Origin: Desulfosarcina alkanivorans | GTDB taxonomy: Bacteria > Desulfobacterota > Desulfobacteria > Desulfobacterales > Desulfosarcinaceae | Direction of reading: 5' to 3' | NCBI RefSeq assembly: GCF_009688945.1 | Contig: NZ_AP021874.1 | Span: forward strand, 1,798,001-1,862,000 | Length of the DNA stretch: 64,000 nt | Shown here: in pieces, positions 1 through 64,000 of the stretch | Position numbering within the stretch: the stretch's first letter is position 1 | How the letters are laid out: each line of letters starts with the position of its first letter | Made by a program: the position numbers and the translations under genes | The notes under the pieces: generated by a model | Told to the model about the DNA's origin: nothing | Databases searched by the model: none | The model's input: only the letters and a program-made list of their open reading frames with translations

Positions 1-250
1 ATCTTCATGGCTGATCCTCCTGTTTTCAGTTTTCATCTTTTTTGCGATTGACCGTCAAACGACCTCCACCGTTTTCAGATGTCCAATCAATTGCTTTTAT
101 GCGTTCCATCAAAGTTTGTGATGCGTATGAATCTGCGGATGGATTTGTGTTCCCGTTGTATGGAAAAGCGGCTTGCACGGGTGTTACCGCTTTTGGTCGG
201 GCCTGTGAGCTTGCCTGTCCGCCGGGGGGCAGGCGTCCTGGGTTCTCACA

Positions 251-613
251 TCAACAATTTAACCGCCCTTTACGCGTGTTCCAGATATTGATCACACCTT
301 CCCGCCAACCATGCAAAAATGAATCATTATCGGCCCGCTTGAATCGTTGTGCTTCGCCGGGACATCGTTTTTCTATGAATGTAAAAAAAACATTGCGCAT
401 GAATGCAAAGTAGTTGGTGTCATGGCGGGCATTGGGGCGCCGAAGAACATCTTTGATTTCCTGGGGGGAAGCACTGTTTATCCACTTTTTGGCAACCGCT
501 TTTCCACTGTGGAATGCATTTTTCTTCAGTTCGGATTCACTTCCATTTTTTTCTTTTTCCTCGTTCTCAATCATCATTTTTTCTATTCTATACTTGTCAA
601 TCAACTTAATCAT
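251..613 (-). CDS. Hypothetical protein, 120 aa
   Basis: I do not recognise the family. The product is a charged, probably all-helical soluble protein with a Lys/Glu-rich N-terminal 35 residues and a tryptophan-containing C-terminal half (KKW near residue 44, GWREG near 103). There is no signal peptide or membrane segment. The ATG at 613 is preceded by AAGGTAA, a usable ribosome binding site. It stands alone: nothing supportable lies in 1-250, and about 250 bp without a gene separates it from the cold-shock gene. The amino-acid composition looks like a real protein, but no motif confirms it. Confidence 0.5.
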   Translation of the reverse strand: MIKLIDKYRIEKMMIENEEKEKNGSESELKKNAFHSGKAVAKKWINSASPQEIKDVLRRPNARHDTNYFAFMRNVFFTFIEKRCPGEAQRFKRADNDSFLHGWREGVINIWNTRKGRLNC

Positions 614-863
614 ATCATTACCTTCAGTATATTATAATTCCGTTACCACACTTTTAAAGCCTCGCCGTCATCCCGGGCCTGATCCTGCCAGATGGGTGCC
701 TTCTGACCGTCATTGTTGATATTCGCAGTTTGAAGCGAGCAAATTGACTTTCGCAGTCAGAGGGTCTTGAACCATTCCACGGAGAGGGGATGAAGGCCAA
801 CCAGACAAAAAGGGCAACCCCACGATATCGAAAAGGATGCCCATTTTATTCGCTAAAACAAGG

Positions 864-1064
864 TTAAATCACTGTGACATTGCTAGCGGAAGGACCTTTA
901 GGCCCCTGCTCGATTTCAAATGAAACCCGGTCGCCATCACTGAGCGATTTGAATCCGGTCGCATTGATGGCGGTATGATGGACAAACACATCCGCGCCGT
1001 CTTCCTGCTCAATGAATCCAAATCCTTTTGAGTCATTGAACCACTTAACTGTTCCATTGGTCAT
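864..1064 (-). CDS. Cold-shock domain protein (CspA family)
   Basis: This is a 66-residue single cold-shock domain, the normal full length. It is a five-stranded OB fold that binds single-stranded RNA and DNA and acts as an RNA chaperone. The RNP1 motif KGFGFI lies at about 13-18 and the RNP2 motif VFVHH at about 26-30; the opening GTVKWFN is typical. A strong AAGGAGG sits eight bases before the ATG. The gene is monocistronic, with no gene close on either side. A candidate promoter 130 bp upstream would give the long leader known for cold-inducible csp genes. Cold induction itself is not shown by the sequence. Confidence 0.95.
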
Positions 1065-1199
1065 AATAGCGTCCTCCTTTCTTAATAAATTTTCAATTTC
1101 ACTACCTGGAGGGTGCCATTTTTGGCAAATGGAGATATCCTGCAGAGAGGGATGGCCTTGAAGAAATCAGAGACTTACAAGACTTGATTGAATACGGTA

Positions 1200-1227
1200 A
1201 TAATAAGCCCATTTTCAATTTTAGCAA
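1200..1227 (-). promoter_or_regulatory. Candidate sigma70 promoter of the cold-shock gene
   Basis: Read on the minus strand, TTGCTA (1227-1222) and TATTAT (1205-1200) are separated by 16 bp. This would start transcription near 1193 and leave a leader of about 130 nt before the cold-shock ATG. The region is very AT-rich, so chance matches are likely. Confidence 0.3.
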
Positions 1228-1390
1228 GTTAATTATTTGTTTTTTTTATAATATTTTATTTTGAGTATGAATTTTACCCTGCAAGTCCATTGCGTTACGT
1301 GAGTGACTGGCGTCCTGGTCAGGACTTCAGCATGGGTGCGTTCACCATCACCCTTTTCACTGTTCACCACGCACCGTCCACTGTTTTTTT
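1228..1390. repeat. Gene-free spacer with degenerate TTCACTG-type repeat
   Basis: With the promoter and leader above, this makes a 326-bp stretch without a gene (1065-1390). The part near 1228-1265 is AT-rich. The part at about 1341-1389 holds degenerate repeats of TTCAC(C/T)(A/G) and ACCGTCCACTG, matching the tandem array at 2684-2775. No coding potential was seen. Confidence 0.45.
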
Positions 1391-2671
1391 CTAAAACCGG
1401 TAACTGGCGCTGACCGACAGCGCATGGGTGACAAACCCTTCAAAGTCGCCGCTGATATCCGGCAGGCCGGCTTCAGCGCCGCTGGTTTGGAAGGATCGGT
1501 CTTCACTCGTAATCAGCAGGTACGCCAGGTCCACTTTTAAGGGGCCTTTGGAATAACCGAGCCCCAGGGTGAAATCCAGACGATCGCCGACCGGCACCAG
1601 CGGGTCCAGGGTCGCATCCGGAACGGGGCTCGGGTCAAAAATGAGGCCGGCCCGAAGGCGCCAGTCGGGGACGGGGGCATATTCAGCACCCAGTTTCCAG
1701 GACCACGTGTCCTCCCAGTCGGTGACGACCGATGATCCACCGGTCTGGTTGATGCCTGGGACCCCTTGCAGACGGTCGAATGCGAAACCCAGTTCATCGT
1801 AGGATGACCACTGCGTCCACAATACACCGACGGCCAGGGTCCATTTATTCCGATGCCATGACAGACCGATATCGGCGTATGCGGGAAGGGTGGCCTCCAC
1901 GTCGATGGAGGCGTCCGTGTATCCGTTGACCCCGTCATCATCTATTTTGAAATCGCCGGACAGGGTGTGGTCGGTTTTACTCCGGTAGGAAACACCCAGA
2001 TCGAGCGCCTCGGTAAGCCGGGCCTTCAAGGCAACCGTATACCCATAGGACCAGTCATCCCCTTCGATCCGCGATCCCGTTTCAGAGACCGCCAGGGGGC
2101 TGGGCCCGATTCCGAACCCGCCCAGCAGGTTGGGCATTTGATTCTGCAGGTCCACGCTGAAATAACGGGCCACCGGACCGGCGGCCACGCTCAGGGCCGG
2201 CGTCACCTGATAAGCGACCACGGGGTTGAGGTTCACGGTCAGTGACTCGGCATAGGTCGATCCCAGGAGAAACCGGCCCTGCCAGTCATCTTCCCAATCG
2301 GTGGCCAGCCCGAAATCGCTGAATACGGCAAATCCCAGGGCCACCCTGTCTCCGGTCTTTCCGGACACATAGACATGCGGCAAGGGAATAAGGCTGTCCT
2401 CCAACCGGGCGGTCTCGCCGCTGTCGCTCTTAAATTCCCCTGAGACATCATAGACGGTCACACCGCCGGACACGTTGATGCCATCCAAGCCGGTCAATGC
2501 GGCGGGATTGAAATAAGCGGCGGAAGCATCATCGACCGAAGCAACGCTCGCAGCGCCCATGGCCGTCGATCTCGCACCCAGGTCGGAAGTATAGAAACCG
2601 CTTCCCGAGGCGGATGAGGAGGTTAACACAAGCAGGGCCAGGCAGACGGCAGCGACAATAGTTCTTTTCAT
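1391..2671 (-). CDS. OmpP1/FadL family outer-membrane transporter
   Basis: This is an outer-membrane beta-barrel of the FadL family, which takes up long-chain fatty acids and other hydrophobic compounds. An N-terminal signal peptide (MKRTIVAAV... to about residue 23) is followed by the family hallmark: G(F)YTSDLGARSTAMGAA, then SAAYFNPAAL. The rest is beta-rich with alternating polar and apolar residues and ends in an aromatic residue (SYRF), as barrel proteins do. The length of about 426 aa is normal. I chose the ATG at 2671; a GTG four codons upstream would add MDHP before the signal peptide. Nearby crotonase and SDR genes fit a role in importing substrates for CoA-dependent oxidation. Confidence 0.85.
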   Translation of the reverse strand: MKRTIVAAVCLALLVLTSSSASGSGFYTSDLGARSTAMGAASVASVDDASAAYFNPAALTGLDGINVSGGVTVYDVSGEFKSDSGETARLEDSLIPLPHVYVSGKTGDRVALGFAVFSDFGLATDWEDDWQGRFLLGSTYAESLTVNLNPVVAYQVTPALSVAAGPVARYFSVDLQNQMPNLLGGFGIGPSPLAVSETGSRIEGDDWSYGYTVALKARLTEALDLGVSYRSKTDHTLSGDFKIDDDGVNGYTDASIDVEATLPAYADIGLSWHRNKWTLAVGVLWTQWSSYDELGFAFDRLQGVPGINQTGGSSVVTDWEDTWSWKLGAEYAPVPDWRLRAGLIFDPSPVPDATLDPLVPVGDRLDFTLGLGYSKGPLKVDLAYLLITSEDRSFQTSGAEAGLPDISGDFEGFVTHALSVSASYRF

Positions 2672-2683
2672 AGGATGGTCCAC

Positions 2684-2775
2684 GTTCTGGGTTCTGGGTT
2701 CCGGGTTCCGGGTTCACTGTTCACTGTTCACTGTTCATTTTTAACTGTTCATCGTCCACCGTCCATCGTCCACTG
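2684..2775. repeat. Degenerate heptamer tandem repeat
   Basis: A run of GGTTCTG, GGTTCCG (twice), three copies of TTCACTG, then TCCACCG, TCCATCG and TCCACTG. The unit is seven bases and drifts from one heptad to the next. It lies between the FadL gene and the crotonase gene, outside any supportable coding region. Related units occur at 1341-1389, 5876-5893, 7905-7920 and, inverted, at 14113-14126 and 56323-56336. Confidence 0.75.
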
Positions 2776-2791
2776 CATTCCCGGCCGGCAA

Positions 2792-3559
2792 CTATCGGAT
2801 ATGGGTCTGGTACAGGGCCCTGACCAGTTCATGGTTCTCCATCTCCAGGTACTCGGCAAGGTCGGATTCACAATGGCTGACCAGGCGTTTGGCCAGGCGC
2901 AGCGAGGTCGCCGGAATCCCGGCGAACCGACTGGCGATGCGAAGCGATTCGGCTTCAAAATCATCCGCCGGCACCAAGCGGTCCACCAGGCCCATTGCCC
3001 GGGCCTCGTCCGGCGTCAGGCTCTGACGGGCCAGAAGCAATTCCAGGGCCTTGCTCCTGCCCAGAAGGCGCGAGAGAAACCATGCCCCCCCGCCTTTGGC
3101 GATCAGCCCCAGTTCCAGGGCCGGGTTCTGGAAGCAGGCGTTGTCCCCTAAAATGCGATAATCGCAGGCCAGGGAAATATTGGCGGCCATGGGCAGTATC
3201 TGCCCGCAATCGGCGCTGATGAAAAACAGGCTGGAGGCGCGGATGTGCAGGATGATCTGATCGACGGCACGATAAAGGCGCATTACGCTGTTTTCGGACA
3301 TCCGGCCGGATTTGACCATGTCGATAAACGACAGGTACTCCTCCCGGCGGGATTTTCTGGCCCGGGGCACGAGCAGAAGCACCCGGGCCTCAGAGGAGGC
3401 CGACACCGCTTCGAAATAGTCCAGCACCTGCTCCTTGGCCTTCAGGATGGTCGACCGCAGCAAAACGTTTCCCTTGGGACTGAAGACGACCACCCCGCCC
3501 TCCAGGCGCGCCGAGAAGTAGTCGTTGTCGCATGTCAGGTTTCGTGTACTTTTTTTCAT
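2792..3559 (-). CDS. Crotonase-fold (enoyl-CoA hydratase/isomerase-like) protein
   Basis: This 255-aa protein has the crotonase fold. The CoA-binding and oxyanion-hole region is visible around ADCGQILPMAANISLACDYRILGDNACFQNPALELGL, followed by KGGGAWFLSRLLGRSKALELLL and the C-terminal PADD...SLRLAKRL helix region. It has an unusual N-terminal 70 residues with a long basic helix (ARKSRREEYLSFIDM) where classical enoyl-CoA hydratases carry the first CoA-binding loop. The hydratase glutamates are not obvious, so the reaction is unassigned. The ATG at 3559 is preceded by CAGGAGGGTG. Confidence 0.7.
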   Translation of the reverse strand: MKKSTRNLTCDNDYFSARLEGGVVVFSPKGNVLLRSTILKAKEQVLDYFEAVSASSEARVLLLVPRARKSRREEYLSFIDMVKSGRMSENSVMRLYRAVDQIILHIRASSLFFISADCGQILPMAANISLACDYRILGDNACFQNPALELGLIAKGGGAWFLSRLLGRSKALELLLARQSLTPDEARAMGLVDRLVPADDFEAESLRIASRFAGIPATSLRLAKRLVSHCESDLAEYLEMENHELVRALYQTHIR

Positions 3560-3620
3560 GACACCCTCCTGATTCTGAAAAATGAGGCCGACGGCACGGG
3601 CCTGCGCCGGTTGTCTGCGT

Positions 3621-3929
3621 TCATGTCGATGACGCCTTTTTTTTCTTCAGGCTGTCCCGGCGTTGCCAGCCGCAATGATGGATCTGGCCGAATTCCGAAA
3701 GTGCCGCCGCCAGCTGAAACCCGAGCCGGCTCTTCCCGTTGAGCGGAAAAACGCCCTGCCAGCGGATGAAAAGGCTCAGATCACCCTCAGGTCCAAGGCT
3801 CTGAAACAGGTCGATGGATTCGAGCCCCTTCTCCCGGTTCGGAAAGGGAATCTCCCGGAAGGCCGAAACGGCCCGGCTCGCCTGTTCGCGCCCGGATGAC
3901 CGCAGTTGTATAACCTCAATCCAAAGCAT
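3621..3929 (-). CDS. Hypothetical protein, about 102 aa
   Basis: I choose the ATG at 3929 (MLWIEVIQLR), preceded by AGGACCGG; an upstream extension to 4019 has poor coding character. The product resembles small ferredoxin-fold proteins of the antibiotic-monooxygenase type (beta strand, helix SGREQASRAVSAF, then strand DLSLFIRWQG), but no catalytic residue can be named. It lies about 60 bp upstream of the crotonase gene on the same strand and may be cotranscribed with it. The C-terminus is a lysine run (KKKKASST). Confidence 0.45.
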   Translation of the reverse strand: MLWIEVIQLRSSGREQASRAVSAFREIPFPNREKGLESIDLFQSLGPEGDLSLFIRWQGVFPLNGKSRLGFQLAAALSEFGQIHHCGWQRRDSLKKKKASST

Positions 3930-4081
3930 TATCGCCGGTCCTGTCGTTAACTGGATAAGCCGGTATCCCAGCTGACCATACAGGGTAGCGAATGCCGTGC
4001 CATTGGTGATCTTGGGCAATATCGGCCTTTTTCCAAGGCGGATCTTTTTTTCTTTCGAATTTAACAGTTATCGCCTTTCTC

Positions 4082-4113
4082 ATTTGAAAGCCAGGTGATA
4101 TATTCTTTCAAAT
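4082..4113. promoter_or_regulatory. Perfect 9-bp inverted repeat between divergent genes
   Basis: ATTTGAAAG (4082-4090) and CTTTCAAAT (4105-4113) are exact complements separated by 14 AT-rich bases. The element lies in the spacer between the divergent genes at 3929 (minus) and 4304 (plus). No T-run follows on either strand, so it looks like an operator rather than a terminator. Confidence 0.45.
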
Positions 4114-4303
4114 AAAAAAGTTTTTAAAAGGGGCATTGCCGGGTAAAGGCGATTGACCCCTGATGGAAATTCATGGTCGCAGGCATGGCCGGTTATTGCT
4201 GCAAAACGGCATCCGGCCCGGCCCTCGGCTGCTGCGGGCGCGGGTCGGCCCTGCGAAAAACAGGCGATCGCCCCCAATGCGGTCGCCCCGGGGGGATGAT
4301 AGG

Positions 4304-5869
4304 GTGGGGATTGACGAAAACGATTTTTTCCGGCAGGTGACCCTGCGCATGTCCAGCAGTCTTAAAATTGAAACGGCCATGAAACGCTGCATGGCGTACC
4401 TGAAGCAGCATATGGCCATCGACGGTATGCTTTTCGGCCTGTACGACCCGGAGTTGAATGTCGGCAGGATTCTGGCCGGCATATGGCCGCCCGAAATCAG
4501 GGCACCGGGAAAAACGATCTATGTTCCCGTTGAATTCTGGACGCGGATGAAAGCGGAGTGGGACCGGGGGCCGGACACCCGGGTTTACAACGACATCGAT
4601 GCCGAACCGGATGAGATGCGTCAGATCTTCCGATTGATCTGGCCGCCTGAATGGTCCCATATCACCATGGACCTGGAGCTGGACGACCAGCGGCTGGGCC
4701 TGTTCCACCTCTTTGCCCGGGGAAAGCACCGTTTCACCGGGGAACAGGCGCGGTTGCTCTCGCTGGTCCACGATCCGCTGGCGCTGGCCCTGTCCAACAT
4801 GTTGCGGCACCAGGAAATTTCACGTCTCAAGGACATCCTGGCCGACGACAATCAGTACCTCCGTCAGCAGATGATGGAAATGACCGGAGACACCATCGTC
4901 GGCGCCAACTTCGGGCTCCGTGAAGCAATGAGAATGCTCCGCCAGGTGGCCCCCCTGAATGTTCCCGTTCTCCTCATGGGGGAAACCGGCGTCGGCAAGG
5001 AAGTCATCGCCAACACCATTCATCAGCTGTCGGGCCGGGACGCGCATCCTTTCATCAAGGTCAATTGCGGAGCCATCCCGGAGAACCTCATCGACAGCGA
5101 ATTGTTCGGGCATGAAAAGGGCGCCTTTACCGGCGCCATATCGAAAAAACGGGGGCGCTTCGAACGGGCCCACACCGGAACCATTTTTCTCGACGAGATC
5201 GGCGAACTGCCGCCGCCGGCCCAGGTCAGGCTGCTGCGGGTGCTTCAGCATCATGAAATCGAACGGGTGGGCGGGACCGGAATGATCCCGGTGGACGCCC
5301 GCATCCTCGCCGCCACCCACCAGGACCTCGAGGCGATGACCCGCAGGGGCGGATTTCGTGAAGACCTGTGGTTCCGCCTCAATGTGTTTCCGATCACCAT
5401 CCCTCCCCTGCGCCACAGGGCAGGAGACATCCCGGCACTGGTTTACTATTTCATCGATCGAAAATCCCGCGACCTCAAGCTGCGGGACCTGCCGCATCTG
5501 GCGCCGGGCACCATCGAGGGGTTGCAGTCGTATCACTGGCCGGGAAATGTGCGTGAACTGGAAAACCTGGTGGAACGCGCCCTGATCCTGCACCAGATGA
5601 AGGACGGCGACCAGCCCTTGAAGCTGGATCTTATACGGCAATCGGCATCCGCCGGGAAAACCGCAGCCACGGCAGCGGAAGATCAGCGGTTCTGCTCCCT
5701 GGACGAGGCCATCAGCGCTCATATCCGCAGGGCAATGGACCGGTGTGGCGGGCGGGTGGAAGGTCCGGGCGGGGCGGCGCAGCAGCTCGGGCTGCACCCC
5801 AGCACACTGCGGGGCCGCATGCGAAAACTGGGAATTCCCCACGGCCGACTGGCGCGGCAGGGCCACTGA
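4304..5869 (+). CDS. Sigma54-dependent transcriptional activator with GAF-type sensor domain
   Basis: An enhancer-binding activator of RNA polymerase-sigma54. Residues about 1-165 form a GAF-like sensor domain. A AAA+ domain follows, with Walker A GETGVGKE, the sigma54-contacting loop GAFTGA, Walker B IFLDEIGEL and arginine-finger region FREDLWFRLNVFPI. A C-terminal Fis-type helix-turn-helix ends the protein (GAAQQLGLHPSTLRGRM). I set the start at the GTG at 4304 because GGGGGGAT precedes it and homology-like sequence begins there; 47 upstream codons in frame look non-coding. There is no receiver domain, so it probably senses a small molecule. Neighbouring porin, crotonase and SDR genes are plausible targets, but I found no clear -24/-12 promoter. 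Confidence 0.9.
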   Translation: MGIDENDFFRQVTLRMSSSLKIETAMKRCMAYLKQHMAIDGMLFGLYDPELNVGRILAGIWPPEIRAPGKTIYVPVEFWTRMKAEWDRGPDTRVYNDIDAEPDEMRQIFRLIWPPEWSHITMDLELDDQRLGLFHLFARGKHRFTGEQARLLSLVHDPLALALSNMLRHQEISRLKDILADDNQYLRQQMMEMTGDTIVGANFGLREAMRMLRQVAPLNVPVLLMGETGVGKEVIANTIHQLSGRDAHPFIKVNCGAIPENLIDSELFGHEKGAFTGAISKKRGRFERAHTGTIFLDEIGELPPPAQVRLLRVLQHHEIERVGGTGMIPVDARILAATHQDLEAMTRRGGFREDLWFRLNVFPITIPPLRHRAGDIPALVYYFIDRKSRDLKLRDLPHLAPGTIEGLQSYHWPGNVRELENLVERALILHQMKDGDQPLKLDLIRQSASAGKTAATAAEDQRFCSLDEAISAHIRRAMDRCGGRVEGPGGAAQQLGLHPSTLRGRMRKLGIPHGRLARQGH

Positions 5870-5896
5870 CGGGGTCGGGTTCACCGTTCACTGCTT

Positions 5897-6844
5897 TTAT
5901 TCAGGAGCGGCGACCGGGACAAAACTGACCTTGTTTCGCCCGTTCCTTTTGGATGCGTACAGGGCCCTGTCAGCGGCATCGATAATGTCGGCTTTGCCGC
6001 CAGCCGGTGATCCCGGCTCCCAGGTGGTCAGCCCCAGGCTGATGGTCATGCGGATGGTTTCCTCATCGGCCCCGACTTCCAGCCCTTCCACCCTTTTTCG
6101 TATCCGTTCGGCCAGGAGCACGGCGCCCTTCAGGGTCGTTTCCGGAAGAACCACGGTAAATTCTTCGCCACCGTATCGCGAAACGATATCGGATTTTCTC
6201 ACGGTCTGCCTGATCGTTGCACTGACCTGTTTGAGCACCGCATCCCCCGACGGGTGGCCGTAGCGGTCATTAACTTTTTTGAAATGATCCAGGTCCAGCA
6301 TGATCAGCGAAAATGGCCGCTGGTAGCGAACCGCCTTGCTGAATTCAATGTCCATGCACGCTTGAAAATAACGATGGTTGAAAAGCCCCGTCAGGCTGTC
6401 TTCAAATGCCATTCCCCTGAGCTTGTCGTTGGCCGTCTGGAGTTCGCTTGCCAGTTTTTCGGCAGTGTCCAGGGATGCGATTAAACCCGCACTGACCCCG
6501 GCGGTGACCGATCGCTTCCAGAACAGATCAAAATCAAAGTTCTCCTTTGATTCGAACCTCATTTCCCTGGCAATGACAAAGGAAAGGGCGATATTTTTCA
6601 AGACGTTGCAGCCTAAAATGGCCATGGCCCGCTGAATGCTGTCCACCTTGGCCGGCAGGGAGTAAAAGGAAGAGTTGGCGACCTTGAGAATTCTCGTTGA
6701 AAGCGCCGGGTCAGCGGATATGATCCGCCCCAGTTCATCGAAGGAGGAGTCCTCTTTATTGACCGCCTCCAGAATACGGACCGCAATGGCCGGGGGCGAG
6801 GGAAGCTTAATGTCCGTCTGGATAGCGCTGTCTATTGGGTTCAT
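5897..6844 (-). CDS. Diguanylate cyclase with shortened N-terminal HDOD domain
   Basis: Residues 1-125 match the first half of an HDOD domain (IKLPSPPAIAVRILE..., ISADPALSTRILKVANSSFY, IQRAMAILGCNVLKNIALS). A short coiled linker at 126-145 leads into a complete GGDEF domain. The active-site loop is GGEEF (225-229) and the inhibitory I-site RKSD (216-219) stands five residues upstream, so it should make cyclic di-GMP with product inhibition. HDOD domains usually run about 200 residues; here the later helices are missing and the reading frame is kept. The gene is alone on its strand between the activator and a crotonase gene. Confidence 0.88.
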   Translation of the reverse strand: MNPIDSAIQTDIKLPSPPAIAVRILEAVNKEDSSFDELGRIISADPALSTRILKVANSSFYSLPAKVDSIQRAMAILGCNVLKNIALSFVIAREMRFESKENFDFDLFWKRSVTAGVSAGLIASLDTAEKLASELQTANDKLRGMAFEDSLTGLFNHRYFQACMDIEFSKAVRYQRPFSLIMLDLDHFKKVNDRYGHPSGDAVLKQVSATIRQTVRKSDIVSRYGGEEFTVVLPETTLKGAVLLAERIRKRVEGLEVGADEETIRMTISLGLTTWEPGSPAGGKADIIDAADRALYASKRNGRNKVSFVPVAAPE

Positions 6845-7008
6845 TCTGCATTGACCTTCGGTCCCGGTTCAGGCGCCAGGAAAAAAAATGGGCCGGGATG
6901 AGGAAAAACATCGCGTTTTGCGCCCCCCGGTGTTTGACTCAATTGAGACAGATTGGATCCGGCTTTCCGGCGCTGCATGAGAAATCGGGTTTCTAACTGT
7001 TAAGCAGT

Positions 7009-7812
7009 TTATTCACCCGTAAACACCGGCTCCCGTTTCTGTTTGAAGGCCCTGGGACCTTCCTGTGCGTCCTTGCTCAAAAACACCGGGATGGCAAGTT
7101 CCATCTCCCGGGCCAGTGCCGCTTCGACATCCTTCCCGCTATTCTCCCGGACCGCCTGCTTGACCGCAGCCACGGCCAGGGGGCCGTTGTTGGCGATGAT
7201 CCCGGCATAGCGTTGCGCCGTTTCCATCACCCTCTCCCCCGGCACCACCCGGTTCAAAAATCCATCGGCCAGAGCCTGCCCGGCGTCGATCAGTTCGCCG
7301 GTAAGCAGCATCTCCATGGCCCGTGCGTAGGGGATCTGGCGGGTCAGGTGCACGGTGGACCCGCCGGCCGGCACGATGGACCACCTGACCTCCTGCAGAC
7401 CGAAGCGGGCGCCTTGGGCGGCCACCCGGATGTCGGTGCTGTACAATATTTCGAAACCGCCGCCGACGGCATTGCCGTTGATGGCGGCAATCACCGGTTT
7501 GGCCAGGGTGAAATCCCGCAGCAGGGCCTTTTGGGCCAGCATGGGGTTGGCCTGAACCTGACGGTCCGCATCGGTTTCCGGCTGTCGGGCACCGGTCCAC
7601 AGAGGAATCAGTTTGCCCAGGTCCGCACCGGCGCAAAAACTCTTCTCCCCTGCCCCGGTGAGAATGGCGCAGCGCATCTGCGGGTCCCGGCTGAAATCCT
7701 GCCAGGCATCCACCAGCTCGACCACCGTCTGCGGGTCGATGGCATTGTGGGCTTCGGGTCGATTCAGGGTGATCGTGGCGACATGGTTTTTCTTCTCGTA
7801 AATCAGTGCCAT
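7009..7812 (-). CDS. Enoyl-CoA hydratase/isomerase family protein
   Basis: This is a canonical crotonase of 267 aa. The N-terminal region reads ITLNRPEAHNAIDPQT and the CoA-binding loop SFCAGADLGKL. The oxyanion-hole segment is AAINGNAVGGGFEILYSTDIRVAAQGARFGLQEVRWSIVPAGGSTVHL, with a glutamate (QEVRW) near the position used by hydratases. The C-terminal part has LLTGELIDAGQALADGFLNRVVP. It probably hydrates or isomerises an enoyl-CoA in a beta-oxidation-like pathway; the substrate cannot be read from sequence. The SDR gene starts about 950 bp upstream on the same strand, ending 100 bp before this gene. Confidence 0.88.
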   Translation of the reverse strand: MALIYEKKNHVATITLNRPEAHNAIDPQTVVELVDAWQDFSRDPQMRCAILTGAGEKSFCAGADLGKLIPLWTGARQPETDADRQVQANPMLAQKALLRDFTLAKPVIAAINGNAVGGGFEILYSTDIRVAAQGARFGLQEVRWSIVPAGGSTVHLTRQIPYARAMEMLLTGELIDAGQALADGFLNRVVPGERVMETAQRYAGIIANNGPLAVAAVKQAVRENSGKDVEAALAREMELAIPVFLSKDAQEGPRAFKQKREPVFTGE

Positions 7813-7842
7813 GGGTTCCTCCGGGGTTCTGGGACGGGAAAC

Positions 7843-7920
7843 GGGTGGTTGGTGCTTTATGGCTTATGGTTGGTCGTTGCGGGTTTATGGTTCCTGGGTT
7901 TCGGGTTCACCGTTCACGAC
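7843..7920. repeat. Degenerate AACCATA / TTCACCG spacer repeat
   Basis: The spacer reads as drifting units such as GGCTTATGGTTGGT, GGGTTTATGGTT and GGTTCACCGTTCACG. It is related by reverse complement to the spacer at about 10963-11010 (CCATAAACCACCAACGAC) and to 27505-27535. It overlaps the last few codons of the SDR gene. Confidence 0.45.
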
Positions 7921-8762
7921 TCACCCTCCGGTCCTCCGGACGCGTGCCCTGCAAAATGATCCATGGACCGATCGAGGCCGGTCAGGGCGACCAGCCGGTC
8001 GACCCATGCCGCCGGCAGCAGTTTCAGGAAAGGAAGCACGTGGACCATGAACGGAATCTTCAGATAATCGTTTTCCCGTTTGACCGTGTCTACAATCCGC
8101 CGGGCAACGTCGGCCGGTTTCAGCAGGGGGCTGAACAGCGGCGGGATGAACCCGGCAAACATGCCGGTTTCGACGACCGACGGACAGATGCAGGCCACCT
8201 TCACGCCGGGGCAGCCCGACCTCTTCATCTCCATGCGCAGGGCATCCGAATACCCCAGAACGGCAAACTTGGTGGCGCAGTAATCGGAGAGTCCCGGCAC
8301 GGCCAGCATGCCGGTGGCCGAAGCGACATTGACGATGTGGCCCCGGCCGGCGGCCATCATGTCGCCGAGGAACTGGCGGGTCATCCACATGACGCCCAGC
8401 AGGTTGATGTCCACGATCCGGCGAAGGTCGGCATAGGAGGCCCGCGCCGCCGGTTTTCCCACCACGATACCGGCGTTGTTGACCAGGACGTCGACAGGTC
8501 CGAAATCCTGCCGGATACGTTCGGCCACCGCCCGGACCTGTTCGGGATCGGCCATGTCGCACCGGTAGCCCGTCACCCGGCCCCCCTCGGCCGTCAACCG
8601 GCCCACGCGCCGTTCCAGCGCCCCTGTGTCGATATCGACAATGGCCAGGCGGGCTTTTTCCCGGGCGAACACCCGGGCCATTTCCCAGCCGATGCCGGCC
8701 GCGCCCCCGGTAATGACCACCGTTTTCTCCGCCAGAATTTTCAAGGCATGGCCTTCCAGCAT
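7914..8762 (-). CDS. Short-chain dehydrogenase/reductase
   Basis: This is a classical SDR of 282 aa. The Rossmann cofactor motif is TGGAAGIG (residues about 17-24) and the NNAG motif is present. A serine lies upstream in NVASATGML, and the catalytic YxxxK is YCATK. An aspartate after the second strand (IVDIDTG) favours NAD over NADP. The C-terminal 40 residues (KIPFMVHVLPFLKLLPAAW) are hydrophobic and may contact membrane or a hydrophobic substrate. It probably oxidises a hydroxyacyl-CoA or related alcohol, consistent with the crotonase gene downstream on the same strand. Confidence 0.88.
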   Translation of the reverse strand: MLEGHALKILAEKTVVITGGAAGIGWEMARVFAREKARLAIVDIDTGALERRVGRLTAEGGRVTGYRCDMADPEQVRAVAERIRQDFGPVDVLVNNAGIVVGKPAARASYADLRRIVDINLLGVMWMTRQFLGDMMAAGRGHIVNVASATGMLAVPGLSDYCATKFAVLGYSDALRMEMKRSGCPGVKVACICPSVVETGMFAGFIPPLFSPLLKPADVARRIVDTVKRENDYLKIPFMVHVLPFLKLLPAAWVDRLVALTGLDRSMDHFAGHASGGPEGES

Positions 8763-9085
8763 GGCGTAAGACGCCCTGCAGTCGCCGGGTCGATTTTGTG
8801 GGGCCGCCGGCGGTAAAGATCACCCCCGCACTCCGCCGAGCCCCCCCTCCGGGCCTGGTGTTCTTGAATTTGAATCTAATTATGTTCCTGAACATTCTTC
8901 AGATCATAGTTGACTTTTAATAATTAATCCCATATGGAAAGTCAAGCTTATCTTGAATCTCATTATAATTTCGAACCTCATTCATGGCATGACGATTTCA
9001 TTTCTGCACCAGCCGGCAGACAGGCCCGCCTGCCGGCTGACCCCCGACCCCCGCCGCCGGGGTTCGGCAACAGGACAGGGAAGCC
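8763..9085. other. Gene-free spacer between divergent SDR and acyl-CoA synthetase genes
   Basis: This 323-bp spacer separates divergently transcribed genes and must hold both promoters. Its centre (about 8870-8980) is AT-rich, with several TATAAT-like words (for example TTATAAT near 8962) but no convincing paired -35. A strong hairpin at 9010-9039 is listed separately. No coding sequence was seen. Confidence 0.4.
9010..9039. repeat. Perfect 10-bp stem-loop in the acyl-CoA synthetase leader
   Basis: CAGCCGGCAG (9010-9019) pairs exactly with CTGCCGGCTG (9030-9039) around a 10-base loop. It ends 46 bp before the synthetase ATG and has no T-run, so it is not a simple terminator. Weaker GCCTG...CAGGC hairpins occur at 213-234 and 23482-23507. 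Confidence 0.5.
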
Positions 9086-10885
9086 ATGGAAAAGACCATC
9101 AACCGAGTCTTTGTAAACCGGACCGATCAATACAGAAACCGGCTGGCCGTTGAAAAAAAGCGCAACGGTCGATGGGAAGGCGCCACCTGGCGCCAGTATT
9201 ATGACCGGTCGCGGGCGGTGGGGCTGGGACTGGCCGCACGGGGTGCCGAAAAGGGCGATCGGGTGGCCCTGCTGGCTGAAAACCGCCTGGAGTGGCTCTA
9301 CACGGACATGGGCACACTGGGCATCGGGGCCGTCCTGGTTCCCATCTACACGACCCTGACCGCCGAGGAAGTCGCCTACATTGTGGGCAACGCCGGCGCC
9401 CGGATCCTGGTGGTGGAAGACCCCGTACAGGCCGAAAAGGCGCTTTATGCAGCCCGGCGCTGCCCGCACCTGGAAACCATCGTGGCCATGGAAGCCGGAA
9501 CACTCACCCACGCCGGCCTGATCTCTTTTGCCGCATTGATGCAATCCGGCCTGGCGGCCCACCGGGCGGATGCGACCGCCTTCGAAAAAAAGGCCCGTGC
9601 CGTAGCTCCGGATGACCTGGCCACCATCGTCTACACGTCGGGCACAACCGGCGTGCCCAAGGGGGCCATGATCACCCACAGGAACATCATGGCCGTCATC
9701 GAGGCCCTTGACCGGATCACCCCCGGGTATGCCAATGAGGCGGACCAGGCCGTCCCCTTTCTCCCCTTGAGCCACGTGTTCGAACGGGCCGCCGGCCATT
9801 TTTACGGAATGTACAAGGGAATCACCGCCTCGTATGCCCAGAGCGTGAACACCGTTCTCGACGATTTCTCGGAAAAGCGCCCCACCATCATCCTGGCCGT
9901 TCCCAGGGTCTGCGAGAAGGTCTACCAGAAAGTTCTCATGCAGGTTGCGCAACAGCCGCCATGGCGCCGGAAGGTCTTCGACTGGGGGCATCGCATCGGC
10001 GTCCGCATCTCCACGCTCCGGGAAGAGAAAAAAACGGTGCCGGCCCTCCTTCACCTGAAATACCGGCTGGCCTACGCCCTGATATTCAAACGCCTCCGCC
10101 GGGCGCTGGGCGGGCGCGTGCGGTGGATGACCGCTTCGGGGGCGCCCACCGCACGGGAAATCATCCTTTTTTTCAACGCCGCCGGCATCCAGGTCGTGGA
10201 GGGCTACGGCATGACTGAGTGCTTCGCGCCGGCCACCATGAGCAATCTGGCCGACTACCGGATCGGAACGGTGGGCAAGCCCCTGCCGGGCGTGGAAATC
10301 AGGCTGGCCGAAGATGGAGAAATTCTCATACGCGGCGACAATGTATTCAAGGGCTACTGGAAGATGCCCGCCGAGACGGAAGCGGCATTCACCGAAGATG
10401 GCTTTCTGAAAAGCGGGGACATCGGAAGTTTCGACGGCGCCGGATTCCTTAAAATCACCGATCGCAAAAAAAACCTGATCATCACTTCCGGCGGAAAGAA
10501 CATCGCCCCCCAGAAAATCGAAAACCTTTTTTTAAGCGACCCGCTGTTCACCTATTTCATCGTCATCGGCGAGCGCCGCAAATTTTTAAGCGCCCTGCTC
10601 ACGGTCAACCTGGACCAGGCCGCCCTGATTGCACAGCAGCAGGGCATCGCCTTCGGCGATGCGGCGGAACTGCTGGACCACCCCTCGTTCGTGGGCATCG
10701 TCGACGCCCATGTGGCCGAACGGAACGGCCACCTGGCCCGCTACGAGACGATCAAGCGCTACCGGATCATCAAAAAAGCGTTCTCCCGGGAAAACGGCGA
10801 GCTGACCCCGTCCCTGAAGTTGAAGCGCAATGTGGTGCAGGAACGATACGCCGGCCTGATCGAGTCCATGTACGCCGATGCGTGA
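9086..10885 (+). CDS. Long-chain acyl-CoA synthetase (AMP-binding)
   Basis: An ATP-dependent acid-CoA ligase of the ANL superfamily, 599 aa, of the long-chain type. The phosphate-binding loop is VYTSGTTGVPKGAM at about 182-195. Further motifs are FLPLSHVFERAAGHFYGMYKG, VVEGYGMTEC and the hinge DIGSFDGAGFLKITDRKKNLIITSGGKNIAPQKIE. The C-terminal catalytic lysine region is present (GELTPSLKLKRN). It activates a hydrophobic carboxylic acid to its CoA thioester by way of an acyl-AMP. The ATG at 9086 follows CAGGGAAGCC. It leads a plus-strand gene row with the DUF35/thiolase pairs, so the product acyl-CoA is likely their substrate. Confidence 0.9.
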   Translation: MEKTINRVFVNRTDQYRNRLAVEKKRNGRWEGATWRQYYDRSRAVGLGLAARGAEKGDRVALLAENRLEWLYTDMGTLGIGAVLVPIYTTLTAEEVAYIVGNAGARILVVEDPVQAEKALYAARRCPHLETIVAMEAGTLTHAGLISFAALMQSGLAAHRADATAFEKKARAVAPDDLATIVYTSGTTGVPKGAMITHRNIMAVIEALDRITPGYANEADQAVPFLPLSHVFERAAGHFYGMYKGITASYAQSVNTVLDDFSEKRPTIILAVPRVCEKVYQKVLMQVAQQPPWRRKVFDWGHRIGVRISTLREEKKTVPALLHLKYRLAYALIFKRLRRALGGRVRWMTASGAPTAREIILFFNAAGIQVVEGYGMTECFAPATMSNLADYRIGTVGKPLPGVEIRLAEDGEILIRGDNVFKGYWKMPAETEAAFTEDGFLKSGDIGSFDGAGFLKITDRKKNLIITSGGKNIAPQKIENLFLSDPLFTYFIVIGERRKFLSALLTVNLDQAALIAQQQGIAFGDAAELLDHPSFVGIVDAHVAERNGHLARYETIKRYRIIKKAFSRENGELTPSLKLKRNVVQERYAGLIESMYADA

Positions 10886-11031
10886 GTCAGGATCGAGGCA
10901 TGGCGGATCGACGGACTGAAGACCGGAAGCGGCGCGGAGCACCACGAGCGGTGCCCGCCGATCCATAAACCACCAACGACAAACCGGAATCCAACATCCC
11001 GAAACCTGGTACGAACGAGGACACAGCAATC

Positions 11032-11499
11032 ATGAGCCATTCTTTGACGCAGGTGGATCCCATGGTGGTTCGCAGCCGGATCAGCGTGCCTTACACCTGG
11101 TGGGCCGGTGATACGGCCGGTCGGTTTCTCAGCGCCCTGCGCGACGAGCAGACGATCCTGGGAACCCGCTGCGAACGCTGCCAGAGGGTTTTCGTGCCCC
11201 CGAGAAAGGTCTGTCCGACCTGCTTTACCCCCAACGACGACTGGACGGCCGTTTCCGATGAAGGGACGGTGACCGCATTCACGGTGGCCAGGCGGCAGCT
11301 GGCGGCGATTGCCCGGCCGGTGCCGGTGATCTTCGCCCTGATCCGCCTGGACGGCGCAGATACGGCGCTGCTGCACACCATCGGCCGCACCGATCCGGAC
11401 CGGGTCGCGATCGGCATGCGGGTCAGGGCCTGCTTTTCAGGGAAAGCCGGAGCAACGATAGCGGCCATCTCCCACTTTGAACCGGTGGACCACCAGTAA
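11032..11499 (+). CDS. DUF35 (Zn-ribbon plus OB-fold) protein, first copy
   Basis: A 155-aa acyl-CoA-associated protein. A rubredoxin-like Zn ribbon (CERC, 12 residues, CPTC, at about 44-62) is followed by an OB fold. Proteins of this family do not work alone: BbsA with BbsB in anaerobic toluene degradation, and the DUF35 partner of Ltp2 in steroid side-chain degradation, form complexes with thiolase-like subunits and complete the CoA site. The next gene, 24 bp downstream, is such a thiolase-like protein, so the two probably form a heteromer. The spacer before it contains degenerate AACCATA-type repeats at 10963-11010. Confidence 0.85.
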   Translation: MSHSLTQVDPMVVRSRISVPYTWWAGDTAGRFLSALRDEQTILGTRCERCQRVFVPPRKVCPTCFTPNDDWTAVSDEGTVTAFTVARRQLAAIARPVPVIFALIRLDGADTALLHTIGRTDPDRVAIGMRVRACFSGKAGATIAAISHFEPVDHQ

Positions 11500-11523
11500 T
11501 CTCGAATTTACGGGAATATCGCT

Positions 11524-12663
11524 ATGGACAGCGCAGCAATTGTAGGCATGGGGATGACCGCCATCGAGAAGAACAAGACCGGCGACAATTTTGCCGACAT
11601 GGCCTGGGAGGCGGTCAACCTGGCCCTGGCCGATGCAGGGATGTCCATCGACGACATCGACAATGTGGTCACCACGTCCAACGATTTCTGGGACGGGCGC
11701 ACCATCAGCTGCATGGCGGTGAGCGACGCCAGCGGTGCCCGCGACAAAAACGTCTCCTGCGTGGAGGGAGACGGCACCTTCGGCGCATTTTATGGATTGA
11801 CGCGCATTCTGTCCGGCGCTTACGGCACCACCCTGGTGACGGCCCACAGCAAGGGCTCGGAAAGCGTCTCCAGCCTGATCACCAATGCCGCCTTCGACCC
11901 CATTTACGAACGCGCCATCGGCATGGATATGATCAGTGCCTGCGCCATGCAGGCCAATGCCTACCAGCACCGCACCGGCACCACGGCCCGCCAGCTGGCC
12001 CGGGTGTCGGTGAAGAATCACGGCAATGCCCGCCACAACCCCAAGGCCCAGCTGCCCATGGCGATCACCGTGGACGATGTGCTGGCCTCGGAAATGATCT
12101 GCGATCCGCTCCACAAACTGGACTGCTCGCCGGTGTCCGACGGCTGCTGCGCCCTGATCATCGCCGGCAGGGATCGGGTGGGCTGCGGGACCAAACCGCC
12201 CGTGTGGATCAGGGGCGCGGCCTTTTGCACGGACGCCTATCACCTCGGGGACCGGGATCTCTCCCGGGCGGCGGCCCTGACCCGGGCAGCCAGAAAGGCC
12301 TTTGCCATGGCCGGTATCACCGATCCGTCCGGGCAGGTCCATGTGGCCGAGCTTTACGACGCCTTCACCTACCAGGAATTGATGTGGCTGGAAGCCATGG
12401 GATTATGTGCCGACGGCCAGGCCGGAAAACTGGTGGAAGCCGGCGCCTTCGACATCGGCGGCCGGCTGCCGGTGAACCCCTCGGGCGGACTGCTCAGCGG
12501 CCATCCGGTCATCGCCGCCGGCCTGATCCGCATGGCCGAGGTGGTCCGCCAGCTGCGCGGCGAGGCGGGCGGCGCCCAGGTCCGGAATCCGACCGTGGGC
12601 GTGGCCCAGGGGGTCAACGGGCTTTGCGGGCAGTCGCACTGTGTCTGGATTCTTGGAACCTGA
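11524..12663 (+). CDS. Thiolase-like protein with conserved Cys and His, first copy
   Basis: A thiolase-fold protein of the SCP2/lipid-transfer type, 379 aa. The nucleophile position is occupied by Cys79 (NVSCVEGDG). The GHP motif with His327 (SGGLLSGHP) and the C-terminal Cys368 (GLCGQ) are also present, so thiolytic chemistry is possible. It directly follows the first DUF35 gene, as BbsB follows BbsA-like genes. The likely reaction is thiolysis or retro-condensation of a beta-keto acyl-CoA; the substrate is unknown. The ATG at 11524 has only a weak upstream site (GGGAATATCGCT), suggesting coupling to the preceding gene. Confidence 0.85.
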   Translation: MDSAAIVGMGMTAIEKNKTGDNFADMAWEAVNLALADAGMSIDDIDNVVTTSNDFWDGRTISCMAVSDASGARDKNVSCVEGDGTFGAFYGLTRILSGAYGTTLVTAHSKGSESVSSLITNAAFDPIYERAIGMDMISACAMQANAYQHRTGTTARQLARVSVKNHGNARHNPKAQLPMAITVDDVLASEMICDPLHKLDCSPVSDGCCALIIAGRDRVGCGTKPPVWIRGAAFCTDAYHLGDRDLSRAAALTRAARKAFAMAGITDPSGQVHVAELYDAFTYQELMWLEAMGLCADGQAGKLVEAGAFDIGGRLPVNPSGGLLSGHPVIAAGLIRMAEVVRQLRGEAGGAQVRNPTVGVAQGVNGLCGQSHCVWILGT

Positions 12664-12881
12664 AGTCGGCGGACAGAAACCGGACATCGGACATCAAACG
12701 GGATTCAGGCTGTCTTCTGTGATCGCATACAGATGGCAGATTCCGGTTCAGGACAAGGCCGCAGCGAGGTTGAAACCGCAGGCGCAGCAGCGCTGCACCG
12801 AGGATTTCAGCCGAGCGAGAACGCCGGCCTGGGCCGAAAGATGCCGTCGGAATGCGATCACTGACAGAGGAGAAAAAAATA

Positions 12882-14045
12882 ATGAGCAGACAACGCGTCG
12901 CCATCGTCGGCACCGGCCAGACCTATCATAAAAGCCATCGCCCGGACGTGAACGGCCAGGAGCTGATCAACGAAGCGGTCCAGGCGGCCCTGGCTGATGC
13001 GGACCTGACCATCGGCGACATCGATGCCATCGTGATCGGCAACATGGACCATTTCGAGGGCATCAATTACGTGGACTGCTGGAGCGTTGACGGATCCGGC
13101 GGGTTCATGAAGCCGGTGATCAAGCTCACCACCGGGGGCACCACCGGCAGCACCCTGGCCATCGGCGGCTATCACCTGGTGGCCTCGGGCCTGTTCGACC
13201 GGGTACTGGTGATCGGCTGGGAGAAAAACTCCGAGTCGGACACCACCGGCGCCATCACCACGGCATTCGACCCGGTCTGGGACCGCCTGGTCTTCGCCGG
13301 CGCCATTTCGGGGCTGGCGGCCGAGGCCCAGGCGTACATGGCCAGATACGGAGCCACGGACCGCGACGGGGCCCGCGTGTCGGTGCGGGACCGCAGACAC
13401 GCCTGCAGCAACCCCTACACCCAGCTGCGCAGGGAAGTGACCATCGACGAGGTGCTGGCGTCTCCCATGCTGGCCGACCCCATTCACCTGCTGGATGTCT
13501 GCCCGCGCACCGACGGGGCCTGTGCCGTGATCATGGCCGGCGAACACGTGGCCGAACGGATCAGCGCCAGACCCGACTGGATCTGGGCCACGGCCAACCG
13601 GCACACCTACACCTGCCTGGGGGATGCCAACTTCGGCCGGCTGGATTCCATGGCCGCCGCCTCCCGGGAGATCTACCGCAAGGCGGGCATCCGGGAACCG
13701 GTCAAGGAAATCGGCGTCATCGAGATGTACCAGCCCTACTCCTTCGCCGGCATCATGTGGATCGAGGATCTGGGGCTGGCGGAGCATGGCGGGGGGGCCG
13801 AACTGGTCTGGAGCGGCGCCACGGACATGGGCGGTGAAATCCCCATCAACCCGTCCGGCGGGGTGATCGCCTGCAACCCCATCGGCGCCACGGGCCTGAT
13901 CCGCTGCGCCGAAGCCGCCCTGCAGGTGATGGGCAGGGCCGGAGACCGGCAGGTGCCGGACGTGGACCTGGCCCTGAGCACCGGGTTCGGCGGGTGCTTC
14001 TGGACGGACATCCTGCTCCACGGCAGGAGAAAACCGGATTTCTGA
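12882..14045 (+). CDS. Thiolase-like protein lacking usual catalytic residues, second copy
   Basis: A 387-aa thiolase-fold protein starting at the ATG at 12882, which is preceded by AGAGGAG. Alignment without gaps to the first copy places Thr84 (KLTTGG) where that copy has its nucleophilic Cys79. The GHP histidine is replaced by Asn332 (IACNP); a C-terminal cysteine remains in GFGGC. The fold signatures NPSGG and EMYQPYSFAGIMWIEDLG are kept. Ltp2-type aldolases also lack thiolase catalysis and pair with DUF35 proteins, so a retro-aldol or binding role is more likely than thiolysis. A 218-bp spacer separates it from the first thiolase gene; its DUF35 partner is 340 bp downstream. Confidence 0.85.
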   Translation: MSRQRVAIVGTGQTYHKSHRPDVNGQELINEAVQAALADADLTIGDIDAIVIGNMDHFEGINYVDCWSVDGSGGFMKPVIKLTTGGTTGSTLAIGGYHLVASGLFDRVLVIGWEKNSESDTTGAITTAFDPVWDRLVFAGAISGLAAEAQAYMARYGATDRDGARVSVRDRRHACSNPYTQLRREVTIDEVLASPMLADPIHLLDVCPRTDGACAVIMAGEHVAERISARPDWIWATANRHTYTCLGDANFGRLDSMAAASREIYRKAGIREPVKEIGVIEMYQPYSFAGIMWIEDLGLAEHGGGAELVWSGATDMGGEIPINPSGGVIACNPIGATGLIRCAEAALQVMGRAGDRQVPDVDLALSTGFGGCFWTDILLHGRRKPDF

Positions 14046-14384
14046 TGTCGAAGGCCGGATGTCCGAACGGAGACGACCGGGGTAAAAGGATTGAGGGATT
14101 GATACCGATGGTGATGCGTGAACAGTGAACGGAAACGGTAAACCCTTTACCTGAAACTCCGGGACCATTCCCAAAATTCTGACTGCGTCCCCTCGCCCCT
14201 TTGGGGGAGAGGGACAGGGTGAGGGGGATATGAGATGGAGGGATTGAGGGTACGCCTTCCAGCCGCGTTCCATCTTGTATGAGCCATCCGCGTTGGGCTT
14301 ATCCAGTCAATAACGCCTGACGCCGCAAACGCTCTAAACGATAATAACCTTCTTGACCAACAAAACGGACCGAAGGAGCCCACC
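14046..14384. repeat. Gene-free spacer with REP-like palindromic repeat
   Basis: This 339-bp spacer holds an inverted TTCACTG-type unit near 14113-14126 (GTGAACAGTGAACG) and, at about 14188-14228, the GC-rich palindrome CCCCTCGCCCC-TTT-GGGGGAGAGGG followed by ACAGGGTGAGGGGG. The latter resembles the widespread REP-like element seen between genes in many proteobacteria. No coding sequence was seen. It lies between the second thiolase-like gene and its DUF35 partner. Confidence 0.55.
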
Positions 14385-14855
14385 ATGCCAGACACAGCCC
14401 CTGTCATCATTGAATCGGGGACGGCCGCACAGCCGTTCAATTATGCCGTCGGTCTTCACGGCAGCCTGTTTTTGCGGGAACTGAGGGACCACCGCCGGTT
14501 CATGGCCGTCAGATGCCCCCGGTGCGCCACGGTGTACATCCCGCCGCGCCGGGTGTGCGGTGCCTGTTTCGTGGAGATGGACGATTGGGTCGAGGTGGGG
14601 CCTGCCGGCACCATCGGCACCTTCACCATCCTCCGCTATGCCTTCATCGACCCGGAAACCGGAGAACAGAAACCGGTGCCCTATGGGTACGGCTTCATCC
14701 GGCTGGATGGGGCCGACACCCTCCTTCAGCACTACATCGATATCCAGGACGAATCCAGGGTTAAAATCGGCGCCCGGGTGGAACCGGTCTTTTCCGACAC
14801 CCCCAAGGGGACGATCAAGGATATCCGGTATTTTCGAATCACCGATCAATGCTGA
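14385..14855 (+). CDS. DUF35 (Zn-ribbon plus OB-fold) protein, second copy
   Basis: A 156-aa DUF35 protein with the same layout as the first copy: Zn ribbon CPRC, 12 residues, CGAC (about 43-61), then an OB fold (GTIGTFTILRYAF, YGYGFIRLDGADTLLQHYI). It probably partners the second thiolase-like protein upstream. The ATG at 14385 is preceded by GAAGGAGCCCACC. Its stop codon overlaps the start of the PP2C-like gene by seven bases, so translation of the two is likely coupled. Confidence 0.85.
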   Translation: MPDTAPVIIESGTAAQPFNYAVGLHGSLFLRELRDHRRFMAVRCPRCATVYIPPRRVCGACFVEMDDWVEVGPAGTIGTFTILRYAFIDPETGEQKPVPYGYGFIRLDGADTLLQHYIDIQDESRVKIGARVEPVFSDTPKGTIKDIRYFRITDQC

Positions 14856-15670
14856 ACCCCTTCAGACGGGCCCTTCGCCTGCCCGGCCGGCTGGGCGCCC
14901 GCCTGATCACCGGAACGGAAAAAGTCCGCTGCGGATACGGCAACGGGGACTGCCTGCTGGTCGACTGCCGCCACGGCGTCTTTGCCGTGGCCGATGCCAC
15001 CGAGCGGTTTCCCCAGGCATCCCGCCGGCTGCTCGGGCAGCTGGCCCATGCGGTGTGCCTGAACGGGCCGCCGGGCGACGAACTGGAGTTCAAGGGTCTG
15101 CTGGAGCGAATCTGGTCCCGTCAGAAATATATCCATCGCACCACCCTCAGTTGTGTGGTGGTGGTCCCCCATGGCGGAGGGGCGATCATGGTCGCCAACA
15201 ACGGGGATTCATCGGTAACGCTCGTGTCACCGGACGACGGCCGTCTTCTCTTCCGGTCCGGGGCGGACATGAATTTTGCGGGCCGCAGCCAACACCCCAA
15301 TCCGGTTTCGACCCTGGCGATGAGCGGCGTCCCCCCCCTGACCCTGCTGGCCACCGACGGTGCGGGCAAGGTGGCCGAACGCCTCGACCGGGCGCTCTTG
15401 AAAACCCCCTATCGCATCGTCGAGCGGTTGACCGGCCAACGGCAAAGCGGCCATGGAGAGACGGACGACATGGGGGTGATTGCCCTGGCAACGCGGGACA
15501 GGGTCGCCGATACCGGTGAGAGCGTCATCATGGGCGGTACGCGTCCGGGTGTGGAATCGGCCTTTGGTCGACGCACCGGTGAAATGGCAGCCCTGGATCG
15601 CTGGGATGAGCTGGCGGCCTGGAAGCATCATCCGGAAGGGCTTGCGAGGGCGGGGATACAGATTTTTTAA
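14849..15670 (+). CDS. PP2C-like protein phosphatase domain protein
   Basis: A 273-aa protein with PP2C-family landmarks in order: VADATER (in place of VxDGHGG), TTLSCVVVV, the strand MVANNGDSSVTLV (matching ANxGDSR), LLATDGAG (matching LASDG) and ETDDMGVIAL (matching DNxT). The metal-binding aspartates of the later motifs are kept, while the first motif has Ala where Gly is normal. It may dephosphorylate a protein, but activity is uncertain. It overlaps the DUF35 gene by seven bases, which ties it to the thiolase cluster. The last 70 residues show no recognisable domain. Confidence 0.65.
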   Translation: MLNPFRRALRLPGRLGARLITGTEKVRCGYGNGDCLLVDCRHGVFAVADATERFPQASRRLLGQLAHAVCLNGPPGDELEFKGLLERIWSRQKYIHRTTLSCVVVVPHGGGAIMVANNGDSSVTLVSPDDGRLLFRSGADMNFAGRSQHPNPVSTLAMSGVPPLTLLATDGAGKVAERLDRALLKTPYRIVERLTGQRQSGHGETDDMGVIALATRDRVADTGESVIMGGTRPGVESAFGRRTGEMAALDRWDELAAWKHHPEGLARAGIQIF

Positions 15671-15843
15671 TGTCGATCCACAAAACGAAAACAAAGACAG
15701 CTCCGGGAATCCGATACCATCGCCGGGTGGCGGTTCGATCACCGATTCGGTGTATTCCACATCGCCGGCCGGAACAAAAATTCCGGGATCGCTTTCGAAA
15801 CCAGGGCCGGGGTCGTCCTCAACGCCGCCGTTTCCCTGAAATC

Positions 15844-15879
15844 AAAAAGGCCGCCGCCGGATCGATGCCGGCAGCGGCC
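15844..15879 (-). terminator. Rho-independent terminator after the NifU-type gene
   Basis: GGCCGCCGCCGG (15849-15860) and CCGGCAGCGGCC (15868-15879) form a 12-bp stem with one mismatch. On the minus strand it is followed by a T-run from AAAAA at 15844-15848. It lies 27 bp beyond the stop of the minus-strand scaffold gene. Confidence 0.7.
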
Positions 15880-15905
15880 TCACCAATTGTCATGACATCA
15901 GGGTC

Positions 15906-16340
15906 CTATGCCGATTTTTTGAGACGATAGGCGTCCAGCGCCTTGTGCAGGGTCTTGACGGCCAGCTGGATGCAGTGGTGCTTCTTGACCGGAATCTCCT
16001 CGAGGACGTTGAAAACGACGCCGTCGTCGATGGTTCGGGCATAGTCCAGATCCTTGCCCTTGATCAGGTCCACCACCGCCATGGCGGCGGAAATGGCGCC
16101 GGCGCATCCCATCACCTGATATTTGGCATCACCCACCACACCATTGTCCATCTTGATGTAGATCCCCATGGTGTCGCCGCAGGAACCGGTCATCTGGGAG
16201 GTGATATCCGGATCGGCAATCTGGCCCATGTGCGGTTTGTTGATGTAGTAATTGATGGCCGTCCTGGAGTAACCGGAGGCGGTCAGCATCTCTTCAATAC
16301 CCTTGGTGTCTTCTGGCGTTGCCGCCTGGATCTGAGTCAT
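15906..16340 (-). CDS. NifU/IscU-type iron-sulfur scaffold protein
   Basis: A 144-aa protein of the IscU/NifU N-terminal family, on which Fe-S clusters are assembled before transfer to targets. The three ligand cysteines are present in their usual settings: GSCGDTM, MGCAGAISAAMAV and KKHHCIQLA. An N-terminal extension of about 25 residues precedes the domain. No cysteine desulfurase gene is adjacent. The ATG at 16340 follows AGAAGGAATGAGAC. A clear terminator follows the stop codon, so this is a single-gene transcript. Confidence 0.88.
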   Translation of the reverse strand: MTQIQAATPEDTKGIEEMLTASGYSRTAINYYINKPHMGQIADPDITSQMTGSCGDTMGIYIKMDNGVVGDAKYQVMGCAGAISAAMAVVDLIKGKDLDYARTIDDGVVFNVLEEIPVKKHHCIQLAVKTLHKALDAYRLKKSA

Positions 16341-16570
16341 GTCTCATTCCTTCTAAATAGCGATGGTTATTGCGTAAAGCGAAGTGAAACGAATAAACCT
16401 TTCTGCTATCGGTGTCAAGGTCCGGCAGGAAAATACGAAGGCCCGAAAGCCTGAATGCCTCGGTGGAGTTGCCGGACAAACATCGGTTTCAAGCTTGTCA
16501 AACCGGGCAAAAACGGATAACAGACGGGGCATCGGTCGATTCCGTCAAAACTCCCTGAAAGGTTGATGCC

Positions 16571-17116
16571 ATGAAATGCCGACGCACGATAGGAGTGTGG
16601 TTGTTGATGGGCCTTGCGCTGTGGGGCTGCAGCAGTGCCGGGCATCCGTCCAGGGCGATATGGACGGCCGGACCGGAATCCCGTGAAGTTGACAACCGGT
16701 GGTTCAATGCGCGCGTAGAACCCCGAAAAGGCGCATCCGCCTTCTACTCTTTTTTTCTCCTCACGATCACGAATAAAAGCGATTCGGACCTGGTGGTCGA
16801 TTGGAACGACAGCCGTTATCTGTTCAACGGCAGCCCCCGGGGGATGCTGGTGTTCGAAGGGATCGACCCGCAACAGGTAAAAAACGCGACGGTACCACCG
16901 GAAACCATCGCACCCGGTGCAGTCTTTTCACGTGTCGTCATGCCGCTTGAACGGATCGCCTGGCGCCCCCTGAAAGAGAACACGACCGACCGCCGGGGCA
17001 TCACCCCCGGCATGTTGCCCGCCGGCGAAAACGGCATCCGCCTGGTGGTTCGACGCGACGACGGGCGGATGACCCTGCCCCTGTCTGTCCGCATCGCCCG
17101 GAGAGAGGCCCCCTGA
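16571..17116 (+). CDS. Putative lipoprotein, DUF1425/YcfL-like
   Basis: A 181-aa exported lipoprotein. The signal peptide MKCRRTIGVWLLMGLALWGC ends in a lipobox with the acylated Cys at residue 20. The mature part is beta-rich (FYSFFLLTITNKSDSDLVVDWNDSRYLFNG, VFSRVVMPLERIAW) and resembles small immunoglobulin-like periplasmic proteins; the family name is a guess. The ATG follows GAAAGGTTGATGCC. It is not obviously in an operon. Confidence 0.6.
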   Translation: MKCRRTIGVWLLMGLALWGCSSAGHPSRAIWTAGPESREVDNRWFNARVEPRKGASAFYSFFLLTITNKSDSDLVVDWNDSRYLFNGSPRGMLVFEGIDPQQVKNATVPPETIAPGAVFSRVVMPLERIAWRPLKENTTDRRGITPGMLPAGENGIRLVVRRDDGRMTLPLSVRIARREAP

Positions 17117-17214
17117 CGGGAAACCCCGGCCTGCCGCGGGTTGCGTCTGTACGGAACCGCCGTAACCATCACGTCCCGACATTTTCAAAAAAACGTTTCA
17201 CGGCGCAGTCAGGA

Positions 17215-18597
17215 TCAGGCACTCAGACGAAGCCGCTCCTGATCGAGGATGTGGTTGCCGATGCGGGTCACCAGCCGCAACCCCAGGCCTGCGTCATCCG
17301 CCCGGACCACCTTGCCGGCGATCGGCAATGCGCGCCGACCGGCCAGAGCGATGGTGCCGCGGACGATGCGCGAATGGGCCATGCCATGGTCCGATGCCAG
17401 GCGCATGCCGGCGGCGCTCAGGTCCAGGACGGGAATCGAGCGGCCGTCAATGGTGCATCGCGGACGCCGGTCCACAGGATAAACCAGCCGGCCGTGCCGC
17501 CGCCTTTCATTGGCCGGTCCGTCATCGCGCGTTCCCTGGACCCCGTCATCGGCTGCCGGCAGGGAGGCCTTCCTTCTGGCCGTGAGCGACGCCTCGATGT
17601 CCAGCAGGTCGGACATGATCTGCTGACGGGCCGCCTCGTCGCCGTCAACCGCATGGGAAGGGGACAAGCGGTCCGCCGGAGGGGGCGGGGAAGAAGGCGG
17701 TTGCGCTGCGGTTGTCCGCGCGGCCGGGTCCGCCGTCGGTTCCTGGAACATGCGCATCCGCTCGCGGGCCTCGATCAACGTATGGGTCAATGCCTTCAAG
17801 CGGGACTTTTCCTTTTCCAGTCGATCTTCGGCACAGACCGCTTCGGCAGCGGCGGTTTCCTCTGATTTGCGGATGCGCCGGGCCTGCTCCCGGGCCTTGT
17901 CCGCCTCGACCGAGGCTTCCCGGGCCGCCTGCCGGGCGGCAATCACCCGGTCGCGGGCCTTTTCCGCCACGGCAATGGCCTCCGCCATGGCCCGTTTGAC
18001 TTCGATGTCCAGCAAAAGCGCACGGGACTTGGCGGATTTGGCGGCAATGACGGCATCCATGCTTGCCTGTCTGGCCGATTCATGCTGGCGGCTGGCCGAT
18101 GTCACCGCCGCCGCCGCCGACGTCACCGCCTGTCGGGCGGCCGGCAGCGCCGACTCCGCCTGATGCAGGCGCCGCGCGGTAATGGAAACCGCCGCTTCAA
18201 CGGTTCGGGTGTTCGGTTCGGGAAGCACGGGGGCCACCTCCCCGGCCGCATCCTCGGCCGGGTCGGTGTTGAAATTGATGGTAAAGTGAAGGTCGGTCGA
18301 TTCGTGTCCGCCGGCGGCCGCCGGCCGGGCCGTGGCCGCTGCCGATTCGGGGGCGTGACGGGGATCCTGATCCGAAAGGAACCCTACCGCTTTTTCATAG
18401 GCGCAGGTGAGCAGTTCCATATCCTCCTGCCGGTCGCCGCCTTTTCCGGTGCCGGCATCCTGGTGAAACTGGTCAATCATCCGGTGAAGATCGGCGTAGG
18501 CCCGGTTGGCGTCATCGATGGTGGCATCCGGCGGCAAATCCAGCAGCTTCAGGCTCGCTTCCAGTCCCATATCTTCCTTTCCGTTGAAAAACAGCAT
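17215..18597 (-). CDS. J-like domain / coiled-coil / PilZ domain protein
   Basis: A 460-aa protein in three parts. Residues about 12-75 resemble a DnaJ-type helical domain (LKLLDLPPDATIDDANRAYADLH...), but the HPD tripeptide needed to activate DnaK is absent. Residues about 125-280 are Ala/Glu/Arg-rich heptads forming a long coiled coil. Residues about 365-455 form a PilZ domain opening with NERRRHGR and containing VLDLSAAGMRL, the two motifs that bind cyclic di-GMP. The start may be 18597 (GAGG before it) or an internal ATG at 18570 (GGAAG). It could link cyclic di-GMP to a structural scaffold. Confidence 0.75.
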   Translation of the reverse strand: MLFFNGKEDMGLEASLKLLDLPPDATIDDANRAYADLHRMIDQFHQDAGTGKGGDRQEDMELLTCAYEKAVGFLSDQDPRHAPESAAATARPAAAGGHESTDLHFTINFNTDPAEDAAGEVAPVLPEPNTRTVEAAVSITARRLHQAESALPAARQAVTSAAAAVTSASRQHESARQASMDAVIAAKSAKSRALLLDIEVKRAMAEAIAVAEKARDRVIAARQAAREASVEADKAREQARRIRKSEETAAAEAVCAEDRLEKEKSRLKALTHTLIEARERMRMFQEPTADPAARTTAAQPPSSPPPPADRLSPSHAVDGDEAARQQIMSDLLDIEASLTARRKASLPAADDGVQGTRDDGPANERRRHGRLVYPVDRRPRCTIDGRSIPVLDLSAAGMRLASDHGMAHSRIVRGTIALAGRRALPIAGKVVRADDAGLGLRLVTRIGNHILDQERLRLSA

Positions 18598-18793
18598 CGT
18601 GGCCTCAAAAGGGTCGGGTCATTGGTTGAACAGCACGATGTCTCGATTCTACAAGTTCCATGCCACAGAAAAGAATTAATCCGGTGAACGAAAAAGCCGG
18701 ATTTCATGCCTTGGGAGGAGTCACCACCCGCTTCCGGGGGCGGTCCGGTGTCAAATAGATGGCAAGTGAGTCAAAAATCGGGGGCGTGGCCGC

Positions 18794-19150
18794 TCAGGGA
18801 ATGCGGTGGTAGGTTTCAATGGCGCCTTCTCCGGGAAAGGCCAGGGTCAGCCGCTCGCCCAGCCGGGTGTACCGGGCATCGACAACCTCCGCATCCGCTT
18901 CACCGTGCCGGATCTCGAACTGGATGCCGTCCGCACCCACCAGCCGGTATTTTCCGGAAACGGGCATGCCCTCGTTGTCGACGGCATGAAACCCGCCATC
19001 GACGGCAAATTCCACGCTGGCGCTGCCTTCCATCGCTTTCCAGCGGCCGACGAGGCTCGGCCCGGAAGCACAGCCATGGGCGGCAAGCACCAGAGTGATC
19101 AGGGCAATCAGGATCCGGCCGCAGGGCCGGTGAGAATGGGTGGATGTCAT
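18794..19150 (-). CDS. Small putative lipoprotein
   Basis: A 118-aa protein with a basic N-terminus, a hydrophobic stretch (ILIALITLVLAAHGC) and a probable lipid-attachment Cys near residue 27. The mature domain is a short beta-rich unit: SLVGRWKAMEGSASVEFAVDGGF, GKYRLVGADGIQFEI and RLTLAFPGEGAIETYHRI, reminiscent of lipocalin-like lipoproteins. No function is assignable. The upstream lipobox is imperfect (AHG before Cys). Confidence 0.55.
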   Translation of the reverse strand: MTSTHSHRPCGRILIALITLVLAAHGCASGPSLVGRWKAMEGSASVEFAVDGGFHAVDNEGMPVSGKYRLVGADGIQFEIRHGEADAEVVDARYTRLGERLTLAFPGEGAIETYHRIP

Positions 19151-19239
19151 GGTCGGCCTCTTTCGCTGTCCGCTTTACCCGACAGGATAATCGGCACCGC
19201 AAGGAAAATCAACGCCAAAGTGCCAACCGGCCGGCCAGG

Positions 19240-19268
19240 TTGACAACCGGTGCCGCGGCTGTTAGTCA
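19240..19268 (+). promoter_or_regulatory. Predicted promoter of the TrmB-family regulator gene
   Basis: A perfect -35 TTGACA (19240-19245) and a weak -10 TAGTCA (19263-19268) are spaced by 17 bp, predicting a start near 19275. The same arrangement, perfect -35 with a weak TAG-type -10, precedes the saccharopine operon at 23379. A weak -10 next to an operator is typical of regulated promoters. Confidence 0.55.
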
Positions 19269-19273
19269 AATTA

Positions 19274-19293
19274 GTTGTACGCTTTGTGACAAC
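19274..19293. promoter_or_regulatory. Inverted-repeat operator GTTGT-N10-ACAAC, copy 1
   Basis: GTTGT (19274-19278) and ACAAC (19289-19293) flank exactly ten bases. The element covers the predicted transcription start and ends 14 bp before the regulator ATG. The inner right half TGTG matches CGTG in the second copy at 23407-23426. The placement suggests autorepression. Confidence 0.6.
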
Positions 19294-19307
19294 AAAAAGG
19301 AACCGCC

Positions 19308-20096
19308 ATGCAAACGTCATACAACCTGGCGACGCTCGGTCTGTCCGATTATGCGATCCGCACCTATCTCTCCCTTCTCGAGGACTTCCCCACCAATGGA
19401 TCCCAGTTGAGCAAACGGTCGGGCATCCCCCGCGCACGGATCTACGATGTCCTGCAAACCCTGAGAAGGCGGGGATTTGTGGCCGAGGCCAGCAAAGGGA
19501 CCTTTGTCCCGCTGCCGCCCGACGAACTGATCAAACAATTGCGGCAGGACCACGAAAAAGACCTCGATCGTTTCAAACAGCTGGTCGACCGCGTCCGGGC
19601 GCCGGCGGACCACGACTTCATCTGGACCGTAACCGGCTATCACCGGGTGCTGGACAAGGCCGTGGAAATGATCGAGAGCGCCCGCCGGGAAATCTACATC
19701 CGGCTGTTTCCGCAGGAGGCCGAAAAGCTGGTCCAATCACTGAAGAAGGCGGAGAAGCGGGCGGTGCAGGTCAAATGTATTTTCATGGAACCGTTTCCCC
19801 GGACCTTTGCCATCCAGGTGACCCACCCGCAGCATGAAGTGGTGGAACGCAACCTGGGCGGGCGCTCCTTCGACCTGGTGGTGGACAAAGCGGAGTTTAT
19901 CGGCGGCCTGTTCACGGCGGGAGACATCGATACGTGCCGCATCAACTGGGGCCGCAACCGATGGTTCGTCACCACCGGGCGGGACAGCCTGAGGCACGAT
20001 TTTTTCCACTATTTCCTCTACAAAATCCACACCCTGCACCAGCCCCTCGATGACAATGAGAAGCGATTTTATGAAATGATTCAAAATGACATGTAG
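19308..20096 (+). CDS. TrmB-family transcriptional regulator
   Basis: A 262-aa regulator. Residues about 6-75 are a TrmB winged helix-turn-helix (LATLGLSDYAIRTYLSLLE, TNGSQLSKRSGIPRARIYDVLQTLRRRGFV). A short coiled stretch follows (IKQLRQDHEKDLDRFKQLV), then a C-terminal effector domain of the phospholipase D-like type found in this family (EIYIRLFPQEAEKLVQSL...). The ligand is unknown. The ATG at 19308 follows AAAAAGGAACCGCC. Its own promoter carries the inverted repeat also found before the saccharopine operon 3.5 kb downstream, so its ligand may be lysine, saccharopine or a related amino acid. Confidence 0.85.
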   Translation: MQTSYNLATLGLSDYAIRTYLSLLEDFPTNGSQLSKRSGIPRARIYDVLQTLRRRGFVAEASKGTFVPLPPDELIKQLRQDHEKDLDRFKQLVDRVRAPADHDFIWTVTGYHRVLDKAVEMIESARREIYIRLFPQEAEKLVQSLKKAEKRAVQVKCIFMEPFPRTFAIQVTHPQHEVVERNLGGRSFDLVVDKAEFIGGLFTAGDIDTCRINWGRNRWFVTTGRDSLRHDFFHYFLYKIHTLHQPLDDNEKRFYEMIQNDM

Positions 20097-20120
20097 GTCC
20101 TGAGGCAGCCGGGGCCGCTG

Positions 20121-20750
20121 TTACTGGGAAACCTTCAGCCGCGTGGGCGTCATGATGGTGGCGGCCTCTTTTCCGTCAAGATCCGGCCGGTACATGGTGG
20201 CGGCGTCCATGGCATAGGTCCAGGGCAGCCCCTCCCGTTTCCAGCCGCCGTCCCAGCGTTTGCCGTAGTATACGCTGGTTGGGTTTTTGTTTTTCCCGCC
20301 TTCGAAGCCCCCCATCATGTTGAAGACCCTGTCTTCGCTGAAGCCTGCATTGACGGCTTCGTCGCAGGCCGTGCAGCTGCGGCCGCCGCTGCGGCACAAG
20401 ACGATGAGGGTGTCCTGATCCGGGTTGAACCGCGCCCGCAGTTCGTTTGCAAAATCGGGATTGGCCACGGTCGCATACCCCGTTTTGCCGGCGGTGGTGG
20501 AGAAAAAACGCAGGGGAATGTGGTGGGCCCCCACCGGATGCCCCACAAACTGGTATTCCGCCCGGGTCCGGCAATCCACCAGAAAGGTGTGATCGGGGTC
20601 TTTCCGGACCATTTCGTATGCCTGTACAGGCGTGACGTCGCCCCCGAGGTGCGCCTTGCCGGCCTGATAGGCAAACCCGCCTGCCGAAGCGCCGGCGGAC
20701 ATCGCAAGCACCATTGCCAGAGTGAAAAAAATGCCTTTGCGGATCATCAT
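20121..20750 (-). CDS. Exported rhodanese-like domain protein
   Basis: A 209-aa protein with a signal peptide (MMIRKGIFFTLAMVLAMSAGASA) and one rhodanese domain (residues about 38-165). The catalytic loop is VLCRSGGRSC, with the active cysteine at about 121, and the domain ends in NMMGGFEGG. It should act in the periplasm on a sulfane sulfur or related group. It converges with the TrmB-family gene. AGGAGG lies five bases before the ATG, and a small reading frame ends just upstream. Confidence 0.85.
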   Translation of the reverse strand: MMIRKGIFFTLAMVLAMSAGASAGGFAYQAGKAHLGGDVTPVQAYEMVRKDPDHTFLVDCRTRAEYQFVGHPVGAHHIPLRFFSTTAGKTGYATVANPDFANELRARFNPDQDTLIVLCRSGGRSCTACDEAVNAGFSEDRVFNMMGGFEGGKNKNPTSVYYGKRWDGGWKREGLPWTYAMDAATMYRPDLDGKEAATIMTPTRLKVSQ

Positions 20751-20760
20751 CGGACCTCCT

Positions 20761-20922
20761 TTAACGGTTTGGGTAGCTGATCTGGGGAACGATCACACCG
20801 CCATTGGCCTGTCGTTCCCATTCGTCCATGTCGGCCATGACCCGAAATAAAGGAATGGCGGCGGCATGGGTTGCCGTTTGGGTGGCGGAGATACCTGAAC
20901 AGACGGCAAGCGGTGCATTCAC
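20761..20922 (-). CDS. Possible small ORF upstream of the rhodanese gene, 53 aa
   Basis: An open frame with a GTG start encodes a short protein ending MADMDEWERQANGGVIVPQISYPNR. It stops 10 bp before the rhodanese start, so the two could be cotranscribed. The C-terminal half reads like real protein, but there is no good ribosome binding site and no recognised family. It may be the remnant of a longer gene. Confidence 0.3.
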   Translation of the reverse strand: MNAPLAVCSGISATQTATHAAAIPLFRVMADMDEWERQANGGVIVPQISYPNR

Positions 20923-21247
20923 GACAATGGCCCGCCGAAGGCGAATGAATGAGCAGAGGGCGCGCGAAAGGCAGGAACAGCGAGGAATCGGACCGTGCGA
21001 TGGGAACCCCGGAAAGGATAAGAAAAGCCTATACCCGGTCCGACCGGAATGTCAACAGGGAAGACGGGCCGCAGCGCCCGGCAGATAAATATTGACAAAC
21101 CGGTGCCTGAAACACAAAAAATGGCATATGCCCAATAAATAAAACCACTCCCCTCCCTGACCCTTTCGCTGAAGCAGCAATTACGGCCGCGTGAGCGATT
21201 GCAGAGCACGGGCTTTGAATAACGGCGCCCAACATGGAGGTATACAT
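20923..21247. other. Gene-free spacer upstream of the metallo-hydrolase gene
   Basis: About 325 bp without a supportable gene. A TTGACA at 21092-21097 followed by ACCGGTGCC resembles the -35 region of the TrmB-family gene, but there is no acceptable -10 at 16-18 bp and no copy of GTTGT-N10-ACAAC. GGAGG at 21236-21240 is the ribosome binding site of the next gene. Confidence 0.35.
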
Positions 21248-22090
21248 GTGAAACTGACGGTGCTGGTCGACAACAACACCCTGATCGATCGCTATTTCCT
21301 CGCCGAACCGGGAGTCGCCTTCTACATTGAAATCGATGACCGGCGGGTGCTCTTCGATACGGGCTACTCGGACGTTTTTATGAAAAATGCGGCCAAGATG
21401 GGCATCGACGTGCTCGATGTCGACACGGTGGTGCTCTCCCACGCCCACCTGGACCACACCTGGGGGCTGCAGCATCTGATCCAGGCCTATGCCGAACGGC
21501 GGTTCGAAAACCGACCGCTCAAATGCCCCGCCCTGGTCGCCCATCCGTCCATATTCGACCGGCGCTTCATCCCCGGCCTCGGCGATATCGGCTGTCTGGT
21601 GCCGGAGGAAACGGTCCGCCAGTATTTTGAACTGCAGCTGTCCCGGAAACCGCAGTGGCTGCATCCGGACCTGGTATTTTTAGGAGAGATCCAAAGAGAA
21701 AACGAATTCGAGGCTTGCGATCCCATCGGCCGCATCCGGCAGGCCGATACCGAAACGGATGATTTTCTGCTGGATGATTCATCCCTGGCCTACCGGTCGT
21801 CTCGGGGGCTGGTGATCATCGCCGGGTGCGCCCATGCGGGCATCTGCAACACGGTGGCCCAGGCCATGCGGGTCTGTGACGACACCCGCCTGGCGGACAT
21901 CATCGGCGGGTTCCACCTGCTGGATCCGACCCAAAAGCAGTTGAACAAAACCGTTGAAAAGCTGGCGGCGTGGGAGCCGAAAACCCTCCACGCCTGCCAC
22001 TGCACCGATTTGAAATCCCGATTGGCATTGTCACGGGCAGCCGACCTTCAGGAGGTCGGCGTGGGACTTGAACTGAATTACGAAAACTGA
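21248..22090 (+). CDS. MBL-fold metallo-hydrolase
   Basis: A 280-aa metallo-beta-lactamase-fold enzyme starting at the GTG at 21248, eight bases after GGAGG. The metal motif is SHAHLDHTWG (HxHxDH). Later ligand regions are IAGCAHAGICNTV and LHACHCTDLKSRLAL. The layout matches the group annotated as 7,8-dihydropterin-6-yl-methyl-4-(beta-D-ribofuranosyl)aminobenzene-5'-phosphate synthase-like hydrolases; the real substrate is not known. The branched-chain-type binding protein gene begins 12 bp downstream and is likely cotranscribed. Confidence 0.8.
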   Translation: MKLTVLVDNNTLIDRYFLAEPGVAFYIEIDDRRVLFDTGYSDVFMKNAAKMGIDVLDVDTVVLSHAHLDHTWGLQHLIQAYAERRFENRPLKCPALVAHPSIFDRRFIPGLGDIGCLVPEETVRQYFELQLSRKPQWLHPDLVFLGEIQRENEFEACDPIGRIRQADTETDDFLLDDSSLAYRSSRGLVIIAGCAHAGICNTVAQAMRVCDDTRLADIIGGFHLLDPTQKQLNKTVEKLAAWEPKTLHACHCTDLKSRLALSRAADLQEVGVGLELNYEN

Positions 22091-22101
22091 AAAAGGAGAA
22101 A

Positions 22102-23232
22102 ATGATGCGACGAGGGAAGCGAATGGCGGCGATGGTGATGGTGTTGCTTGCGGGCGCCCTGTATGGTGGGCCGGCGGCCGGTGCGGAGGGCACGGTCAAG
22201 ATGGGCGTCGCCGGCGCCCACAGCGGCGATCTGGCCTCCTATGGCATTCCCACGGTAAAGGCCGCCGAACTGGTGGTCCAAAACATCAATGCCAGGGGCG
22301 GCGTACTGGGAAAACCGGTGGAACTGGTGGTCGAGGACGATCAGTGCAAGACCGAAGTGGCCGTCAACGTGGCCACCAAACTGCTCACCGAAGACGTGAG
22401 CGTGGTGCTGGGGCACATCTGCAGCGGGCCGTGCAAGGCATCGCTGGGAATCTATGCCACCAAGGGGGTGATCCTCATGTCCCCCTCCGCCACCAACACC
22501 GACCTGACCAAAAGCGGCCAGCACGGCAACTTCTTCCGGACGATTGCCCCGGACGATGCCCAGGCCCGGACCCAGGTCGATTTCTGCCTGAATGAACTCA
22601 AGGCCGGAAAAATCGCCATCGTACATGACAAGGGCGATTACGGCAAAGGGCTGGCCGTGTTCGCCAAAGGCTTTCTGGAAAATGACGATCGGGGCGAACT
22701 GGTGCTTTTTGAAGGCATCACCCCCGGTGCGGTGGACTACTCGGCAGTGATCAACAAAGTCAAACGCACCAGAGCCGACGTGCTCCTGTACGGCGGTTTT
22801 CACCCCGAGGCGTCCAAGCTGGTCCAGCAGATGCGCCGGAAAAAAATGAAGACGATCTTCATTTCCGATGACGGTGTCAAGGATATCACGTTCATCAAAG
22901 TGGCCGGCCGGTATGCCGAGGGCGTTTACGCCACCGGCCCCACGGACACCACGGGCAACCCGCTGGCCATCGCTGCCATCGAGGCGCACCGCAAGGCCTA
23001 CGGATCGGATCCCGGGGCCTTTTACCTCAACGCCTACGCGGCGGCGACCGCTCTTCTGGAAGGCATTCAAATTGCCGGCAGCACCGACTATGAGGCGGTT
23101 TCCAAGGCGCTGCGGAGCAACTATTTCGATACCCCCCTGGGGCATATCAGCTTCGATCAACGCGGCGACGCCATCGGGGTGGGGTTTGCCGTGTTCCAGG
23201 TAAAGGATGGACAATACGTCGAGGTCAATTAA
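22102..23232 (+). CDS. Orphan LivJ-type ABC substrate-binding protein
   Basis: A 376-aa periplasmic binding protein of the branched-chain amino-acid (Leu/Ile/Val-binding) family. A signal peptide (MMRRGKRMAAMVMVLLAGALYGGPAAGA) precedes VKMGVAGAHSGDLASYGIPTVKAAELVVQNINARGGVLGKPVELVVEDDQC, the typical opening. FLENDDRGELVLFEGITPGAVDYSAVINKVK is the second-lobe hallmark. AAAAGGAGAAA precedes the ATG. No LivH, LivM, LivG or LivF gene is in the window, so it must use a transporter encoded elsewhere or act as a sensor. Its place beside the saccharopine genes suggests an amino-acid ligand. Confidence 0.88.
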   Translation: MMRRGKRMAAMVMVLLAGALYGGPAAGAEGTVKMGVAGAHSGDLASYGIPTVKAAELVVQNINARGGVLGKPVELVVEDDQCKTEVAVNVATKLLTEDVSVVLGHICSGPCKASLGIYATKGVILMSPSATNTDLTKSGQHGNFFRTIAPDDAQARTQVDFCLNELKAGKIAIVHDKGDYGKGLAVFAKGFLENDDRGELVLFEGITPGAVDYSAVINKVKRTRADVLLYGGFHPEASKLVQQMRRKKMKTIFISDDGVKDITFIKVAGRYAEGVYATGPTDTTGNPLAIAAIEAHRKAYGSDPGAFYLNAYAAATALLEGIQIAGSTDYEAVSKALRSNYFDTPLGHISFDQRGDAIGVGFAVFQVKDGQYVEVN

Positions 23233-23378
23233 GCGATCGGAATCCATGGGCCAGAAAACGCCTGGCCCGTGGAACAAGTTCACGTGTCATTGCACCCTTT
23301 TCCTTCTCTGCATTCGTATAGCCAATGCGATATCGTCATCCCCATCCAACAGACCACCCGGGCCGGGCCTGAATTCCC

Positions 23379-23407
23379 TTGACACCAACCGACCGGATTG
23401 GTAGATG
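23379..23407 (+). promoter_or_regulatory. Predicted promoter of the saccharopine operon
   Basis: A perfect TTGACA (23379-23384), a 17-bp spacer and a weak -10 TAGATG (23402-23407). The predicted start is near 23414, giving a leader of about 110 nt. The -10 overlaps the inverted repeat that starts at 23405, which fits repression. Confidence 0.6.
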
Positions 23408-23428
23408 TTGTCCTGTTCGTGACAACAT
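23405..23428. promoter_or_regulatory. Inverted-repeat operator GTTGT-N10-ACAAC, copy 2
   Basis: ATGTTGT (23405-23411) and ACAACAT (23422-23428) are exact complements around ten bases. It is the same motif and spacing as at 19274-19293. It overlaps the -10 and the predicted start of the saccharopine operon and is presumed to bind the TrmB-family protein encoded at 19308. Confidence 0.6.
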
Positions 23429-23524
23429 TTTTCCCGGGGCAGCCGTATATTCCTGAATCGTCTTGTCAATTCTTATTTCCTGCCTGCCCATCCGGGGGCG
23501 AGCAGGCCCGTAAAGTGAGGACCC

Positions 23525-24877
23525 ATGAAGCAGATACTGATATTGGGCGCCGGCCTGGTGGCCCGACCTGCGGTTCGATACCTGCTCGAAAAAGGCGGCG
23601 TCCGGGTGGTCCTGGCCGATCAGGCCGTGGAGAAGGCCGACGCCATCATCGACGGACACCCCAATGGCCGCGCCGTCCGGTTGGATGTGGCCGATGCGGA
23701 AGCGCTGGACCGGCATGTCTCGGCGGCCGACATCGTGGTCAGCCTACTGCCGTGGACCCTGCACCCGCGAATCGCCGCGATTTGCCTGGCCCACGGCACG
23801 CACCTGGTCACCGCCTCCTATGTCAAGGAGGAGATGCAGGCCCTCCATGCCCGGGCAAAGGAAAAGGGCCTTACCTTCCTGAATGAGGTGGGGGTGGACC
23901 CGGGCCTGGACCACATGTCGGCCATGCAGATCATCGACACGGTCCAACGGGACGGCGGCCGCATCGACAGTTTCTTCTCCTATTGCGGGGGCCTGCCCGC
24001 CCTGGAGCACAACAACAATCCATTGGGATACAAGTTCTCCTGGAGTCCGGAAGGAGCCATGCTGGCAGCCACCAATGACGGTCGCTACAAAGAGCACGGT
24101 CAGGTGATCGACGTTCCCGGGGATGAACTGTTCAGGCATTACTGGCTGAAAAGTGTTCCCGGCGCAGGCGTTTTCGAAGCCTACGTCAACCGCGACGCCC
24201 TTCCCTACCTTGACATTTACGGGATCCGGGATGCCGCCGGCATGTACCGGGGAACCCTGCGCAACATCGGCTACTGCGAGACCTGGGATTTCATCAAGCA
24301 ACTGGGACTTCTCAACCAGCAGATGAAATTCGATTTCGATGAACTCACCCCCCGCGAGGTGATCGCCAACATCGTCAACTGCCGGGCGGAAGATATTCGC
24401 AAGGGGGTGGCCGCCTACCTCAACATTGCGGAGCACTCCCTGACCCTCAAAAAACTGGAGTGGCTGGGGCTGCTCTCCGACCGCCGGTTGAAAATCGGTA
24501 CGGCATCGGTCTTCGACATGTTCGCTCACACGCTCAAGCACCGGCTGGTCTACGACGATGGCGAAATGGACCTGCTGGTCATGCACCACGAATTCGAAGC
24601 CATCTACCCCGACCTGCCCCGGCAGCGCATCCAGTCCACCCTCATCGACTGCGGCATTCCCGGCGGTGACAGTTCCATGTCGCGCACCGTGGGCTACCCG
24701 GTAGGCATTGCCGCCGGCCTTCTGGCCGACGGGGAGATCACCCTGACCGGCGTACTCAGGCCGGTATATCCACAAATCTATGAACCCATCCTGGCCCAAT
24801 GCAGCCGCATGGGCATCCGCTTCAATGAACGGCGATCCGACCTGGACGCCGACGAACGCAGTTATTGGGGAGACTGA
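23525..24877 (+). CDS. Saccharopine dehydrogenase family protein (C-terminal-type, 450 aa)
   Basis: The N-terminal Rossmann motif is ILILGAGLVARPAVRYL (residues about 4-20). The saccharopine-binding domain follows with NEVGVDPGLDHMSAMQIID, DSFFSYCGGLPALEHNNNPLGYKFSWSPEGAML and GGDSSMSRTVGYPVGIAAGLLADGEI. These match the saccharopine dehydrogenase half of the lysine-degrading enzyme, which splits saccharopine to glutamate and aminoadipate semialdehyde. It is the first gene of a three-gene operon; the next start is two bases after its stop. A promoter and operator lie upstream. Confidence 0.88.
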   Translation: MKQILILGAGLVARPAVRYLLEKGGVRVVLADQAVEKADAIIDGHPNGRAVRLDVADAEALDRHVSAADIVVSLLPWTLHPRIAAICLAHGTHLVTASYVKEEMQALHARAKEKGLTFLNEVGVDPGLDHMSAMQIIDTVQRDGGRIDSFFSYCGGLPALEHNNNPLGYKFSWSPEGAMLAATNDGRYKEHGQVIDVPGDELFRHYWLKSVPGAGVFEAYVNRDALPYLDIYGIRDAAGMYRGTLRNIGYCETWDFIKQLGLLNQQMKFDFDELTPREVIANIVNCRAEDIRKGVAAYLNIAEHSLTLKKLEWLGLLSDRRLKIGTASVFDMFAHTLKHRLVYDDGEMDLLVMHHEFEAIYPDLPRQRIQSTLIDCGIPGGDSSMSRTVGYPVGIAAGLLADGEITLTGVLRPVYPQIYEPILAQCSRMGIRFNERRSDLDADERSYWGD

Positions 24878-24879
24878 AA

Positions 24880-26193
24880 ATGACGAAGACACTGTTGATC
24901 CGGGCCGAAGACAAAAACCGCTGGGAGCGGCGGGCGCCCATCGTCCCGGCAGACCTGGCAGATATCCTGGCAGCCACCGGCGGACGGGCCTTTGTGGAGA
25001 CGTCGGACAAGCGCTTTTTCGGCATGGACCGGTACACGGCAGCCGGGGCCTCGGCCTGTACGGGCATGGCCGACGGGGATGTCATCTTCGGGGTGAAAGA
25101 GATTCCCATCGAAAAGATTATTGACGGCAAGACCTATCTCTTCTTCTCCCATACCATCAAGGGACAGTCGGACAACATGCCCCTTCTGCAGCGCATCATC
25201 GACAGCGGATCGACCCTGATCGACTATGAGAAAATCACCGATGAACAGGGCCGCCGGCTGATCTACTTCGGGCCCTATGCCGGGGATGCCGGAGCCATCG
25301 ACATCCTCTCGCTCATGGGCGAACACTGGGCCGACAAAGGCATCGACACCCCCTTTGCCGCGGTCAGGCGGGCACACCAGTACGAATCGGTCGAAGCGGC
25401 CAGGACGCACCTCGCCGACATCGGCCGGACGATTCGCCGGGAGGGCCTGCCTGCGCAATTGTGCCCCTTCACCGTGGGCATCCTGGGCTACGGCAATGTG
25501 TCCAAAGGCGCCCAGCAGATCTTCGACTGCCTGCCGACCGAACGCATTGCCGCCGACGACGTCAATGCCTTCGTTGCCGACAGTCGCGGCGACCGCCATA
25601 CCGTATACCTGACGGTGTTCAGGGAACAGGATCTGGTGCGGCCCAGGGCCGCCGGCACCACCTTCGACCTCCAGTCGTATTACGATCATCCGGAGCGCTA
25701 CGAGAGCCGGTTCGAGCAGTTCCTGCCCAGCTTCACCCTTCTGGTCAACGCGGTATACTGGGAGAAACGCTACCCCCGGTTCGTCACCTGGCAGGCGTTG
25801 AAGCGCCTGGCCGAAGCCACCCCGGTTCCCAAGCTGGGCGGCATAGCAGACATCACCTGCGACACCTTCGGTTCCATCGAGTGCAACGTCAAGTCGACCG
25901 ACAGCGACATGCCGGCCTACCGGGTGAATCCCGCGGCGGCAACCACCAGCGACAGCCACCTGGGAGACGGGATCGTCCTGCTGGCGGTGGACAACCTGCC
26001 CTGTGAACTGCCCAACGACAGTTCGACGTTTTTCAGCAACCAGTTGAAACCGTTCGTGCCCGCCTTGTTGGCGGCCGACTATGGCGGCACCCTCGATGCG
26101 TCGGGGCTGCCTCCCGAAATCAAAAAGGCGGTGATCGTTTACAACGGCCGGCTGACGGAAGATTTCGAATACCTCAACAACCATTTAAAATAA
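24880..26193 (+). CDS. Lysine-ketoglutarate reductase-like protein
   Basis: A 437-aa protein matching the lysine-ketoglutarate reductase half of the eukaryotic bifunctional lysine-degrading enzyme and related alanine dehydrogenase/PNT N-terminal folds. The opening LLIRAEDKNRWERRAPIVP, the segment GVKEIPIEKIIDGKTYLFFSHTIKGQSDNMPLLQ and the Rossmann motif GILGYGNVSKGAQQIF (about 204-219) are characteristic. In the known pathway this reductase joins lysine and 2-oxoglutarate to saccharopine. The ATG at 24880 follows the first gene's stop by two bases. A slightly longer start at 24865 would overlap that gene. Confidence 0.88.
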   Translation: MTKTLLIRAEDKNRWERRAPIVPADLADILAATGGRAFVETSDKRFFGMDRYTAAGASACTGMADGDVIFGVKEIPIEKIIDGKTYLFFSHTIKGQSDNMPLLQRIIDSGSTLIDYEKITDEQGRRLIYFGPYAGDAGAIDILSLMGEHWADKGIDTPFAAVRRAHQYESVEAARTHLADIGRTIRREGLPAQLCPFTVGILGYGNVSKGAQQIFDCLPTERIAADDVNAFVADSRGDRHTVYLTVFREQDLVRPRAAGTTFDLQSYYDHPERYESRFEQFLPSFTLLVNAVYWEKRYPRFVTWQALKRLAEATPVPKLGGIADITCDTFGSIECNVKSTDSDMPAYRVNPAAATTSDSHLGDGIVLLAVDNLPCELPNDSSTFFSNQLKPFVPALLAADYGGTLDASGLPPEIKKAVIVYNGRLTEDFEYLNNHLK

Positions 26194-26211
26194 CCCCAGA
26201 GGGAGAAAACG

Positions 26212-27348
26212 ATGAACATCGTGGTTCTCGGCGCCGGACTCGTCGGTGCCCCCATGGCAAAGGACCTTGCCGGTGACGCCGGCGTGCGGGTCACCGTGGC
26301 CGATATCAGCGACACGGCCCTGGCCCGACTGAGCGGACAGGACGGCATTCAAACCGTAAAGGCAGACCTGGCCGACCAAACGGCCCTGGCAGGGGTCATG
26401 GACGGTGCGGACATCGTGGTCAGCGCCGTTCCCGGTTTCATGGGGTTTGCCACCCTGAAAGCCATCATCGAGGCGGGAAAAGATGTCGTCGATATCGCTT
26501 TTTGTCCCGAAGACCCGCTTTTGCTGGACGCCCCTGCCAGGGAAAAGGGCGTCACGGCGGTGGTGGACTGCGGGGTGGCGCCGGGCATGAGCAACATGCT
26601 GACGGGCCACTGCCACAGCCGTCTGGACCGCACCGATTCCGCCATCATCTACGTGGGCGGCCTGCCCGAAATCCGCCGGTGGCCTTATGAGTACAAGGCG
26701 GTGTTCTCGCCGATCGATGTCATTGAGGAGTATGTACGGCCGGCATTTTACGTGGAGAACGGGACGATGGTGAAGCGGCCGGCGCTCAGCGATCCGGAGT
26801 ATATCGATTTTCCGGGCGTCGGTACGCTGGAGGCCTTCAATACCGACGGGCTTCGCTCGCTGGTCAAAACGCTTGAGATTCCAAACATGAAAGAAAAGAC
26901 CCTGCGCTATCCCGGCCACATCGAGAAGATGGCCGTGCTGCGCGAATCGGGTTTTTTCAGCACCGCGCCCGTGGAAGTCAACGGTGCCATGATCCGGCCG
27001 CTGGACCTGACCGCCAGACTGCTCTTTCCCATGTGGCAGTTGAAGGAAGGGGAGGTGGACATCACCTTGATGAAAATTGTCGTCGAAGGTGAAAAAGCCG
27101 GCCGGCGGATCCGGTATACCTGGGACCTTTTTGATCGCTACGACCCGGCGACCCGGGTCCACTCCATGGCCCGCACCACCGGTTATACGGCCACCATGGC
27201 GGTCCGGCTGATCAGGGACGGCCATTTCAGCCAGAAGGGGGTGACCCCTCCGGAACGCATCGGCATGGTGCCGGAATGCGTGGCGTTCATCCTCGACGGC
27301 CTGGCCCGGCGGGGGGTGGAATACCGCGAGACGGTAGAGAAGCGGTAA
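26212..27348 (+). CDS. Second saccharopine dehydrogenase-like protein (378 aa)
   Basis: A shorter paralogue of the operon's first gene product. It opens with the Rossmann motif MNIVVLGAGLVGAPMAKDLA. VVDCGVAPGMSNMLTGH and IIYVGGLPEIRRWPYEYKAVFSPIDVIEEYVRPA follow, the latter being typical of saccharopine or carboxynorspermidine-type dehydrogenases. AGAGGGAGAAAACG precedes the ATG. A strong hairpin follows the stop. Whether it splits saccharopine, oxidises another opine-like amine or works as a subunit with the first protein cannot be decided. Confidence 0.85.
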   Translation: MNIVVLGAGLVGAPMAKDLAGDAGVRVTVADISDTALARLSGQDGIQTVKADLADQTALAGVMDGADIVVSAVPGFMGFATLKAIIEAGKDVVDIAFCPEDPLLLDAPAREKGVTAVVDCGVAPGMSNMLTGHCHSRLDRTDSAIIYVGGLPEIRRWPYEYKAVFSPIDVIEEYVRPAFYVENGTMVKRPALSDPEYIDFPGVGTLEAFNTDGLRSLVKTLEIPNMKEKTLRYPGHIEKMAVLRESGFFSTAPVEVNGAMIRPLDLTARLLFPMWQLKEGEVDITLMKIVVEGEKAGRRIRYTWDLFDRYDPATRVHSMARTTGYTATMAVRLIRDGHFSQKGVTPPERIGMVPECVAFILDGLARRGVEYRETVEKR

Positions 27349-27357
27349 GTCCAGGAA

Positions 27358-27383
27358 GGCCCGGATGCGCATGCATCCGGGCC
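27358..27383 (+). terminator. Hairpin terminator after the saccharopine operon
   Basis: GGCCCGGATG (27358-27367) pairs perfectly with CATCCGGGCC (27374-27383) around a six-base loop, 10 bp after the last stop codon. The T-run is weak (TGTATTT), so termination may be partial. Confidence 0.6.
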
Positions 27384-27539
27384 TGTATTTCGGCAGGATT
27401 CGGGCTGAAGGCGTTTAGGTCGGGAGGCGTTCCCTCTTTTCTATCCAATCGAACCAGCCGGACAAATTAAACCGGCCCTATCGAACTGTCCCTCCCCTCC
27501 AGCCGCAAACTAAAAACCAGGAACCACAAACCGTCGCCC

Positions 27540-28271
27540 TTACAGTATCTGGCTGAGGAACAGCTTGGTCCGGTCGTGTGTGGGGTTGACGAAAAAGTGC
27601 TCCGGGGTCCCCTCCTCCACGATGGCGCCCGCATCCATGAAGATCACGCGGTCGGCCACTTCCCGGGCAAAGCCCATCTCGTGGGTCACCACCACCATGG
27701 TCATGCCCTCCTTGGCCAGGGTTTTCATGACGTCGAGCACTTCCCCGATCATCTCCGGGTCCAGCGCCGAGGTGGGCTCGTCGAAAAGCATCACCTTGGG
27801 GTCCATGGCCAGGGCCCGCGCGATGGCCACCCGCTGCTGCTGCCCGCCGGAAAGCTGGTCCGGAAAGACGTCTTTCTTGTCAACGATCCCCACCTTTTCG
27901 AGCAGGGCCATGGCCTTCTTCTCGCTGTCGCCGCCCGACCGTTTGCGCACCACTTTCTGGGCCAGGGTCACGTTTTCCAGAACGCTCTTGTGGGGAAACA
28001 GGTTGAACGACTGGAAAACCATGCCCACTTCCGCACGGATTTTGTTGATGTCCGTCTTTTGGGCCAGGATGTCGATCCCGTCGATAAAAATATGTCCGCT
28101 GGTGGCATGTTCCAGGCGGTTGAGGCATCTCAGGAAGGTACTTTTTCCCGAACCCGAGGGACCGATCACCACCACCACCTCAGCGGCTGCGATGTTGGCC
28201 GTCACATCCACCAGTGCATTGATTTCATGGGGCGCATAAAAGGTTTTATATACATTTTTTGCCTGTATCAC
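27540..28271 (-). CDS. Polar amino-acid ABC transporter ATPase (GlnQ-like)
   Basis: A 243-aa ATPase of the polar amino-acid uptake family. Walker [10 protein letters not shown] is at about 37-45, the signature LSGGQQQR at about 140, and Walker [13 protein letters not shown] at about 159. The phrase [28 protein letters not shown] is typical of GlnQ/HisP. It powers import together with the permease upstream, whose stop overlaps this start by four bases, and the binding protein further upstream. Confidence 0.92.
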
Positions 28272-29278
28272 GATGTCGCCATCCTCCTCTCAAGATGTTG
28301 CACGTACATGGAAAGGGTAAAGGTAAGCACCAGGTACAAAAGCCCCAGAAGGATGTAGACTTCAAAGGGCTGCAGCGTTGCCGTAACGGCTTCCCGGGCC
28401 GCCTTGGTCAACTCGCGGATGGCAATGATCCCCAGCAAAGAGGAATCCTTGATCAGGCTGATGAACTGTCCGGCAAGGGGGGGCAGGATCCGCCGAAGGG
28501 CCTGTGGGAGAATGATGTATCGCATGGACTGGGCATAGGTCATGCCCAGTGATCGGGCCGCCTCGGTCTGGCCGCGGTGTATGGACTGGATGCCGGCCCG
28601 CACGATTTCCGACACGTAGGCGCCGGCAAAGCAGGCCAGGGAGGCGACGCCGTACCAGAGGGCCGGGATCTGCCCGAACCCGTAGGCATATAAGAGGTCA
28701 TTGATCAGGGTTCCCAGGACGAAGTACCAGATCAGTATCTGGACCATCAGGGGAGATCCGCGGATCAGTTCCACATAGACGATGGATGTCCAGCGCAGGG
28801 CCGGGTTGTCGGAAATGCGCATCAACCCGCTGATGATGCCGATAATCACGCCCAATATCGTGGCCAGCACGCTGATCTTGAGGGTGATCCACAACCCGAT
28901 GACCAGCAGGCCGGGTTTCCAGCGCTGGTAGCGGGCCAGGCTATCCCCGGGGGAAATGAACTCCCCTTCGGTCACCCGCAGGCTCTCGGCGGGAGCGGTA
29001 TAGCTTTCCTCTTCACCGATCCCCTTGACCGTAATGATCACCTCGCTGCCTTCCGTCCGGATGGAAGACACTTCGCCGTCGACCTCGGAGGTAATATCGA
29101 TGTCGTCCTGGTAGGCAAAATAGATGGGCGTGCGGTTCCATCTCCAGTTGTACTGGATCTTCTGGGTGGCGTAGTAGAACAAGCCCAGAAATACCAGCAC
29201 GCCAAAGCAGAAAACCATGACCCACTTGTTGTAGCCGGCGGGTCGTCCCGTAATCCGTTGATTGTTTTCATCGCTCAT
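28268..29278 (-). CDS. Amino-acid ABC transporter permease with N-terminal periplasmic insert
   Basis: A 336-aa HisM/GlnP-type permease. A first membrane segment at about 18-40 is followed by a roughly 70-residue soluble, beta-rich region (about 45-115, [29 protein letters not shown]). The usual permease core comes next ([23 protein letters not shown]), with the EAA loop [33 protein letters not shown]. Common permeases of this family are about 220-250 aa, so the insert is extra. Only one permease gene is present, suggesting a homodimer. Confidence 0.88.
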
Positions 29279-29357
29279 GGTTGCATCTTCTTCCTGCTGG
29301 GGTAAACGCGTGGGGGCAGTGGGTTCAGGGGGCTGTCGGGATCCGGCGCCATGGCAA

Positions 29358-29392
29358 CACAGGCCGGCCGAAAAGGATCCGGCCGGCCTGTG
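29358..29392 (-). terminator. Strong intercistronic hairpin in the amino-acid ABC operon
   Basis: CACAGGCCGGCC (29358-29369) pairs perfectly with GGCCGGCCTGTG (29381-29392) around 11 bases. It sits between the binding-protein gene and the permease gene on the minus strand. There is no T-run after it, so it more likely protects the upstream mRNA 3' end or partly attenuates, giving more binding protein than membrane components. Confidence 0.5.
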
Positions 29393-29429
29393 GGTGGATC
29401 ATGGTCACCAATCTGTTCACGTCAATCGA

Positions 29430-30254
29430 TTATTCGAGTTCTTTCTTCCAGTCCGAACTCAGGATCCATTTATTGTAAACTTTTTCGTAGAACCCGTCTC
29501 CCTTGCACTGCATGAGGAAGTTGTTCAGGAAATTCAGGAAGTCCGGGTCGCCCTGGTTGATGGCCCAGGCCAGCGGTTCGTAGGTGAACGGCTGATCCAG
29601 AAATACGGTCTTGCCCTGGCCCTGGCTGGAGTAGAGAACACCGATGAAGGGAAGATCGTAAACCAGCGCATCGGCCTTGCCGTTGATCACTTCCATGCCG
29701 CCTTCGGCCTCGGACTCGAACCCTTTATAGGTGGCCTTGGGAATCATGCGTTTGATGGCCTGCTCACCGGTGGTGCCCATGCGGGAGGTGAGGATGTACT
29801 TGGGATCGTTGAGATCCTTGTAAGATTTGACCTTGCCTTCGTGCTTCTTGTTGAGAAGAATGGCCTGCCCCACGACGATGTAGGGGTTGGAGAAAGCGAC
29901 TTTCAGGTTTCTCTCCTGGGTGATGGTCATGCCGCCCATGATGATGTCGAACTTGTCGGTGACCAGGGCGGGAATGATGCCGTCCCAGGCGGTGTTGACG
30001 GGAACGAACTTGACGCCCATGGCCTTGGCCATCCGCCGTCCGAAATCCATGTCGAAGCCGATGAACTCACCTTTTTTGTTCGTCATTTCAAAGGGCATGT
30101 AACCGGACTCGAACCCGACGCGCAATTCACCGCGCTCCAGGATTTTCTGGATGTGAGATTTTTTGGCCAGTTCGATGTCCGCGCCGAAGGCCGATCCCAT
30201 GCAGAAGGTCAGGACGGCAACAATCGCCAGTGCGGTAAATAAACCTCTTTTCAT
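29430..30254 (-). CDS. Polar amino-acid ABC substrate-binding protein
   Basis: A 274-aa family 3 periplasmic solute-binding protein. The signal peptide is MKRGLFTALAIVAVLTFCMGSAFG. The mature protein has GELRVGFESGYMPFEMTNKKGEFIGFDMDFGRRMAKAMGVKFVPVNTAWDGIIPAL, the standard first lobe, and FDIIMGGMTITQERNLKVAFSNPYIVVGQAI. A conserved arginine in TSRMGTTGEQAI is in place to bind the ligand carboxylate. It heads the three-gene transporter operon; GGAGGAGGAGC precedes the ATG. Confidence 0.92.
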   Translation of the reverse strand: MKRGLFTALAIVAVLTFCMGSAFGADIELAKKSHIQKILERGELRVGFESGYMPFEMTNKKGEFIGFDMDFGRRMAKAMGVKFVPVNTAWDGIIPALVTDKFDIIMGGMTITQERNLKVAFSNPYIVVGQAILLNKKHEGKVKSYKDLNDPKYILTSRMGTTGEQAIKRMIPKATYKGFESEAEGGMEVINGKADALVYDLPFIGVLYSSQGQGKTVFLDQPFTYEPLAWAINQGDPDFLNFLNNFLMQCKGDGFYEKVYNKWILSSDWKKELE

Positions 30255-30488
30255 ACGTGCTCCTCCTCCTTAGATAGATTGAAACATAACGAAGCCGCCG
30301 GCCGGCGGCTGGATCCACAGTGCCGCTGAAGAAAAAGCCATTTCGGGAGAACCCCGAAGTGTCATCCATCCACAGGGATAAATGCCGTTCACTAAAAAAT
30401 GATGGATACAAAGACAATCAACTTTTATAATAAGTTAGGGACAAAGTAAAGCCCTGATTGGCAGCGAAGGCCGCCCCATCCCCGCGGG

Positions 30489-31202
30489 TCAGGCGCTCAG
30501 GACCTGAAACCGGCGCAGCAGCGCTTCGCTTTCCGGCGTTTCCCGGACACCCGCCATCAGCTGGTCCGCATCCTGGCCCTGCTGACCCAGTTCGGCGCTC
30601 AGGCACCTGATGTACTCCCGAAGGATCCGGCCGTCGAACTCGGGATGGAACTGGACCCCCCAGGCCCGCCGCCCAATGGCAAAGGCGTGATGGGGGTCCA
30701 TATCCGATGCGGCCAGCAGGGTGGCCCCGGCCGGCAGTTCGAGCACGCTCTGGCTGTGACAGGCATGCACGGGCAGCGACGTTTCGGGCCGGCCGCCGAG
30801 CAGGGGGTCCTGCCGCCCCGGTTCGGTAAGCCGGATCGTGACCGTACCGATTTCCCGCCCCCGCGGGTTGTCACCCACCACACCGCCCATGGCGTGGGCC
30901 AGCAATTGATGGCCGTAGCAGACCCCCAGAACCGGAATATCCGCTTCGACCGCCTGTTTGAGCCACCCGGCGGTCTTCTCGCTCCACGGGTGTCTGTCCG
31001 TCACCATGTCGTGGGACCCGGTGATGATGATGCCGCCCAGCCCCGCCGCTTCCGGCAGTACGCCCCCGGAAAAAGGACTGACCGTTTCGATGGCGGACGC
31101 CGACCGGTCCATGCGCGCGATGAACCAGTCTTCAAAGTCACCGAGCCGTGCCGCCATATCCGGAAAGGTACCGCCGGTCTTGACGATTAAAATGGGTTTC
31201 AT
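30489..31202 (-). CDS. Class I glutamine amidotransferase
   Basis: A 237-aa stand-alone class I glutamine amidotransferase. The nucleophile elbow is VLGVCYGHQLL with Cys95, the catalytic His-Glu is in WGVQFHPEFD, and GIIITGSHDMVTD resembles the GMP-synthase-type domain. It hydrolyses glutamine and may pass ammonia to a partner, or cleave a gamma-glutamyl bond as PuuD-like enzymes do. It lies upstream of the amino-acid transporter on the same strand, with a 234-bp AT-rich spacer that probably contains the transporter promoter. No synthetase partner is adjacent. Confidence 0.85.
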   Translation of the reverse strand: MKPILIVKTGGTFPDMAARLGDFEDWFIARMDRSASAIETVSPFSGGVLPEAAGLGGIIITGSHDMVTDRHPWSEKTAGWLKQAVEADIPVLGVCYGHQLLAHAMGGVVGDNPRGREIGTVTIRLTEPGRQDPLLGGRPETSLPVHACHSQSVLELPAGATLLAASDMDPHHAFAIGRRAWGVQFHPEFDGRILREYIRCLSAELGQQGQDADQLMAGVRETPESEALLRRFQVLSA

Positions 31203-31435
31203 GGGTGGTGCCGATCCTCCGGGGTTGAAAATTAAAAGCCTTCAATAAACGGCCCATACGCTGCTGTCAAGGTTCTCTGCACACCGGCTGCGGCCGTTCC
31301 CGGGGGGACTATGGCCTTGACTTGATGCCGCGCCCGGGGATAAAAGAACACCCATTGATCCAGCTGGCCTGACCGCTTCCCGCCACCGGAGGCGCCATCC
31401 ACCCAATCGAACCATCATCCGTCCAGGAGGGCTGA

Positions 31436-33562
31436 ATGCCGGAACCATCCACCATCCGACTCGATAAACTGCTCGACCACCCCGCGGTTGCGGACGCCGT
31501 GGCCGATGTCAATCTGGAACTGAAGGAGAGAATCGCCTACCAGCCCCCGGCGTGTGAGGTGTTCGACCGGAAATTCACCACCCTGGAAACCGACCCCGGG
31601 TACCAGTTCGACATCGACAAGGAAGCCCGCCGCCGGTTGTCCCACATCATCGGCAACACGGTGCAGCGGGTCGTGGGAAGCGATGACCCCGGCGATGCCG
31701 CCGGGGCCGACTATGGCAAGGCACGCCGGATCGGCATCGTCTTCTCCGGCGGCCCGGCCCCCGGCGGCCACAACGTCATCGCCGGCCTGTTCGACGCCGC
31801 CAGACGCGTCAATTCGCAGACGCGGCTGTTCGGATTCCTCATGGGGCCCGACGGCATCATCGACGGCGACTACGTTGAGCTGACCCGTGACCTGGTGGAT
31901 CGCTATCGAAACGTGGGCGGGTTCACCATGATCAAGACCGGCCGCACCAAGATCGACAACGAGAAGAAAATGACCCTGTCCCGGGAAACCTGCAAGCAAC
32001 TGGGGCTGGACGCCCTGGTGGTGGTCGGCGGGGACGACTCCAACACCAATGCCGCCTTTCTGGCCCAGGAGATGTTTGCCGACGGCATCCAGGTCATCGG
32101 CGTTCCCAAGACCATCGACGGCGACATTCAGGTTCGCGACGCCCGGGGCCGGGTGCTCTGCGCCATGTCCTTTGGATTCCACACCGCCGCCCGCGCCTTC
32201 TCCCAGGCCATCGCCAACCTGTGCACCGACGCCAGTTCGGACGTGAAGTACTGGCACGTGTGCAAAGTCATGGGCCGCGTGGCCAGCCACCTGGCCCTGG
32301 AAGTGGCCCTTCAGACCCACGCGAACATCACCCTGATCGGCGAGGACCTGGCCGACTATGTGGACCATGCCCGCCTCGAAAAAGCCGAACGGGAGGGCGT
32401 GGTGGACTACACCGCCTACGGCATGACCCTGCGGCACCTCTCGAGGGTGATCTGTGACGCCATCATGGACCGGGCCGCCGTGGGAAAAAGCTACGGCGTC
32501 CTGGTGATCCCCGAAGGGGTGCTGGAATTCATCAACGAGATCCAGACCTTCATCATCAAGTTCAACACGATCATCGCCAACTACAACCAGGTGCACGACC
32601 GGGATTTTCACACCGCCTTTCCCACCCTGGACGACAAGCTGGAGTACCTGCGCCGCCTGGTGAGGGGCATCCGCAAAGACGTCTCCTATAACGTGTGGAA
32701 TGCCCGGGACGACGAGCTGTTCAACGACATTCCCGCTTTCTTCCAGGAAGGGCTGCTCACCGAACGGGACAGCCACGGCAATTTTCAGTTCTCCCAGGTC
32801 AAGACGGAAAAAGTGCTCCTCGACCTGGTGAAAGACTACCTCAATATCTTAAGGGAGAAGGGCCGCTACAAAATCGGCATCGATGCGGCACAGTTCGCCA
32901 AGACGATGCAGAAGGGGGGGCTGGACCCGGAGCGCTACGGCCCCGTTCTTTTCGACAACTGGGAACAGGCGCGCTACCTGATGATCAAAAAAAACATCAT
33001 CTCCAGAAAAACCCTCACGGCAGCGCTGGTCAATGCCGGCTTTCTGGGCGCCGACGATCCCATTCCGCCGCCGGTCGAGAAGATCTTCGAGCAGTCCGTA
33101 CCCAAGCTGAAAACCCAGACCCACTTCTACGGCTACGACGGCCGGGGCAGCGATCCGACCCGGTTCGACTGTATCTACACCTACAACCTGGGCCGGACCG
33201 TATTCAGCCTGATCGCCAACGGCGCCACGGGACAGATGGCCGCCATCCTGAATCTGGAGCAGGATTTTTCCAGCTGGCGCCCCATCGGCATCCCCATTGC
33301 CCCGCTCATGCACCTGGAAGAGCGCAAGGGGAAACTGGAACTGGTGCTGGAGAAAAGCATCGTGGACGTCAACGCCCCCGCCTTCCGGGTGGTCCAGGCG
33401 CTGCGCGGCCACTGGCTGGCCGCCGCCCCGGGAGAAGACCACTACCGCCACCCGGGCCCCATCCGGTTTGCGGGCAACAGCGAGGAGAACCGCCCCATCA
33501 CGCTGCTGCTCAACGCCATGGGGGGGCATCTGTGCGGGCAGGAGGAGAAGGCGGGCGAATAA
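31436..33562 (+). CDS. pfp: Diphosphate-dependent 6-phosphofructokinase
   Basis: A 708-aa PPi-type phosphofructokinase. It reversibly phosphorylates fructose-6-phosphate with pyrophosphate in glycolysis and gluconeogenesis. The ligand motif GGPAPGGHN lies at about 105-113. GGDDS (197-201) replaces the GGDGS of ATP enzymes, the usual sign of PPi use, and PKTIDGD lies at 223-229. The length is of the long group that includes plant PFP and many sulfate reducers. CCAGGAGGGCTGA precedes the ATG. The gene appears monocistronic. Confidence 0.93.
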   Translation: MPEPSTIRLDKLLDHPAVADAVADVNLELKERIAYQPPACEVFDRKFTTLETDPGYQFDIDKEARRRLSHIIGNTVQRVVGSDDPGDAAGADYGKARRIGIVFSGGPAPGGHNVIAGLFDAARRVNSQTRLFGFLMGPDGIIDGDYVELTRDLVDRYRNVGGFTMIKTGRTKIDNEKKMTLSRETCKQLGLDALVVVGGDDSNTNAAFLAQEMFADGIQVIGVPKTIDGDIQVRDARGRVLCAMSFGFHTAARAFSQAIANLCTDASSDVKYWHVCKVMGRVASHLALEVALQTHANITLIGEDLADYVDHARLEKAEREGVVDYTAYGMTLRHLSRVICDAIMDRAAVGKSYGVLVIPEGVLEFINEIQTFIIKFNTIIANYNQVHDRDFHTAFPTLDDKLEYLRRLVRGIRKDVSYNVWNARDDELFNDIPAFFQEGLLTERDSHGNFQFSQVKTEKVLLDLVKDYLNILREKGRYKIGIDAAQFAKTMQKGGLDPERYGPVLFDNWEQARYLMIKKNIISRKTLTAALVNAGFLGADDPIPPPVEKIFEQSVPKLKTQTHFYGYDGRGSDPTRFDCIYTYNLGRTVFSLIANGATGQMAAILNLEQDFSSWRPIGIPIAPLMHLEERKGKLELVLEKSIVDVNAPAFRVVQALRGHWLAAAPGEDHYRHPGPIRFAGNSEENRPITLLLNAMGGHLCGQEEKAGE

Positions 33563-34156
33563 GGAAATCCGCACAAAAATACCCGGGACCCGGGGAGAGT
33601 CATCCCTGAAAAGGCTGTCGACAGCCATCTAAATTGCAATCAAGGGTCCAAAAACCATTGCCGCAACACTAAATGAAAGGCACACAAATGATCCAATAGG
33701 ATCTATGGGGGGGTAAAAATGGATACCGGCTTGGTCGTGCTATCGATTCCTTTAACTATTTTTACTGTAACCATTTCAGTGATTTTATTCAGTGCATATT
33801 GGAAATCTCCCAGCGATGAAGGACATTCCTTTGAAATGGTTTCGAAACTTTTGATTAAGATTCTAAGTATTTTTTCACCATTCTCAAAAAAATAGATAAT
33901 GCTATCGCTGTTTTTTAGTGCTACTTCTGCAATCAACAGCAAATAGCACCCAACCAGCTATTAAAACTTTGAGGATAGATATGGCTGCCTTCTTTAAAAT
34001 CTACAAGTTGTTTCCATATCCTCAATATTTTTATTAGGTAACAATCGAAATTCCAGTTGGTGGTTCGATTAATAATACCTTATGTGATATCGAGACACAC
34101 CAGTAAACTCCTATTAACACTCTTCATTTCTATCTATCAATCAAAGAAACTGTGAA
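33563..34156. other. Gene-poor AT-rich spacer at the left edge of an island
   Basis: 594 bp with no convincing gene. Base composition falls sharply after about 33630. A perfect 14-bp palindrome, GGCTGTCGACAGCC, lies at 33613-33626 at this boundary. A minus-strand frame of 79 codons (33703-33942) with a TTG start has no ribosome binding site and no recognised family, so I do not call it. The promoter of the deaminase gene should be near the right end. Confidence 0.4.
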
Positions 34157-35206
34157 ATGAACGCGATTAAGACCCTGATAAATAAATGTGAAATTCGTTT
34201 AGATACCAATGAAAAAACAGAAACGTTTTACAAATCATTAAGAGAATTAGTTACTTTTCTATTTTCCGTTATATTTGGTATTGGCCTTTACCAATTATCT
34301 GAAGTTGATACAAAATACGAGACAATTGTTTTGTTTTTGGCCTATATTTCTATTTTATTAAGCTGGTGGGGGTATCATTGGGGGAAAGTACAAGGACCAG
34401 AAGAAACAAATGTTTTGTGCTATGTAGTCGATTGTTTATTACTAGGAACTTATTGGTATTTAATTAACGACAGATATCCTATATCCAATGTTTTCCGAAA
34501 TTATTTCTTTATGTTTCTTTTGTACTGGGCATGGGAAGCCATAAGATATTTAAAAATCGAATTAAGTGAAGTTGAACGCTCTAAAATTAAAAAAGCAAAA
34601 ATAACAAATTTTCTATTTACACTATTAATGATTTATTTTTTATTTATAATATATGATAAAAATATTGGAACTGATAACAATGTACCGAAGAAAATTCTTG
34701 ACGGTTCTACCGGTGAATGGTTTCTAATTCTATCCCAGTATTTCTTTATTATCCTCTATAGATTTTTGATACATAAAGCTTATAAAACCCCAAAGGTTTC
34801 AGCCCCAATCCTTGAACATCAAAATAAAGATGATAAAAGGCTAATTAAAGAGGCTATTGCAGCTTCAAATAATGCGAAAGCCTATTTATCCAATTTTAAT
34901 GTCGGCGCAGCCATTTTAACACGCAATGGCACTATATTTAGAGGTTGCAATATAGAATTTGACAACTATTCAAACACAATACATGCAGAAGGATCTGCAA
35001 TTAGCTCTATGATCATAAATGGTGGTATTGATCCGGTTGCAATTGCAGTTTTCACTCGTAGTGAAAAACTCGCATTCTCATGTGGGATGTGCAGGCAGTC
35101 TTTATATGAAGTAGGTGGACCTAACTTAAGAGTTATAACCTGTAACGAACTTAATTGTAGTATTAAAACTATGGAAGAACTTCTTCCAGAAGGATTTCAT
35201 TTATGA
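34157..35206 (+). CDS. Six-TM membrane protein fused to a cytidine deaminase domain
   Basis: A 349-aa two-part protein. Residues 28-207 contain about six hydrophobic segments (near 30-47, 55-73, 84-103, 113-131, 150-167, 188-206). Residues 225-345 form a CDA-type deaminase domain: SNFNVGAAILTRNGTIFRGCNIE, the zinc/proton-shuttle HAE (276-278) and the second zinc motif SCGMCRQ (Cys309, Cys312). All catalytic elements are therefore present. The domain should face the cytoplasm and deaminate a cytidine or deoxycytidine compound. The gene is far lower in GC than its surroundings, with AT-rich codons, which suggests transfer. Its TGA overlaps the start of a decayed nucleotidase gene as ATGA. I know of no named family with this fusion. 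Confidence 0.8.
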   Translation: MNAIKTLINKCEIRLDTNEKTETFYKSLRELVTFLFSVIFGIGLYQLSEVDTKYETIVLFLAYISILLSWWGYHWGKVQGPEETNVLCYVVDCLLLGTYWYLINDRYPISNVFRNYFFMFLLYWAWEAIRYLKIELSEVERSKIKKAKITNFLFTLLMIYFLFIIYDKNIGTDNNVPKKILDGSTGEWFLILSQYFFIILYRFLIHKAYKTPKVSAPILEHQNKDDKRLIKEAIAASNNAKAYLSNFNVGAAILTRNGTIFRGCNIEFDNYSNTIHAEGSAISSMIINGGIDPVAIAVFTRSEKLAFSCGMCRQSLYEVGGPNLRVITCNELNCSIKTMEELLPEGFHL

Positions 35207-35746
35207 AAAATAAACTATTTATATTTGACATTGCTGGTGTTGCTTGTGACCATGCCAGTCAAGTTTGCACTTGGATTAATGAAGAATATGGTTAAAATAG
35301 CAAACCTGATGATGTAGTTAGTTGGGATTATGATCTTGGTCCTATTAATTTTTTGGATGCTGTTGAAAAATACTACCAGATAAGCAACTTCATACTAACT
35401 ATGGAAGTATACCACGGTTTTAATGAATTATTGTCTATTATTTCAAATTTAATGGACGTCATCTTCGCAACGAATAGACAATATTCAGACAAAGAAACTA
35501 AAAAATGGCTTAATGAAAAATTTGGAAAATTTGCAGTGGGGTTTGTAAGTAATACAAACTGACATTAACTTTGATTTCATATTAGAAAATTATCCCAATT
35601 CAGCTATTGCTGCTGCAAAAGCTGGAAAGACCAGCTTTTTAATTGAACGGCCATGGAATAATTGCCAAGAATTTCTCTACTATCATAAATAACACCCAAA
35701 ATACTTATTTCGTATCGAATTTTAATGAAATACTTAGCTCGATTAG
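35203..35746 (+). pseudogene. Decayed HAD-family 5'(3')-deoxyribonucleotidase
   Basis: The frame opens MKNKLFIFDIAGVACDHASQV, the motif I region of HAD nucleotidases, but the second catalytic Asp is Ala (DIA for DxD). A TAA at 35293-35295 interrupts it. It then reads on in frame (PDDVVSWDYDLGPINFLDAVEKYYQ..., VIFATNRQYSDKETKKWL) to a TGA at 35560-35562. A +1 frame then gives DINFDFILENYPNSAIAAAKAGK...LIERPWNN to 35692, the motif IV and C-terminal region. A further shift gives VSNFNEILSSI. At least three lesions make it a pseudogene. It overlaps the deaminase stop codon by ATGA, so the two were once a coupled operon. Confidence 0.75.
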
Positions 35747-35790
35747 ATTTATTTCCTTTTCCTTCCAAAAAACACTTTTAGTATGTTTGA

Positions 35791-36045
35791 TTTCTACTTA
35801 CGATAACCACTCCAACCGAAAAACACAATTTACTCTCGGGAAGCATTCGAAGGACCCAGGACTTAACCCGGTCCTATATCGAACTCATCAATGCCATGCC
35901 GGTGGAATGCGCTCCCGAGTACGTACCGCAGATAAAGGCAGGCGCTCAACAAAAAAGCAGGGATGCCGAGCAACGGATAAACACCGGAAGTGTTTTTACC
36001 ACTGCATCCGACACGGCCTATAAGCCATCACCAATAGGGGTTTGA
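35791..36045 (+). pseudogene. Possible 3' remnant of an unknown gene at the island's right edge
   Basis: An open frame of 84 codons without a credible start ends in RSYIELINAMPVECAPEYVPQIKAGAQQKSRD and SDTAYKPSPIGV. Its last 65 codons are GC-rich like the surrounding chromosome, while the upstream part is AT-rich. It may be the tail of a gene cut by insertion of the island, with the junction near 35830-35850. I do not recognise the family and the call is weak. Confidence 0.25.
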
Positions 36046-36116
36046 TTAGCGGGGCGCGGTTTTTAGATTTTTGTCCACGGACTTTCCCCGGATCAACGCG
36101 CTTGTGTCCCGACGCG

Positions 36117-36677
36117 TCACTTCCACCCCACCGGCGGAAACTGAGACAGGATCCTGTCCACCGTTTTCTGCATGGCCGCATCAGCCGCCGCCGGGGTTTT
36201 ATGGGTTTTCAACCGGTACACCCCCACCCCCCGCCAGAGCAGTGCATCCGTCCCGGCCGCACGGATATCGATGGTCAGCCGGCTCTCGTCATACTGGTAA
36301 ACGCGCGTGTCGGCGCCCATGCCGCCGTACCAGGGGTGGTGGTACCTTCCCACGCCCACCGATGAATAGTAGGAATCGCTCTGGATCTTCCGTTCGATAG
36401 CCAGGTGATAGACCAGGTGCAGATCCGGTCGTTCCACGGCAGGGCGGATGTTGCGGCCCGTCAGGTGGGCCTCGACGGCCCGGCGGATGCGGCCGTCGAG
36501 CAACGGATTGTCAACGCGGATATCCCCGGTCGCCCGCTGAACCGGATCCTTCCACTGCCAGGTGCCATAGTGCGAGAGATCCTTATGGGGGTCGTAATCC
36601 TGGCTCACCTGAACCGTTGAGCAGCCGGCCATGAAAATGACCGCCAGCAGAAAAACACCGGAACGCATCCACATCAT
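36117..36677 (-). CDS. DUF4136-type lipoprotein
   Basis: A 186-aa lipoprotein starting at the ATG at 36677, five bases after GGAGG. The signal peptide MMWMRSGVFLLAVIFMAGC gives an acylated Cys at 19. The mature domain begins VQVSQDYDPHKDLSHYGTWQW, the DUF4136 signature, followed by RIRRAVEAHLTGRNIRPAVERPDLHLVYHLAIERKIQ and a C-terminal DGRILSQFPP-type helix. It probably sits in the outer membrane facing the periplasm; the function is unknown. Confidence 0.8.
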   Translation of the reverse strand: MMWMRSGVFLLAVIFMAGCSTVQVSQDYDPHKDLSHYGTWQWKDPVQRATGDIRVDNPLLDGRIRRAVEAHLTGRNIRPAVERPDLHLVYHLAIERKIQSDSYYSSVGVGRYHHPWYGGMGADTRVYQYDESRLTIDIRAAGTDALLWRGVGVYRLKTHKTPAAADAAMQKTVDRILSQFPPVGWK

Positions 36678-36836
36678 ACCCACCTCCAGATTATGCAGAA
36701 CAATGGGTAAAGGGTAAGGCCAATTTGATCCCGGCGCAACGGCAGGGCGATCCTTCGGGCAGAGGGCCGATTGACAGGGCCGCGGGGAGCCGGTAATATT
36801 TTTGTACCGTCCATGAGGAGAATGCGGAGCGGCGTC

Positions 36837-37499
36837 ATGAGCACCATCACCATCATCCGGCTGCCCCTGGGCCCCTTTCGGGTCAACACCTACCTGGTCA
36901 TTTGCCGGTCCACCGGCCAGGCGGCCATCATCGATCCGGCCGGAGAGCCGCAGACGATCATCGATGCCCTGGACCGGGCGGCGGCCACCCCCTGCCTGAT
37001 TCTCAACACCCACGGCCACCCGGATCACGTGCTGGCCAACGCGGCGTTGCGGGCGGCCCTGGCCGTGCCGGTCTGGATGCATGCCGAAGACAGCGGTTTC
37101 TTCGCCGATTCACCGGACATCGGGGACCTTGAAGCCCGGACCGGGCTGACGGTGGACACCGTGGCGGACCGGCTGTTTGCCGATGACGAGCGGCTCCAGT
37201 TGGGAGCGGCGACCATCCGGGTACTGCACACACCGGGGCACACACCGGGGTCCTGCTGCTTTCTCGTGTCCGGGCATCTGTTTACCGGCGACACCCTGTT
37301 TGTGGGCGACGCCGGGCGCACGGATCTGAAAGGCGGCTCGCTGGACCGCCTCATCCGCAGCATCGAAACCCGGCTGATGAATCTTGCGGACGACACCCGC
37401 ATCTGGCCGGGTCACGATTACGGCGACCGGCCCGGCAGTACCATGGGCCGTGAGCGAAAAGAAAACCCGTACATCACCGATTTCATCCTCGACAGCTGA
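36837..37499 (+). CDS. MBL-fold hydrolase, glyoxalase II-like
   Basis: A 220-aa metallo-beta-lactamase-fold enzyme. The ligand motifs are NTHGHPDH (HxHxDH), HTPGHTPGSCC, GDTLFVGDAGRTD and WPGHDYG, the full set for a binuclear metal site of the glyoxalase II / persulfide dioxygenase-like group. I place the start at the ATG at 36837, preceded by GGAG at seven bases; in-frame ATGs at 36813 and 36822 are alternatives. It is divergent from the lipoprotein gene. Confidence 0.85.
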   Translation: MSTITIIRLPLGPFRVNTYLVICRSTGQAAIIDPAGEPQTIIDALDRAAATPCLILNTHGHPDHVLANAALRAALAVPVWMHAEDSGFFADSPDIGDLEARTGLTVDTVADRLFADDERLQLGAATIRVLHTPGHTPGSCCFLVSGHLFTGDTLFVGDAGRTDLKGGSLDRLIRSIETRLMNLADDTRIWPGHDYGDRPGSTMGRERKENPYITDFILDS

Positions 37500-37556
37500 T
37501 TCATCTGCGCCGGTCGCGACATGACAGGCAGGCGCCCCTAAAAGGAACGAGGCACC

Positions 37557-37829
37557 ATGAATTCCCTTCACGTCAGTTTCGATGAAGCATCCAGGGCCGT
37601 CGACCCCATTGCATCCGCATCCCCGGAACCCTGGGAGGAGGTCTGCGAGCGGTTTGACAACGATGTCCGGCGGATAATGGCCGTTTCGGACCACGAGGGC
37701 TATACCGCCCTTTACGCCTGTTTTGACGAGAACAATCAGCCGGTCTATTATCTGGTGGAAGAAGGTGAGGCGCTGATGAAACTGCGGCGAAAAACATTTC
37801 TCAGCAAGCTGGGGCAAACGCAGGCCTGA
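37557..37829 (+). CDS. Small hypothetical protein, 90 aa
   Basis: An acidic 90-aa soluble protein (PEPWEEVCERFDNDVRRIMAVSDHEGYTALYACFDENNQPVYYLVEEGEALMKL). The pattern suggests an alpha/beta domain. It begins 57 bp after the metallo-hydrolase gene, with AAAGGAACGAGGCACC before its ATG, and is probably cotranscribed. The family is not recognised. Confidence 0.65.
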   Translation: MNSLHVSFDEASRAVDPIASASPEPWEEVCERFDNDVRRIMAVSDHEGYTALYACFDENNQPVYYLVEEGEALMKLRRKTFLSKLGQTQA

Positions 37830-37971
37830 GGGGTGTTCGCCGGTGGCCGGGCGGCGGAAACGGATGGATTCGGTTGGGGCAGGTTTTACGGGGCTGCGGC
37901 GGACAGCGGCCTCGCGGTAAAGCCCCAGGGCAGCGTCGTCCGTCCCGGCGGGTCACCGTCCGCGGCCGGGA

Positions 37972-38253
37972 TCAGCCGCCATTGATCTTGTTTCGCAGCT
38001 TTCCCGAACATTTGAAGGTCACCACCTTGCGCTCCCGCAGGATCAGGTCTGAACCGGTGGCCGGATTTCTGCCCCGTCGCTCCTTTTTCTGCTTCACGCA
38101 GAACTTGCCGAAGCCGGATACGAGCACATCGTCACCGCCCTGGAGGTTTCCTTTGATGATTTCAAGCAGGGATTCGACGGTCTCGATGGATTTTTTTTTG
38201 GTGAAACCCAGGTCATTCACCTTTGCGACGATATCGTTCTTGGTCAATGCCAT
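37972..38253 (-). CDS. Integration host factor alpha-type HU/IHF protein
   Basis: A 93-aa DNA-bending protein of the HU/IHF family, full length. It begins MALTKNDIVAKVNDLGFTKKKSIETVESLLEIIK, has the dimer-core VSGFGKFCVKQKKERRGRNPATG and ends in the C-terminal helix region. The arm motif GRNPATG, with the intercalating proline, is intact. The IHF-alpha assignment rests on the GF(T)KK N-terminus. CAGGAGGCGCC precedes the ATG at 38253; an upstream GTG would add 17 implausible residues. Confidence 0.9.
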   Translation of the reverse strand: MALTKNDIVAKVNDLGFTKKKSIETVESLLEIIKGNLQGGDDVLVSGFGKFCVKQKKERRGRNPATGSDLILRERKVVTFKCSGKLRNKINGG

Positions 38254-38300
38254 GGCGCCTCCTGAGGAAAAGGGTTTCCGGATCAAAAAGAACGCGCCGG

Positions 38301-38429
38301 TCACTCCCCGCCGTCATTCTCATCCTTGTCTTCGGGAATGACCCGGGCGACCTTGTCCATAATCGAGTCCACCCGGCTCATAATTTCGTCGATCTCGGCT
38401 TTAAGCGCTTCGTCATCGGTTTCGGTCAT
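38301..38429 (-). CDS. Very small acidic protein, 42 aa
   Basis: A 42-codon frame opens with MTETDDEALKAEIDEIMSRV and ends in an acidic tail (IPEDKDENDGGE). GGAAG lies seven bases before the ATG. It is predicted to be one amphipathic helix, perhaps a short coiled coil. It is 47 bp upstream of the IHF gene and reads the same way, so the two may be cotranscribed. Codon use is like that of its neighbours. No family is recognised. Confidence 0.55.
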   Translation of the reverse strand: MTETDDEALKAEIDEIMSRVDSIMDKVARVIPEDKDENDGGE

Positions 38430-38511
38430 TTGAGAACTTCCTTGCCGGATTCAGGTTCAGTGTTCTGATCGCCCCCGGGAATCCCCGTGCCGGTTCCGGG
38501 GCCCCTGCCGG

Positions 38512-38844
38512 TCAGCGCGGGTAGTTGCCGTGGGAATACACATAATCGTAGCAATACGCCTGGTACTCGGCATCGCACCGGGCGCCCGCCTCCTGTTCGG
38601 GGTCGACGGTTTTTTCCAGCCATGCCAGCCACTGGGCTTTGGCAAAATCGTACAGGACCCCCCGGATCAGCTCCGGTGCGTCACAGACCTCGGGATTGTT
38701 TTTGACAAACAGGCCCACGCCGTCGATCACCGCCTTGACATTGCGGATGTATTCACTCTCGTCCAGACGGTACTCGGTGGACACATCCAGGAATTTTTCC
38801 AGCAACGCCTTGGCCGTCCCTTCTATCGCGTCGATACAGTTCAT
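38512..38844 (-). CDS. Hypothetical helical protein, 110 aa
   Basis: I choose the ATG at 38844 (MNCIDAIEGTAKALLEKFLDVSTEYRLDESEYIRNV). The product is soluble and mainly helical, with VLYDFAKAQWLAWLEKTVDPEQEAGARCDAEYQAYCYDYVY near the end. There is no signal peptide. A good promoter lies about 100 bp upstream. The small acidic gene and the IHF gene follow on the same strand, so the three could form one transcript. The function is unknown. Confidence 0.6.
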   Translation of the reverse strand: MNCIDAIEGTAKALLEKFLDVSTEYRLDESEYIRNVKAVIDGVGLFVKNNPEVCDAPELIRGVLYDFAKAQWLAWLEKTVDPEQEAGARCDAEYQAYCYDYVYSHGNYPR

Positions 38845-38944
38845 TGCACCACTGATCCGCCGCCCCTCGACCGGGCCAGCGGCTCCAGAGACTGTCAATT
38901 ATCGGTGAAACACCGCTTTGTTTAATGATATCATACAGCTATTA

Positions 38945-38973
38945 GAAATATACGCAAGGCCGGATGATGTCAA
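38945..38973 (-). promoter_or_regulatory. Predicted sigma70 promoter upstream of the 110-aa hypothetical gene
   Basis: Read on the minus strand, a perfect TTGACA (38973-38968), a 17-bp spacer and TATTTC (38950-38945). The predicted start is near 38938. It lies between the end of the helicase gene (39012) and the hypothetical gene starting at 38844. Confidence 0.45.
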
Positions 38974-39011
38974 GTTCATATGATGCAGAAACGAGCCAGA
39001 CGCCTGTGAGA

Positions 39012-40862
39012 TCACTCGGACAGGACCGAATCGATCTCTTCCAGAAACCGGCTGCGGGGGTTGAACTGGCCCTTGCGAAAATTGGCGGAGGTGATGAACA
39101 GGCAGCGTTCCGCCCGGGTCACCGCCACGTACATGAGCCGGCGCTCCTCTTCCAGATCGTCGGCGCTGTCCATGGACCGCCAGTGGGGAAACAGCTGTTC
39201 TTCGCACCCGATCACGAAAACCGTGTGAAACTCCAGGCCCTTGGCACCGTGAACGGTGGACAGGTTGACGCCGGCGGATTCCTCCTCGTCATCCTTGTCC
39301 TCACGGACCAGGGCGGCCTCTTCCAGGTAGTCCACGATGGTCTCTTTCTGGGAGGCGGCGTGGATCAGCTGGTCGATGTTTTCCTGCCGGGCGGTAAAAT
39401 CCATGGAATTGGAGCGGGTGTAGTTTTCCAAGTGATCCATGTATCCGGTGCGGGCGATCACTCGCCGGATGGCTTCGTCGGGGGCCAGGTCCCGGATCTC
39501 GTCGAGCAGCGCCAGGAGCGCTTTCAGCCCGTTGTACAGTTTGGGCGTGAGCACCCGTTCGGCCACCGCCTGCCGGGCGGCCTCTTTCAGGCTCATGGAT
39601 CCGCTGCGCATCCCTGAGATCTTTTTCACGGTGCCCGGGCCGATGCCCCGCTTGGGCGTGTTGAGGACCCGTTCGAAGGCCGTGTCGTCCTTGTCGAACA
39701 CCGCGGCGGTGATATAGCAGTTGAGATCCAGGATCTCCACCCGGTCGAAAAAGCCCTTGCCGCCCATCATGCGGTAGGGAATGTGCGCCCGGCGAAATGC
39801 CTGCTCGAAAGGCAGGCTGCAGAACTTGGTGCGATAGAGCACCGCCATCTTTTCGTATGGGATGTTCATGCGCACCATGCTGCGAACCTTGTCCGCCACC
39901 CAGCGGGCCTCCTCCTGGTCGGTGACAAATTCATGGGTTTCGACCACCCCGCCTTCCTTTTCCGAAAAACAATCCTTTTCCATGCGGCTTTCATTGTGGC
40001 CGATCACCCGGTTGCCCAGCTGCACGATTTCGTCGGCGCTGCGGTAGTTCTGCTCCAGCCTGAAAATCCGGGCGCCCGCGTACTTCTTCTTGAAGGAAAG
40101 AAAGTGGCTGACGTTGCTCATCCGGAAGGAATAGATGGACTGCCAGTCGTCGCCCACGGCAAACAGGTTCCCGTCCCTGAGCAGCAGGGCGGTGATCTCC
40201 TCGTTCAGGTCGTTGGTGTCCTGGTATTCGTCGCACAGGATGTACTGGAATTCGGCCTGGTAGCGCTCCCGGATGTCCGCATGGTCCCGCAGCAGGTTGC
40301 GGGTCAGCAGCAGGATGTTGTCGAAATCCACGGCATTGGCCGCCTTCAGGCGCGCTTCATATTTCTGGTAGACATCGACCAGGCGGATGTTGCCCTGCCG
40401 GGGATGGCGGTCAAAATATGCACCGGGATGCCCGCTGTTCTTGGCGTTGGAAATCTGCCCGAGCACCCCCATGGCGTGTTTTTTATCGTAATTGAGGCCC
40501 AGCAGCACCTCCTTGACCGTCTTTTGCTGGTGGTAGGTCGTAAAGACCTGGAGGGGCGGATGGAAATCAAGGCGGTCGCTGTGTGCCTTGAGGATCTGGA
40601 AACAGGCACTATGGTAAGTGCGCACCCAGGGAAAGCGCGAAAGCCCCATTCCGGTCATCTGAATCAGGCGGCCCTTCATTTCTTCGGCCGCCTTGTTGGT
40701 AAAGGTAATCGCCAGAATGTGTTCCGGCGGCAGGCCCGATTGGACCAGGTGGGCGAATTTGGCGGTCAGGGTACGGGTTTTTCCCGACCCGGCGCCGGCC
40801 ACGACCAGGGCCGGCGATCCGGTATGTTCGACAGCGGCTTGCTGCTGGGGTGAAAGCTGCAT
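39012..40862 (-). CDS. UvrD/Rep-family ATP-dependent DNA helicase
   Basis: A 616-aa superfamily 1A helicase, shorter than UvrD or PcrA (about 720). Motif I is VVAGAGSGKTRT (about 21-31), motif II LCDEYQDTN, motif III GDDWQSIYSFR, motif IV RLEQNYRS, motif V VSTVHGAKGLEF and motif VI YVAVTRAERCLFI. It unwinds DNA 3' to 5' in repair or restart. The C-terminal tail after motif VI is very short (about 28 residues), so the RNA-polymerase-binding Tudor domain of UvrD/PcrA is absent, making it more Rep-like. The gene stands alone on the minus strand. Confidence 0.9.
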   Translation of the reverse strand: MQLSPQQQAAVEHTGSPALVVAGAGSGKTRTLTAKFAHLVQSGLPPEHILAITFTNKAAEEMKGRLIQMTGMGLSRFPWVRTYHSACFQILKAHSDRLDFHPPLQVFTTYHQQKTVKEVLLGLNYDKKHAMGVLGQISNAKNSGHPGAYFDRHPRQGNIRLVDVYQKYEARLKAANAVDFDNILLLTRNLLRDHADIRERYQAEFQYILCDEYQDTNDLNEEITALLLRDGNLFAVGDDWQSIYSFRMSNVSHFLSFKKKYAGARIFRLEQNYRSADEIVQLGNRVIGHNESRMEKDCFSEKEGGVVETHEFVTDQEEARWVADKVRSMVRMNIPYEKMAVLYRTKFCSLPFEQAFRRAHIPYRMMGGKGFFDRVEILDLNCYITAAVFDKDDTAFERVLNTPKRGIGPGTVKKISGMRSGSMSLKEAARQAVAERVLTPKLYNGLKALLALLDEIRDLAPDEAIRRVIARTGYMDHLENYTRSNSMDFTARQENIDQLIHAASQKETIVDYLEEAALVREDKDDEEESAGVNLSTVHGAKGLEFHTVFVIGCEEQLFPHWRSMDSADDLEEERRLMYVAVTRAERCLFITSANFRKGQFNPRSRFLEEIDSVLSE

Positions 40863-41028
40863 GGATCATGTCTCCTGTTGCGACGCCGGGGTTGACCGAT
40901 CGGTATCGTGTTGACGCGGGAAAGGCCGACAACCGCAGACGGCGGTTGCAAAACCGGCACGGGTTGGGCTATTAAGACGGCCCATCGGAGAACATCCGCC
41001 GCACCGGGAACCGCTTTGCGCCCTGTTG

Positions 41029-41069
41029 AAAAAAAACGGGTTCCCGCAATACGCACAAGGGGGAACCCG
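41029..41069 (-). terminator. Rho-independent terminator of the tRNA-Thr gene
   Basis: CGGGTTCCC (41037-41045) pairs with GGGAACCCG (41061-41069). On the minus strand it is followed by eight T (A-run at 41029-41036). It starts 11 bp after the encoded CCA of the tRNA. Confidence 0.85.
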
Positions 41070-41079
41070 AAAGTGGCTA

Positions 41080-41155
41080 TGGAGCCACCGCGCGGAGTCG
41101 AACCGCGGACCTACGCATTACGAGTGCGTTGCTCTACCAACTGAGCTACGGTGGC
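41080..41155 (-). tRNA. tRNA-Thr (anticodon CGU)
   Basis: A 76-nt cloverleaf on the minus strand. The acceptor stem GCCACCG pairs with CGGTGGC. The D arm contains AGCTCAGTTGGTAGAGCA, the anticodon stem is ACGCA/TGCGT with loop CTCGTAA (anticodon CGT), and the T arm is GCGGTTCGACTCCGC. The discriminator is T and CCA is encoded. It decodes ACG. Its 5' end is only 31 bp from the divergent mfd start, so its promoter must lie within the first codons of mfd. Confidence 0.97.
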
Positions 41156-41186
41156 TGAAAAAACAGAAAGATTTCGTATAGTGTTT

Positions 41187-44100
41187 ATGGACCAAAAGCA
41201 AGCAAAAAGTGCATCGGACAGACTGATCGGGGACATTGCCGGGCGCACCGGCCCCCTTGTGATTACCGGCATGGCCGGCAGTGCCGGTGCGCACCTGGCA
41301 GCCCGCATCCGCAGCCGGCTCAAACGGCCCGTTCTGGTGGTGACCGCATCGACCAAAGCCGCCGAGCAGCGGCAGATGGAAATCGCTTTTTTTTCCGGGG
41401 AAACGGGCCCGCCGGTGGTTCACTTCCCGTCATACAATATCTCCCCGTTCAAATTCATGTCCTACCACAACGAAACCGCGGCACGGCGCATCCGGGCCCT
41501 GTACGGCATGATCGACGGGCACCGGGGGCAGACCACGGTGACCACGGCCGCCGCCCTGCGCCAGCGGCTGATTCCCAAATCGGTGCTCGCCGGTTTTGCC
41601 GAGCTGATCATCGCCGAGGAGGAGATCGAACCGGACCGGCTGGTGGCCAAACTGGTGGCCGGCGGCTACACCCGCAGCGTCGTGGTGGAGGAACCGGGGG
41701 ACTTTTGCGTGCGCGGCGGCATCATCGACATCTTTTCGCCCCTGTATGACAGCCCCCTGCGCATCGAGTTGTTCGGCGACTATGCCGAAACCATCCGATT
41801 TTTTTCCCCGGCCAGTCAGCGCAGCCAGGACCATGTGAACGAAGCGATCATTCTGCCCGCCAGGGAAGTCACCCTGGAAAAAGACCGCCTGGATGCCATC
41901 GTCGGCCGGTTCCGGGCACGGGCACTGGACCTGGAACTGCCCCGCACCACGGTCCGGGACATCGTGCAGCGCATCAAGGAGCAGGGGGTCTTTCCCGGCA
42001 TCGAAAGCCTCACCCCGCTGATCTACGACCGCATGGGCACGCTGTTCGACTACCTGCCGGACAACACGGTCATCATCGCCGAGAATCCGGCCGAACTGGC
42101 CCAGGCCGCCGAAAAATGCAGCCAACAGGCCCAGGTCAACTACCACAAGGCCCGCGACGACAGGCACCTGTGCGTCGAACCAGCCGATCTGTTTTTAACC
42201 TGGGAAGCGATCGAAGGCCACCTGGACCGCCGGGAAGCCATCAGCCTGGCGCCGCTGGCAGTGGCAGTGGCCGGCATAGATGACCGTCCGACGACGGATG
42301 CCGATGTGACCGACAACAGCGACCTGGTCCTGGCCATGGGGCAGGCCAGAAAAACCGATCAGCCGGCCGCCCCGCTGATCCGATGGATCGGGGACCGTCA
42401 GGAAGCAGGACAGGCCATGGTGATGGTCTGCGAGACCGATCGCCAGGTCAGCCGCCTCGCCGCCATCCTCGACCCCCACGGCGTGTCGGCGACCACCGGC
42501 ACGCCGTTCCCCCAGCGACTCCGGCCGGGACGGGTATGGATCTGCAGGGGCAGCCTGTCCGAGGGATTCATCTGGCCGGGCGACGGGCTGGCGGTGGTCA
42601 CGGAAACCGAGATATTCGGCCCCCGGGCCAAACGCCCCCGACCCGCCAAGAAAAAGGTGCGGACCGAACTGCTGGCCTTTTCCGACCTCAAGCAGGGGGA
42701 CCTGGTGGTCCACGACGAACACGGCATCGGCCAGTACGAGGGACTGGTGAAACTGAACCTGGAAGGCACCGTCAACGACTTCCTGCTGGTTGTCTACCGG
42801 GGCGACGACCGCCTCTACCTGCCCGTTGACCGCATGGGCCTGCTCCAGAAATACATGGGGGTGGAAGGCATGATGCCCGCCCTGGACAAAATGGGGGGCC
42901 GATCGTGGGAGCGGGCCAAGGAGAAGGTGCGCCAGTCCGCGGAAAAGATCGCCGGTGAGCTGCTCAAGATCTACGCCCAGCGCAAGGTCAACACCGGGCA
43001 CGGCTACGGCGCGGCCGACAGCCATTTTGCCGACTTCGAGGCGGATTTTCCCTACGAGGAGACGCCTGACCAGCTCAAGGCCATCGAAGCGGTACTGGAC
43101 GACATGCGCAGCCCCACCCCCATGGACCGACTGGTCTGCGGGGACGTGGGCTACGGGAAAACCGAGGTGGCCCTGCGGGCCTCCTTTCTGGCGGTCAGTG
43201 AAGCCAAGCAGGTGGCCATGCTGGTACCCACGACGGTACTGGCCGAACAGCACTATGCCACCTTCGCCCGGCGCTTCGATGCCTATCCGGTAAAGGTGGC
43301 CTGCCTGAGCCGCTTCCGGTCCAAGGCCGATCAACGCCGCATCGTCGAAGAAATCAAAAAGGGCACCGTGGACATCGTCATCGGCACCCATCGACTGCTG
43401 CAAAAGGATGTCGCCTTCGCCGATCTGGGACTGTTCATCCTCGATGAGGAGCAGCGATTCGGGGTGCGGCACAAGGAAAAACTCAAACGCCTGCGGACCA
43501 CCGTGGACGTACTGGCCCTCACCGCCACCCCAATTCCAAGGACCCTGCACCTTTCCATGATGGGCATCCGGGACATCAGCATCATCCGTACGCCGCCGGA
43601 AGAACGTCATGCCATCATCACCTATGTGTGCGAGTTTGACGACACGGTCATCAGCGAGGCCATTCGCAGTGAACTGGCCCGCGGAGGGCAGATCTTTTTC
43701 GTGCACAACAACGTGCATGCCATCGACCGCATGGCCGCCTACCTGCAGGAGCGGGTGCCCGAGGTCCGCCTGGCCGTGGCCCACGGGCAGATGGCGGAGG
43801 ATGACCTGGAAGCGGTGATGATGCGCTTCATGGACCGGGAGATCGACATGCTCGTGTGCACCACCATCATCGAATCCGGCATTGATGTGGCCACGGCCAA
43901 CACCATCCTGGTCAACCGGGCGGACCGCTTCGGCCTGTCCCAGATCTATCAGCTGCGCGGCCGCGTGGGCCGGTCCGACGAACAGGCCTATGCCTACCTG
44001 TTCATTCCCGAAGAGAGCCGACTGGGCAAGGATGCCCAGAAGCGCCTCAAGGTGCTCATGGAACACAGCGACCTGGGTTCGGGTTTCCAGATCGCCATGA

Positions 44101-44690
44101 ACGACCTGAAAATCCGCGGCGGCGGGGCCATCCTGGGCGCATCCCAATCCGGCCACATCGCCGCCGTGGGTTATGACATGTTCCTCAAACTCATGGAAGA
44201 GGCCGTGGCCCAGATCAAGGGTGAGCCCATCGTCGAAGGACTGGAGCCGGAAATCAACCTGCCCATGTCCGCGCACATCGCCGAAGACTATGTCGCCGAT
44301 ATCGACCAGCGGCTGTCCATCTATCGCCGCCTGGCAAAAATGAACGATCTCAAGGAAATCGCCGACATGAAAGCGGAACTGATGGATCGATTCGGCCCCC
44401 TCACCGAAGCGACGGAAAACCTGCTGCTCAAGATCATGCTGCGGGTGCTGTCAGTGCGCGCCGGCGTCAAGCGCCTCGACCTCTTCGGCCATCAGCTGTG
44501 CCTGGCGTTCAGTGAAGCCCACCAGCAACACCCCCTGGGGATTGTCCAGATGATCACCGCCGGCGGACGGCCCTACCGGTTCACGCCGGACCATCAGTTT
44601 AAGGCAACCCTGACCAAAGGCGCCCCCCGGGCCATTCTGGCCCAGGCGAAAAACATCTTGATCGAAATAGCGCAACATGTTAACTCCTGA
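41187..44690 (+). CDS. mfd: Transcription-repair coupling factor Mfd
   Basis: A 1167-aa DNA translocase, normal length. It removes stalled RNA polymerase and recruits UvrA. The order is a UvrB-homology module (about 1-330), the RNA-polymerase-interacting CarD-like domain (LKQGDLVVHDEHGIGQYEGLVKL...RLYLPVDRMGLLQKYMG), the RecG-like helicase domains with Walker A GDVGYGKTEVALRA, the DEEQ box ILDEEQRFGV, the TRG-type motif region VCTTIIESGIDVATANTI and QLRGRVGRSD, then the C-terminal UvrA-masking domain. I use the ATG at 41187, because earlier in-frame starts lie inside the tRNA-Thr gene. It begins a long plus-strand housekeeping row. Confidence 0.96.
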   Translation: MDQKQAKSASDRLIGDIAGRTGPLVITGMAGSAGAHLAARIRSRLKRPVLVVTASTKAAEQRQMEIAFFSGETGPPVVHFPSYNISPFKFMSYHNETAARRIRALYGMIDGHRGQTTVTTAAALRQRLIPKSVLAGFAELIIAEEEIEPDRLVAKLVAGGYTRSVVVEEPGDFCVRGGIIDIFSPLYDSPLRIELFGDYAETIRFFSPASQRSQDHVNEAIILPAREVTLEKDRLDAIVGRFRARALDLELPRTTVRDIVQRIKEQGVFPGIESLTPLIYDRMGTLFDYLPDNTVIIAENPAELAQAAEKCSQQAQVNYHKARDDRHLCVEPADLFLTWEAIEGHLDRREAISLAPLAVAVAGIDDRPTTDADVTDNSDLVLAMGQARKTDQPAAPLIRWIGDRQEAGQAMVMVCETDRQVSRLAAILDPHGVSATTGTPFPQRLRPGRVWICRGSLSEGFIWPGDGLAVVTETEIFGPRAKRPRPAKKKVRTELLAFSDLKQGDLVVHDEHGIGQYEGLVKLNLEGTVNDFLLVVYRGDDRLYLPVDRMGLLQKYMGVEGMMPALDKMGGRSWERAKEKVRQSAEKIAGELLKIYAQRKVNTGHGYGAADSHFADFEADFPYEETPDQLKAIEAVLDDMRSPTPMDRLVCGDVGYGKTEVALRASFLAVSEAKQVAMLVPTTVLAEQHYATFARRFDAYPVKVACLSRFRSKADQRRIVEEIKKGTVDIVIGTHRLLQKDVAFADLGLFILDEEQRFGVRHKEKLKRLRTTVDVLALTATPIPRTLHLSMMGIRDISIIRTPPEERHAIITYVCEFDDTVISEAIRSELARGGQIFFVHNNVHAIDRMAAYLQERVPEVRLAVAHGQMAEDDLEAVMMRFMDREIDMLVCTTIIESGIDVATANTILVNRADRFGLSQIYQLRGRVGRSDEQAYAYLFIPEESRLGKDAQKRLKVLMEHSDLGSGFQIAMNDLKIRGGGAILGASQSGHIAAVGYDMFLKLMEEAVAQIKGEPIVEGLEPEINLPMSAHIAEDYVADIDQRLSIYRRLAKMNDLKEIADMKAELMDRFGPLTEATENLLLKIMLRVLSVRAGVKRLDLFGHQLCLAFSEAHQQHPLGIVQMITAGGRPYRFTPDHQFKATLTKGAPRAILAQAKNILIEIAQHVNS

Positions 44691-44696
44691 TCGTTT

Positions 44697-45461
44697 ATGG
44701 GAACCATATTTAGAAGATTTGCAATAAGTTATCGACCAGCAAAAACGTCGCTGAAGTCATGTCGGGCATCGGCCGCCGCCAGGGTCTGCAGGGCCGCCTG
44801 CTTCGTCATCCTGGCGCTGTCGACGGGGTGCTCAGGTCCGGACGATTCATCCCATGGGGAGGCCGTGCTGATCCGCACCGACCGGCAGACCGTCACCCGG
44901 GCCCAGTTCGACCGCGCCTTCGAGGCCGCCCGGATTGCCTACAGCGACGACCGGTCGGTGGACCCGGAAACCCTGGCGAACGCCCGGTTGCGCCTGCTCG
45001 ATCAGATGACCGAAGAGCTGGTTATCGATCGCCGGGCCGCGGAGCTGGGGATCGTGCTGGAAGAGACCGAACTTGAAGCGGCAGTCCATGAAATCAAAAA
45101 GGACTACCCGGAAGACGAATTTGAACAGATGCTGCTGGAAAGCGCCATCCCTTTCTCCCTGTGGAAAGATCGGCTTCGGGCGCGCCTGGTGATGGAAAAA
45201 GTCGTCGATCGGGAACTGGTTCAACCGGTGGAGATAACCACACAGGATATCCAAGCCTACATCGAGGCCCACGAGGCGGACTTCGCTGCCCCGGAACAGA
45301 AGTCCACGGATACGGATCTGAATCGCCATATCGTGGAACGGATCCGGCGCGAAAAGGTCGAAGCGGCCTACCCCCAATGGATGAACGGCCTGCGAAAAAA
45401 ATACGCGGTAGAGATCAACTGGGAGCTGTGGGAACAGTCCCAAGGCACACGGGAAAAATAA
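44697..45461 (+). CDS. SurA N-terminal domain lipoprotein
   Basis: A 254-aa putative lipoprotein chaperone. The signal segment AACFVILALSTGC provides a lipobox with Cys near residue 45, after a long N-terminal leader; a shorter start is possible. The mature part resembles the SurA N-terminal chaperone domain (RAQFDRAFEAARIAY..., LRLLDQMTEELVIDRRAAELGIVLEETELEAAVHEIKKDYPEDEFEQMLLESAI). There is no rotamase domain. It begins just after the mfd stop and is followed within 42 bp by surA, so it belongs to the same operon and probably helps fold outer-membrane proteins. Confidence 0.75.
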   Translation: MGTIFRRFAISYRPAKTSLKSCRASAAARVCRAACFVILALSTGCSGPDDSSHGEAVLIRTDRQTVTRAQFDRAFEAARIAYSDDRSVDPETLANARLRLLDQMTEELVIDRRAAELGIVLEETELEAAVHEIKKDYPEDEFEQMLLESAIPFSLWKDRLRARLVMEKVVDRELVQPVEITTQDIQAYIEAHEADFAAPEQKSTDTDLNRHIVERIRREKVEAAYPQWMNGLRKKYAVEINWELWEQSQGTREK

Positions 45462-45503
45462 TTACAGCCGGGTGCCCAGTCCCCCTGATGCCGGCTCCGC
45501 CGG

Positions 45504-46511
45504 ATGGAAAAAGGAATCATGACCTTGGAACGAAATGTCTTTTTGAATATACTGATCGTAATGTCGATGCTGGTATTTTCCGCCACGGCAACGGCTTCAT
45601 CGGCTGCCGAAGTGCTCGACCGGATTGTGGCGGTGGTCAACGAAGATATCATCCTGCTGTCTGAGCTGAGGCAGCGCATGGTGCCCTTCGCCCAGCGCAT
45701 CCGTCAACAGGGGTTCACCGAGGACCAGGAACGGCAGATGCTGTTTAAATTGCGCGAGGACTTGCTCAACCGTCTGGTGGATGAAAAACTCACCGATCAG
45801 GAAATCGAGCGCAACGACATCCGGGTGGATGAGGCCGCCATCGACAACACCATTGAACGCATAAAAGCGGCCAACTACTTTACGGACGAGGACCTGCGCG
45901 ATTTCTTGCAGAAAGAGCAAATGACCATGGAGCAGTATCGCGAAAAAATCAGGGAGCAGGTCCTGCGAACCCGTCTGGTCAATTACCGGGTGAAATCCAA
46001 GATTGTCATCACCGATGATGAGATCCTGGCTTATTACGACAGCCATCCCGAACTTTACGGCGGGAAAATCCGCTACCATTTGAGAAACATCCTGATGCGG
46101 GTGCCCGAGTTTTCCACCGATGCCGAAAAGGCCGGAATTCATGAACGGATGCAACAGCTCCGCTCACGGATAGAAGCCGGTGAATCCTTTGCCGATCTGG
46201 CCCGAACCGACAGCCAGAGTCCCGCCGCTGCGGACGGTGGAGATATCGGTGAGTTTGATGAAGAGACCCTCTCGCCGCAGATCCGGGCGGCGATCGAGGG
46301 ATTGAAGCCGGGCCGGACCACCGGGGTGCTGGACACGGACCAGGGATTTCAACTCTTTTATGTGGAAGCAATCAGCCGCACAGAAGGCAAGCCCCTGGAA
46401 AGCGTCAGGGCGGAGATCCACCAGAAGCTTTTTGCCGAGGTGGTAGACCAGAAATTCATCTCCTGGCTGGAGGATCTGCGCAATGGGTCTCACATCAAAA
46501 TCATCAATTAG
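45504..46511 (+). CDS. surA: Periplasmic peptidyl-prolyl isomerase SurA
   Basis: A 335-aa outer-membrane protein chaperone. A signal peptide (about 1-33) is followed by the SurA N-terminal domain (DRIVAVVNEDIILLSELRQRM...) and one parvulin domain (about 185-285, KIRYHLRNILMRVPEFS..., FADLARTDSQSPAAADGGDIGEFDEETLSP, DQGFQLFYVEAI). E. coli SurA has two parvulin domains; a single one is common in delta-proteobacteria. The operon position after the SurA-like lipoprotein supports the call. Confidence 0.88.
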   Translation: MEKGIMTLERNVFLNILIVMSMLVFSATATASSAAEVLDRIVAVVNEDIILLSELRQRMVPFAQRIRQQGFTEDQERQMLFKLREDLLNRLVDEKLTDQEIERNDIRVDEAAIDNTIERIKAANYFTDEDLRDFLQKEQMTMEQYREKIREQVLRTRLVNYRVKSKIVITDDEILAYYDSHPELYGGKIRYHLRNILMRVPEFSTDAEKAGIHERMQQLRSRIEAGESFADLARTDSQSPAAADGGDIGEFDEETLSPQIRAAIEGLKPGRTTGVLDTDQGFQLFYVEAISRTEGKPLESVRAEIHQKLFAEVVDQKFISWLEDLRNGSHIKIIN

Positions 46512-46694
46512 TGTCCGCCCGGGAAGGGGCGGTTCCGGCCACGATCAAACCAGGCAAAGGCTTTTGCCACCGGCATCGGCAGGGATGCCGGGAAAACTGG
46601 CACTCGCAGAAGGCAGCCGTCCGGAAGCATTGCCGTTTGGGGACTGACACTGACCGGGATCGGGCCCACGATCCTTGGATATAGCGGTTCTTCT

Positions 46695-47417
46695 ATGGAA
46701 TCGAAAACCAATCAGGAAACGTTTGGAAGCTACTTGCAGGGCTTTCGACTTGAACAGGGTTTGGCGATCGAAACGGTCGCCCAGCAGACGAAGATTGCCG
46801 CGCACTGCCTCAGGGCCATGGAGGAAAATGCCATTGACCGGCTTCCCCCGCGGGCCTACGTAAAAAGCTTCATCCGCACCTATGCCGATGCCACGGGAGC
46901 CAATGCGGATGTGGCCATGGCCCTGTACACGGCCGAGCTTGAACAGCAGGCCACCGTCGAACAGCGGCGCCTGAAACGGCGGGCAAAATTAGGACTGCTG
47001 CGCCGCACACTGATGGCCGTCGGGGTAATCACCAGCATCCTGTTGCTGGTGCGGTACACCAATTTTTTCCCCGATACGGAACCGCACCCGGGCGCCGTCG
47101 CGCCTGAACAGGCTGCTGCGCCGGAGCCATCCGCCGGCGGGACCGCTCCGGCCGCAAGCGGCCTGTTCGTGGAAAAACCGACGGGCAAATTGAAGCTTCA
47201 GGTGGTCGCCGTGGAACAGACCTGGCTGAAAGTCATTGTGGACGGCCAGAATGCCCGATCCTATGAGTTGAAGCCCGAGGACCGCCTGGAACTGGAAGGA
47301 ACGACCGATTTCAACCTGTTGATCGGCAACGCCACCGGATTGAGGATATTCCTGGATGAACGGCCGGTAAAAATATTCGGTGACAGCGGCCAGGTGGTCA
47401 GCCTGAAAATTCCATGA
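46695..47417 (+). CDS. rodZ: RodZ-like cytoskeletal protein
   Basis: A 240-aa membrane protein. Residues about 9-80 form the cytoplasmic HTH_25 helix-turn-helix (FGSYLQGFRLEQGLAIETVAQQTKIAAHCLRAMEENAIDRLPPRAYVKSFIRTYA). One membrane segment is near 100-118 (LMAVGVITSILLLVRY), then a Pro/Ala-rich linker and a C-terminal DUF4115 beta domain (LKLQVVAVEQTWLKVIVDGQ). This is the RodZ plan: it links MreB filaments to cell-wall synthesis. It is shorter than E. coli RodZ (337 aa), mainly in the linker. Confidence 0.85.
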   Translation: MESKTNQETFGSYLQGFRLEQGLAIETVAQQTKIAAHCLRAMEENAIDRLPPRAYVKSFIRTYADATGANADVAMALYTAELEQQATVEQRRLKRRAKLGLLRRTLMAVGVITSILLLVRYTNFFPDTEPHPGAVAPEQAAAPEPSAGGTAPAASGLFVEKPTGKLKLQVVAVEQTWLKVIVDGQNARSYELKPEDRLELEGTTDFNLLIGNATGLRIFLDERPVKIFGDSGQVVSLKIP

Positions 47418-47495
47418 ACCGACGCCTTGCGTCTGATCGCACCGGCCGGACATCACCCTGAAAACGAACACCCTAAATCTCGACACGTTAATCTG

Positions 47496-48848
47496 ATGCA
47501 GCAGGATCGCCAAAAAATACTGACCGTCAGCATCAAACGATTGCTGCGTCGCGGTGCCAGCAGCCGGCTTCGCAAAATCGTCAATAAAACCCATGGTGCC
47601 GACCTGTCCATCCTGTTCCGGGACCTGCCGCTGAAGGACCGGCGGCTTCTGTTCGACATGATCGACGACGTCGAGCAAAAGGGAATCCTGTTCAGCGAAC
47701 TGGATGAGGATCTCTTCATTGAATTCATCGACGGCATGGATCCGGATGAGGTCGTGGCGATCCTGGATGACATGCCCAATGACGATGTCGCCGATCTGCT
47801 CAACCAGCTTCCCGACGAAACCGCCAGCAGCCTGCTCAAGCGCATGAAGAAAGAGGGGTCCGACGAAGTCGAGGACCTCATGCGCTTCGAGGACGATACC
47901 GCCGGCGGCATCATGAACCCCGACTTCATTGCCCTGAATCAGGAAATCACGGCCAAGGCGGCCATCGAGCAGATCCAGAAGGAGTTCGCCGACGTCGAGA
48001 TGCCCTTTTATCTCTATGCGGTGGACGAATACGGCAACCTGGTGGGCGTGTGCTCCCTGCGCCAGCTGGTGGTGGTCAAGCCCCAGACGCCCCTGAAGGC
48101 CTTCATGACCACCGACGTCCTTTCGGTGCAGACCCACATGGACCAGGAGGAAGTCGCCAAGCTGGTGGCCCGTTACGACATCCTGGCCGTACCGGTGGTG
48201 GACGACAGCAACCGGCTGGTCGGTATCGTCACCGTGGACGACGTCATCGACATTTTCCGCGAAGAGGCCACCGAAGACATCCTGAAAATGGCCGGCGTGG
48301 GCGAAGAATTCGTGGAAACCAAAAGCATTTTCAAGAGCACCCGCATCCGGCTGCCCTGGCTTTTTGCCAGCTGCCTGGGCGGCATCTTCGCCTTTTACGT
48401 GATCGGCACGTTCGAGGACAGCCTGAGCCGAATCACCTACCTGGCCGCCTTCATCCCGGTCATCATGGGCATGGGCGGCAATATCGGCACCCAGTCCTCG
48501 ACCATCGTGGTGCGCGGTCTGGCCACCGGCCGGCTCAACATCCATGACATCTGGACGGTGGTGGGCAAGGAGCTGACCGTCGGTTTCATCCTCGGCCTCG
48601 TCTACGGCCTGCTGATCGGATCGGTGGCCCAAATGCAGTACAGCACCTTCATGCTGGCCCTGGCGGTCTGTCTGGCGGTGGTCTGCTCCATGTCCGTGGC
48701 GGCCCTGGTGGGATCCTGCGTCCCCATGATCTTTGCCCGTCTCAACATCGATCCGGCCGTGGCCACCGGACCGTTTGTAACCACCGCCATCGATATCATC
48801 AGCGTCTATTTTTACTTTACCATCGCCACCCGCTTTCTCGGCGTCTGA
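47496..48848 (+). CDS. mgtE: Magnesium transporter MgtE
   Basis: A 450-aa Mg2+ channel/transporter starting at the ATG at 47496. The N-terminal superhelical domain (about 20-130, with ILDDMPNDDVADLLNQLP) and two CBS domains (about 135-255) form the cytosolic Mg sensor. They are followed by five membrane segments, including AAFIPVIMGMGGNIGTQSSTIVVRGLATG, the pore-lining family signature. It regulates its own opening through Mg bound between the sensor domains. It lies between rodZ and recO, a frequent neighbourhood rather than a functional unit. Confidence 0.93.
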   Translation: MQQDRQKILTVSIKRLLRRGASSRLRKIVNKTHGADLSILFRDLPLKDRRLLFDMIDDVEQKGILFSELDEDLFIEFIDGMDPDEVVAILDDMPNDDVADLLNQLPDETASSLLKRMKKEGSDEVEDLMRFEDDTAGGIMNPDFIALNQEITAKAAIEQIQKEFADVEMPFYLYAVDEYGNLVGVCSLRQLVVVKPQTPLKAFMTTDVLSVQTHMDQEEVAKLVARYDILAVPVVDDSNRLVGIVTVDDVIDIFREEATEDILKMAGVGEEFVETKSIFKSTRIRLPWLFASCLGGIFAFYVIGTFEDSLSRITYLAAFIPVIMGMGGNIGTQSSTIVVRGLATGRLNIHDIWTVVGKELTVGFILGLVYGLLIGSVAQMQYSTFMLALAVCLAVVCSMSVAALVGSCVPMIFARLNIDPAVATGPFVTTAIDIISVYFYFTIATRFLGV

Positions 48849-48852
48849 CACC

Positions 48853-49662
48853 ATGGCCTGCCTGAGTACCCCCGCCATCCTGCTGCGCCGAATCGAATTC
48901 GGGGATTACGATCTCATCGTCACCCTGTTCACCCGGGCACAGGGCAAAACCAGTGCCATTGCCAAATCCGCCAAAAAAAGCGTCAAGCGCTTTCCGGGTG
49001 TGCTGGAACCGTTTTCCCGACTCAACGTGGTCCTGGCCAGGGGGCGGGGAAAAGGCATGCCGGTGCTTCAGGAGGCCTCTCTCGAAGATCCGTTTTTCAA
49101 AATCCGCGAGAGTATCGTCAAAACCGCCTATGCCAGCTACTGGATGGAGCTGATCTACCTGTGGATGGCCGAGGGAGAGCCCCAGGAACCGCTGTACCGG
49201 CTGATGCTGCACGTGCTGGAAGCACTCAACAGTGGGGAAACACCCGTTGAAGTACTCAGCATCCTGTTTCAGATGCGATTTTTGTCGCTGGCGGGATTCC
49301 GGCCCAATTTTGACCACTGCCATGCCTGCAAGACCTGTCTGGACCAGATCCGGCATGCGTCGGTGTTCTCGGACCCGGCCAAAGGCGGCATCGTCTGCCC
49401 GAGTTGCGGGATCCCCGCCAACGGCCTGCTGAAGATCTCCAAAGGCACCCTGAAACAGCTCATGTGGACCGATTCCGGCGGCCTCGAGCGGGCCGCCCGC
49501 GTCAGGTTTACGCCGACGGCCGTTGCCGAGGGACTGACATTCCTGGAATCCTTCGTCCCCTTCCACATCGGCAAACGCCCCAAGAGCCTGAAGGTGCTCA
49601 GGAACATCAGGCAGGTGGTCAATAAAAAAACAAATATGTCAAAGGGATATCAACCACCATGA
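48853..49662 (+). CDS. recO: DNA repair protein RecO
   Basis: A 269-aa recombination mediator that helps load RecA at gaps. The N-terminal OB fold (TPAILLRRIEFGDYDLIVTLFTRAQGKTSAIAKSAKKS) is followed by a helical domain. A four-cysteine zinc site is visible as CHACKTC (about 156-162) and CPSC (about 182). It begins four bases after mgtE and its stop overlaps the next start as ATGA. Confidence 0.9.
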   Translation: MACLSTPAILLRRIEFGDYDLIVTLFTRAQGKTSAIAKSAKKSVKRFPGVLEPFSRLNVVLARGRGKGMPVLQEASLEDPFFKIRESIVKTAYASYWMELIYLWMAEGEPQEPLYRLMLHVLEALNSGETPVEVLSILFQMRFLSLAGFRPNFDHCHACKTCLDQIRHASVFSDPAKGGIVCPSCGIPANGLLKISKGTLKQLMWTDSGGLERAARVRFTPTAVAEGLTFLESFVPFHIGKRPKSLKVLRNIRQVVNKKTNMSKGYQPP

Positions 49663-50732
49663 CGACCCGGACCGACACAATGACGCTGGGCACTATCGGG
49701 CCGATTCTGGAAGCGCACCCCGTCTGTGCCTCGGCACCCTGCCGGATCGATTTCGGGGGGACCCTGGACATCAGCAGCTTTCACTATCCGCTGCGGCACC
49801 TGGCCCCATCCACCGTCAATATTGCCCTTGACCGGCGCACCACCGTCAGCCTGCGTCCGGCCGCGGACCATCGGGTGCAGATCTCGTCGGCGGGATTTGC
49901 CGACGCGGCATTCCATCCGGCGTCCGCCCCCTATGATCATCCTTTGGGGCTCATGTTCGCCGTGGCCGACTATTTCGGCGCCGGCGGGGTTCACATCGAC
50001 ATCCAATCCGCCTCTCCGCCCAGGAGCGGGCTGGGGGGGTCCTCGGTGGCGGCCGTGGCCCTGATTGCCGCCTTTTCCAAGGTGATGGGCCACATGGGGA
50101 AAAAGGCCCTCTCCCGGGAACGCATGGCGCTTCTGGCCCATGCCATCGAGCAGGGCGTCGCCGGCGTTCCCTGCGGCCTCCAGGACCAGCTGGCTGCCGC
50201 TTTCGGCGGCGCCAACGCATGGTCCTGGCCGGCCGATCCCGGCCGGGCACCCTTCGCCAGACGCACCCTGATAGAAGCGGATGCCATTGCACGCCTGGAC
50301 CGCCACCTGCTGGTGGCTTATCTGGGCGTCACCCATGTGTCCAGGGAGGTCAACACCACCTGGGTCAGGCAGTTCATCGGCTCAGAGGGCCGCGACCGCT
50401 GGCAGGCGATCATCCGCCTGACCCGGGATTTTGAGACGGCGCTCACCCGATGGGACATGTCGGCGGCCGCCGATGCCATGAACCGGGAAACGGCCATTCG
50501 AAAAGCCATGACCCCGCGGGTGCTCGACGATATGGGCGACCGGCTGGCGGCGGCCGCCGTTCAATGCGGATGCGGCGCCCGTTTCACCGGTGCCGGGGGC
50601 GGGGGGTGCATGTGGGCCCTTGGCGAAAAGGATGATGTGGCCGCCCTGAAACCCCAATGGCAAAAGCTGCTTGCCCGGCGCCCCGCAGCGGGAATCCTCG
50701 AGTGCCGTCCGGACCCAGACGGCGTTCGCTGA
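49659..50732 (+). CDS. GHMP-family kinase
   Basis: A 357-aa GHMP kinase. Motif 1 is APCRIDFGGTLD (about 25-36), motif 2, the ATP loop, is PPRSGLGGSSVAAVAL (about 119-134), and motif 3 is GARFTGAGGGGCMWAL (near 310). The opening resembles D-glycero-alpha-D-manno-heptose-7-phosphate kinase (HddA) and related sugar kinases more than homoserine or mevalonate kinases, but the substrate is uncertain. It overlaps recO by ATGA and is therefore probably cotranslated with it. Confidence 0.8.
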   Translation: MTTRTDTMTLGTIGPILEAHPVCASAPCRIDFGGTLDISSFHYPLRHLAPSTVNIALDRRTTVSLRPAADHRVQISSAGFADAAFHPASAPYDHPLGLMFAVADYFGAGGVHIDIQSASPPRSGLGGSSVAAVALIAAFSKVMGHMGKKALSRERMALLAHAIEQGVAGVPCGLQDQLAAAFGGANAWSWPADPGRAPFARRTLIEADAIARLDRHLLVAYLGVTHVSREVNTTWVRQFIGSEGRDRWQAIIRLTRDFETALTRWDMSAAADAMNRETAIRKAMTPRVLDDMGDRLAAAAVQCGCGARFTGAGGGGCMWALGEKDDVAALKPQWQKLLARRPAAGILECRPDPDGVR

Positions 50733-50820
50733 ATCCTGCTCGTCTGGAAAAGGACCAGCCTGCCTGTTCAGGGACAGCCAGAAATAACCGACGCAATCAA
50801 CGGCATCGATGGGAAACAAC

Positions 50821-51579
50821 ATGAAAAAAATACTGTTCACGGTGATGCTGGCACCACTGGTCTGGGCGTCATTTTCGGGAAGGGGGCTTGCCGACACCAT
50901 TCGCTGGGTGCAGTATGACGTGTCTCCCTATGCAGCCGAACATCTTCCCGCTGGCGGATTCTGGTGTCAGATGGTCAAGGAGGCGCTTGCCCTGCACGGA
51001 CACGATGCGACGATCCGATGGTTCCCCCTGAAGCGTGCATTCGCGATGGTCGAAGAAGGCGCTGCAGACCTGTCCCTGGGGTGGCTGAAAACGCCGGAAC
51101 GTGAGAAAGCGGTCCTTTTCAGCGACGCGCCGGTCGCCCGGTCGCCGGTCGTTATATTCCATCGCAGGGATAAAGCCTTCGATTGGGAGACCCTCGACGA
51201 TCTCAAAGGGCTGCGCATCGGAGACCGACTGGGCAATGTCAACGGGGGGAAAGCCTATCTGGCGGCTGAAAAAGCCGGCGTGATTTCGGTCGAACGGGTT
51301 CCCACGGACGAACAGAACCTGAAAAAACTGCTCAAGGGGCGGATCGACGTGATCGTCGGCGCGGAGTCAATGATCAAAGGCGTGCTGCGGGACAGGTTTT
51401 TACCGCAGGAACGATCGAAAATCGCCATGCATCCCAGGCCGCTCCATGTGGTGTACGGCTATGCCGTGTTCAACAGGCAGCTCTCGCCACACCTCATACG
51501 CGCATTCAATGACGGCATCCGGCAGCTGCGCGAAAACGGGCGTTTCGATCAATTGTCCCGTGAAACCATGCAGCAGTAG
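50821..51579 (+). CDS. Family 3 solute-binding protein (orphan)
   Basis: A 252-aa exported protein starting MKKILFTVMLAPLVWASFSGRGLA, a signal peptide; an in-frame ATG four codons upstream is also possible. The mature part has the family 3 binding-protein fold (IRWVQYDVSPYAAEHL..., LKGLRIGDRLGNVNGGKAYL, LLKGRIDVIVGAESMIKGVL). No transporter genes are adjacent. Proteins of this shape also act as ligand sensors for signalling proteins. It shares the strand with its neighbours but has an 88-bp gap before it and a 228-bp gap after it. Confidence 0.75.
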   Translation: MKKILFTVMLAPLVWASFSGRGLADTIRWVQYDVSPYAAEHLPAGGFWCQMVKEALALHGHDATIRWFPLKRAFAMVEEGAADLSLGWLKTPEREKAVLFSDAPVARSPVVIFHRRDKAFDWETLDDLKGLRIGDRLGNVNGGKAYLAAEKAGVISVERVPTDEQNLKKLLKGRIDVIVGAESMIKGVLRDRFLPQERSKIAMHPRPLHVVYGYAVFNRQLSPHLIRAFNDGIRQLRENGRFDQLSRETMQQ

Positions 51580-51807
51580 TCATTCGCGCCTTCCCACAGG
51601 AATCTCTTTCGGGGGACGGTCCAGCCAAACCTGTGTCGGCGAAGGCAAAATGCAGGTGTCCCGGCCGGAGCCAACGCGCCTCTTGTTAAACCCCATCGAT
51701 AATGGTACGTAAAGCGCTTATCAGAAAGGCATCAGATCTGAAAACCCCAATCGATTATAAACTTTTTCAGTCATTTGACGAGTGATACGGACAATCGAGG
51801 AAAGTGT

Positions 51808-52680
51808 ATGAATTTTCAGGATGTGATTCTCACGTTGGACAGATTCTGGGCCCGCAAGGGCTGCGTGGTGGTTCAGCCCTATGACCTGGAGGTGGGCGCC
51901 GGCACGTTTCATCACCACACCACACTGAAAGCACTGGGGCCCGAGCCCTGGGATGTCGCCTATGTCCAGCCGTCCCGGCGCCCCACCGACGGCCGCTACG
52001 GGGACAACCCCAACCGGCTGCAGCACTACTACCAGTACCAGGTGCTGCTCAAACCCTCCCCCACCAACGTCCAGCAGCTTTACCTGCAAAGCATGAAAGC
52101 CCTGGGCGTGGACCCGCTGGAGCATGACATCCGCTTCGTGGAGGACGACTGGGAATCGCCCACCCTGGGCGCCTCGGGACTGGGTTGGGAGGTGTGGCTG
52201 GACGGCATGGAGTGTACCCAGTTCACCTATTTCCAGCAGGCCTGCAGTATGGAGCTGTCTCCCATATCCGTTGAACTGACCTACGGCCTGGAGCGCATCG
52301 CCATGTACCTCCAGGGCATCGACAACGTCTACGACCTGAAGTGGAACGAGACGGTCACCTACGGCCAGGTGCACCACCAGCAGGAGGTGGAACAGTCCAC
52401 CTACAATTTTGAAGTCGCCGATGTGAAGATGCTGCTGGACCGCTTCAACATGTACGAAGCCGAAGGCAAGCGGATCATCGAAAAGGGCCTGGTCCTTCCG
52501 GCCTACGAATACACCCTCAAATGCAGCCACACCTTCAACCTGCTGGATGCCCGGGGTGCCATCAGCGTCACCGAGCGCACCGGGTACATCGGACGGATAC
52601 GAAACCTGGCCAGGGCCTGCGGCATGGGCTACCTGAAGCAGCGTGAGGCCATGGGTTTTCCGTTGATTAAGAAGTGTTAA
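51808..52680 (+). CDS. glyQ: Glycyl-tRNA synthetase alpha subunit
   Basis: A 290-aa class II catalytic subunit of the bacterial alpha2beta2 glycyl-tRNA synthetase. It opens [48 protein letters not shown], and contains [32 protein letters not shown] and [20 protein letters not shown]. The start at 51808 is preceded by CGAGGAAAGTGT. The beta-subunit gene follows after 151 bp. Confidence 0.97.
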
Positions 52681-52831
52681 GCAAATGTATCCTGACGGTT
52701 ATATTCAGTCGAAATTATCCGGGGCTTAACACTTGAAACGGATGTACGCATTCGGTTTGGTCCGACCCTCGTCCTGAAAAATGACCAAAGTCGAGCGGTT
52801 CGTAAAATTGTATTAATTTATTGAGGTGAAT

Positions 52832-54907
52832 ATGGATACCCTACTACTTGAAATCGGCGCCGAAGAGATCCCGGCAGGATATATCCAGCCCGCCCTGGAC
52901 GCTCTGGCCCGGAACCTTCTGAAACGGCTGGACACGGCCCGCGTCGCCCATGGCGGGGCACGCACCTGCGGGTCGCCCCGGCGCCTGACGGTGATCGTGG
53001 ACCAGGTGGCGCCCAAACAGGCAACGGTGACCGAAGATATCATGGGGCCGCCGGAAAAAATCGCGTATGATGATGGGGGCCGGCCCACGGTGGCGGCCGT
53101 CAAATTCGCTGAAAAGGCGGGCGTTGCCGTCAAGCGCCTGAAGGTCGTCCAGACGGACAAGGGACGTTACCTGAGCGCCCGCAAGACCAACCGCGGGCAG
53201 GCCACCGTCCGGCTGCTCAAAACCATCCTGCCCGAGGTCATCCTGGCCACGCCGTTTCCCAAAAGCATGCGCTGGGCCGATCTCTCCATTCAATTCGCCC
53301 GCCCCATCCAGAGCATCGTGGCGCTTTACGGCAGCCGGGTGGTCTCGTTTACCCTGGGCGGCAGCATTAAAAGCGGCCGCCGGGCGCTGGGCCACATGTT
53401 CATGAATCCGGGCAAAGTGACCATCCCCTCCCCGGAGGCCTACGCGGAGACCATGGCCTCGGTCAACGTGGTGGTGGACATCGACAGACGCCGGGAAATG
53501 ACCGCTGCGGCCGTGGCCGATGCCGCCGCCGGCATCGGCGGGCAGGTGCTGCCCGACGAAGAGTTGCTGGATATCGTCACCAACCTGGTGGAAACGCCCA
53601 TCGCCACGGCGGGAAAATTCGACGACATTTTTCTCGATGTGCCCGGGGAAATTCTCATCACGGCCATGCGCGAGCACCAGAAGTACTTTGCCGTGGTCGA
53701 CACGGCTGGCCGGCTGATGCCCGGTTTTGTCGCCGTCAACAACACCCGGACCCGGAACATGGACCTGGTGGCCACCGGGCACGAGCGCGTGCTGCGGGCC
53801 CGGCTGTCCGACGCCCGGTACTTTTACACCGCCGACGTCAAGGTGCCCATGGACGACTGGGTCGAGGATCTCAAACGCGTGCTCTTCCAGGCCAAGCTGG
53901 GCAGCATGAACGAAAAGGTGATGCGGGTGAAAGCCCTTGCCGGATGGCTGGCCGATGCCGTCAACCCTGCCGAAAAGGAAAACGTGACCCGTGCCGCCCA
54001 CCTGTGCAAGGCCGACCTGGTGAGCCAGGTGGTGGGTGAATTTGCCAAGCTGCAGGGCGTCATGGGGCGGATTTACGCCCTGGCGGCCGGCGAGGCGCCG
54101 GATGTGGCGGCGGCCATCGAGGAGCATTACCGGCCCACCCACAGCGGGGGACAGCTGCCGGAAACGGAAACCGGCGCCCTGCTCTCCATCGCCGATAAAA
54201 TCGACTCCATCTGCGGATGCTTCTCCGTCGGCCTGATTCCCACCGGCGCCGCAGACCCTTACGCCCTCAGGCGCCAGGGAATCGGCATCCTGCAGATCAT
54301 GCGCAGCCGCAATATCGGCGTTTCCCTGTCCCGACTGGTGGACAAGGGGGTCTCCCTGTTCGCCGACAAGAGCAGCGATCCGCCCGACCGCATCGCGGCG
54401 GCCGTCATGACGTTTCTTAAAAACCGCCTCTCCCGCCTGCTGGTCGACCAGGGAATGTCCAAGGATATCGTCGCTGCGGTCATCAGTGCCTCGACGGACC
54501 GGATCCCCGATGTGGAGCGCCGGGCGGCCGCCCTGGAAAAACTCAAGGGCAAGGCGGACTTCGATCCCCTGGCTGCGGCCTTCAAGCGGGTGGAAAACAT
54601 CCTGAAAAAAGCCGCCCGGACCGAATCCGCGCCGGTCAGTCCGGCCCTGTTCACACACGACTCGGAAGGCGCCCTGCACACGGCCTGCCAGTCGGTCACG
54701 ACCCGGGTGGACCGCCTCATGGACCAGGGAGACCTGGAGGGCGCCCTGGGTGCCATCGCCACCCTGCGTGACCCGGTGGATGCCTTTTTTGACGATGTCA
54801 TGGTGATGGCCGACGATGACGCGGTCCGCCGCAACCGGCTGGCCCTGCTGGCAGCCATTTCGGCCCTTTTCGGCCAGATTGCCGATTTCTCCCAGATTTC
54901 GACCTGA
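52832..54907 (+). CDS. glyS: Glycyl-tRNA synthetase beta subunit
   Basis: A 691-aa tRNA-binding subunit, normal length. It begins MDTLLLEIGAEEIPAGYIQPAL and contains FDDIFLDVPGEILITAMREHQKYFAVVD and the HD-like region with ADPYALRRQGIGILQIM. A C-terminal anticodon-recognition domain is present (VMVMADDDAVRRNRLALLAAIS). I use the ATG at 52832, six bases after GAGGTG; a GTG two codons earlier is possible. The TGACCC/GGGTCA inverted repeat at 54904-54925 is at its end but has no T-run. Confidence 0.97.
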   Translation: MDTLLLEIGAEEIPAGYIQPALDALARNLLKRLDTARVAHGGARTCGSPRRLTVIVDQVAPKQATVTEDIMGPPEKIAYDDGGRPTVAAVKFAEKAGVAVKRLKVVQTDKGRYLSARKTNRGQATVRLLKTILPEVILATPFPKSMRWADLSIQFARPIQSIVALYGSRVVSFTLGGSIKSGRRALGHMFMNPGKVTIPSPEAYAETMASVNVVVDIDRRREMTAAAVADAAAGIGGQVLPDEELLDIVTNLVETPIATAGKFDDIFLDVPGEILITAMREHQKYFAVVDTAGRLMPGFVAVNNTRTRNMDLVATGHERVLRARLSDARYFYTADVKVPMDDWVEDLKRVLFQAKLGSMNEKVMRVKALAGWLADAVNPAEKENVTRAAHLCKADLVSQVVGEFAKLQGVMGRIYALAAGEAPDVAAAIEEHYRPTHSGGQLPETETGALLSIADKIDSICGCFSVGLIPTGAADPYALRRQGIGILQIMRSRNIGVSLSRLVDKGVSLFADKSSDPPDRIAAAVMTFLKNRLSRLLVDQGMSKDIVAAVISASTDRIPDVERRAAALEKLKGKADFDPLAAAFKRVENILKKAARTESAPVSPALFTHDSEGALHTACQSVTTRVDRLMDQGDLEGALGAIATLRDPVDAFFDDVMVMADDDAVRRNRLALLAAISALFGQIADFSQIST

Positions 54908-55045
54908 CCCGGCGATGTTGGGTCAGACCGAGGAATTCTGAATTGTGGGATCGAGGAACTTAAAAAAGCTCAAATCGATTCTAATTCCTGAATCACGGAA
55001 GTCCCTGATCCCCGAATCCCTAAATTATTATTTTCAGGAGGCGCT

Positions 55046-55300
55046 ATGCCCTTTGATCCAAACAAAGACAAGGTGCTCAAAAAATGGCAGTGTCCGGAGA
55101 CCGGGCTGCTGGTCACCATCAATCGCTATGACCAGGGGGAAGCCAAAGTGCAGATCGGCCCCCGTATCCTCAAGAAAAAGGACGGCAGTGACCGCGCCCC
55201 GGTGAAAGCCGGCCGCCTGACGACCGAAGACGTTCTCTGGCTTTATGACGTCATGGATGAAATCAAGGACGAACTGACGGACCTGCAAAGACCCAGTTGA
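55046..55300 (+). CDS. Small hypothetical protein, 84 aa
   Basis: An 84-aa soluble protein (MPFDPNKDKVLKKWQCPETGLLVTINRYDQGEAKVQIGPRILKKKDG...). The pattern suggests a small beta domain followed by a helix (TEDVLWLYDVMDEIKDELTDL). TCAGGAGGCGCT lies directly before the ATG. The upstream spacer (about 54979-55030) contains drifting TCCCTGAATCC-type repeats. The family is not recognised. Confidence 0.65.
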   Translation: MPFDPNKDKVLKKWQCPETGLLVTINRYDQGEAKVQIGPRILKKKDGSDRAPVKAGRLTTEDVLWLYDVMDEIKDELTDLQRPS

Positions 55301-55533
55301 TCCATTGCGATGCCAGAAATACCGGACGGATGGCGGTTCCCGTTTCGCCTCCGTCCGGCCAGTTTCACAACCCCCGGGACGAACGCATATCCGCAGACCC
55401 TGCCCTTTCATGTCCGACCTGAGCGCCTGTGGATCGAGATCATCGTGCTGGCAAGGCCGGAGAAAGGAATCTGTATATGCATGCCGCGACGCCCCATAAC
55501 ACAATTCAACGACCCAATCTCGAATGACAGATC

Positions 55534-56274
55534 ATGCCTGACCGCCGCGCCATCGTGAACCCCGTGAAAGGGAAAAAACCGCCTGAAACCGGCACCGTGG
55601 CCATCATTGCCGCCACGGAAGGCGACCTGCGGCTGCTTGCGCGCCTGACGGAGACCCCCTTGGTGGCGCAGCGAAAGCTATACATGAGCACCCTTCAGGT
55701 GCACGCGGACGGCCAGCGGCGGTTTACCCTAACCGGACCGGTCGTCGGTGCCCCGTACGCCGCCATGATCGTCGAATCGTTGTGGGTCTGGGGGGTCAGG
55801 ACCCTCCTTTTCGTGGGCTGGTGCGGGGCCGTATCGCGCCAGGTCAAGGCCGGGGACATCATCGTACCGGAAAACGCCATGGTCGACGAAGGCACATCGG
55901 GCCACTATTGCGATCCGTCATGCCGCGTGGCCCTGCCGGCCCGCCCGCTGGTGCACCAGGCCCGGCTGGCCCTCCAGCACCACGGTGCATCCTTTCACGA
56001 GGGTTCCGTCTGGACCACCGATGCCATCTTCCGGGAAACCGTCGAAAAGGTGAAACACTACCAGGCCAGAGGCGCCCTGGCCGTGGAGATGGAACTGTCC
56101 GCCATTTTCACGGTGGCCGGTTTTCGCCGCATGGCAGCCGCCGGCATGCTCGTCGTATCCGATGAACTTTCCGATTACCAGTGGCGTCCCGGCTTCAGGA
56201 CGCCGTCCTTCAAATCATCCCGCGAGAAGGTCTGCCGGGCGGCGCTGACCCTGGTCAGCTGTTTAGGGGTTTAG
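55534..56274 (+). CDS. Nucleoside phosphorylase family protein
   Basis: A 246-aa member of the purine nucleoside/uridine phosphorylase family. It contains PVVGAPYAAMIVESLWVWGVRTLLFVGWCGAVSRQVKAGDIIVPENA, the phosphate and sugar-binding region, and ARGALAVEMELSAIFTVAGFRRMAAAGMLVVSDEL, the purine-site glutamate motif. It should cleave a nucleoside with phosphate to base and sugar-1-phosphate; which base is uncertain. The start may be a few codons downstream. It is 79 bp upstream of the DNA ligase gene. Confidence 0.85.
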   Translation: MPDRRAIVNPVKGKKPPETGTVAIIAATEGDLRLLARLTETPLVAQRKLYMSTLQVHADGQRRFTLTGPVVGAPYAAMIVESLWVWGVRTLLFVGWCGAVSRQVKAGDIIVPENAMVDEGTSGHYCDPSCRVALPARPLVHQARLALQHHGASFHEGSVWTTDAIFRETVEKVKHYQARGALAVEMELSAIFTVAGFRRMAAAGMLVVSDELSDYQWRPGFRTPSFKSSREKVCRAALTLVSCLGV

Positions 56275-56353
56275 GGAGGGAGTATTGAATAAGGGATACG
56301 CCCGCCTGAGGCCTCGCCCCCTTGAACCGTGAACCCTAATTTATTCTTTACCC

Positions 56354-58204
56354 ATGACCCAGACAACCACAGACGAACTGGTCGACCTGCTGACCGCGTA
56401 TAATCAGGCCTATCGCCAGGGCTCCCCCATGGTCGAAGACGCGACTTATGACGCGCTGGTGGAACGGCTGCGCACGATCGCACCGGACCACCCGTTCCTG
56501 AAGGCCGTGGAGCCCGAACAATTTCCAGGCAGGCAGGAAGTGCGACATCCGGCCCCCATGCTCTCCATCGAAAAGGCTTACACGCGCGAGCAGCTGGAGC
56601 GGTTCGTGGCCCGGGTCCGGAAAGAAGCCGACGCAATGGGGCTGGAGTCGGTGGCCTTCCGGCTGACGCCCAAGCTGGACGGCCTGGCCGGTCGGGACGA
56701 CGGCCAGGTGTTCGCCACCCGGGGCAACGGCCGCGTGGGGTACGAAATCTCCAGCGCATTTGAAAAAGGCGTTGTCCCCATCGGTGGCCGGGGCCGGGGA
56801 GTGGGTGAAATCGTGGTGGTGAAAAGCTATTTCGACCAATGCATGGCCGAATTTTTCGAGCACCCGCGCAACATGGTGGTGGGCATCATCTCGTCGGACA
56901 CCCTCAACGAAAACGCCAGAACCGCCCTGAACGACCGCAAGGTTCATTTCGTTCCCTACAGCCAGGTTTTCTCGATGGTCGTCGACGGTGCCCGACTGGT
57001 GGAAGAGACCCGGTCCCTAGTGGAGCGGCTGCTGGCCGATGTGGACTACCCCACCGACGGCGTCGTGGCCGACGTCACGGATGAGCGATTGAAGGAACGC
57101 ATGGGCGCCACGGCCCACCACTACCGATGGCAGATCGCGATAAAGACCAAGGGCGAAACCGCCAGGACCACGGTGACCGGCATCCAGTGGCAGGTGGGCC
57201 GCACGGGCAATGTCACACCGGTCATGGAGGTGGAACCGGTATCGCTTTCGGGTGCGACCATCCGACGGGTGACGGCCCACCATGCCGGCAACATCCGCAA
57301 CGCCGGCATCGGCATCGGCACCCGCATCGAAATCATCCGCAGCGGTGAGGTCATTCCCAAGCTGGAAGCGGTCCTGGAGGCCCGGGGAGAGTTACGATTG
57401 CCCGATGCATGCCCCTCGTGCAGCCAGCCGCTGACATGGCAGAACGATTTCCTCAAGTGTACCAACAGCGCCTGCCGGGCCCAGATCGAGCAGCGCCTCA
57501 GCCACTGGTTCCGGATCCTGGGAAATGCCGACTGGTTCGGCATCAAGACCGTTCAGAAAATCGTGGACAACGGCCACGACAGCCTGGAGGCGATCTATCG
57601 CCTTTCCGAAACGGATTACACATCCATGGGCTTCGGACCGGTGCAGTCCAAAAACCTGGCGGAAGCCATCGTCATCAGCCGGACCAAGCCGGTGGAGGAC
57701 TGGCGGTTTCTGGCGGCCTTCGGCATCGCGGACCTGGGCACCGGGGACAGCCGCAAGCTGCTGGCCCATGTGCCGCTGGAAAAAATCGTGGACGTGGAAC
57801 CGGACGCCATCATCCGGATCAAAGGGTTCGGCGATAAAACCAGCGGACGGATCGCGGAAAGCATCGGCGCCATGGCCGGCACCATCCGCCACATGATCGA
57901 CCTCGGTTTCAATCTCCAGCGCACGCCCCTGGTCTCCGAGCAGGCTGCCGTCAGCAGCCCCATAGCGGAAAAAGGGATCGTCTTTACCGGAAAAATGGTT
58001 CACGGTTCCCGGCAGGCAATGCAGGACCAGGCCCGAGCCCTGGGCGCCCGGGTGCAGACCGCTGTCAGCGGCAGCACGGACTATCTGGTTTGCGGCCAAA
58101 AAGTCGGGGCATCCAAGATGGACAAAGCCGAACGACTGGGGGTGGCCATCCTCACCGAGAGCCAATACCTGGCCATGCTCGACGATGCGACGCCAGGCCA
58201 TTGA
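56354..58204 (+). CDS. ligA: Divergent NAD-dependent DNA ligase (LigA-type)
   Basis: A 616-aa LigA-like protein, about 50 residues shorter than the family norm. The AMP-accepting lysine is in PKLDG (Lys107). The following motif is TRGNG (122-126) where LigA usually has TRGDG, and PRN-VVG replaces PRNAAAG. A four-cysteine zinc finger (CPSCSQPL...CTNSAC, about 353-374), helix-hairpin-helix repeats and a C-terminal BRCT domain (about 540-616) are intact. The N-terminal Ia domain that binds NMN is abbreviated. It may be a second ligase with a special role, or the only ligase; no other copy is in this window. Confidence 0.85.
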   Translation: MTQTTTDELVDLLTAYNQAYRQGSPMVEDATYDALVERLRTIAPDHPFLKAVEPEQFPGRQEVRHPAPMLSIEKAYTREQLERFVARVRKEADAMGLESVAFRLTPKLDGLAGRDDGQVFATRGNGRVGYEISSAFEKGVVPIGGRGRGVGEIVVVKSYFDQCMAEFFEHPRNMVVGIISSDTLNENARTALNDRKVHFVPYSQVFSMVVDGARLVEETRSLVERLLADVDYPTDGVVADVTDERLKERMGATAHHYRWQIAIKTKGETARTTVTGIQWQVGRTGNVTPVMEVEPVSLSGATIRRVTAHHAGNIRNAGIGIGTRIEIIRSGEVIPKLEAVLEARGELRLPDACPSCSQPLTWQNDFLKCTNSACRAQIEQRLSHWFRILGNADWFGIKTVQKIVDNGHDSLEAIYRLSETDYTSMGFGPVQSKNLAEAIVISRTKPVEDWRFLAAFGIADLGTGDSRKLLAHVPLEKIVDVEPDAIIRIKGFGDKTSGRIAESIGAMAGTIRHMIDLGFNLQRTPLVSEQAAVSSPIAEKGIVFTGKMVHGSRQAMQDQARALGARVQTAVSGSTDYLVCGQKVGASKMDKAERLGVAILTESQYLAMLDDATPGH

Positions 58205-58241
58205 AAAAACGGACAGGCACCGCTACCCGTGAAGGCCTTCC

Positions 58242-59435
58242 ATGAACCGATCTTCGAAGACAGCCGCCATTATCCTGGCCGCCGGTTTTTCCCGGCGCAT
58301 GGGGCGATTCAAACCCCTGTTGAATCTGGCCGGCATGACAGTGCTCGACCGGGTGGTGTCCCTTTACCGCAATGCCGGCGTGACGGACATCCGGGTCGTG
58401 ACCGGCTTCCGTTCGCAGGCGATCCGGTCTGCCCTGCCCGCCGGCACGGTATCCGTGGTTCACAACCCGGACCATGAAAAAGGCATGTTCTCGTCCGTGC
58501 TGGCCGGCGTCAAGGCCCTTGCCCCGGACGTGAGGTCCTTTTTTGTCCACCCGGTGGACATCCCCCTGGTCCGTCCCCACACCCCGGCCATGCTGATGGC
58601 GGCATTCGACGGACACCCGCCGCCGGTCGTCTACCCGGTGTTTGACGACCGCCGCGGACACCCGCCGCTGGTTCATGGACGACTGCGGGCGGCCATCGGC
58701 ACCCATGACGGCAGCGGCGGCCTGCGCGCCCTGCTGGGCCGTTTCGATGCAACGGCCCTGGATGTGAACGTGGCCGACGAAGGGATCCTGCTGGATCTGG
58801 ACACGCCTGATGACTTCCGGCACCTCTCAACCCGCCTGGAGAGCGCCGCCTGTCTCACCGAGCGGGAGTGCCGGATGCTCATGGAAAAGGTTTGCGGCCT
58901 GCCCGGACCGATCATCGACCACTGCCGACGGGTGGCGCAGGTGGGGCAATCCCTGGCCAGGGCGGTCAATGCCGCCACCGGCGCCCGCACCGTTGATGTC
59001 TCCATGGTCCGGTCCGCCGCCCGGGTTCATGATGTGGCGCGCCTCGACAGGCACCACGCCGCTGCCGGGGCGCGCCTGCTGGAAAAAATGGGATTTCCCG
59101 CCATGGCGGAGATCGTCGCGGTTCACATGGATATCAACGTGACCGCGTCGTCTCCCCTTGACGAAGCCCAGATCGTCTATCTGGCCGACAAGCTGGTCGC
59201 CGGGAACAGGGTGGTCAGCCTGGCGCAACGGTTTGCCGCAAAACTCGAGAAATATGGCCATCAACCTGAAATTGCAGCCAACATCGACAGACGGCGGCGG
59301 GCGGCGCTGGCGATCCAGGGCAAGGTGGAGCGAATCGCCGGCAAAGCCGTCGATCAGATCCTGAAGACGGCTCGAACTGGGGAAGGGGCCCTTTATGCAC
59401 AAGATTCTGAAATCCTGGCTGACCGCAGGCCATGA
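58242..59435 (+). CDS. MobA-like nucleotidyltransferase fused to an HD domain
   Basis: A 397-aa two-domain protein. Residues about 5-195 form a MobA/MocA-type NTP transferase: AAIILAAGFSRRMGRFKPLL (GTP/CTP-binding loop), VVTGFRSQAIR and FFVHPVDIPLVRP. Residues about 215-335 form an HD domain: IIDHCRRVAQVGQSLA, RSAARVHDVARL (HD at about 264-265) and AEIVAVHMD. The first domain may join a nucleotide to molybdopterin or modify a sugar phosphate; the second may hydrolyse a phosphate ester. Its end overlaps the next gene by 41 bp, so the phosphatase there is likely translated with it. Confidence 0.85.
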   Translation: MNRSSKTAAIILAAGFSRRMGRFKPLLNLAGMTVLDRVVSLYRNAGVTDIRVVTGFRSQAIRSALPAGTVSVVHNPDHEKGMFSSVLAGVKALAPDVRSFFVHPVDIPLVRPHTPAMLMAAFDGHPPPVVYPVFDDRRGHPPLVHGRLRAAIGTHDGSGGLRALLGRFDATALDVNVADEGILLDLDTPDDFRHLSTRLESAACLTERECRMLMEKVCGLPGPIIDHCRRVAQVGQSLARAVNAATGARTVDVSMVRSAARVHDVARLDRHHAAAGARLLEKMGFPAMAEIVAVHMDINVTASSPLDEAQIVYLADKLVAGNRVVSLAQRFAAKLEKYGHQPEIAANIDRRRRAALAIQGKVERIAGKAVDQILKTARTGEGALYAQDSEILADRRP

Positions 59436-60105
59436 GAAAAAGATACTGCTGCTCCGCCATGGCGACACCGGCGCCGGTGATGATGAAAAGCGCTTTATCG
59501 GCCAGTCGGATGTGCCCCTGAACGATATGGGGCGTCACCAGGCACACTACTGGCGGCAATGCCTGGCCGAGGCCCCACCGGCACACATCGTCTCCAGTGA
59601 TTTGCGCCGCTGCATGCAAACGGCCCGCATCATTGCCGCCGGCCAGCACACGCCGGTCACCCCGCAGGCCGGCCTGCGAGAAATTCTCCTGGGGAAATGG
59701 GAGGGGATGACCTTCCGCCGTGTCAGGGAACGCTGGCCAGACGCCTTTGAGAAACGCGGGAGGGACCTGGCCCACTTCCGCCCCCCCGGGGGGGAGAGCT
59801 TCCTGGACCTTCAGCACCGGGCGGTCCCCGCATTTGAACAGGCCGTCCGGCAGCCGGGCAGGCGGATTCTGATCGTCGCCCACGCCGGCGTCAACCGGAT
59901 GATTCTGTGCCATCTGCTCGGGATGCCGGCGGCGAACCTGTTTCGGATCAGCCAGGACTGCGGGGCGTTGAACCTCATTGACGACCGGGCCGGCAGGCAT
60001 CGAATCGTATCGCTGAACCTGATCCCGTCCCCGTCGGGACGTCGTAACGGATACCCGGCCGCCGCCGACCGGCGGCCGGACGGTGATTCCGGGCCCCCGG
60101 TTTGA
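59395..60105 (+). CDS. Histidine phosphatase family protein
   Basis: A 236-aa phosphatase with the phosphohistidine motif LLLRHGDTG and the second histidine in VAHAGVNRMILC. Arginines in SSDLRRCMQTARII are as expected for broad-specificity phosphatases, including the CobC group acting on alpha-ribazole phosphate. It overlaps the preceding nucleotidyltransferase-HD gene by 41 bp. The first 15 residues may not be part of the protein. Together the pair may build or edit a nucleotide-linked cofactor, but this is inference. Confidence 0.8.
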   Translation: MHKILKSWLTAGHEKKILLLRHGDTGAGDDEKRFIGQSDVPLNDMGRHQAHYWRQCLAEAPPAHIVSSDLRRCMQTARIIAAGQHTPVTPQAGLREILLGKWEGMTFRRVRERWPDAFEKRGRDLAHFRPPGGESFLDLQHRAVPAFEQAVRQPGRRILIVAHAGVNRMILCHLLGMPAANLFRISQDCGALNLIDDRAGRHRIVSLNLIPSPSGRRNGYPAAADRRPDGDSGPPV

Positions 60106-60195
60106 CCGTCCCCCGTTCCTGCCTTATTTTGAATTCCGGGCCATCCTCCGGCAGCGTTTGCCCGAACCGGTTTGCAACCCCATTTACGAGGATCA

Positions 60196-61932
60196 ATGAA
60201 ATCCTTCTCCCTGATAGAACCCTATCTGCGCGCCAACCGTTACCGCATCCTTTTCGGCCTGTTGTGCCTGATCGTGGTGGATCTGCTGCAATTGTTCATC
60301 CCCCGCGTGATCAAGCGGGTGGTAGACGACCTGACCCTTTTACGGGTGGACCGCAGCGGCCTGCTCGATGCGGCCCTGACCATCCTGGCCCTGGGGCTGT
60401 GCATCGGCATCTTCCGGTTCTTCTGGCGCCGCAGCCTCCTGGGCACGGCCCGACTGGTGGAAGAGGCGTTGCGAAACCGCCTTTTCGCACACGTCCAGAC
60501 CCTCTCTCCGGCCTATTTCGACCGGGTCCTCACCGGCGACCTGATGGCCCACGCCACCAACGATATCCAGCAGGTGCGCATGGCCTCCGGCATGGGGCTG
60601 GTGGCCTTGAATGACGCTCTTTTTTTAGGATCGGCGGCCATCGGTTTCATGGTGTATATCAATCTGGAACTGACCCTGTATGTCTTGATTCCCATGCCGC
60701 TGATCGTTCTGGGCACCCGGTTTTTCAGCCGGCGGATGCACCGGCGCTACAAGCGGGTACAGGGCGCATTCAGCGAACTCACCGAGGCCATCCGTGAGCG
60801 CTTTTCCGGCATCCGCGTCATCATGGCCTACAATGCCCAGGAAACCGAGGCCCGTCGGGTAGCCCGGATCTCCGGTGCCTATGTAAAAGAGAACATCGAC
60901 CTGGTGAAAATTACCGGGGCATTTTTCCCGCTGATGCTGCTGCTCACCAATCTGAGCCTGGCCATCGTCCTGTTTCAGGGCGGCCGCCAGACCATCTTCT
61001 CGCGAATCACCCCCGGCGATTTCGTTGCCTTCATCAGCTACCTGGGGCTGCTCACCTGGCCCATGATGGCCCTGGGCTGGGTGACCAATCTGATCCAGCG
61101 CGGACGTGCCTCCCTGGACCGCCTGGACGGCATCTTGCAGACACGGCCGGAGTTGGCCGAAGCCCGGGACGCAATTTCCGTCTCCGGGTTCCATCAGCGA
61201 CTGACCGTCGAGGATGTCAGCTTTGCCTACGACACCGACCGGGGCCGCGTGCTGGACCACATCGATCTGCGGCTGGACAAGGGGGACACCCTGGGCATCG
61301 TCGGGCCTCCGGGTGCCGGCAAGACCACCCTGATGCATGTATTGATGCGTCTCTACGATGTGACTTCGGGCAGGATCCGCATCGATGGCATCGACATCCG
61401 CCAACTGAAGATCGAATCCCTGCGGTCACTGGTGTCCGTTGCTCCCCAGGAGCCCTTCCTGTTTGCGGGAACCGTCCGGGAAAATATCACCTTCGGCAGC
61501 AAAAGGGTATCCGACGCCGAACTGCAGCAGGTCACGCACATGGCGGCCCTGGACGACACCATCGACGAACTGCCCGACGGGTTCGACACGGTGGTGGGAG
61601 AAAAAGGCGTCATCCTGTCCGGCGGGCAGAAGCAGCGGGTGGCCCTGGCCCGGGCCCTGCTCAACGACGCCCCCATTATGGTTCTCGACGATCCGGTCAG
61701 CCAGGTGGACACGCGGACGGCCGCCCGCATCGGCCGCACGCTGAAAGCCATGGCCGGTGAGAAAACGCTGTTGATCGTCTCCCACCGCCTGTCGGCCGTT
61801 CGCCATGCGGACCGCATCGTGGTAATGGAAAAGGGACGCATCGTCACCGCCGGCAGTCATGCCCGGCTGATGGCCGCCGGCGGATACTATGCCCGGTCCT
61901 ATCGGCTTCAGGAGATGGAAGATGCGATTTGA
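60196..61932 (+). CDS. ABC exporter subunit A with degenerate catalytic site
   Basis: A 578-aa fused ABC exporter half: six membrane segments (about 15-320) and an ATPase domain. Walker A is GPPGAGKTT (about 370), the signature is canonical LSGGQ (about 474), and Walker B reads MVLDDP (about 495-500), with Asp where the catalytic Glu should be. The ATG at 60196 is preceded by GAGGATCA. It overlaps the next exporter gene by 11 bp, and the two probably form a heterodimer. Confidence 0.9.
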   Translation: MKSFSLIEPYLRANRYRILFGLLCLIVVDLLQLFIPRVIKRVVDDLTLLRVDRSGLLDAALTILALGLCIGIFRFFWRRSLLGTARLVEEALRNRLFAHVQTLSPAYFDRVLTGDLMAHATNDIQQVRMASGMGLVALNDALFLGSAAIGFMVYINLELTLYVLIPMPLIVLGTRFFSRRMHRRYKRVQGAFSELTEAIRERFSGIRVIMAYNAQETEARRVARISGAYVKENIDLVKITGAFFPLMLLLTNLSLAIVLFQGGRQTIFSRITPGDFVAFISYLGLLTWPMMALGWVTNLIQRGRASLDRLDGILQTRPELAEARDAISVSGFHQRLTVEDVSFAYDTDRGRVLDHIDLRLDKGDTLGIVGPPGAGKTTLMHVLMRLYDVTSGRIRIDGIDIRQLKIESLRSLVSVAPQEPFLFAGTVRENITFGSKRVSDAELQQVTHMAALDDTIDELPDGFDTVVGEKGVILSGGQKQRVALARALLNDAPIMVLDDPVSQVDTRTAARIGRTLKAMAGEKTLLIVSHRLSAVRHADRIVVMEKGRIVTAGSHARLMAAGGYYARSYRLQEMEDAI

Positions 61933-63889
61933 CTACGGCTACGATGAAGAGCAGCGGCTGGGGAAATCATACGACCTCAACCTGCTGCGGCGAATTCTTC
62001 CCTTTGCGGCCCCCCATCGGGGCAAACTGGTCGTATCCGTGCTGCTGGTGGTGGCCATTACCCTGCTGGAATTGTCCGTCCCTTACATCACCAAGGAAAT
62101 CATCGACCGTCATATCCTTCCACAAAACCGCATCAGCGGCAATTCCGGCAGCTCGGATCAGGCCGCGCCGCAACAGCTGACCGTTGACCTGACGGACCCC
62201 GAGGTCGCTGCAGTGGTGGCCCGGCACGACCACCTGTTCCGGATCCGCGGTGACCGGGCGACCATCCACCTGGCGAATCTGGACCGTCTCGATCAGGCCA
62301 CGTTGAGCCAGTTACGGCACCGGGACCTGTCCGGGCTGGCTGCGGTCGCCGGCCTGTTCATGGCGGTGGTGGTGGCCATTTTCGTCTTCACCTTTGTCCA
62401 GAATCTGATCATGGAACTGGCCGGCCATCGGATCATGCACGACCTGCGTGTGGGCCTGTACCGTCACCTCCAGGCCATGCCCCTGTGGTTCTTCAACCGC
62501 AACCCCGTGGCCCGCCTGGTCACCCGGACCACCAATGACATCCAGAACATGCACGACCTGTTCACGTCATTCATTTCCATGGTGTTCAAAGACATGTTCC
62601 TGCTGGTGGGCATCGCCGTCGTCCTTCTGGCGATGGACTGGCGTCTGGCCCTTTTAACCTTTCTGGTACTTCCCCTGGTCGTGATGACGGCCTTCGGTTT
62701 TTCCATGCGGGTTCGGGATGTGTTCCGGGAACTGCGCATCAAGGTGGCGGAAATCAACACCCGCTTTTCCGAAACCATCAGCGGGATCAAGGTCATCCAG
62801 ACCTTCCGCCGCGAACGGGAGAACTTCGATGCCTTCGCCCGTCTCAATCACGACAACTACCTGGCGGGAATGCGGCAGATCAACATCTTTGCCGTGTTTA
62901 TGCCCATCATCGAAATGCTGGGCATTACCAGCATCGCCATTGTCGTCTACGTCGGCGGCGGCCATGTGCTGGACCAGTCGGTGAGCATCGGTGTCCTGGC
63001 CGCATTTCTGGCCTACATGAAAATGTTTTTCCGCCCCATCCGCGACCTGGCGGAGAAGTACAACATCCTGCAAAACGCCATGGCCTCGGCCGAACGGATC
63101 TTTCTGCTCATGGACAGTCCGGCCACCGGCATAAAAACGGGGACGGCGACCATACCCGGCCCCATAGAAGAGATCCGCTTCGATGGGGTGTCGCTGGCCT
63201 ACAACGGCGGCGAACCGGTGCTGGAATCGATCGACCTGACCATCAAAGCCGGGGAAACCATAGCCATTGTGGGCGCCACCGGCTCGGGAAAAACCTCTCT
63301 GGTGAACCTGCTGGTACGCTTTTACGAGCCCACCGCGGGAACCCTGCGTGTCAACGGCATCGATACTGCGTCCATCCCCCGGGCCGAGTTGAGAAAACGA
63401 ATTGCACTGGTCATGCAGGACCCGTTCCTGTTCACCGGTTCGCTGAGATCAAACATCTTTTTTGGTGTCAACGGTTTTTCGGACGACCGGCAGGCGACCA
63501 TCCTCGAGGCATCCCGGTGCAGCGACCTGATCGCCCGTCTTCCGGACGGCCTGGACACCCGCATCTCGGAAGGGGGCGGTTCCCTGTCCAGCGGTGAGCG
63601 CCAATTGCTCTCGGTGGCCCGTGCTTTTACAGCCGATCCTGAAATTATCATCCTCGACGAGGCCACCTCCTATGTGGATTCCCAGACCGAAGCGCAGCTG
63701 CAGCAGGCCATCGCCAACCTGATGCGCGGGCGAACCTGCGTGGTGGTGGCCCACCGCCTCACCACCGCCCGCACCGCCGACCGGATCGTCGTGCTCAGCA
63801 ACGGCGTGGTGATGGAAACCGGCACCCACGCGACACTGATGGCCGCACGGGGATTATATTACCGGCTCTACCAGTTGCAAGGCCGTTAG
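61922..63889 (+). CDS. ABC exporter subunit B with extracellular insert
   Basis: A 655-aa partner half-transporter. A roughly 80-residue polar insert (about 60-140) after the first membrane segment should lie outside the cytoplasm. The ATPase domain has Walker A GATGSGKTS (about 450), a normal Walker B with catalytic Glu (IILDEATS, about 575-582), and the degraded signature LSSGE (about 554) instead of LSGGQ. Opposite a subunit A with a normal signature but a defective Walker B, this predicts one working and one degenerate ATP site, as in TM287/288 and BmrCD. The substrate could be a drug, lipid or lipopeptide. Confidence 0.9.
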   Translation: MRFDYGYDEEQRLGKSYDLNLLRRILPFAAPHRGKLVVSVLLVVAITLLELSVPYITKEIIDRHILPQNRISGNSGSSDQAAPQQLTVDLTDPEVAAVVARHDHLFRIRGDRATIHLANLDRLDQATLSQLRHRDLSGLAAVAGLFMAVVVAIFVFTFVQNLIMELAGHRIMHDLRVGLYRHLQAMPLWFFNRNPVARLVTRTTNDIQNMHDLFTSFISMVFKDMFLLVGIAVVLLAMDWRLALLTFLVLPLVVMTAFGFSMRVRDVFRELRIKVAEINTRFSETISGIKVIQTFRRERENFDAFARLNHDNYLAGMRQINIFAVFMPIIEMLGITSIAIVVYVGGGHVLDQSVSIGVLAAFLAYMKMFFRPIRDLAEKYNILQNAMASAERIFLLMDSPATGIKTGTATIPGPIEEIRFDGVSLAYNGGEPVLESIDLTIKAGETIAIVGATGSGKTSLVNLLVRFYEPTAGTLRVNGIDTASIPRAELRKRIALVMQDPFLFTGSLRSNIFFGVNGFSDDRQATILEASRCSDLIARLPDGLDTRISEGGGSLSSGERQLLSVARAFTADPEIIILDEATSYVDSQTEAQLQQAIANLMRGRTCVVVAHRLTTARTADRIVVLSNGVVMETGTHATLMAARGLYYRLYQLQGR

Positions 63890-64000
63890 GGCCGCCGCAC
63901 CACGCCGCTTATCTTGCGTTCTCTGCGGACCGCCGGCGTCCGGCTATTCGTACGTTTTTCAATGGATTAGCACCTTTTCCGTGAACATCCGATCCACGTA
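63890..64000. other. Right end of window without a gene
   Basis: The last 111 bases follow the ABC exporter stop codon. I see no terminator hairpin and no reading frame of note. Confidence 0.6.

Follow-up and report, generated by a model that had tools for sequence, protein, structure and literature searches.

Results and discussion

A membrane-linked cytidine deaminase and its companion nucleotidase in an AT-rich insertion

Desulfosarcina alkanivorans carries, in an AT-rich insertion of roughly 2.2 kb, a gene that fuses six modelled membrane helices to a cytidine deaminase (CDA) domain and that is followed directly by the remnant of a HAD-type nucleotidase gene. The pairing of a membrane-linked CDA with a HAD recurs in another phylum and exists in fused, split and damaged forms; thus, it is a real family and not a local accident. 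The membrane domain lies outside every family in the libraries that we used, so a known enzyme is found here in a new architecture. The leading explanation for the locus is that it is a decaying copy of a mobile nucleotide-depletion conflict cassette, a reading that we put forward tentatively and at somewhat less than an even chance. All coordinates refer to the window, i.e., the whole stretch of 64,000 nucleotides that was analysed, and its features are collected in Table 1.

Table 1. Features of the insertion and its right border in the window
Feature	Position	Strand	Evidence
AT-rich inserted segment between pfk and the peptidase C69 remnant (both edges approximate)	33567..35799	.	GC; same-genus comparison
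N-terminal membrane domain of the fusion (residues 1-209; six helices in the model)	34157..34783	+	structure model; hydropathy 5/6; 45 invariant positions
Cytidine deaminase domain (residues 220-349) and stop codon	34814..35206	+	PF00383 3.8e-16; PDB CDAs to 6.4e-18; B. subtilis CDA fold
HAD remnant, piece 1 (has the start codon; motif I reads DIA; stops at TAA 35293-35295)	35203..35292	+	phrog_420 across pieces 1-2
HAD remnant, piece 2 (same frame, past the TAA)	35296..35559	+	phrog_420 alone E=2.1e-5
HAD remnant, piece 3 (next frame)	35558..35689	+	shuffles 0/500, 1/500; tblastn 8.6e-4
Possible last HAD piece, third frame (suggestive only)	35688..35750	+	16/1000, 35/1000 shuffles
Host peptidase C69 gene remnant (3' end) beside the insertion	35800..35977	+	tblastn 3.2e-8 to the C69 protein of G002/L058

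The cytidine deaminase domain

In the ORF list of the window, the forward-strand ORF at 34157-35206 encodes the fusion protein of 349 amino acids. By motif, fold and family score, its C-terminal domain is a tetramer-type cytidine deaminase, with one curated cut-off missed; a tetrameric assembly would be expected from its family. The Pfam match to PF00383 spans residues 224-321 and reaches 59.3 bits against a cut-off of 25, and the equivalog PRK05578 is passed with 98.5 against a cut-off of 74. TIGR01354 is matched with E=7.7e-30, but the score of 103.8 bits falls short of the curated NCBIfam cut-off of 113.65. Based on a PDB sequence search, the nearest solved structures are ordinary cytidine deaminases, and the modelled domain matches the B. 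subtilis CDA structure with a TM-score of 0.86, normalized by the target. In a fold search of the PDB, the best 50 of 440 matches (E up to 10) were all CDA-fold deaminases, while the matches listed from a viral library were deaminases or weak.

The original prediction had described this domain as intact, with the motifs HAE (276-278) and SCGMCRQ (308-314, with CGMC at 309-312), and both the positions and the strong family matches bear it out: H276, E278, C309 and C312 are present, and the H/C/C zinc ligands, the catalytic Glu and the NxE motif (CNIEF), which is a nucleoside-binding motif, are all retained. Among the 34 CDAs that we compared, both zinc Cys, the catalytic Glu, and the Asn and Glu of NxE are invariant, while the third zinc ligand is His in five and Cys in 29. 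Loss of the conserved catalytic residues across the family had been named as an observation that would speak against a depletion system; instead, the catalytic residues are retained in every copy. Two residues flanking the zinc site of the window CDA are unusual, which makes its activity uncertain. The residue after the catalytic Glu is Gly in the window, Glu in the four nearest relatives and Arg in the other 29, and the residue preceding the first zinc Cys is Ser, as opposed to Pro in 32 of the 34. Judging from the alignment, these odd neighbours may represent an early stage of deaminase decay, or simply drift.

The window protein shares with Cdd (TIGR01354; B. subtilis CdA, PDB 1jtk/1ux1) the entire CDA domain, including the catalytic Glu, the NxE motif and the zinc ligands, except that its third zinc ligand is His in place of the Cys of Cdd. 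It differs further in its N-terminal six-helix membrane domain, in the linked nucleotidase gene and in its score below the TIGR01354 cut-off.

The membrane domain

The structure model (mean pLDDT 73, from an alignment of only six sequences) places the six helices at residues 19-49, 53-73, 86-104, 109-131, 138-170 and 184-209. This is in line with the six membrane segments claimed initially, although a hydropathy scan detects only five, the fourth helix staying below the scan threshold of 1.2. Across four homologues, 45 positions of the domain are invariant, and three of the invariant residues are acidic and fall within the modelled helices (E30, D92 and E127). Lys and Arg residues on the side formed by the N-terminus, loop 2-3, loop 4-5 and the C-terminus outnumber those on the other side by 15:5 in the window and by 13:2, 15:4 and 20:2 in the relatives, a comparison in which the K/R-rich segments are also longer than those of the opposite side. 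Since the bias holds in each of the four sequences, we place the CDA in the cytosol.

The outer loops measure 4-9 residues, with the exception of loop 5-6 of the window copy (19 residues). Loops this short make a receptor for outside signals unlikely, and no sensor domain was found; the earlier suggestion that the membrane part senses damage or infection received no support. The membrane domain has no family match in Pfam, NCBIfam, PADLOC or the PDB. Two candidate assignments were rejected: DUF1345, which appeared in Pfam with E=0.018 on one homologue, far below the cut-off, and a TMEM175-like fold, which was dropped because no such family came up in the Pfam scans.

Transporters often carry acidic residues within helices, and E30, D92 and E127 would give the membrane part a transporter-like aspect. 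They agree with an alternative in which the nucleotidase and the deaminase together render a toxic cytosine nucleoside analogue, or the phosphate of one, harmless, with the membrane part holding the enzyme near the point of entry or aiding the export of the product. The small foreign cassette lodged between housekeeping genes would fit such a detoxifying role, and the CDA-fold relatives include blasticidin-S deaminase, as a structural match and as a weak sequence match (1.4e-4). Nevertheless, the membrane part matches no transporter family, and the CDA stands much closer to ordinary cytidine deaminases (6.4e-18) than it does to blasticidin-S deaminase. We consider detoxification unlikely.

The broken HAD nucleotidase

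The stop codon of the fusion overlaps the start codon of the nucleotidase as ATGA at 35203-35206. The frame of the remnant begins MKNKLFIFDIAGVACDHA and meets a TAA at 35293-35295, and its DxD motif I reads DIA, as compared with DID in both intact relatives and DVD in the remnant of the planctomycete locus L002. The overlap, the altered motif and the stop codon had all been noted in the original prediction and are present as it described them. The family phrog_420 matches positions 35200-35559 (E=1.4e-10), reading across one TAA, while pieces 1 and 2 remain below a match to the Pfam NT5C model.

Pairwise comparisons with shuffled sequences show how the individual pieces relate to other HADs. 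Piece 1 resembles the HAD start left in L002 (none of 500 shuffles reaches the score; tblastn 9.6e-7), and on its own it gives no signal against the two intact HADs (183/500 and 152/500 shuffles). Piece 2 gives a weak signal against the HAD of L010 (24/500) and none against that of L003 (277/500). Because the pairwise signal of these two pieces against the intact HADs is so small, their identity rests on the phrog_420 profile. Piece 3 resembles the C-terminal half of the intact HADs, with 0/500 shuffles reaching the score for L003 and 1/500 for L010. For the last piece, 16 of 1000 shuffles reach the score against the C-terminal 60 residues of the L010 HAD and 35 of 1000 against those of L003; the corresponding numbers for the whole proteins are 22 and 155, and the best alignments to the whole HADs fall elsewhere.

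As read from the assembled sequence, the window nucleotidase is a decayed HAD, as had been proposed, with an altered motif I, a stop codon and one frame change. The DIA is a substitution and is therefore not an indel error. Of the at least two frame changes claimed before, the one near 35558 is supported by the comparisons of piece 3, whereas the second, near 35688, is suggestive only.

Recurrence of the pair in Planctomycetota

A scan of species genomes yielded 21 candidate stretches, two of which contain relatives that align with the fusion along all or most of its length; both are from Planctomycetota. Over the best segment, the identity to the window fusion is 42% for L002 and 39% for L003. 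A second copy, L010, lies in the L002 genome on the same contig, 260 kb from the L002 copy. This planctomycete genome thus holds two diverged copies, one split and with an intact nucleotidase (L010, 4600-6383) and the other fused and with a decayed one (L002, 9288-10463).

At L003, the fusion gene is followed by an intact HAD of 200 residues that starts 14 bp past the CDA stop codon. At L010, the module is split into three consecutive genes, for the membrane part, the CDA and an intact HAD in this order, with gaps of 11 and 12 bp. At L002, the fusion precedes a 48-codon frame whose start is like that of HAD piece 1 of the window. Further HAD pieces downstream of this frame were searched for with tblastn, and none appeared at E < 0.1. 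The L002 remnant gives no pairwise signal against the intact HADs (283/500 and 168/500 shuffles), so it is tied to them only via piece 1 of the window. Altogether, a HAD nucleotidase or its remnant stands behind the CDA in all four copies of the membrane module, from three genomes and two phyla, and is intact in two, both planctomycete. This answers in the affirmative the earlier question of whether such a nucleotidase recurs beside homologues of the fusion.

Both intact HADs retain the DxD motif and an acidic EDD motif and match phrog_420 with 1.9e-12 and 9.4e-15. The L003 HAD exceeds the Pfam NT5C cut-off (34.5 bits against 24.8), and the L010 HAD stays below it. Both have weaker matches to phage families that bear the names polynucleotide kinase and nucleotidase. 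These assignments suggest that the HAD family is a small-molecule, probably nucleotide, phosphatase whose substrate is not fixed by the family; phrog_420 itself is matched in 10 of 14 control cellular genomes, and the structure model of the HAD is poor (mean pLDDT 49). The closest named enzyme is the NT5C-type 5'(3')-deoxyribonucleotidase (PF06941, phrog_420), with which the module shares the above-cut-off match of the L003 HAD and the phrog_420 matches of the intact HADs and the window remnant. Unlike NT5C-type enzymes, the module HAD sits directly behind a membrane-linked CDA; moreover, the L010 HAD misses the NT5C model and the window copy is broken.

The insertion and its history

Two 1-kb bins have GC contents of 0.31 and 0.36, while the other 62 bins of the window range from 0.46 to 0.68, in agreement with the AT-rich island described at the outset. 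The GC content is 0.332 over positions 33567-35865 and 0.605 in the flanks. Each of the four cassettes is poorer in GC than its surroundings: 0.317 against 0.605 in the window, 0.391 against 0.546 at L010, 50% against 61% at L003 and 47.5% against 54.5% at L002.

The island lies between pfk (PF00365) on the left and a DUF4136 gene on the right. In the 12 other genomes of the genus, the pfk piece to its left was matched in every case, in some only partly, and the fusion was absent from all 12, one of which is only 63% complete. The stretch following pfk was compared in nine of them. In two (L060 and L061), the genes found right of the island in the window come after pfk with no island between; the distance between the flanking matches is 94 bp in L061 versus 2611 bp in the window. 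In a third (L058, genome G002), pfk is followed by a peptidase C69 gene (PF03577, E=5.4e-9 for the protein), and in the other six only pfk was matched, with L063 cut by the end of its contig. The island is a real insertion that seems to have taken the place of most of a peptidase C69 gene. The C69 remnant in the window contains an internal stop codon and a frame change, whereas the whole gene adjoins pfk in L058.

None of the direct and inverted repeats listed for the window convincingly flanks the island, and the repeats near L010 and L002 define no clear cassette ends. The 64-kb window contains one tRNA, approximately 5 kb from the island. Promoter-like sites in the region are fewer than in shuffled sequences (5 versus 10.3), and terminator-like sites are somewhat more numerous (4, all on the minus strand, versus 1.7). 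A hydrophobic ORF of 58 amino acids (33719-33895) lies within the island upstream of the fusion; it has no Pfam match and no relative among the other loci compared.

We built a tree of 34 CDAs (the four module CDAs, one from a viral contig and 29 from Planctomycetota genomes; midpoint root, bootstrap not fully settled). The module CDAs form a clade (97/87), with the viral-contig CDA as its sister (100/99) and L012 as the next neighbour; the other 28 stand apart. With the linked CDAs in a single clade, the window in one phylum and the remaining copies in another, the tree is most simply explained by transfer between phyla. The sister sequence is a single cytidine deaminase at 1432-2025 of the viral contig L011.

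Rarity and a possible phage origin

Among 97 genomes of the order to which the window belongs, its own included, five have matches to the fusion, and in four of these the matches cover the CDA only. In 294 Planctomycetota genomes, 103 matches were obtained, one of which spans the membrane part. With a profile of the membrane domain, matches were found in 1 of 392 Planctomycetota genomes, 2 of 148 genomes of one planctomycete order, 1 of 291 genomes of the class of the window and 1 of 395 of its phylum, the last two being its own genome; these samples overlap, and all matches fall among the three genomes already known. Since pattern-based scans reach only fairly close relatives, more copies may exist, and the module may extend beyond the three genomes. 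With so few members, the family does not allow co-occurrence statistics.

No viral contig matched the membrane profile, and no plasmid matched the membrane part of the window. Of the searches of viral contigs with the module, one gave no relative and the others gave CDA-only relatives; the CDA clade is represented in one viral contig. Matches to the whole fusion protein come from 45 plasmid and 15 phage records, and none of them extends over 80% of the protein; the plasmid and phage matches listed cover at most 48% of the protein and always include CDA residues. The HADs have nothing close in viral contigs, the L010 HAD has nothing in plasmids, and piece 2 of the window remnant has no relatives in phages or plasmids.

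These searches bear on the idea that the module is phage-derived cargo, i.e., phage genes for nucleotide breakdown that serve to recycle host DNA, became fused to a membrane part and were stranded in chromosomes. The nearest CDA outside the family is that of the viral contig, 52-54% identical and sister in the tree, and the HAD belongs to a PHROG family. A precedent is phage T5, which makes a 5'-nucleotidase, as stated in the excerpt of PMC10511110 and in a reference title within PMC12265719. However, phrog_420 also occurs in 10 of 14 control cellular genomes and was not found in the viral contig L011, the viral contigs lack the membrane profile and the plasmids the membrane part, neither set holds close HADs, and no phage genes were recognised near the copies. 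A phage origin of this kind is thus, in our estimation, quite improbable.

Genomic neighbours

We scanned 31 neighbouring ORFs across the copies with PADLOC-DB 2.0.0; L003 is cut at its 5' side by the end of its contig. Strong matches were obtained for three: a UvrD-type helicase in the window, a sugar-type ABC ATPase at L010 and a ClpC-type ATPase at L003. All three types of proteins share domains with defence proteins. The remaining neighbours gave E-values of 5e-4 or worse, or no match. The helicase (39012-40862, approximately 3.2 kb to the right of the island) matches 52 PADLOC families, among them GajB with 4.8e-97. The ten window neighbours scanned yielded no match to a GajA partner, and for this reason we judge the helicase to be a housekeeping protein. 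The ABC ATPase and the ClpC-type ATPase also read as housekeeping proteins. Downstream of L003 are a GNAT gene, a serpin gene and the ClpC-type gene.

No recognisable defence island was found by PADLOC around any copy. We therefore rejected membership in a defence island, which the original prediction had proposed checking, since the neighbours look like housekeeping or unknown genes. The module proteins themselves gave little: the window fusion and one HAD piece have no PADLOC match at E up to 1, and four of the six module proteins of the relatives have weak matches only (E 0.008-0.08). As judged by these profile searches, the module is filed under no known anti-phage system in PADLOC-DB 2.0.0.

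The L010 copy lies between the genes of a sugar-type ABC transporter and purM/purF-like genes. This location beside transport and purine synthesis would suit a role in pyrimidine salvage or catabolism, through which the host gains a route from CMP or dCMP, or from imported cytidine, to uridine. The enzyme pair makes the known route from CMP to cytidine to uridine, and in a host without another Cdd-type CDA the module could simply supply the missing step; in our reading, the five other places with PF00383 in this host are TadA, a dCMP deaminase, RibD, a TadA-like protein and an exported deaminase-like protein. On the other hand, salvage needs no membrane anchor, no pyrimidine kinase or phosphorylase gene was recognised beside the copies, whose neighbours are partly annotated, and the gene is rare and decaying and has not spread through the genus. 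We regard salvage as a rather unlikely explanation, although a serious one.

A possible nucleotide-depletion cassette

The leading explanation, a conflict cassette that depletes nucleotides, can be laid out as follows. A rare, horizontally moving cassette would encode a six-helix membrane anchor, a cytosolic tetramer-type CDA and, directly downstream, a HAD 5'-nucleotidase. The nucleotidase would turn cytidylate or deoxycytidylate into cytidine or deoxycytidine, and the deaminase, acting at the inner face of the membrane, would turn these into uridine or deoxyuridine, two serial reactions that we infer from the enzyme families. The pool of cytidine nucleotides would thereby be drained as a conflict response, anti-phage and abortive, under the control of the membrane part; the response and the controlling role are the least certain elements of the proposal. 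In the window, where the nucleotidase is dead, only the anchored deaminase could still act. Furthermore, the loss of the nucleotidase from two of the four copies indicates that it may be dispensable.

A role in defence is favoured by the mobility of the cassette, by its isolated and foreign character, by its decay and by the resemblance of its enzymes to effectors; the lack of defence neighbours, of a strong PADLOC match for the module and of an identified sensor counts against it. Of the depletion defence suggested originally, the pairing of the two enzymes, the catalytic residues and the decay have held up, while the defence island and the sensing have not. A more specific version is a new anti-phage system in which this hitherto undescribed membrane domain, with invariant acidic residues within its helices, switches on the CDA tetramer when infection disturbs the membrane. 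The nucleotidase would supply the tetramer with nucleosides, and the cytidine nucleotides of the cell would collapse; the fused form, the split form and the form that lacks the nucleotidase would then be variants of one system. This version seems doubtful to us.

Enzymes of both kinds serve elsewhere as anti-phage effectors, according to the excerpts of PMC12715507 for a HAD phosphatase and of PMC10511110 for a cytidine deaminase. As described in the excerpt of the latter, AvcD deaminates dCTP and dCMP and is controlled by an RNA antitoxin. The module would likewise drain the deoxycytidine pool by deamination, but in contrast to AvcID, as that excerpt presents it, it has a CDA of the nucleoside type, accompanied by a nucleotidase and a membrane part. 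An Rfam scan of 33400-36300 gave no match. The CARF-HAD effectors of type III CRISPR systems (Chp) dephosphorylate dATP, ATP and IMP, as given in the excerpt of PMC12715507; they would resemble the module in using a HAD phosphatase to remove nucleotide phosphates, in their case as an immune effector. Unlike Chp, the module HAD has no CARF domain match, and its partner is a deaminase. In the same excerpt, the conserved HAD residues were not essential for the toxicity of one CARF-HAD effector; hence, the family alone may be a weak guide to function.

Nucleotide depletion is a growing theme in bacterial immunity, and a nucleoside deaminase that is anchored in the membrane and works with a nucleotidase would constitute a new architecture if the proposal is true. 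The two intact planctomycete copies make the proposed architecture testable. If the function is instead detoxification or salvage, the locus would still present a new membrane domain on a textbook enzyme. Among the titles and abstracts listed in our search of openly available papers, none describes a membrane-fused cytidine deaminase with a nucleotidase.

Two further observations concern sequences related to, or adjacent to, the module. The D. alkanivorans genome carries an intact phrog_420 HAD at G000:C1:90261 (locus L077, G000:C1:89800-91400), beside an apparent xerC-type recombinase gene. At L002, two ORFs downstream of the module (10556-11167 and 11215-12039) matched nothing in Pfam or PADLOC, and nothing in NCBIfam above a cut-off; with a GC content of 0.49 against 0.545 around them, they may belong to the same foreign segment as the cassette.
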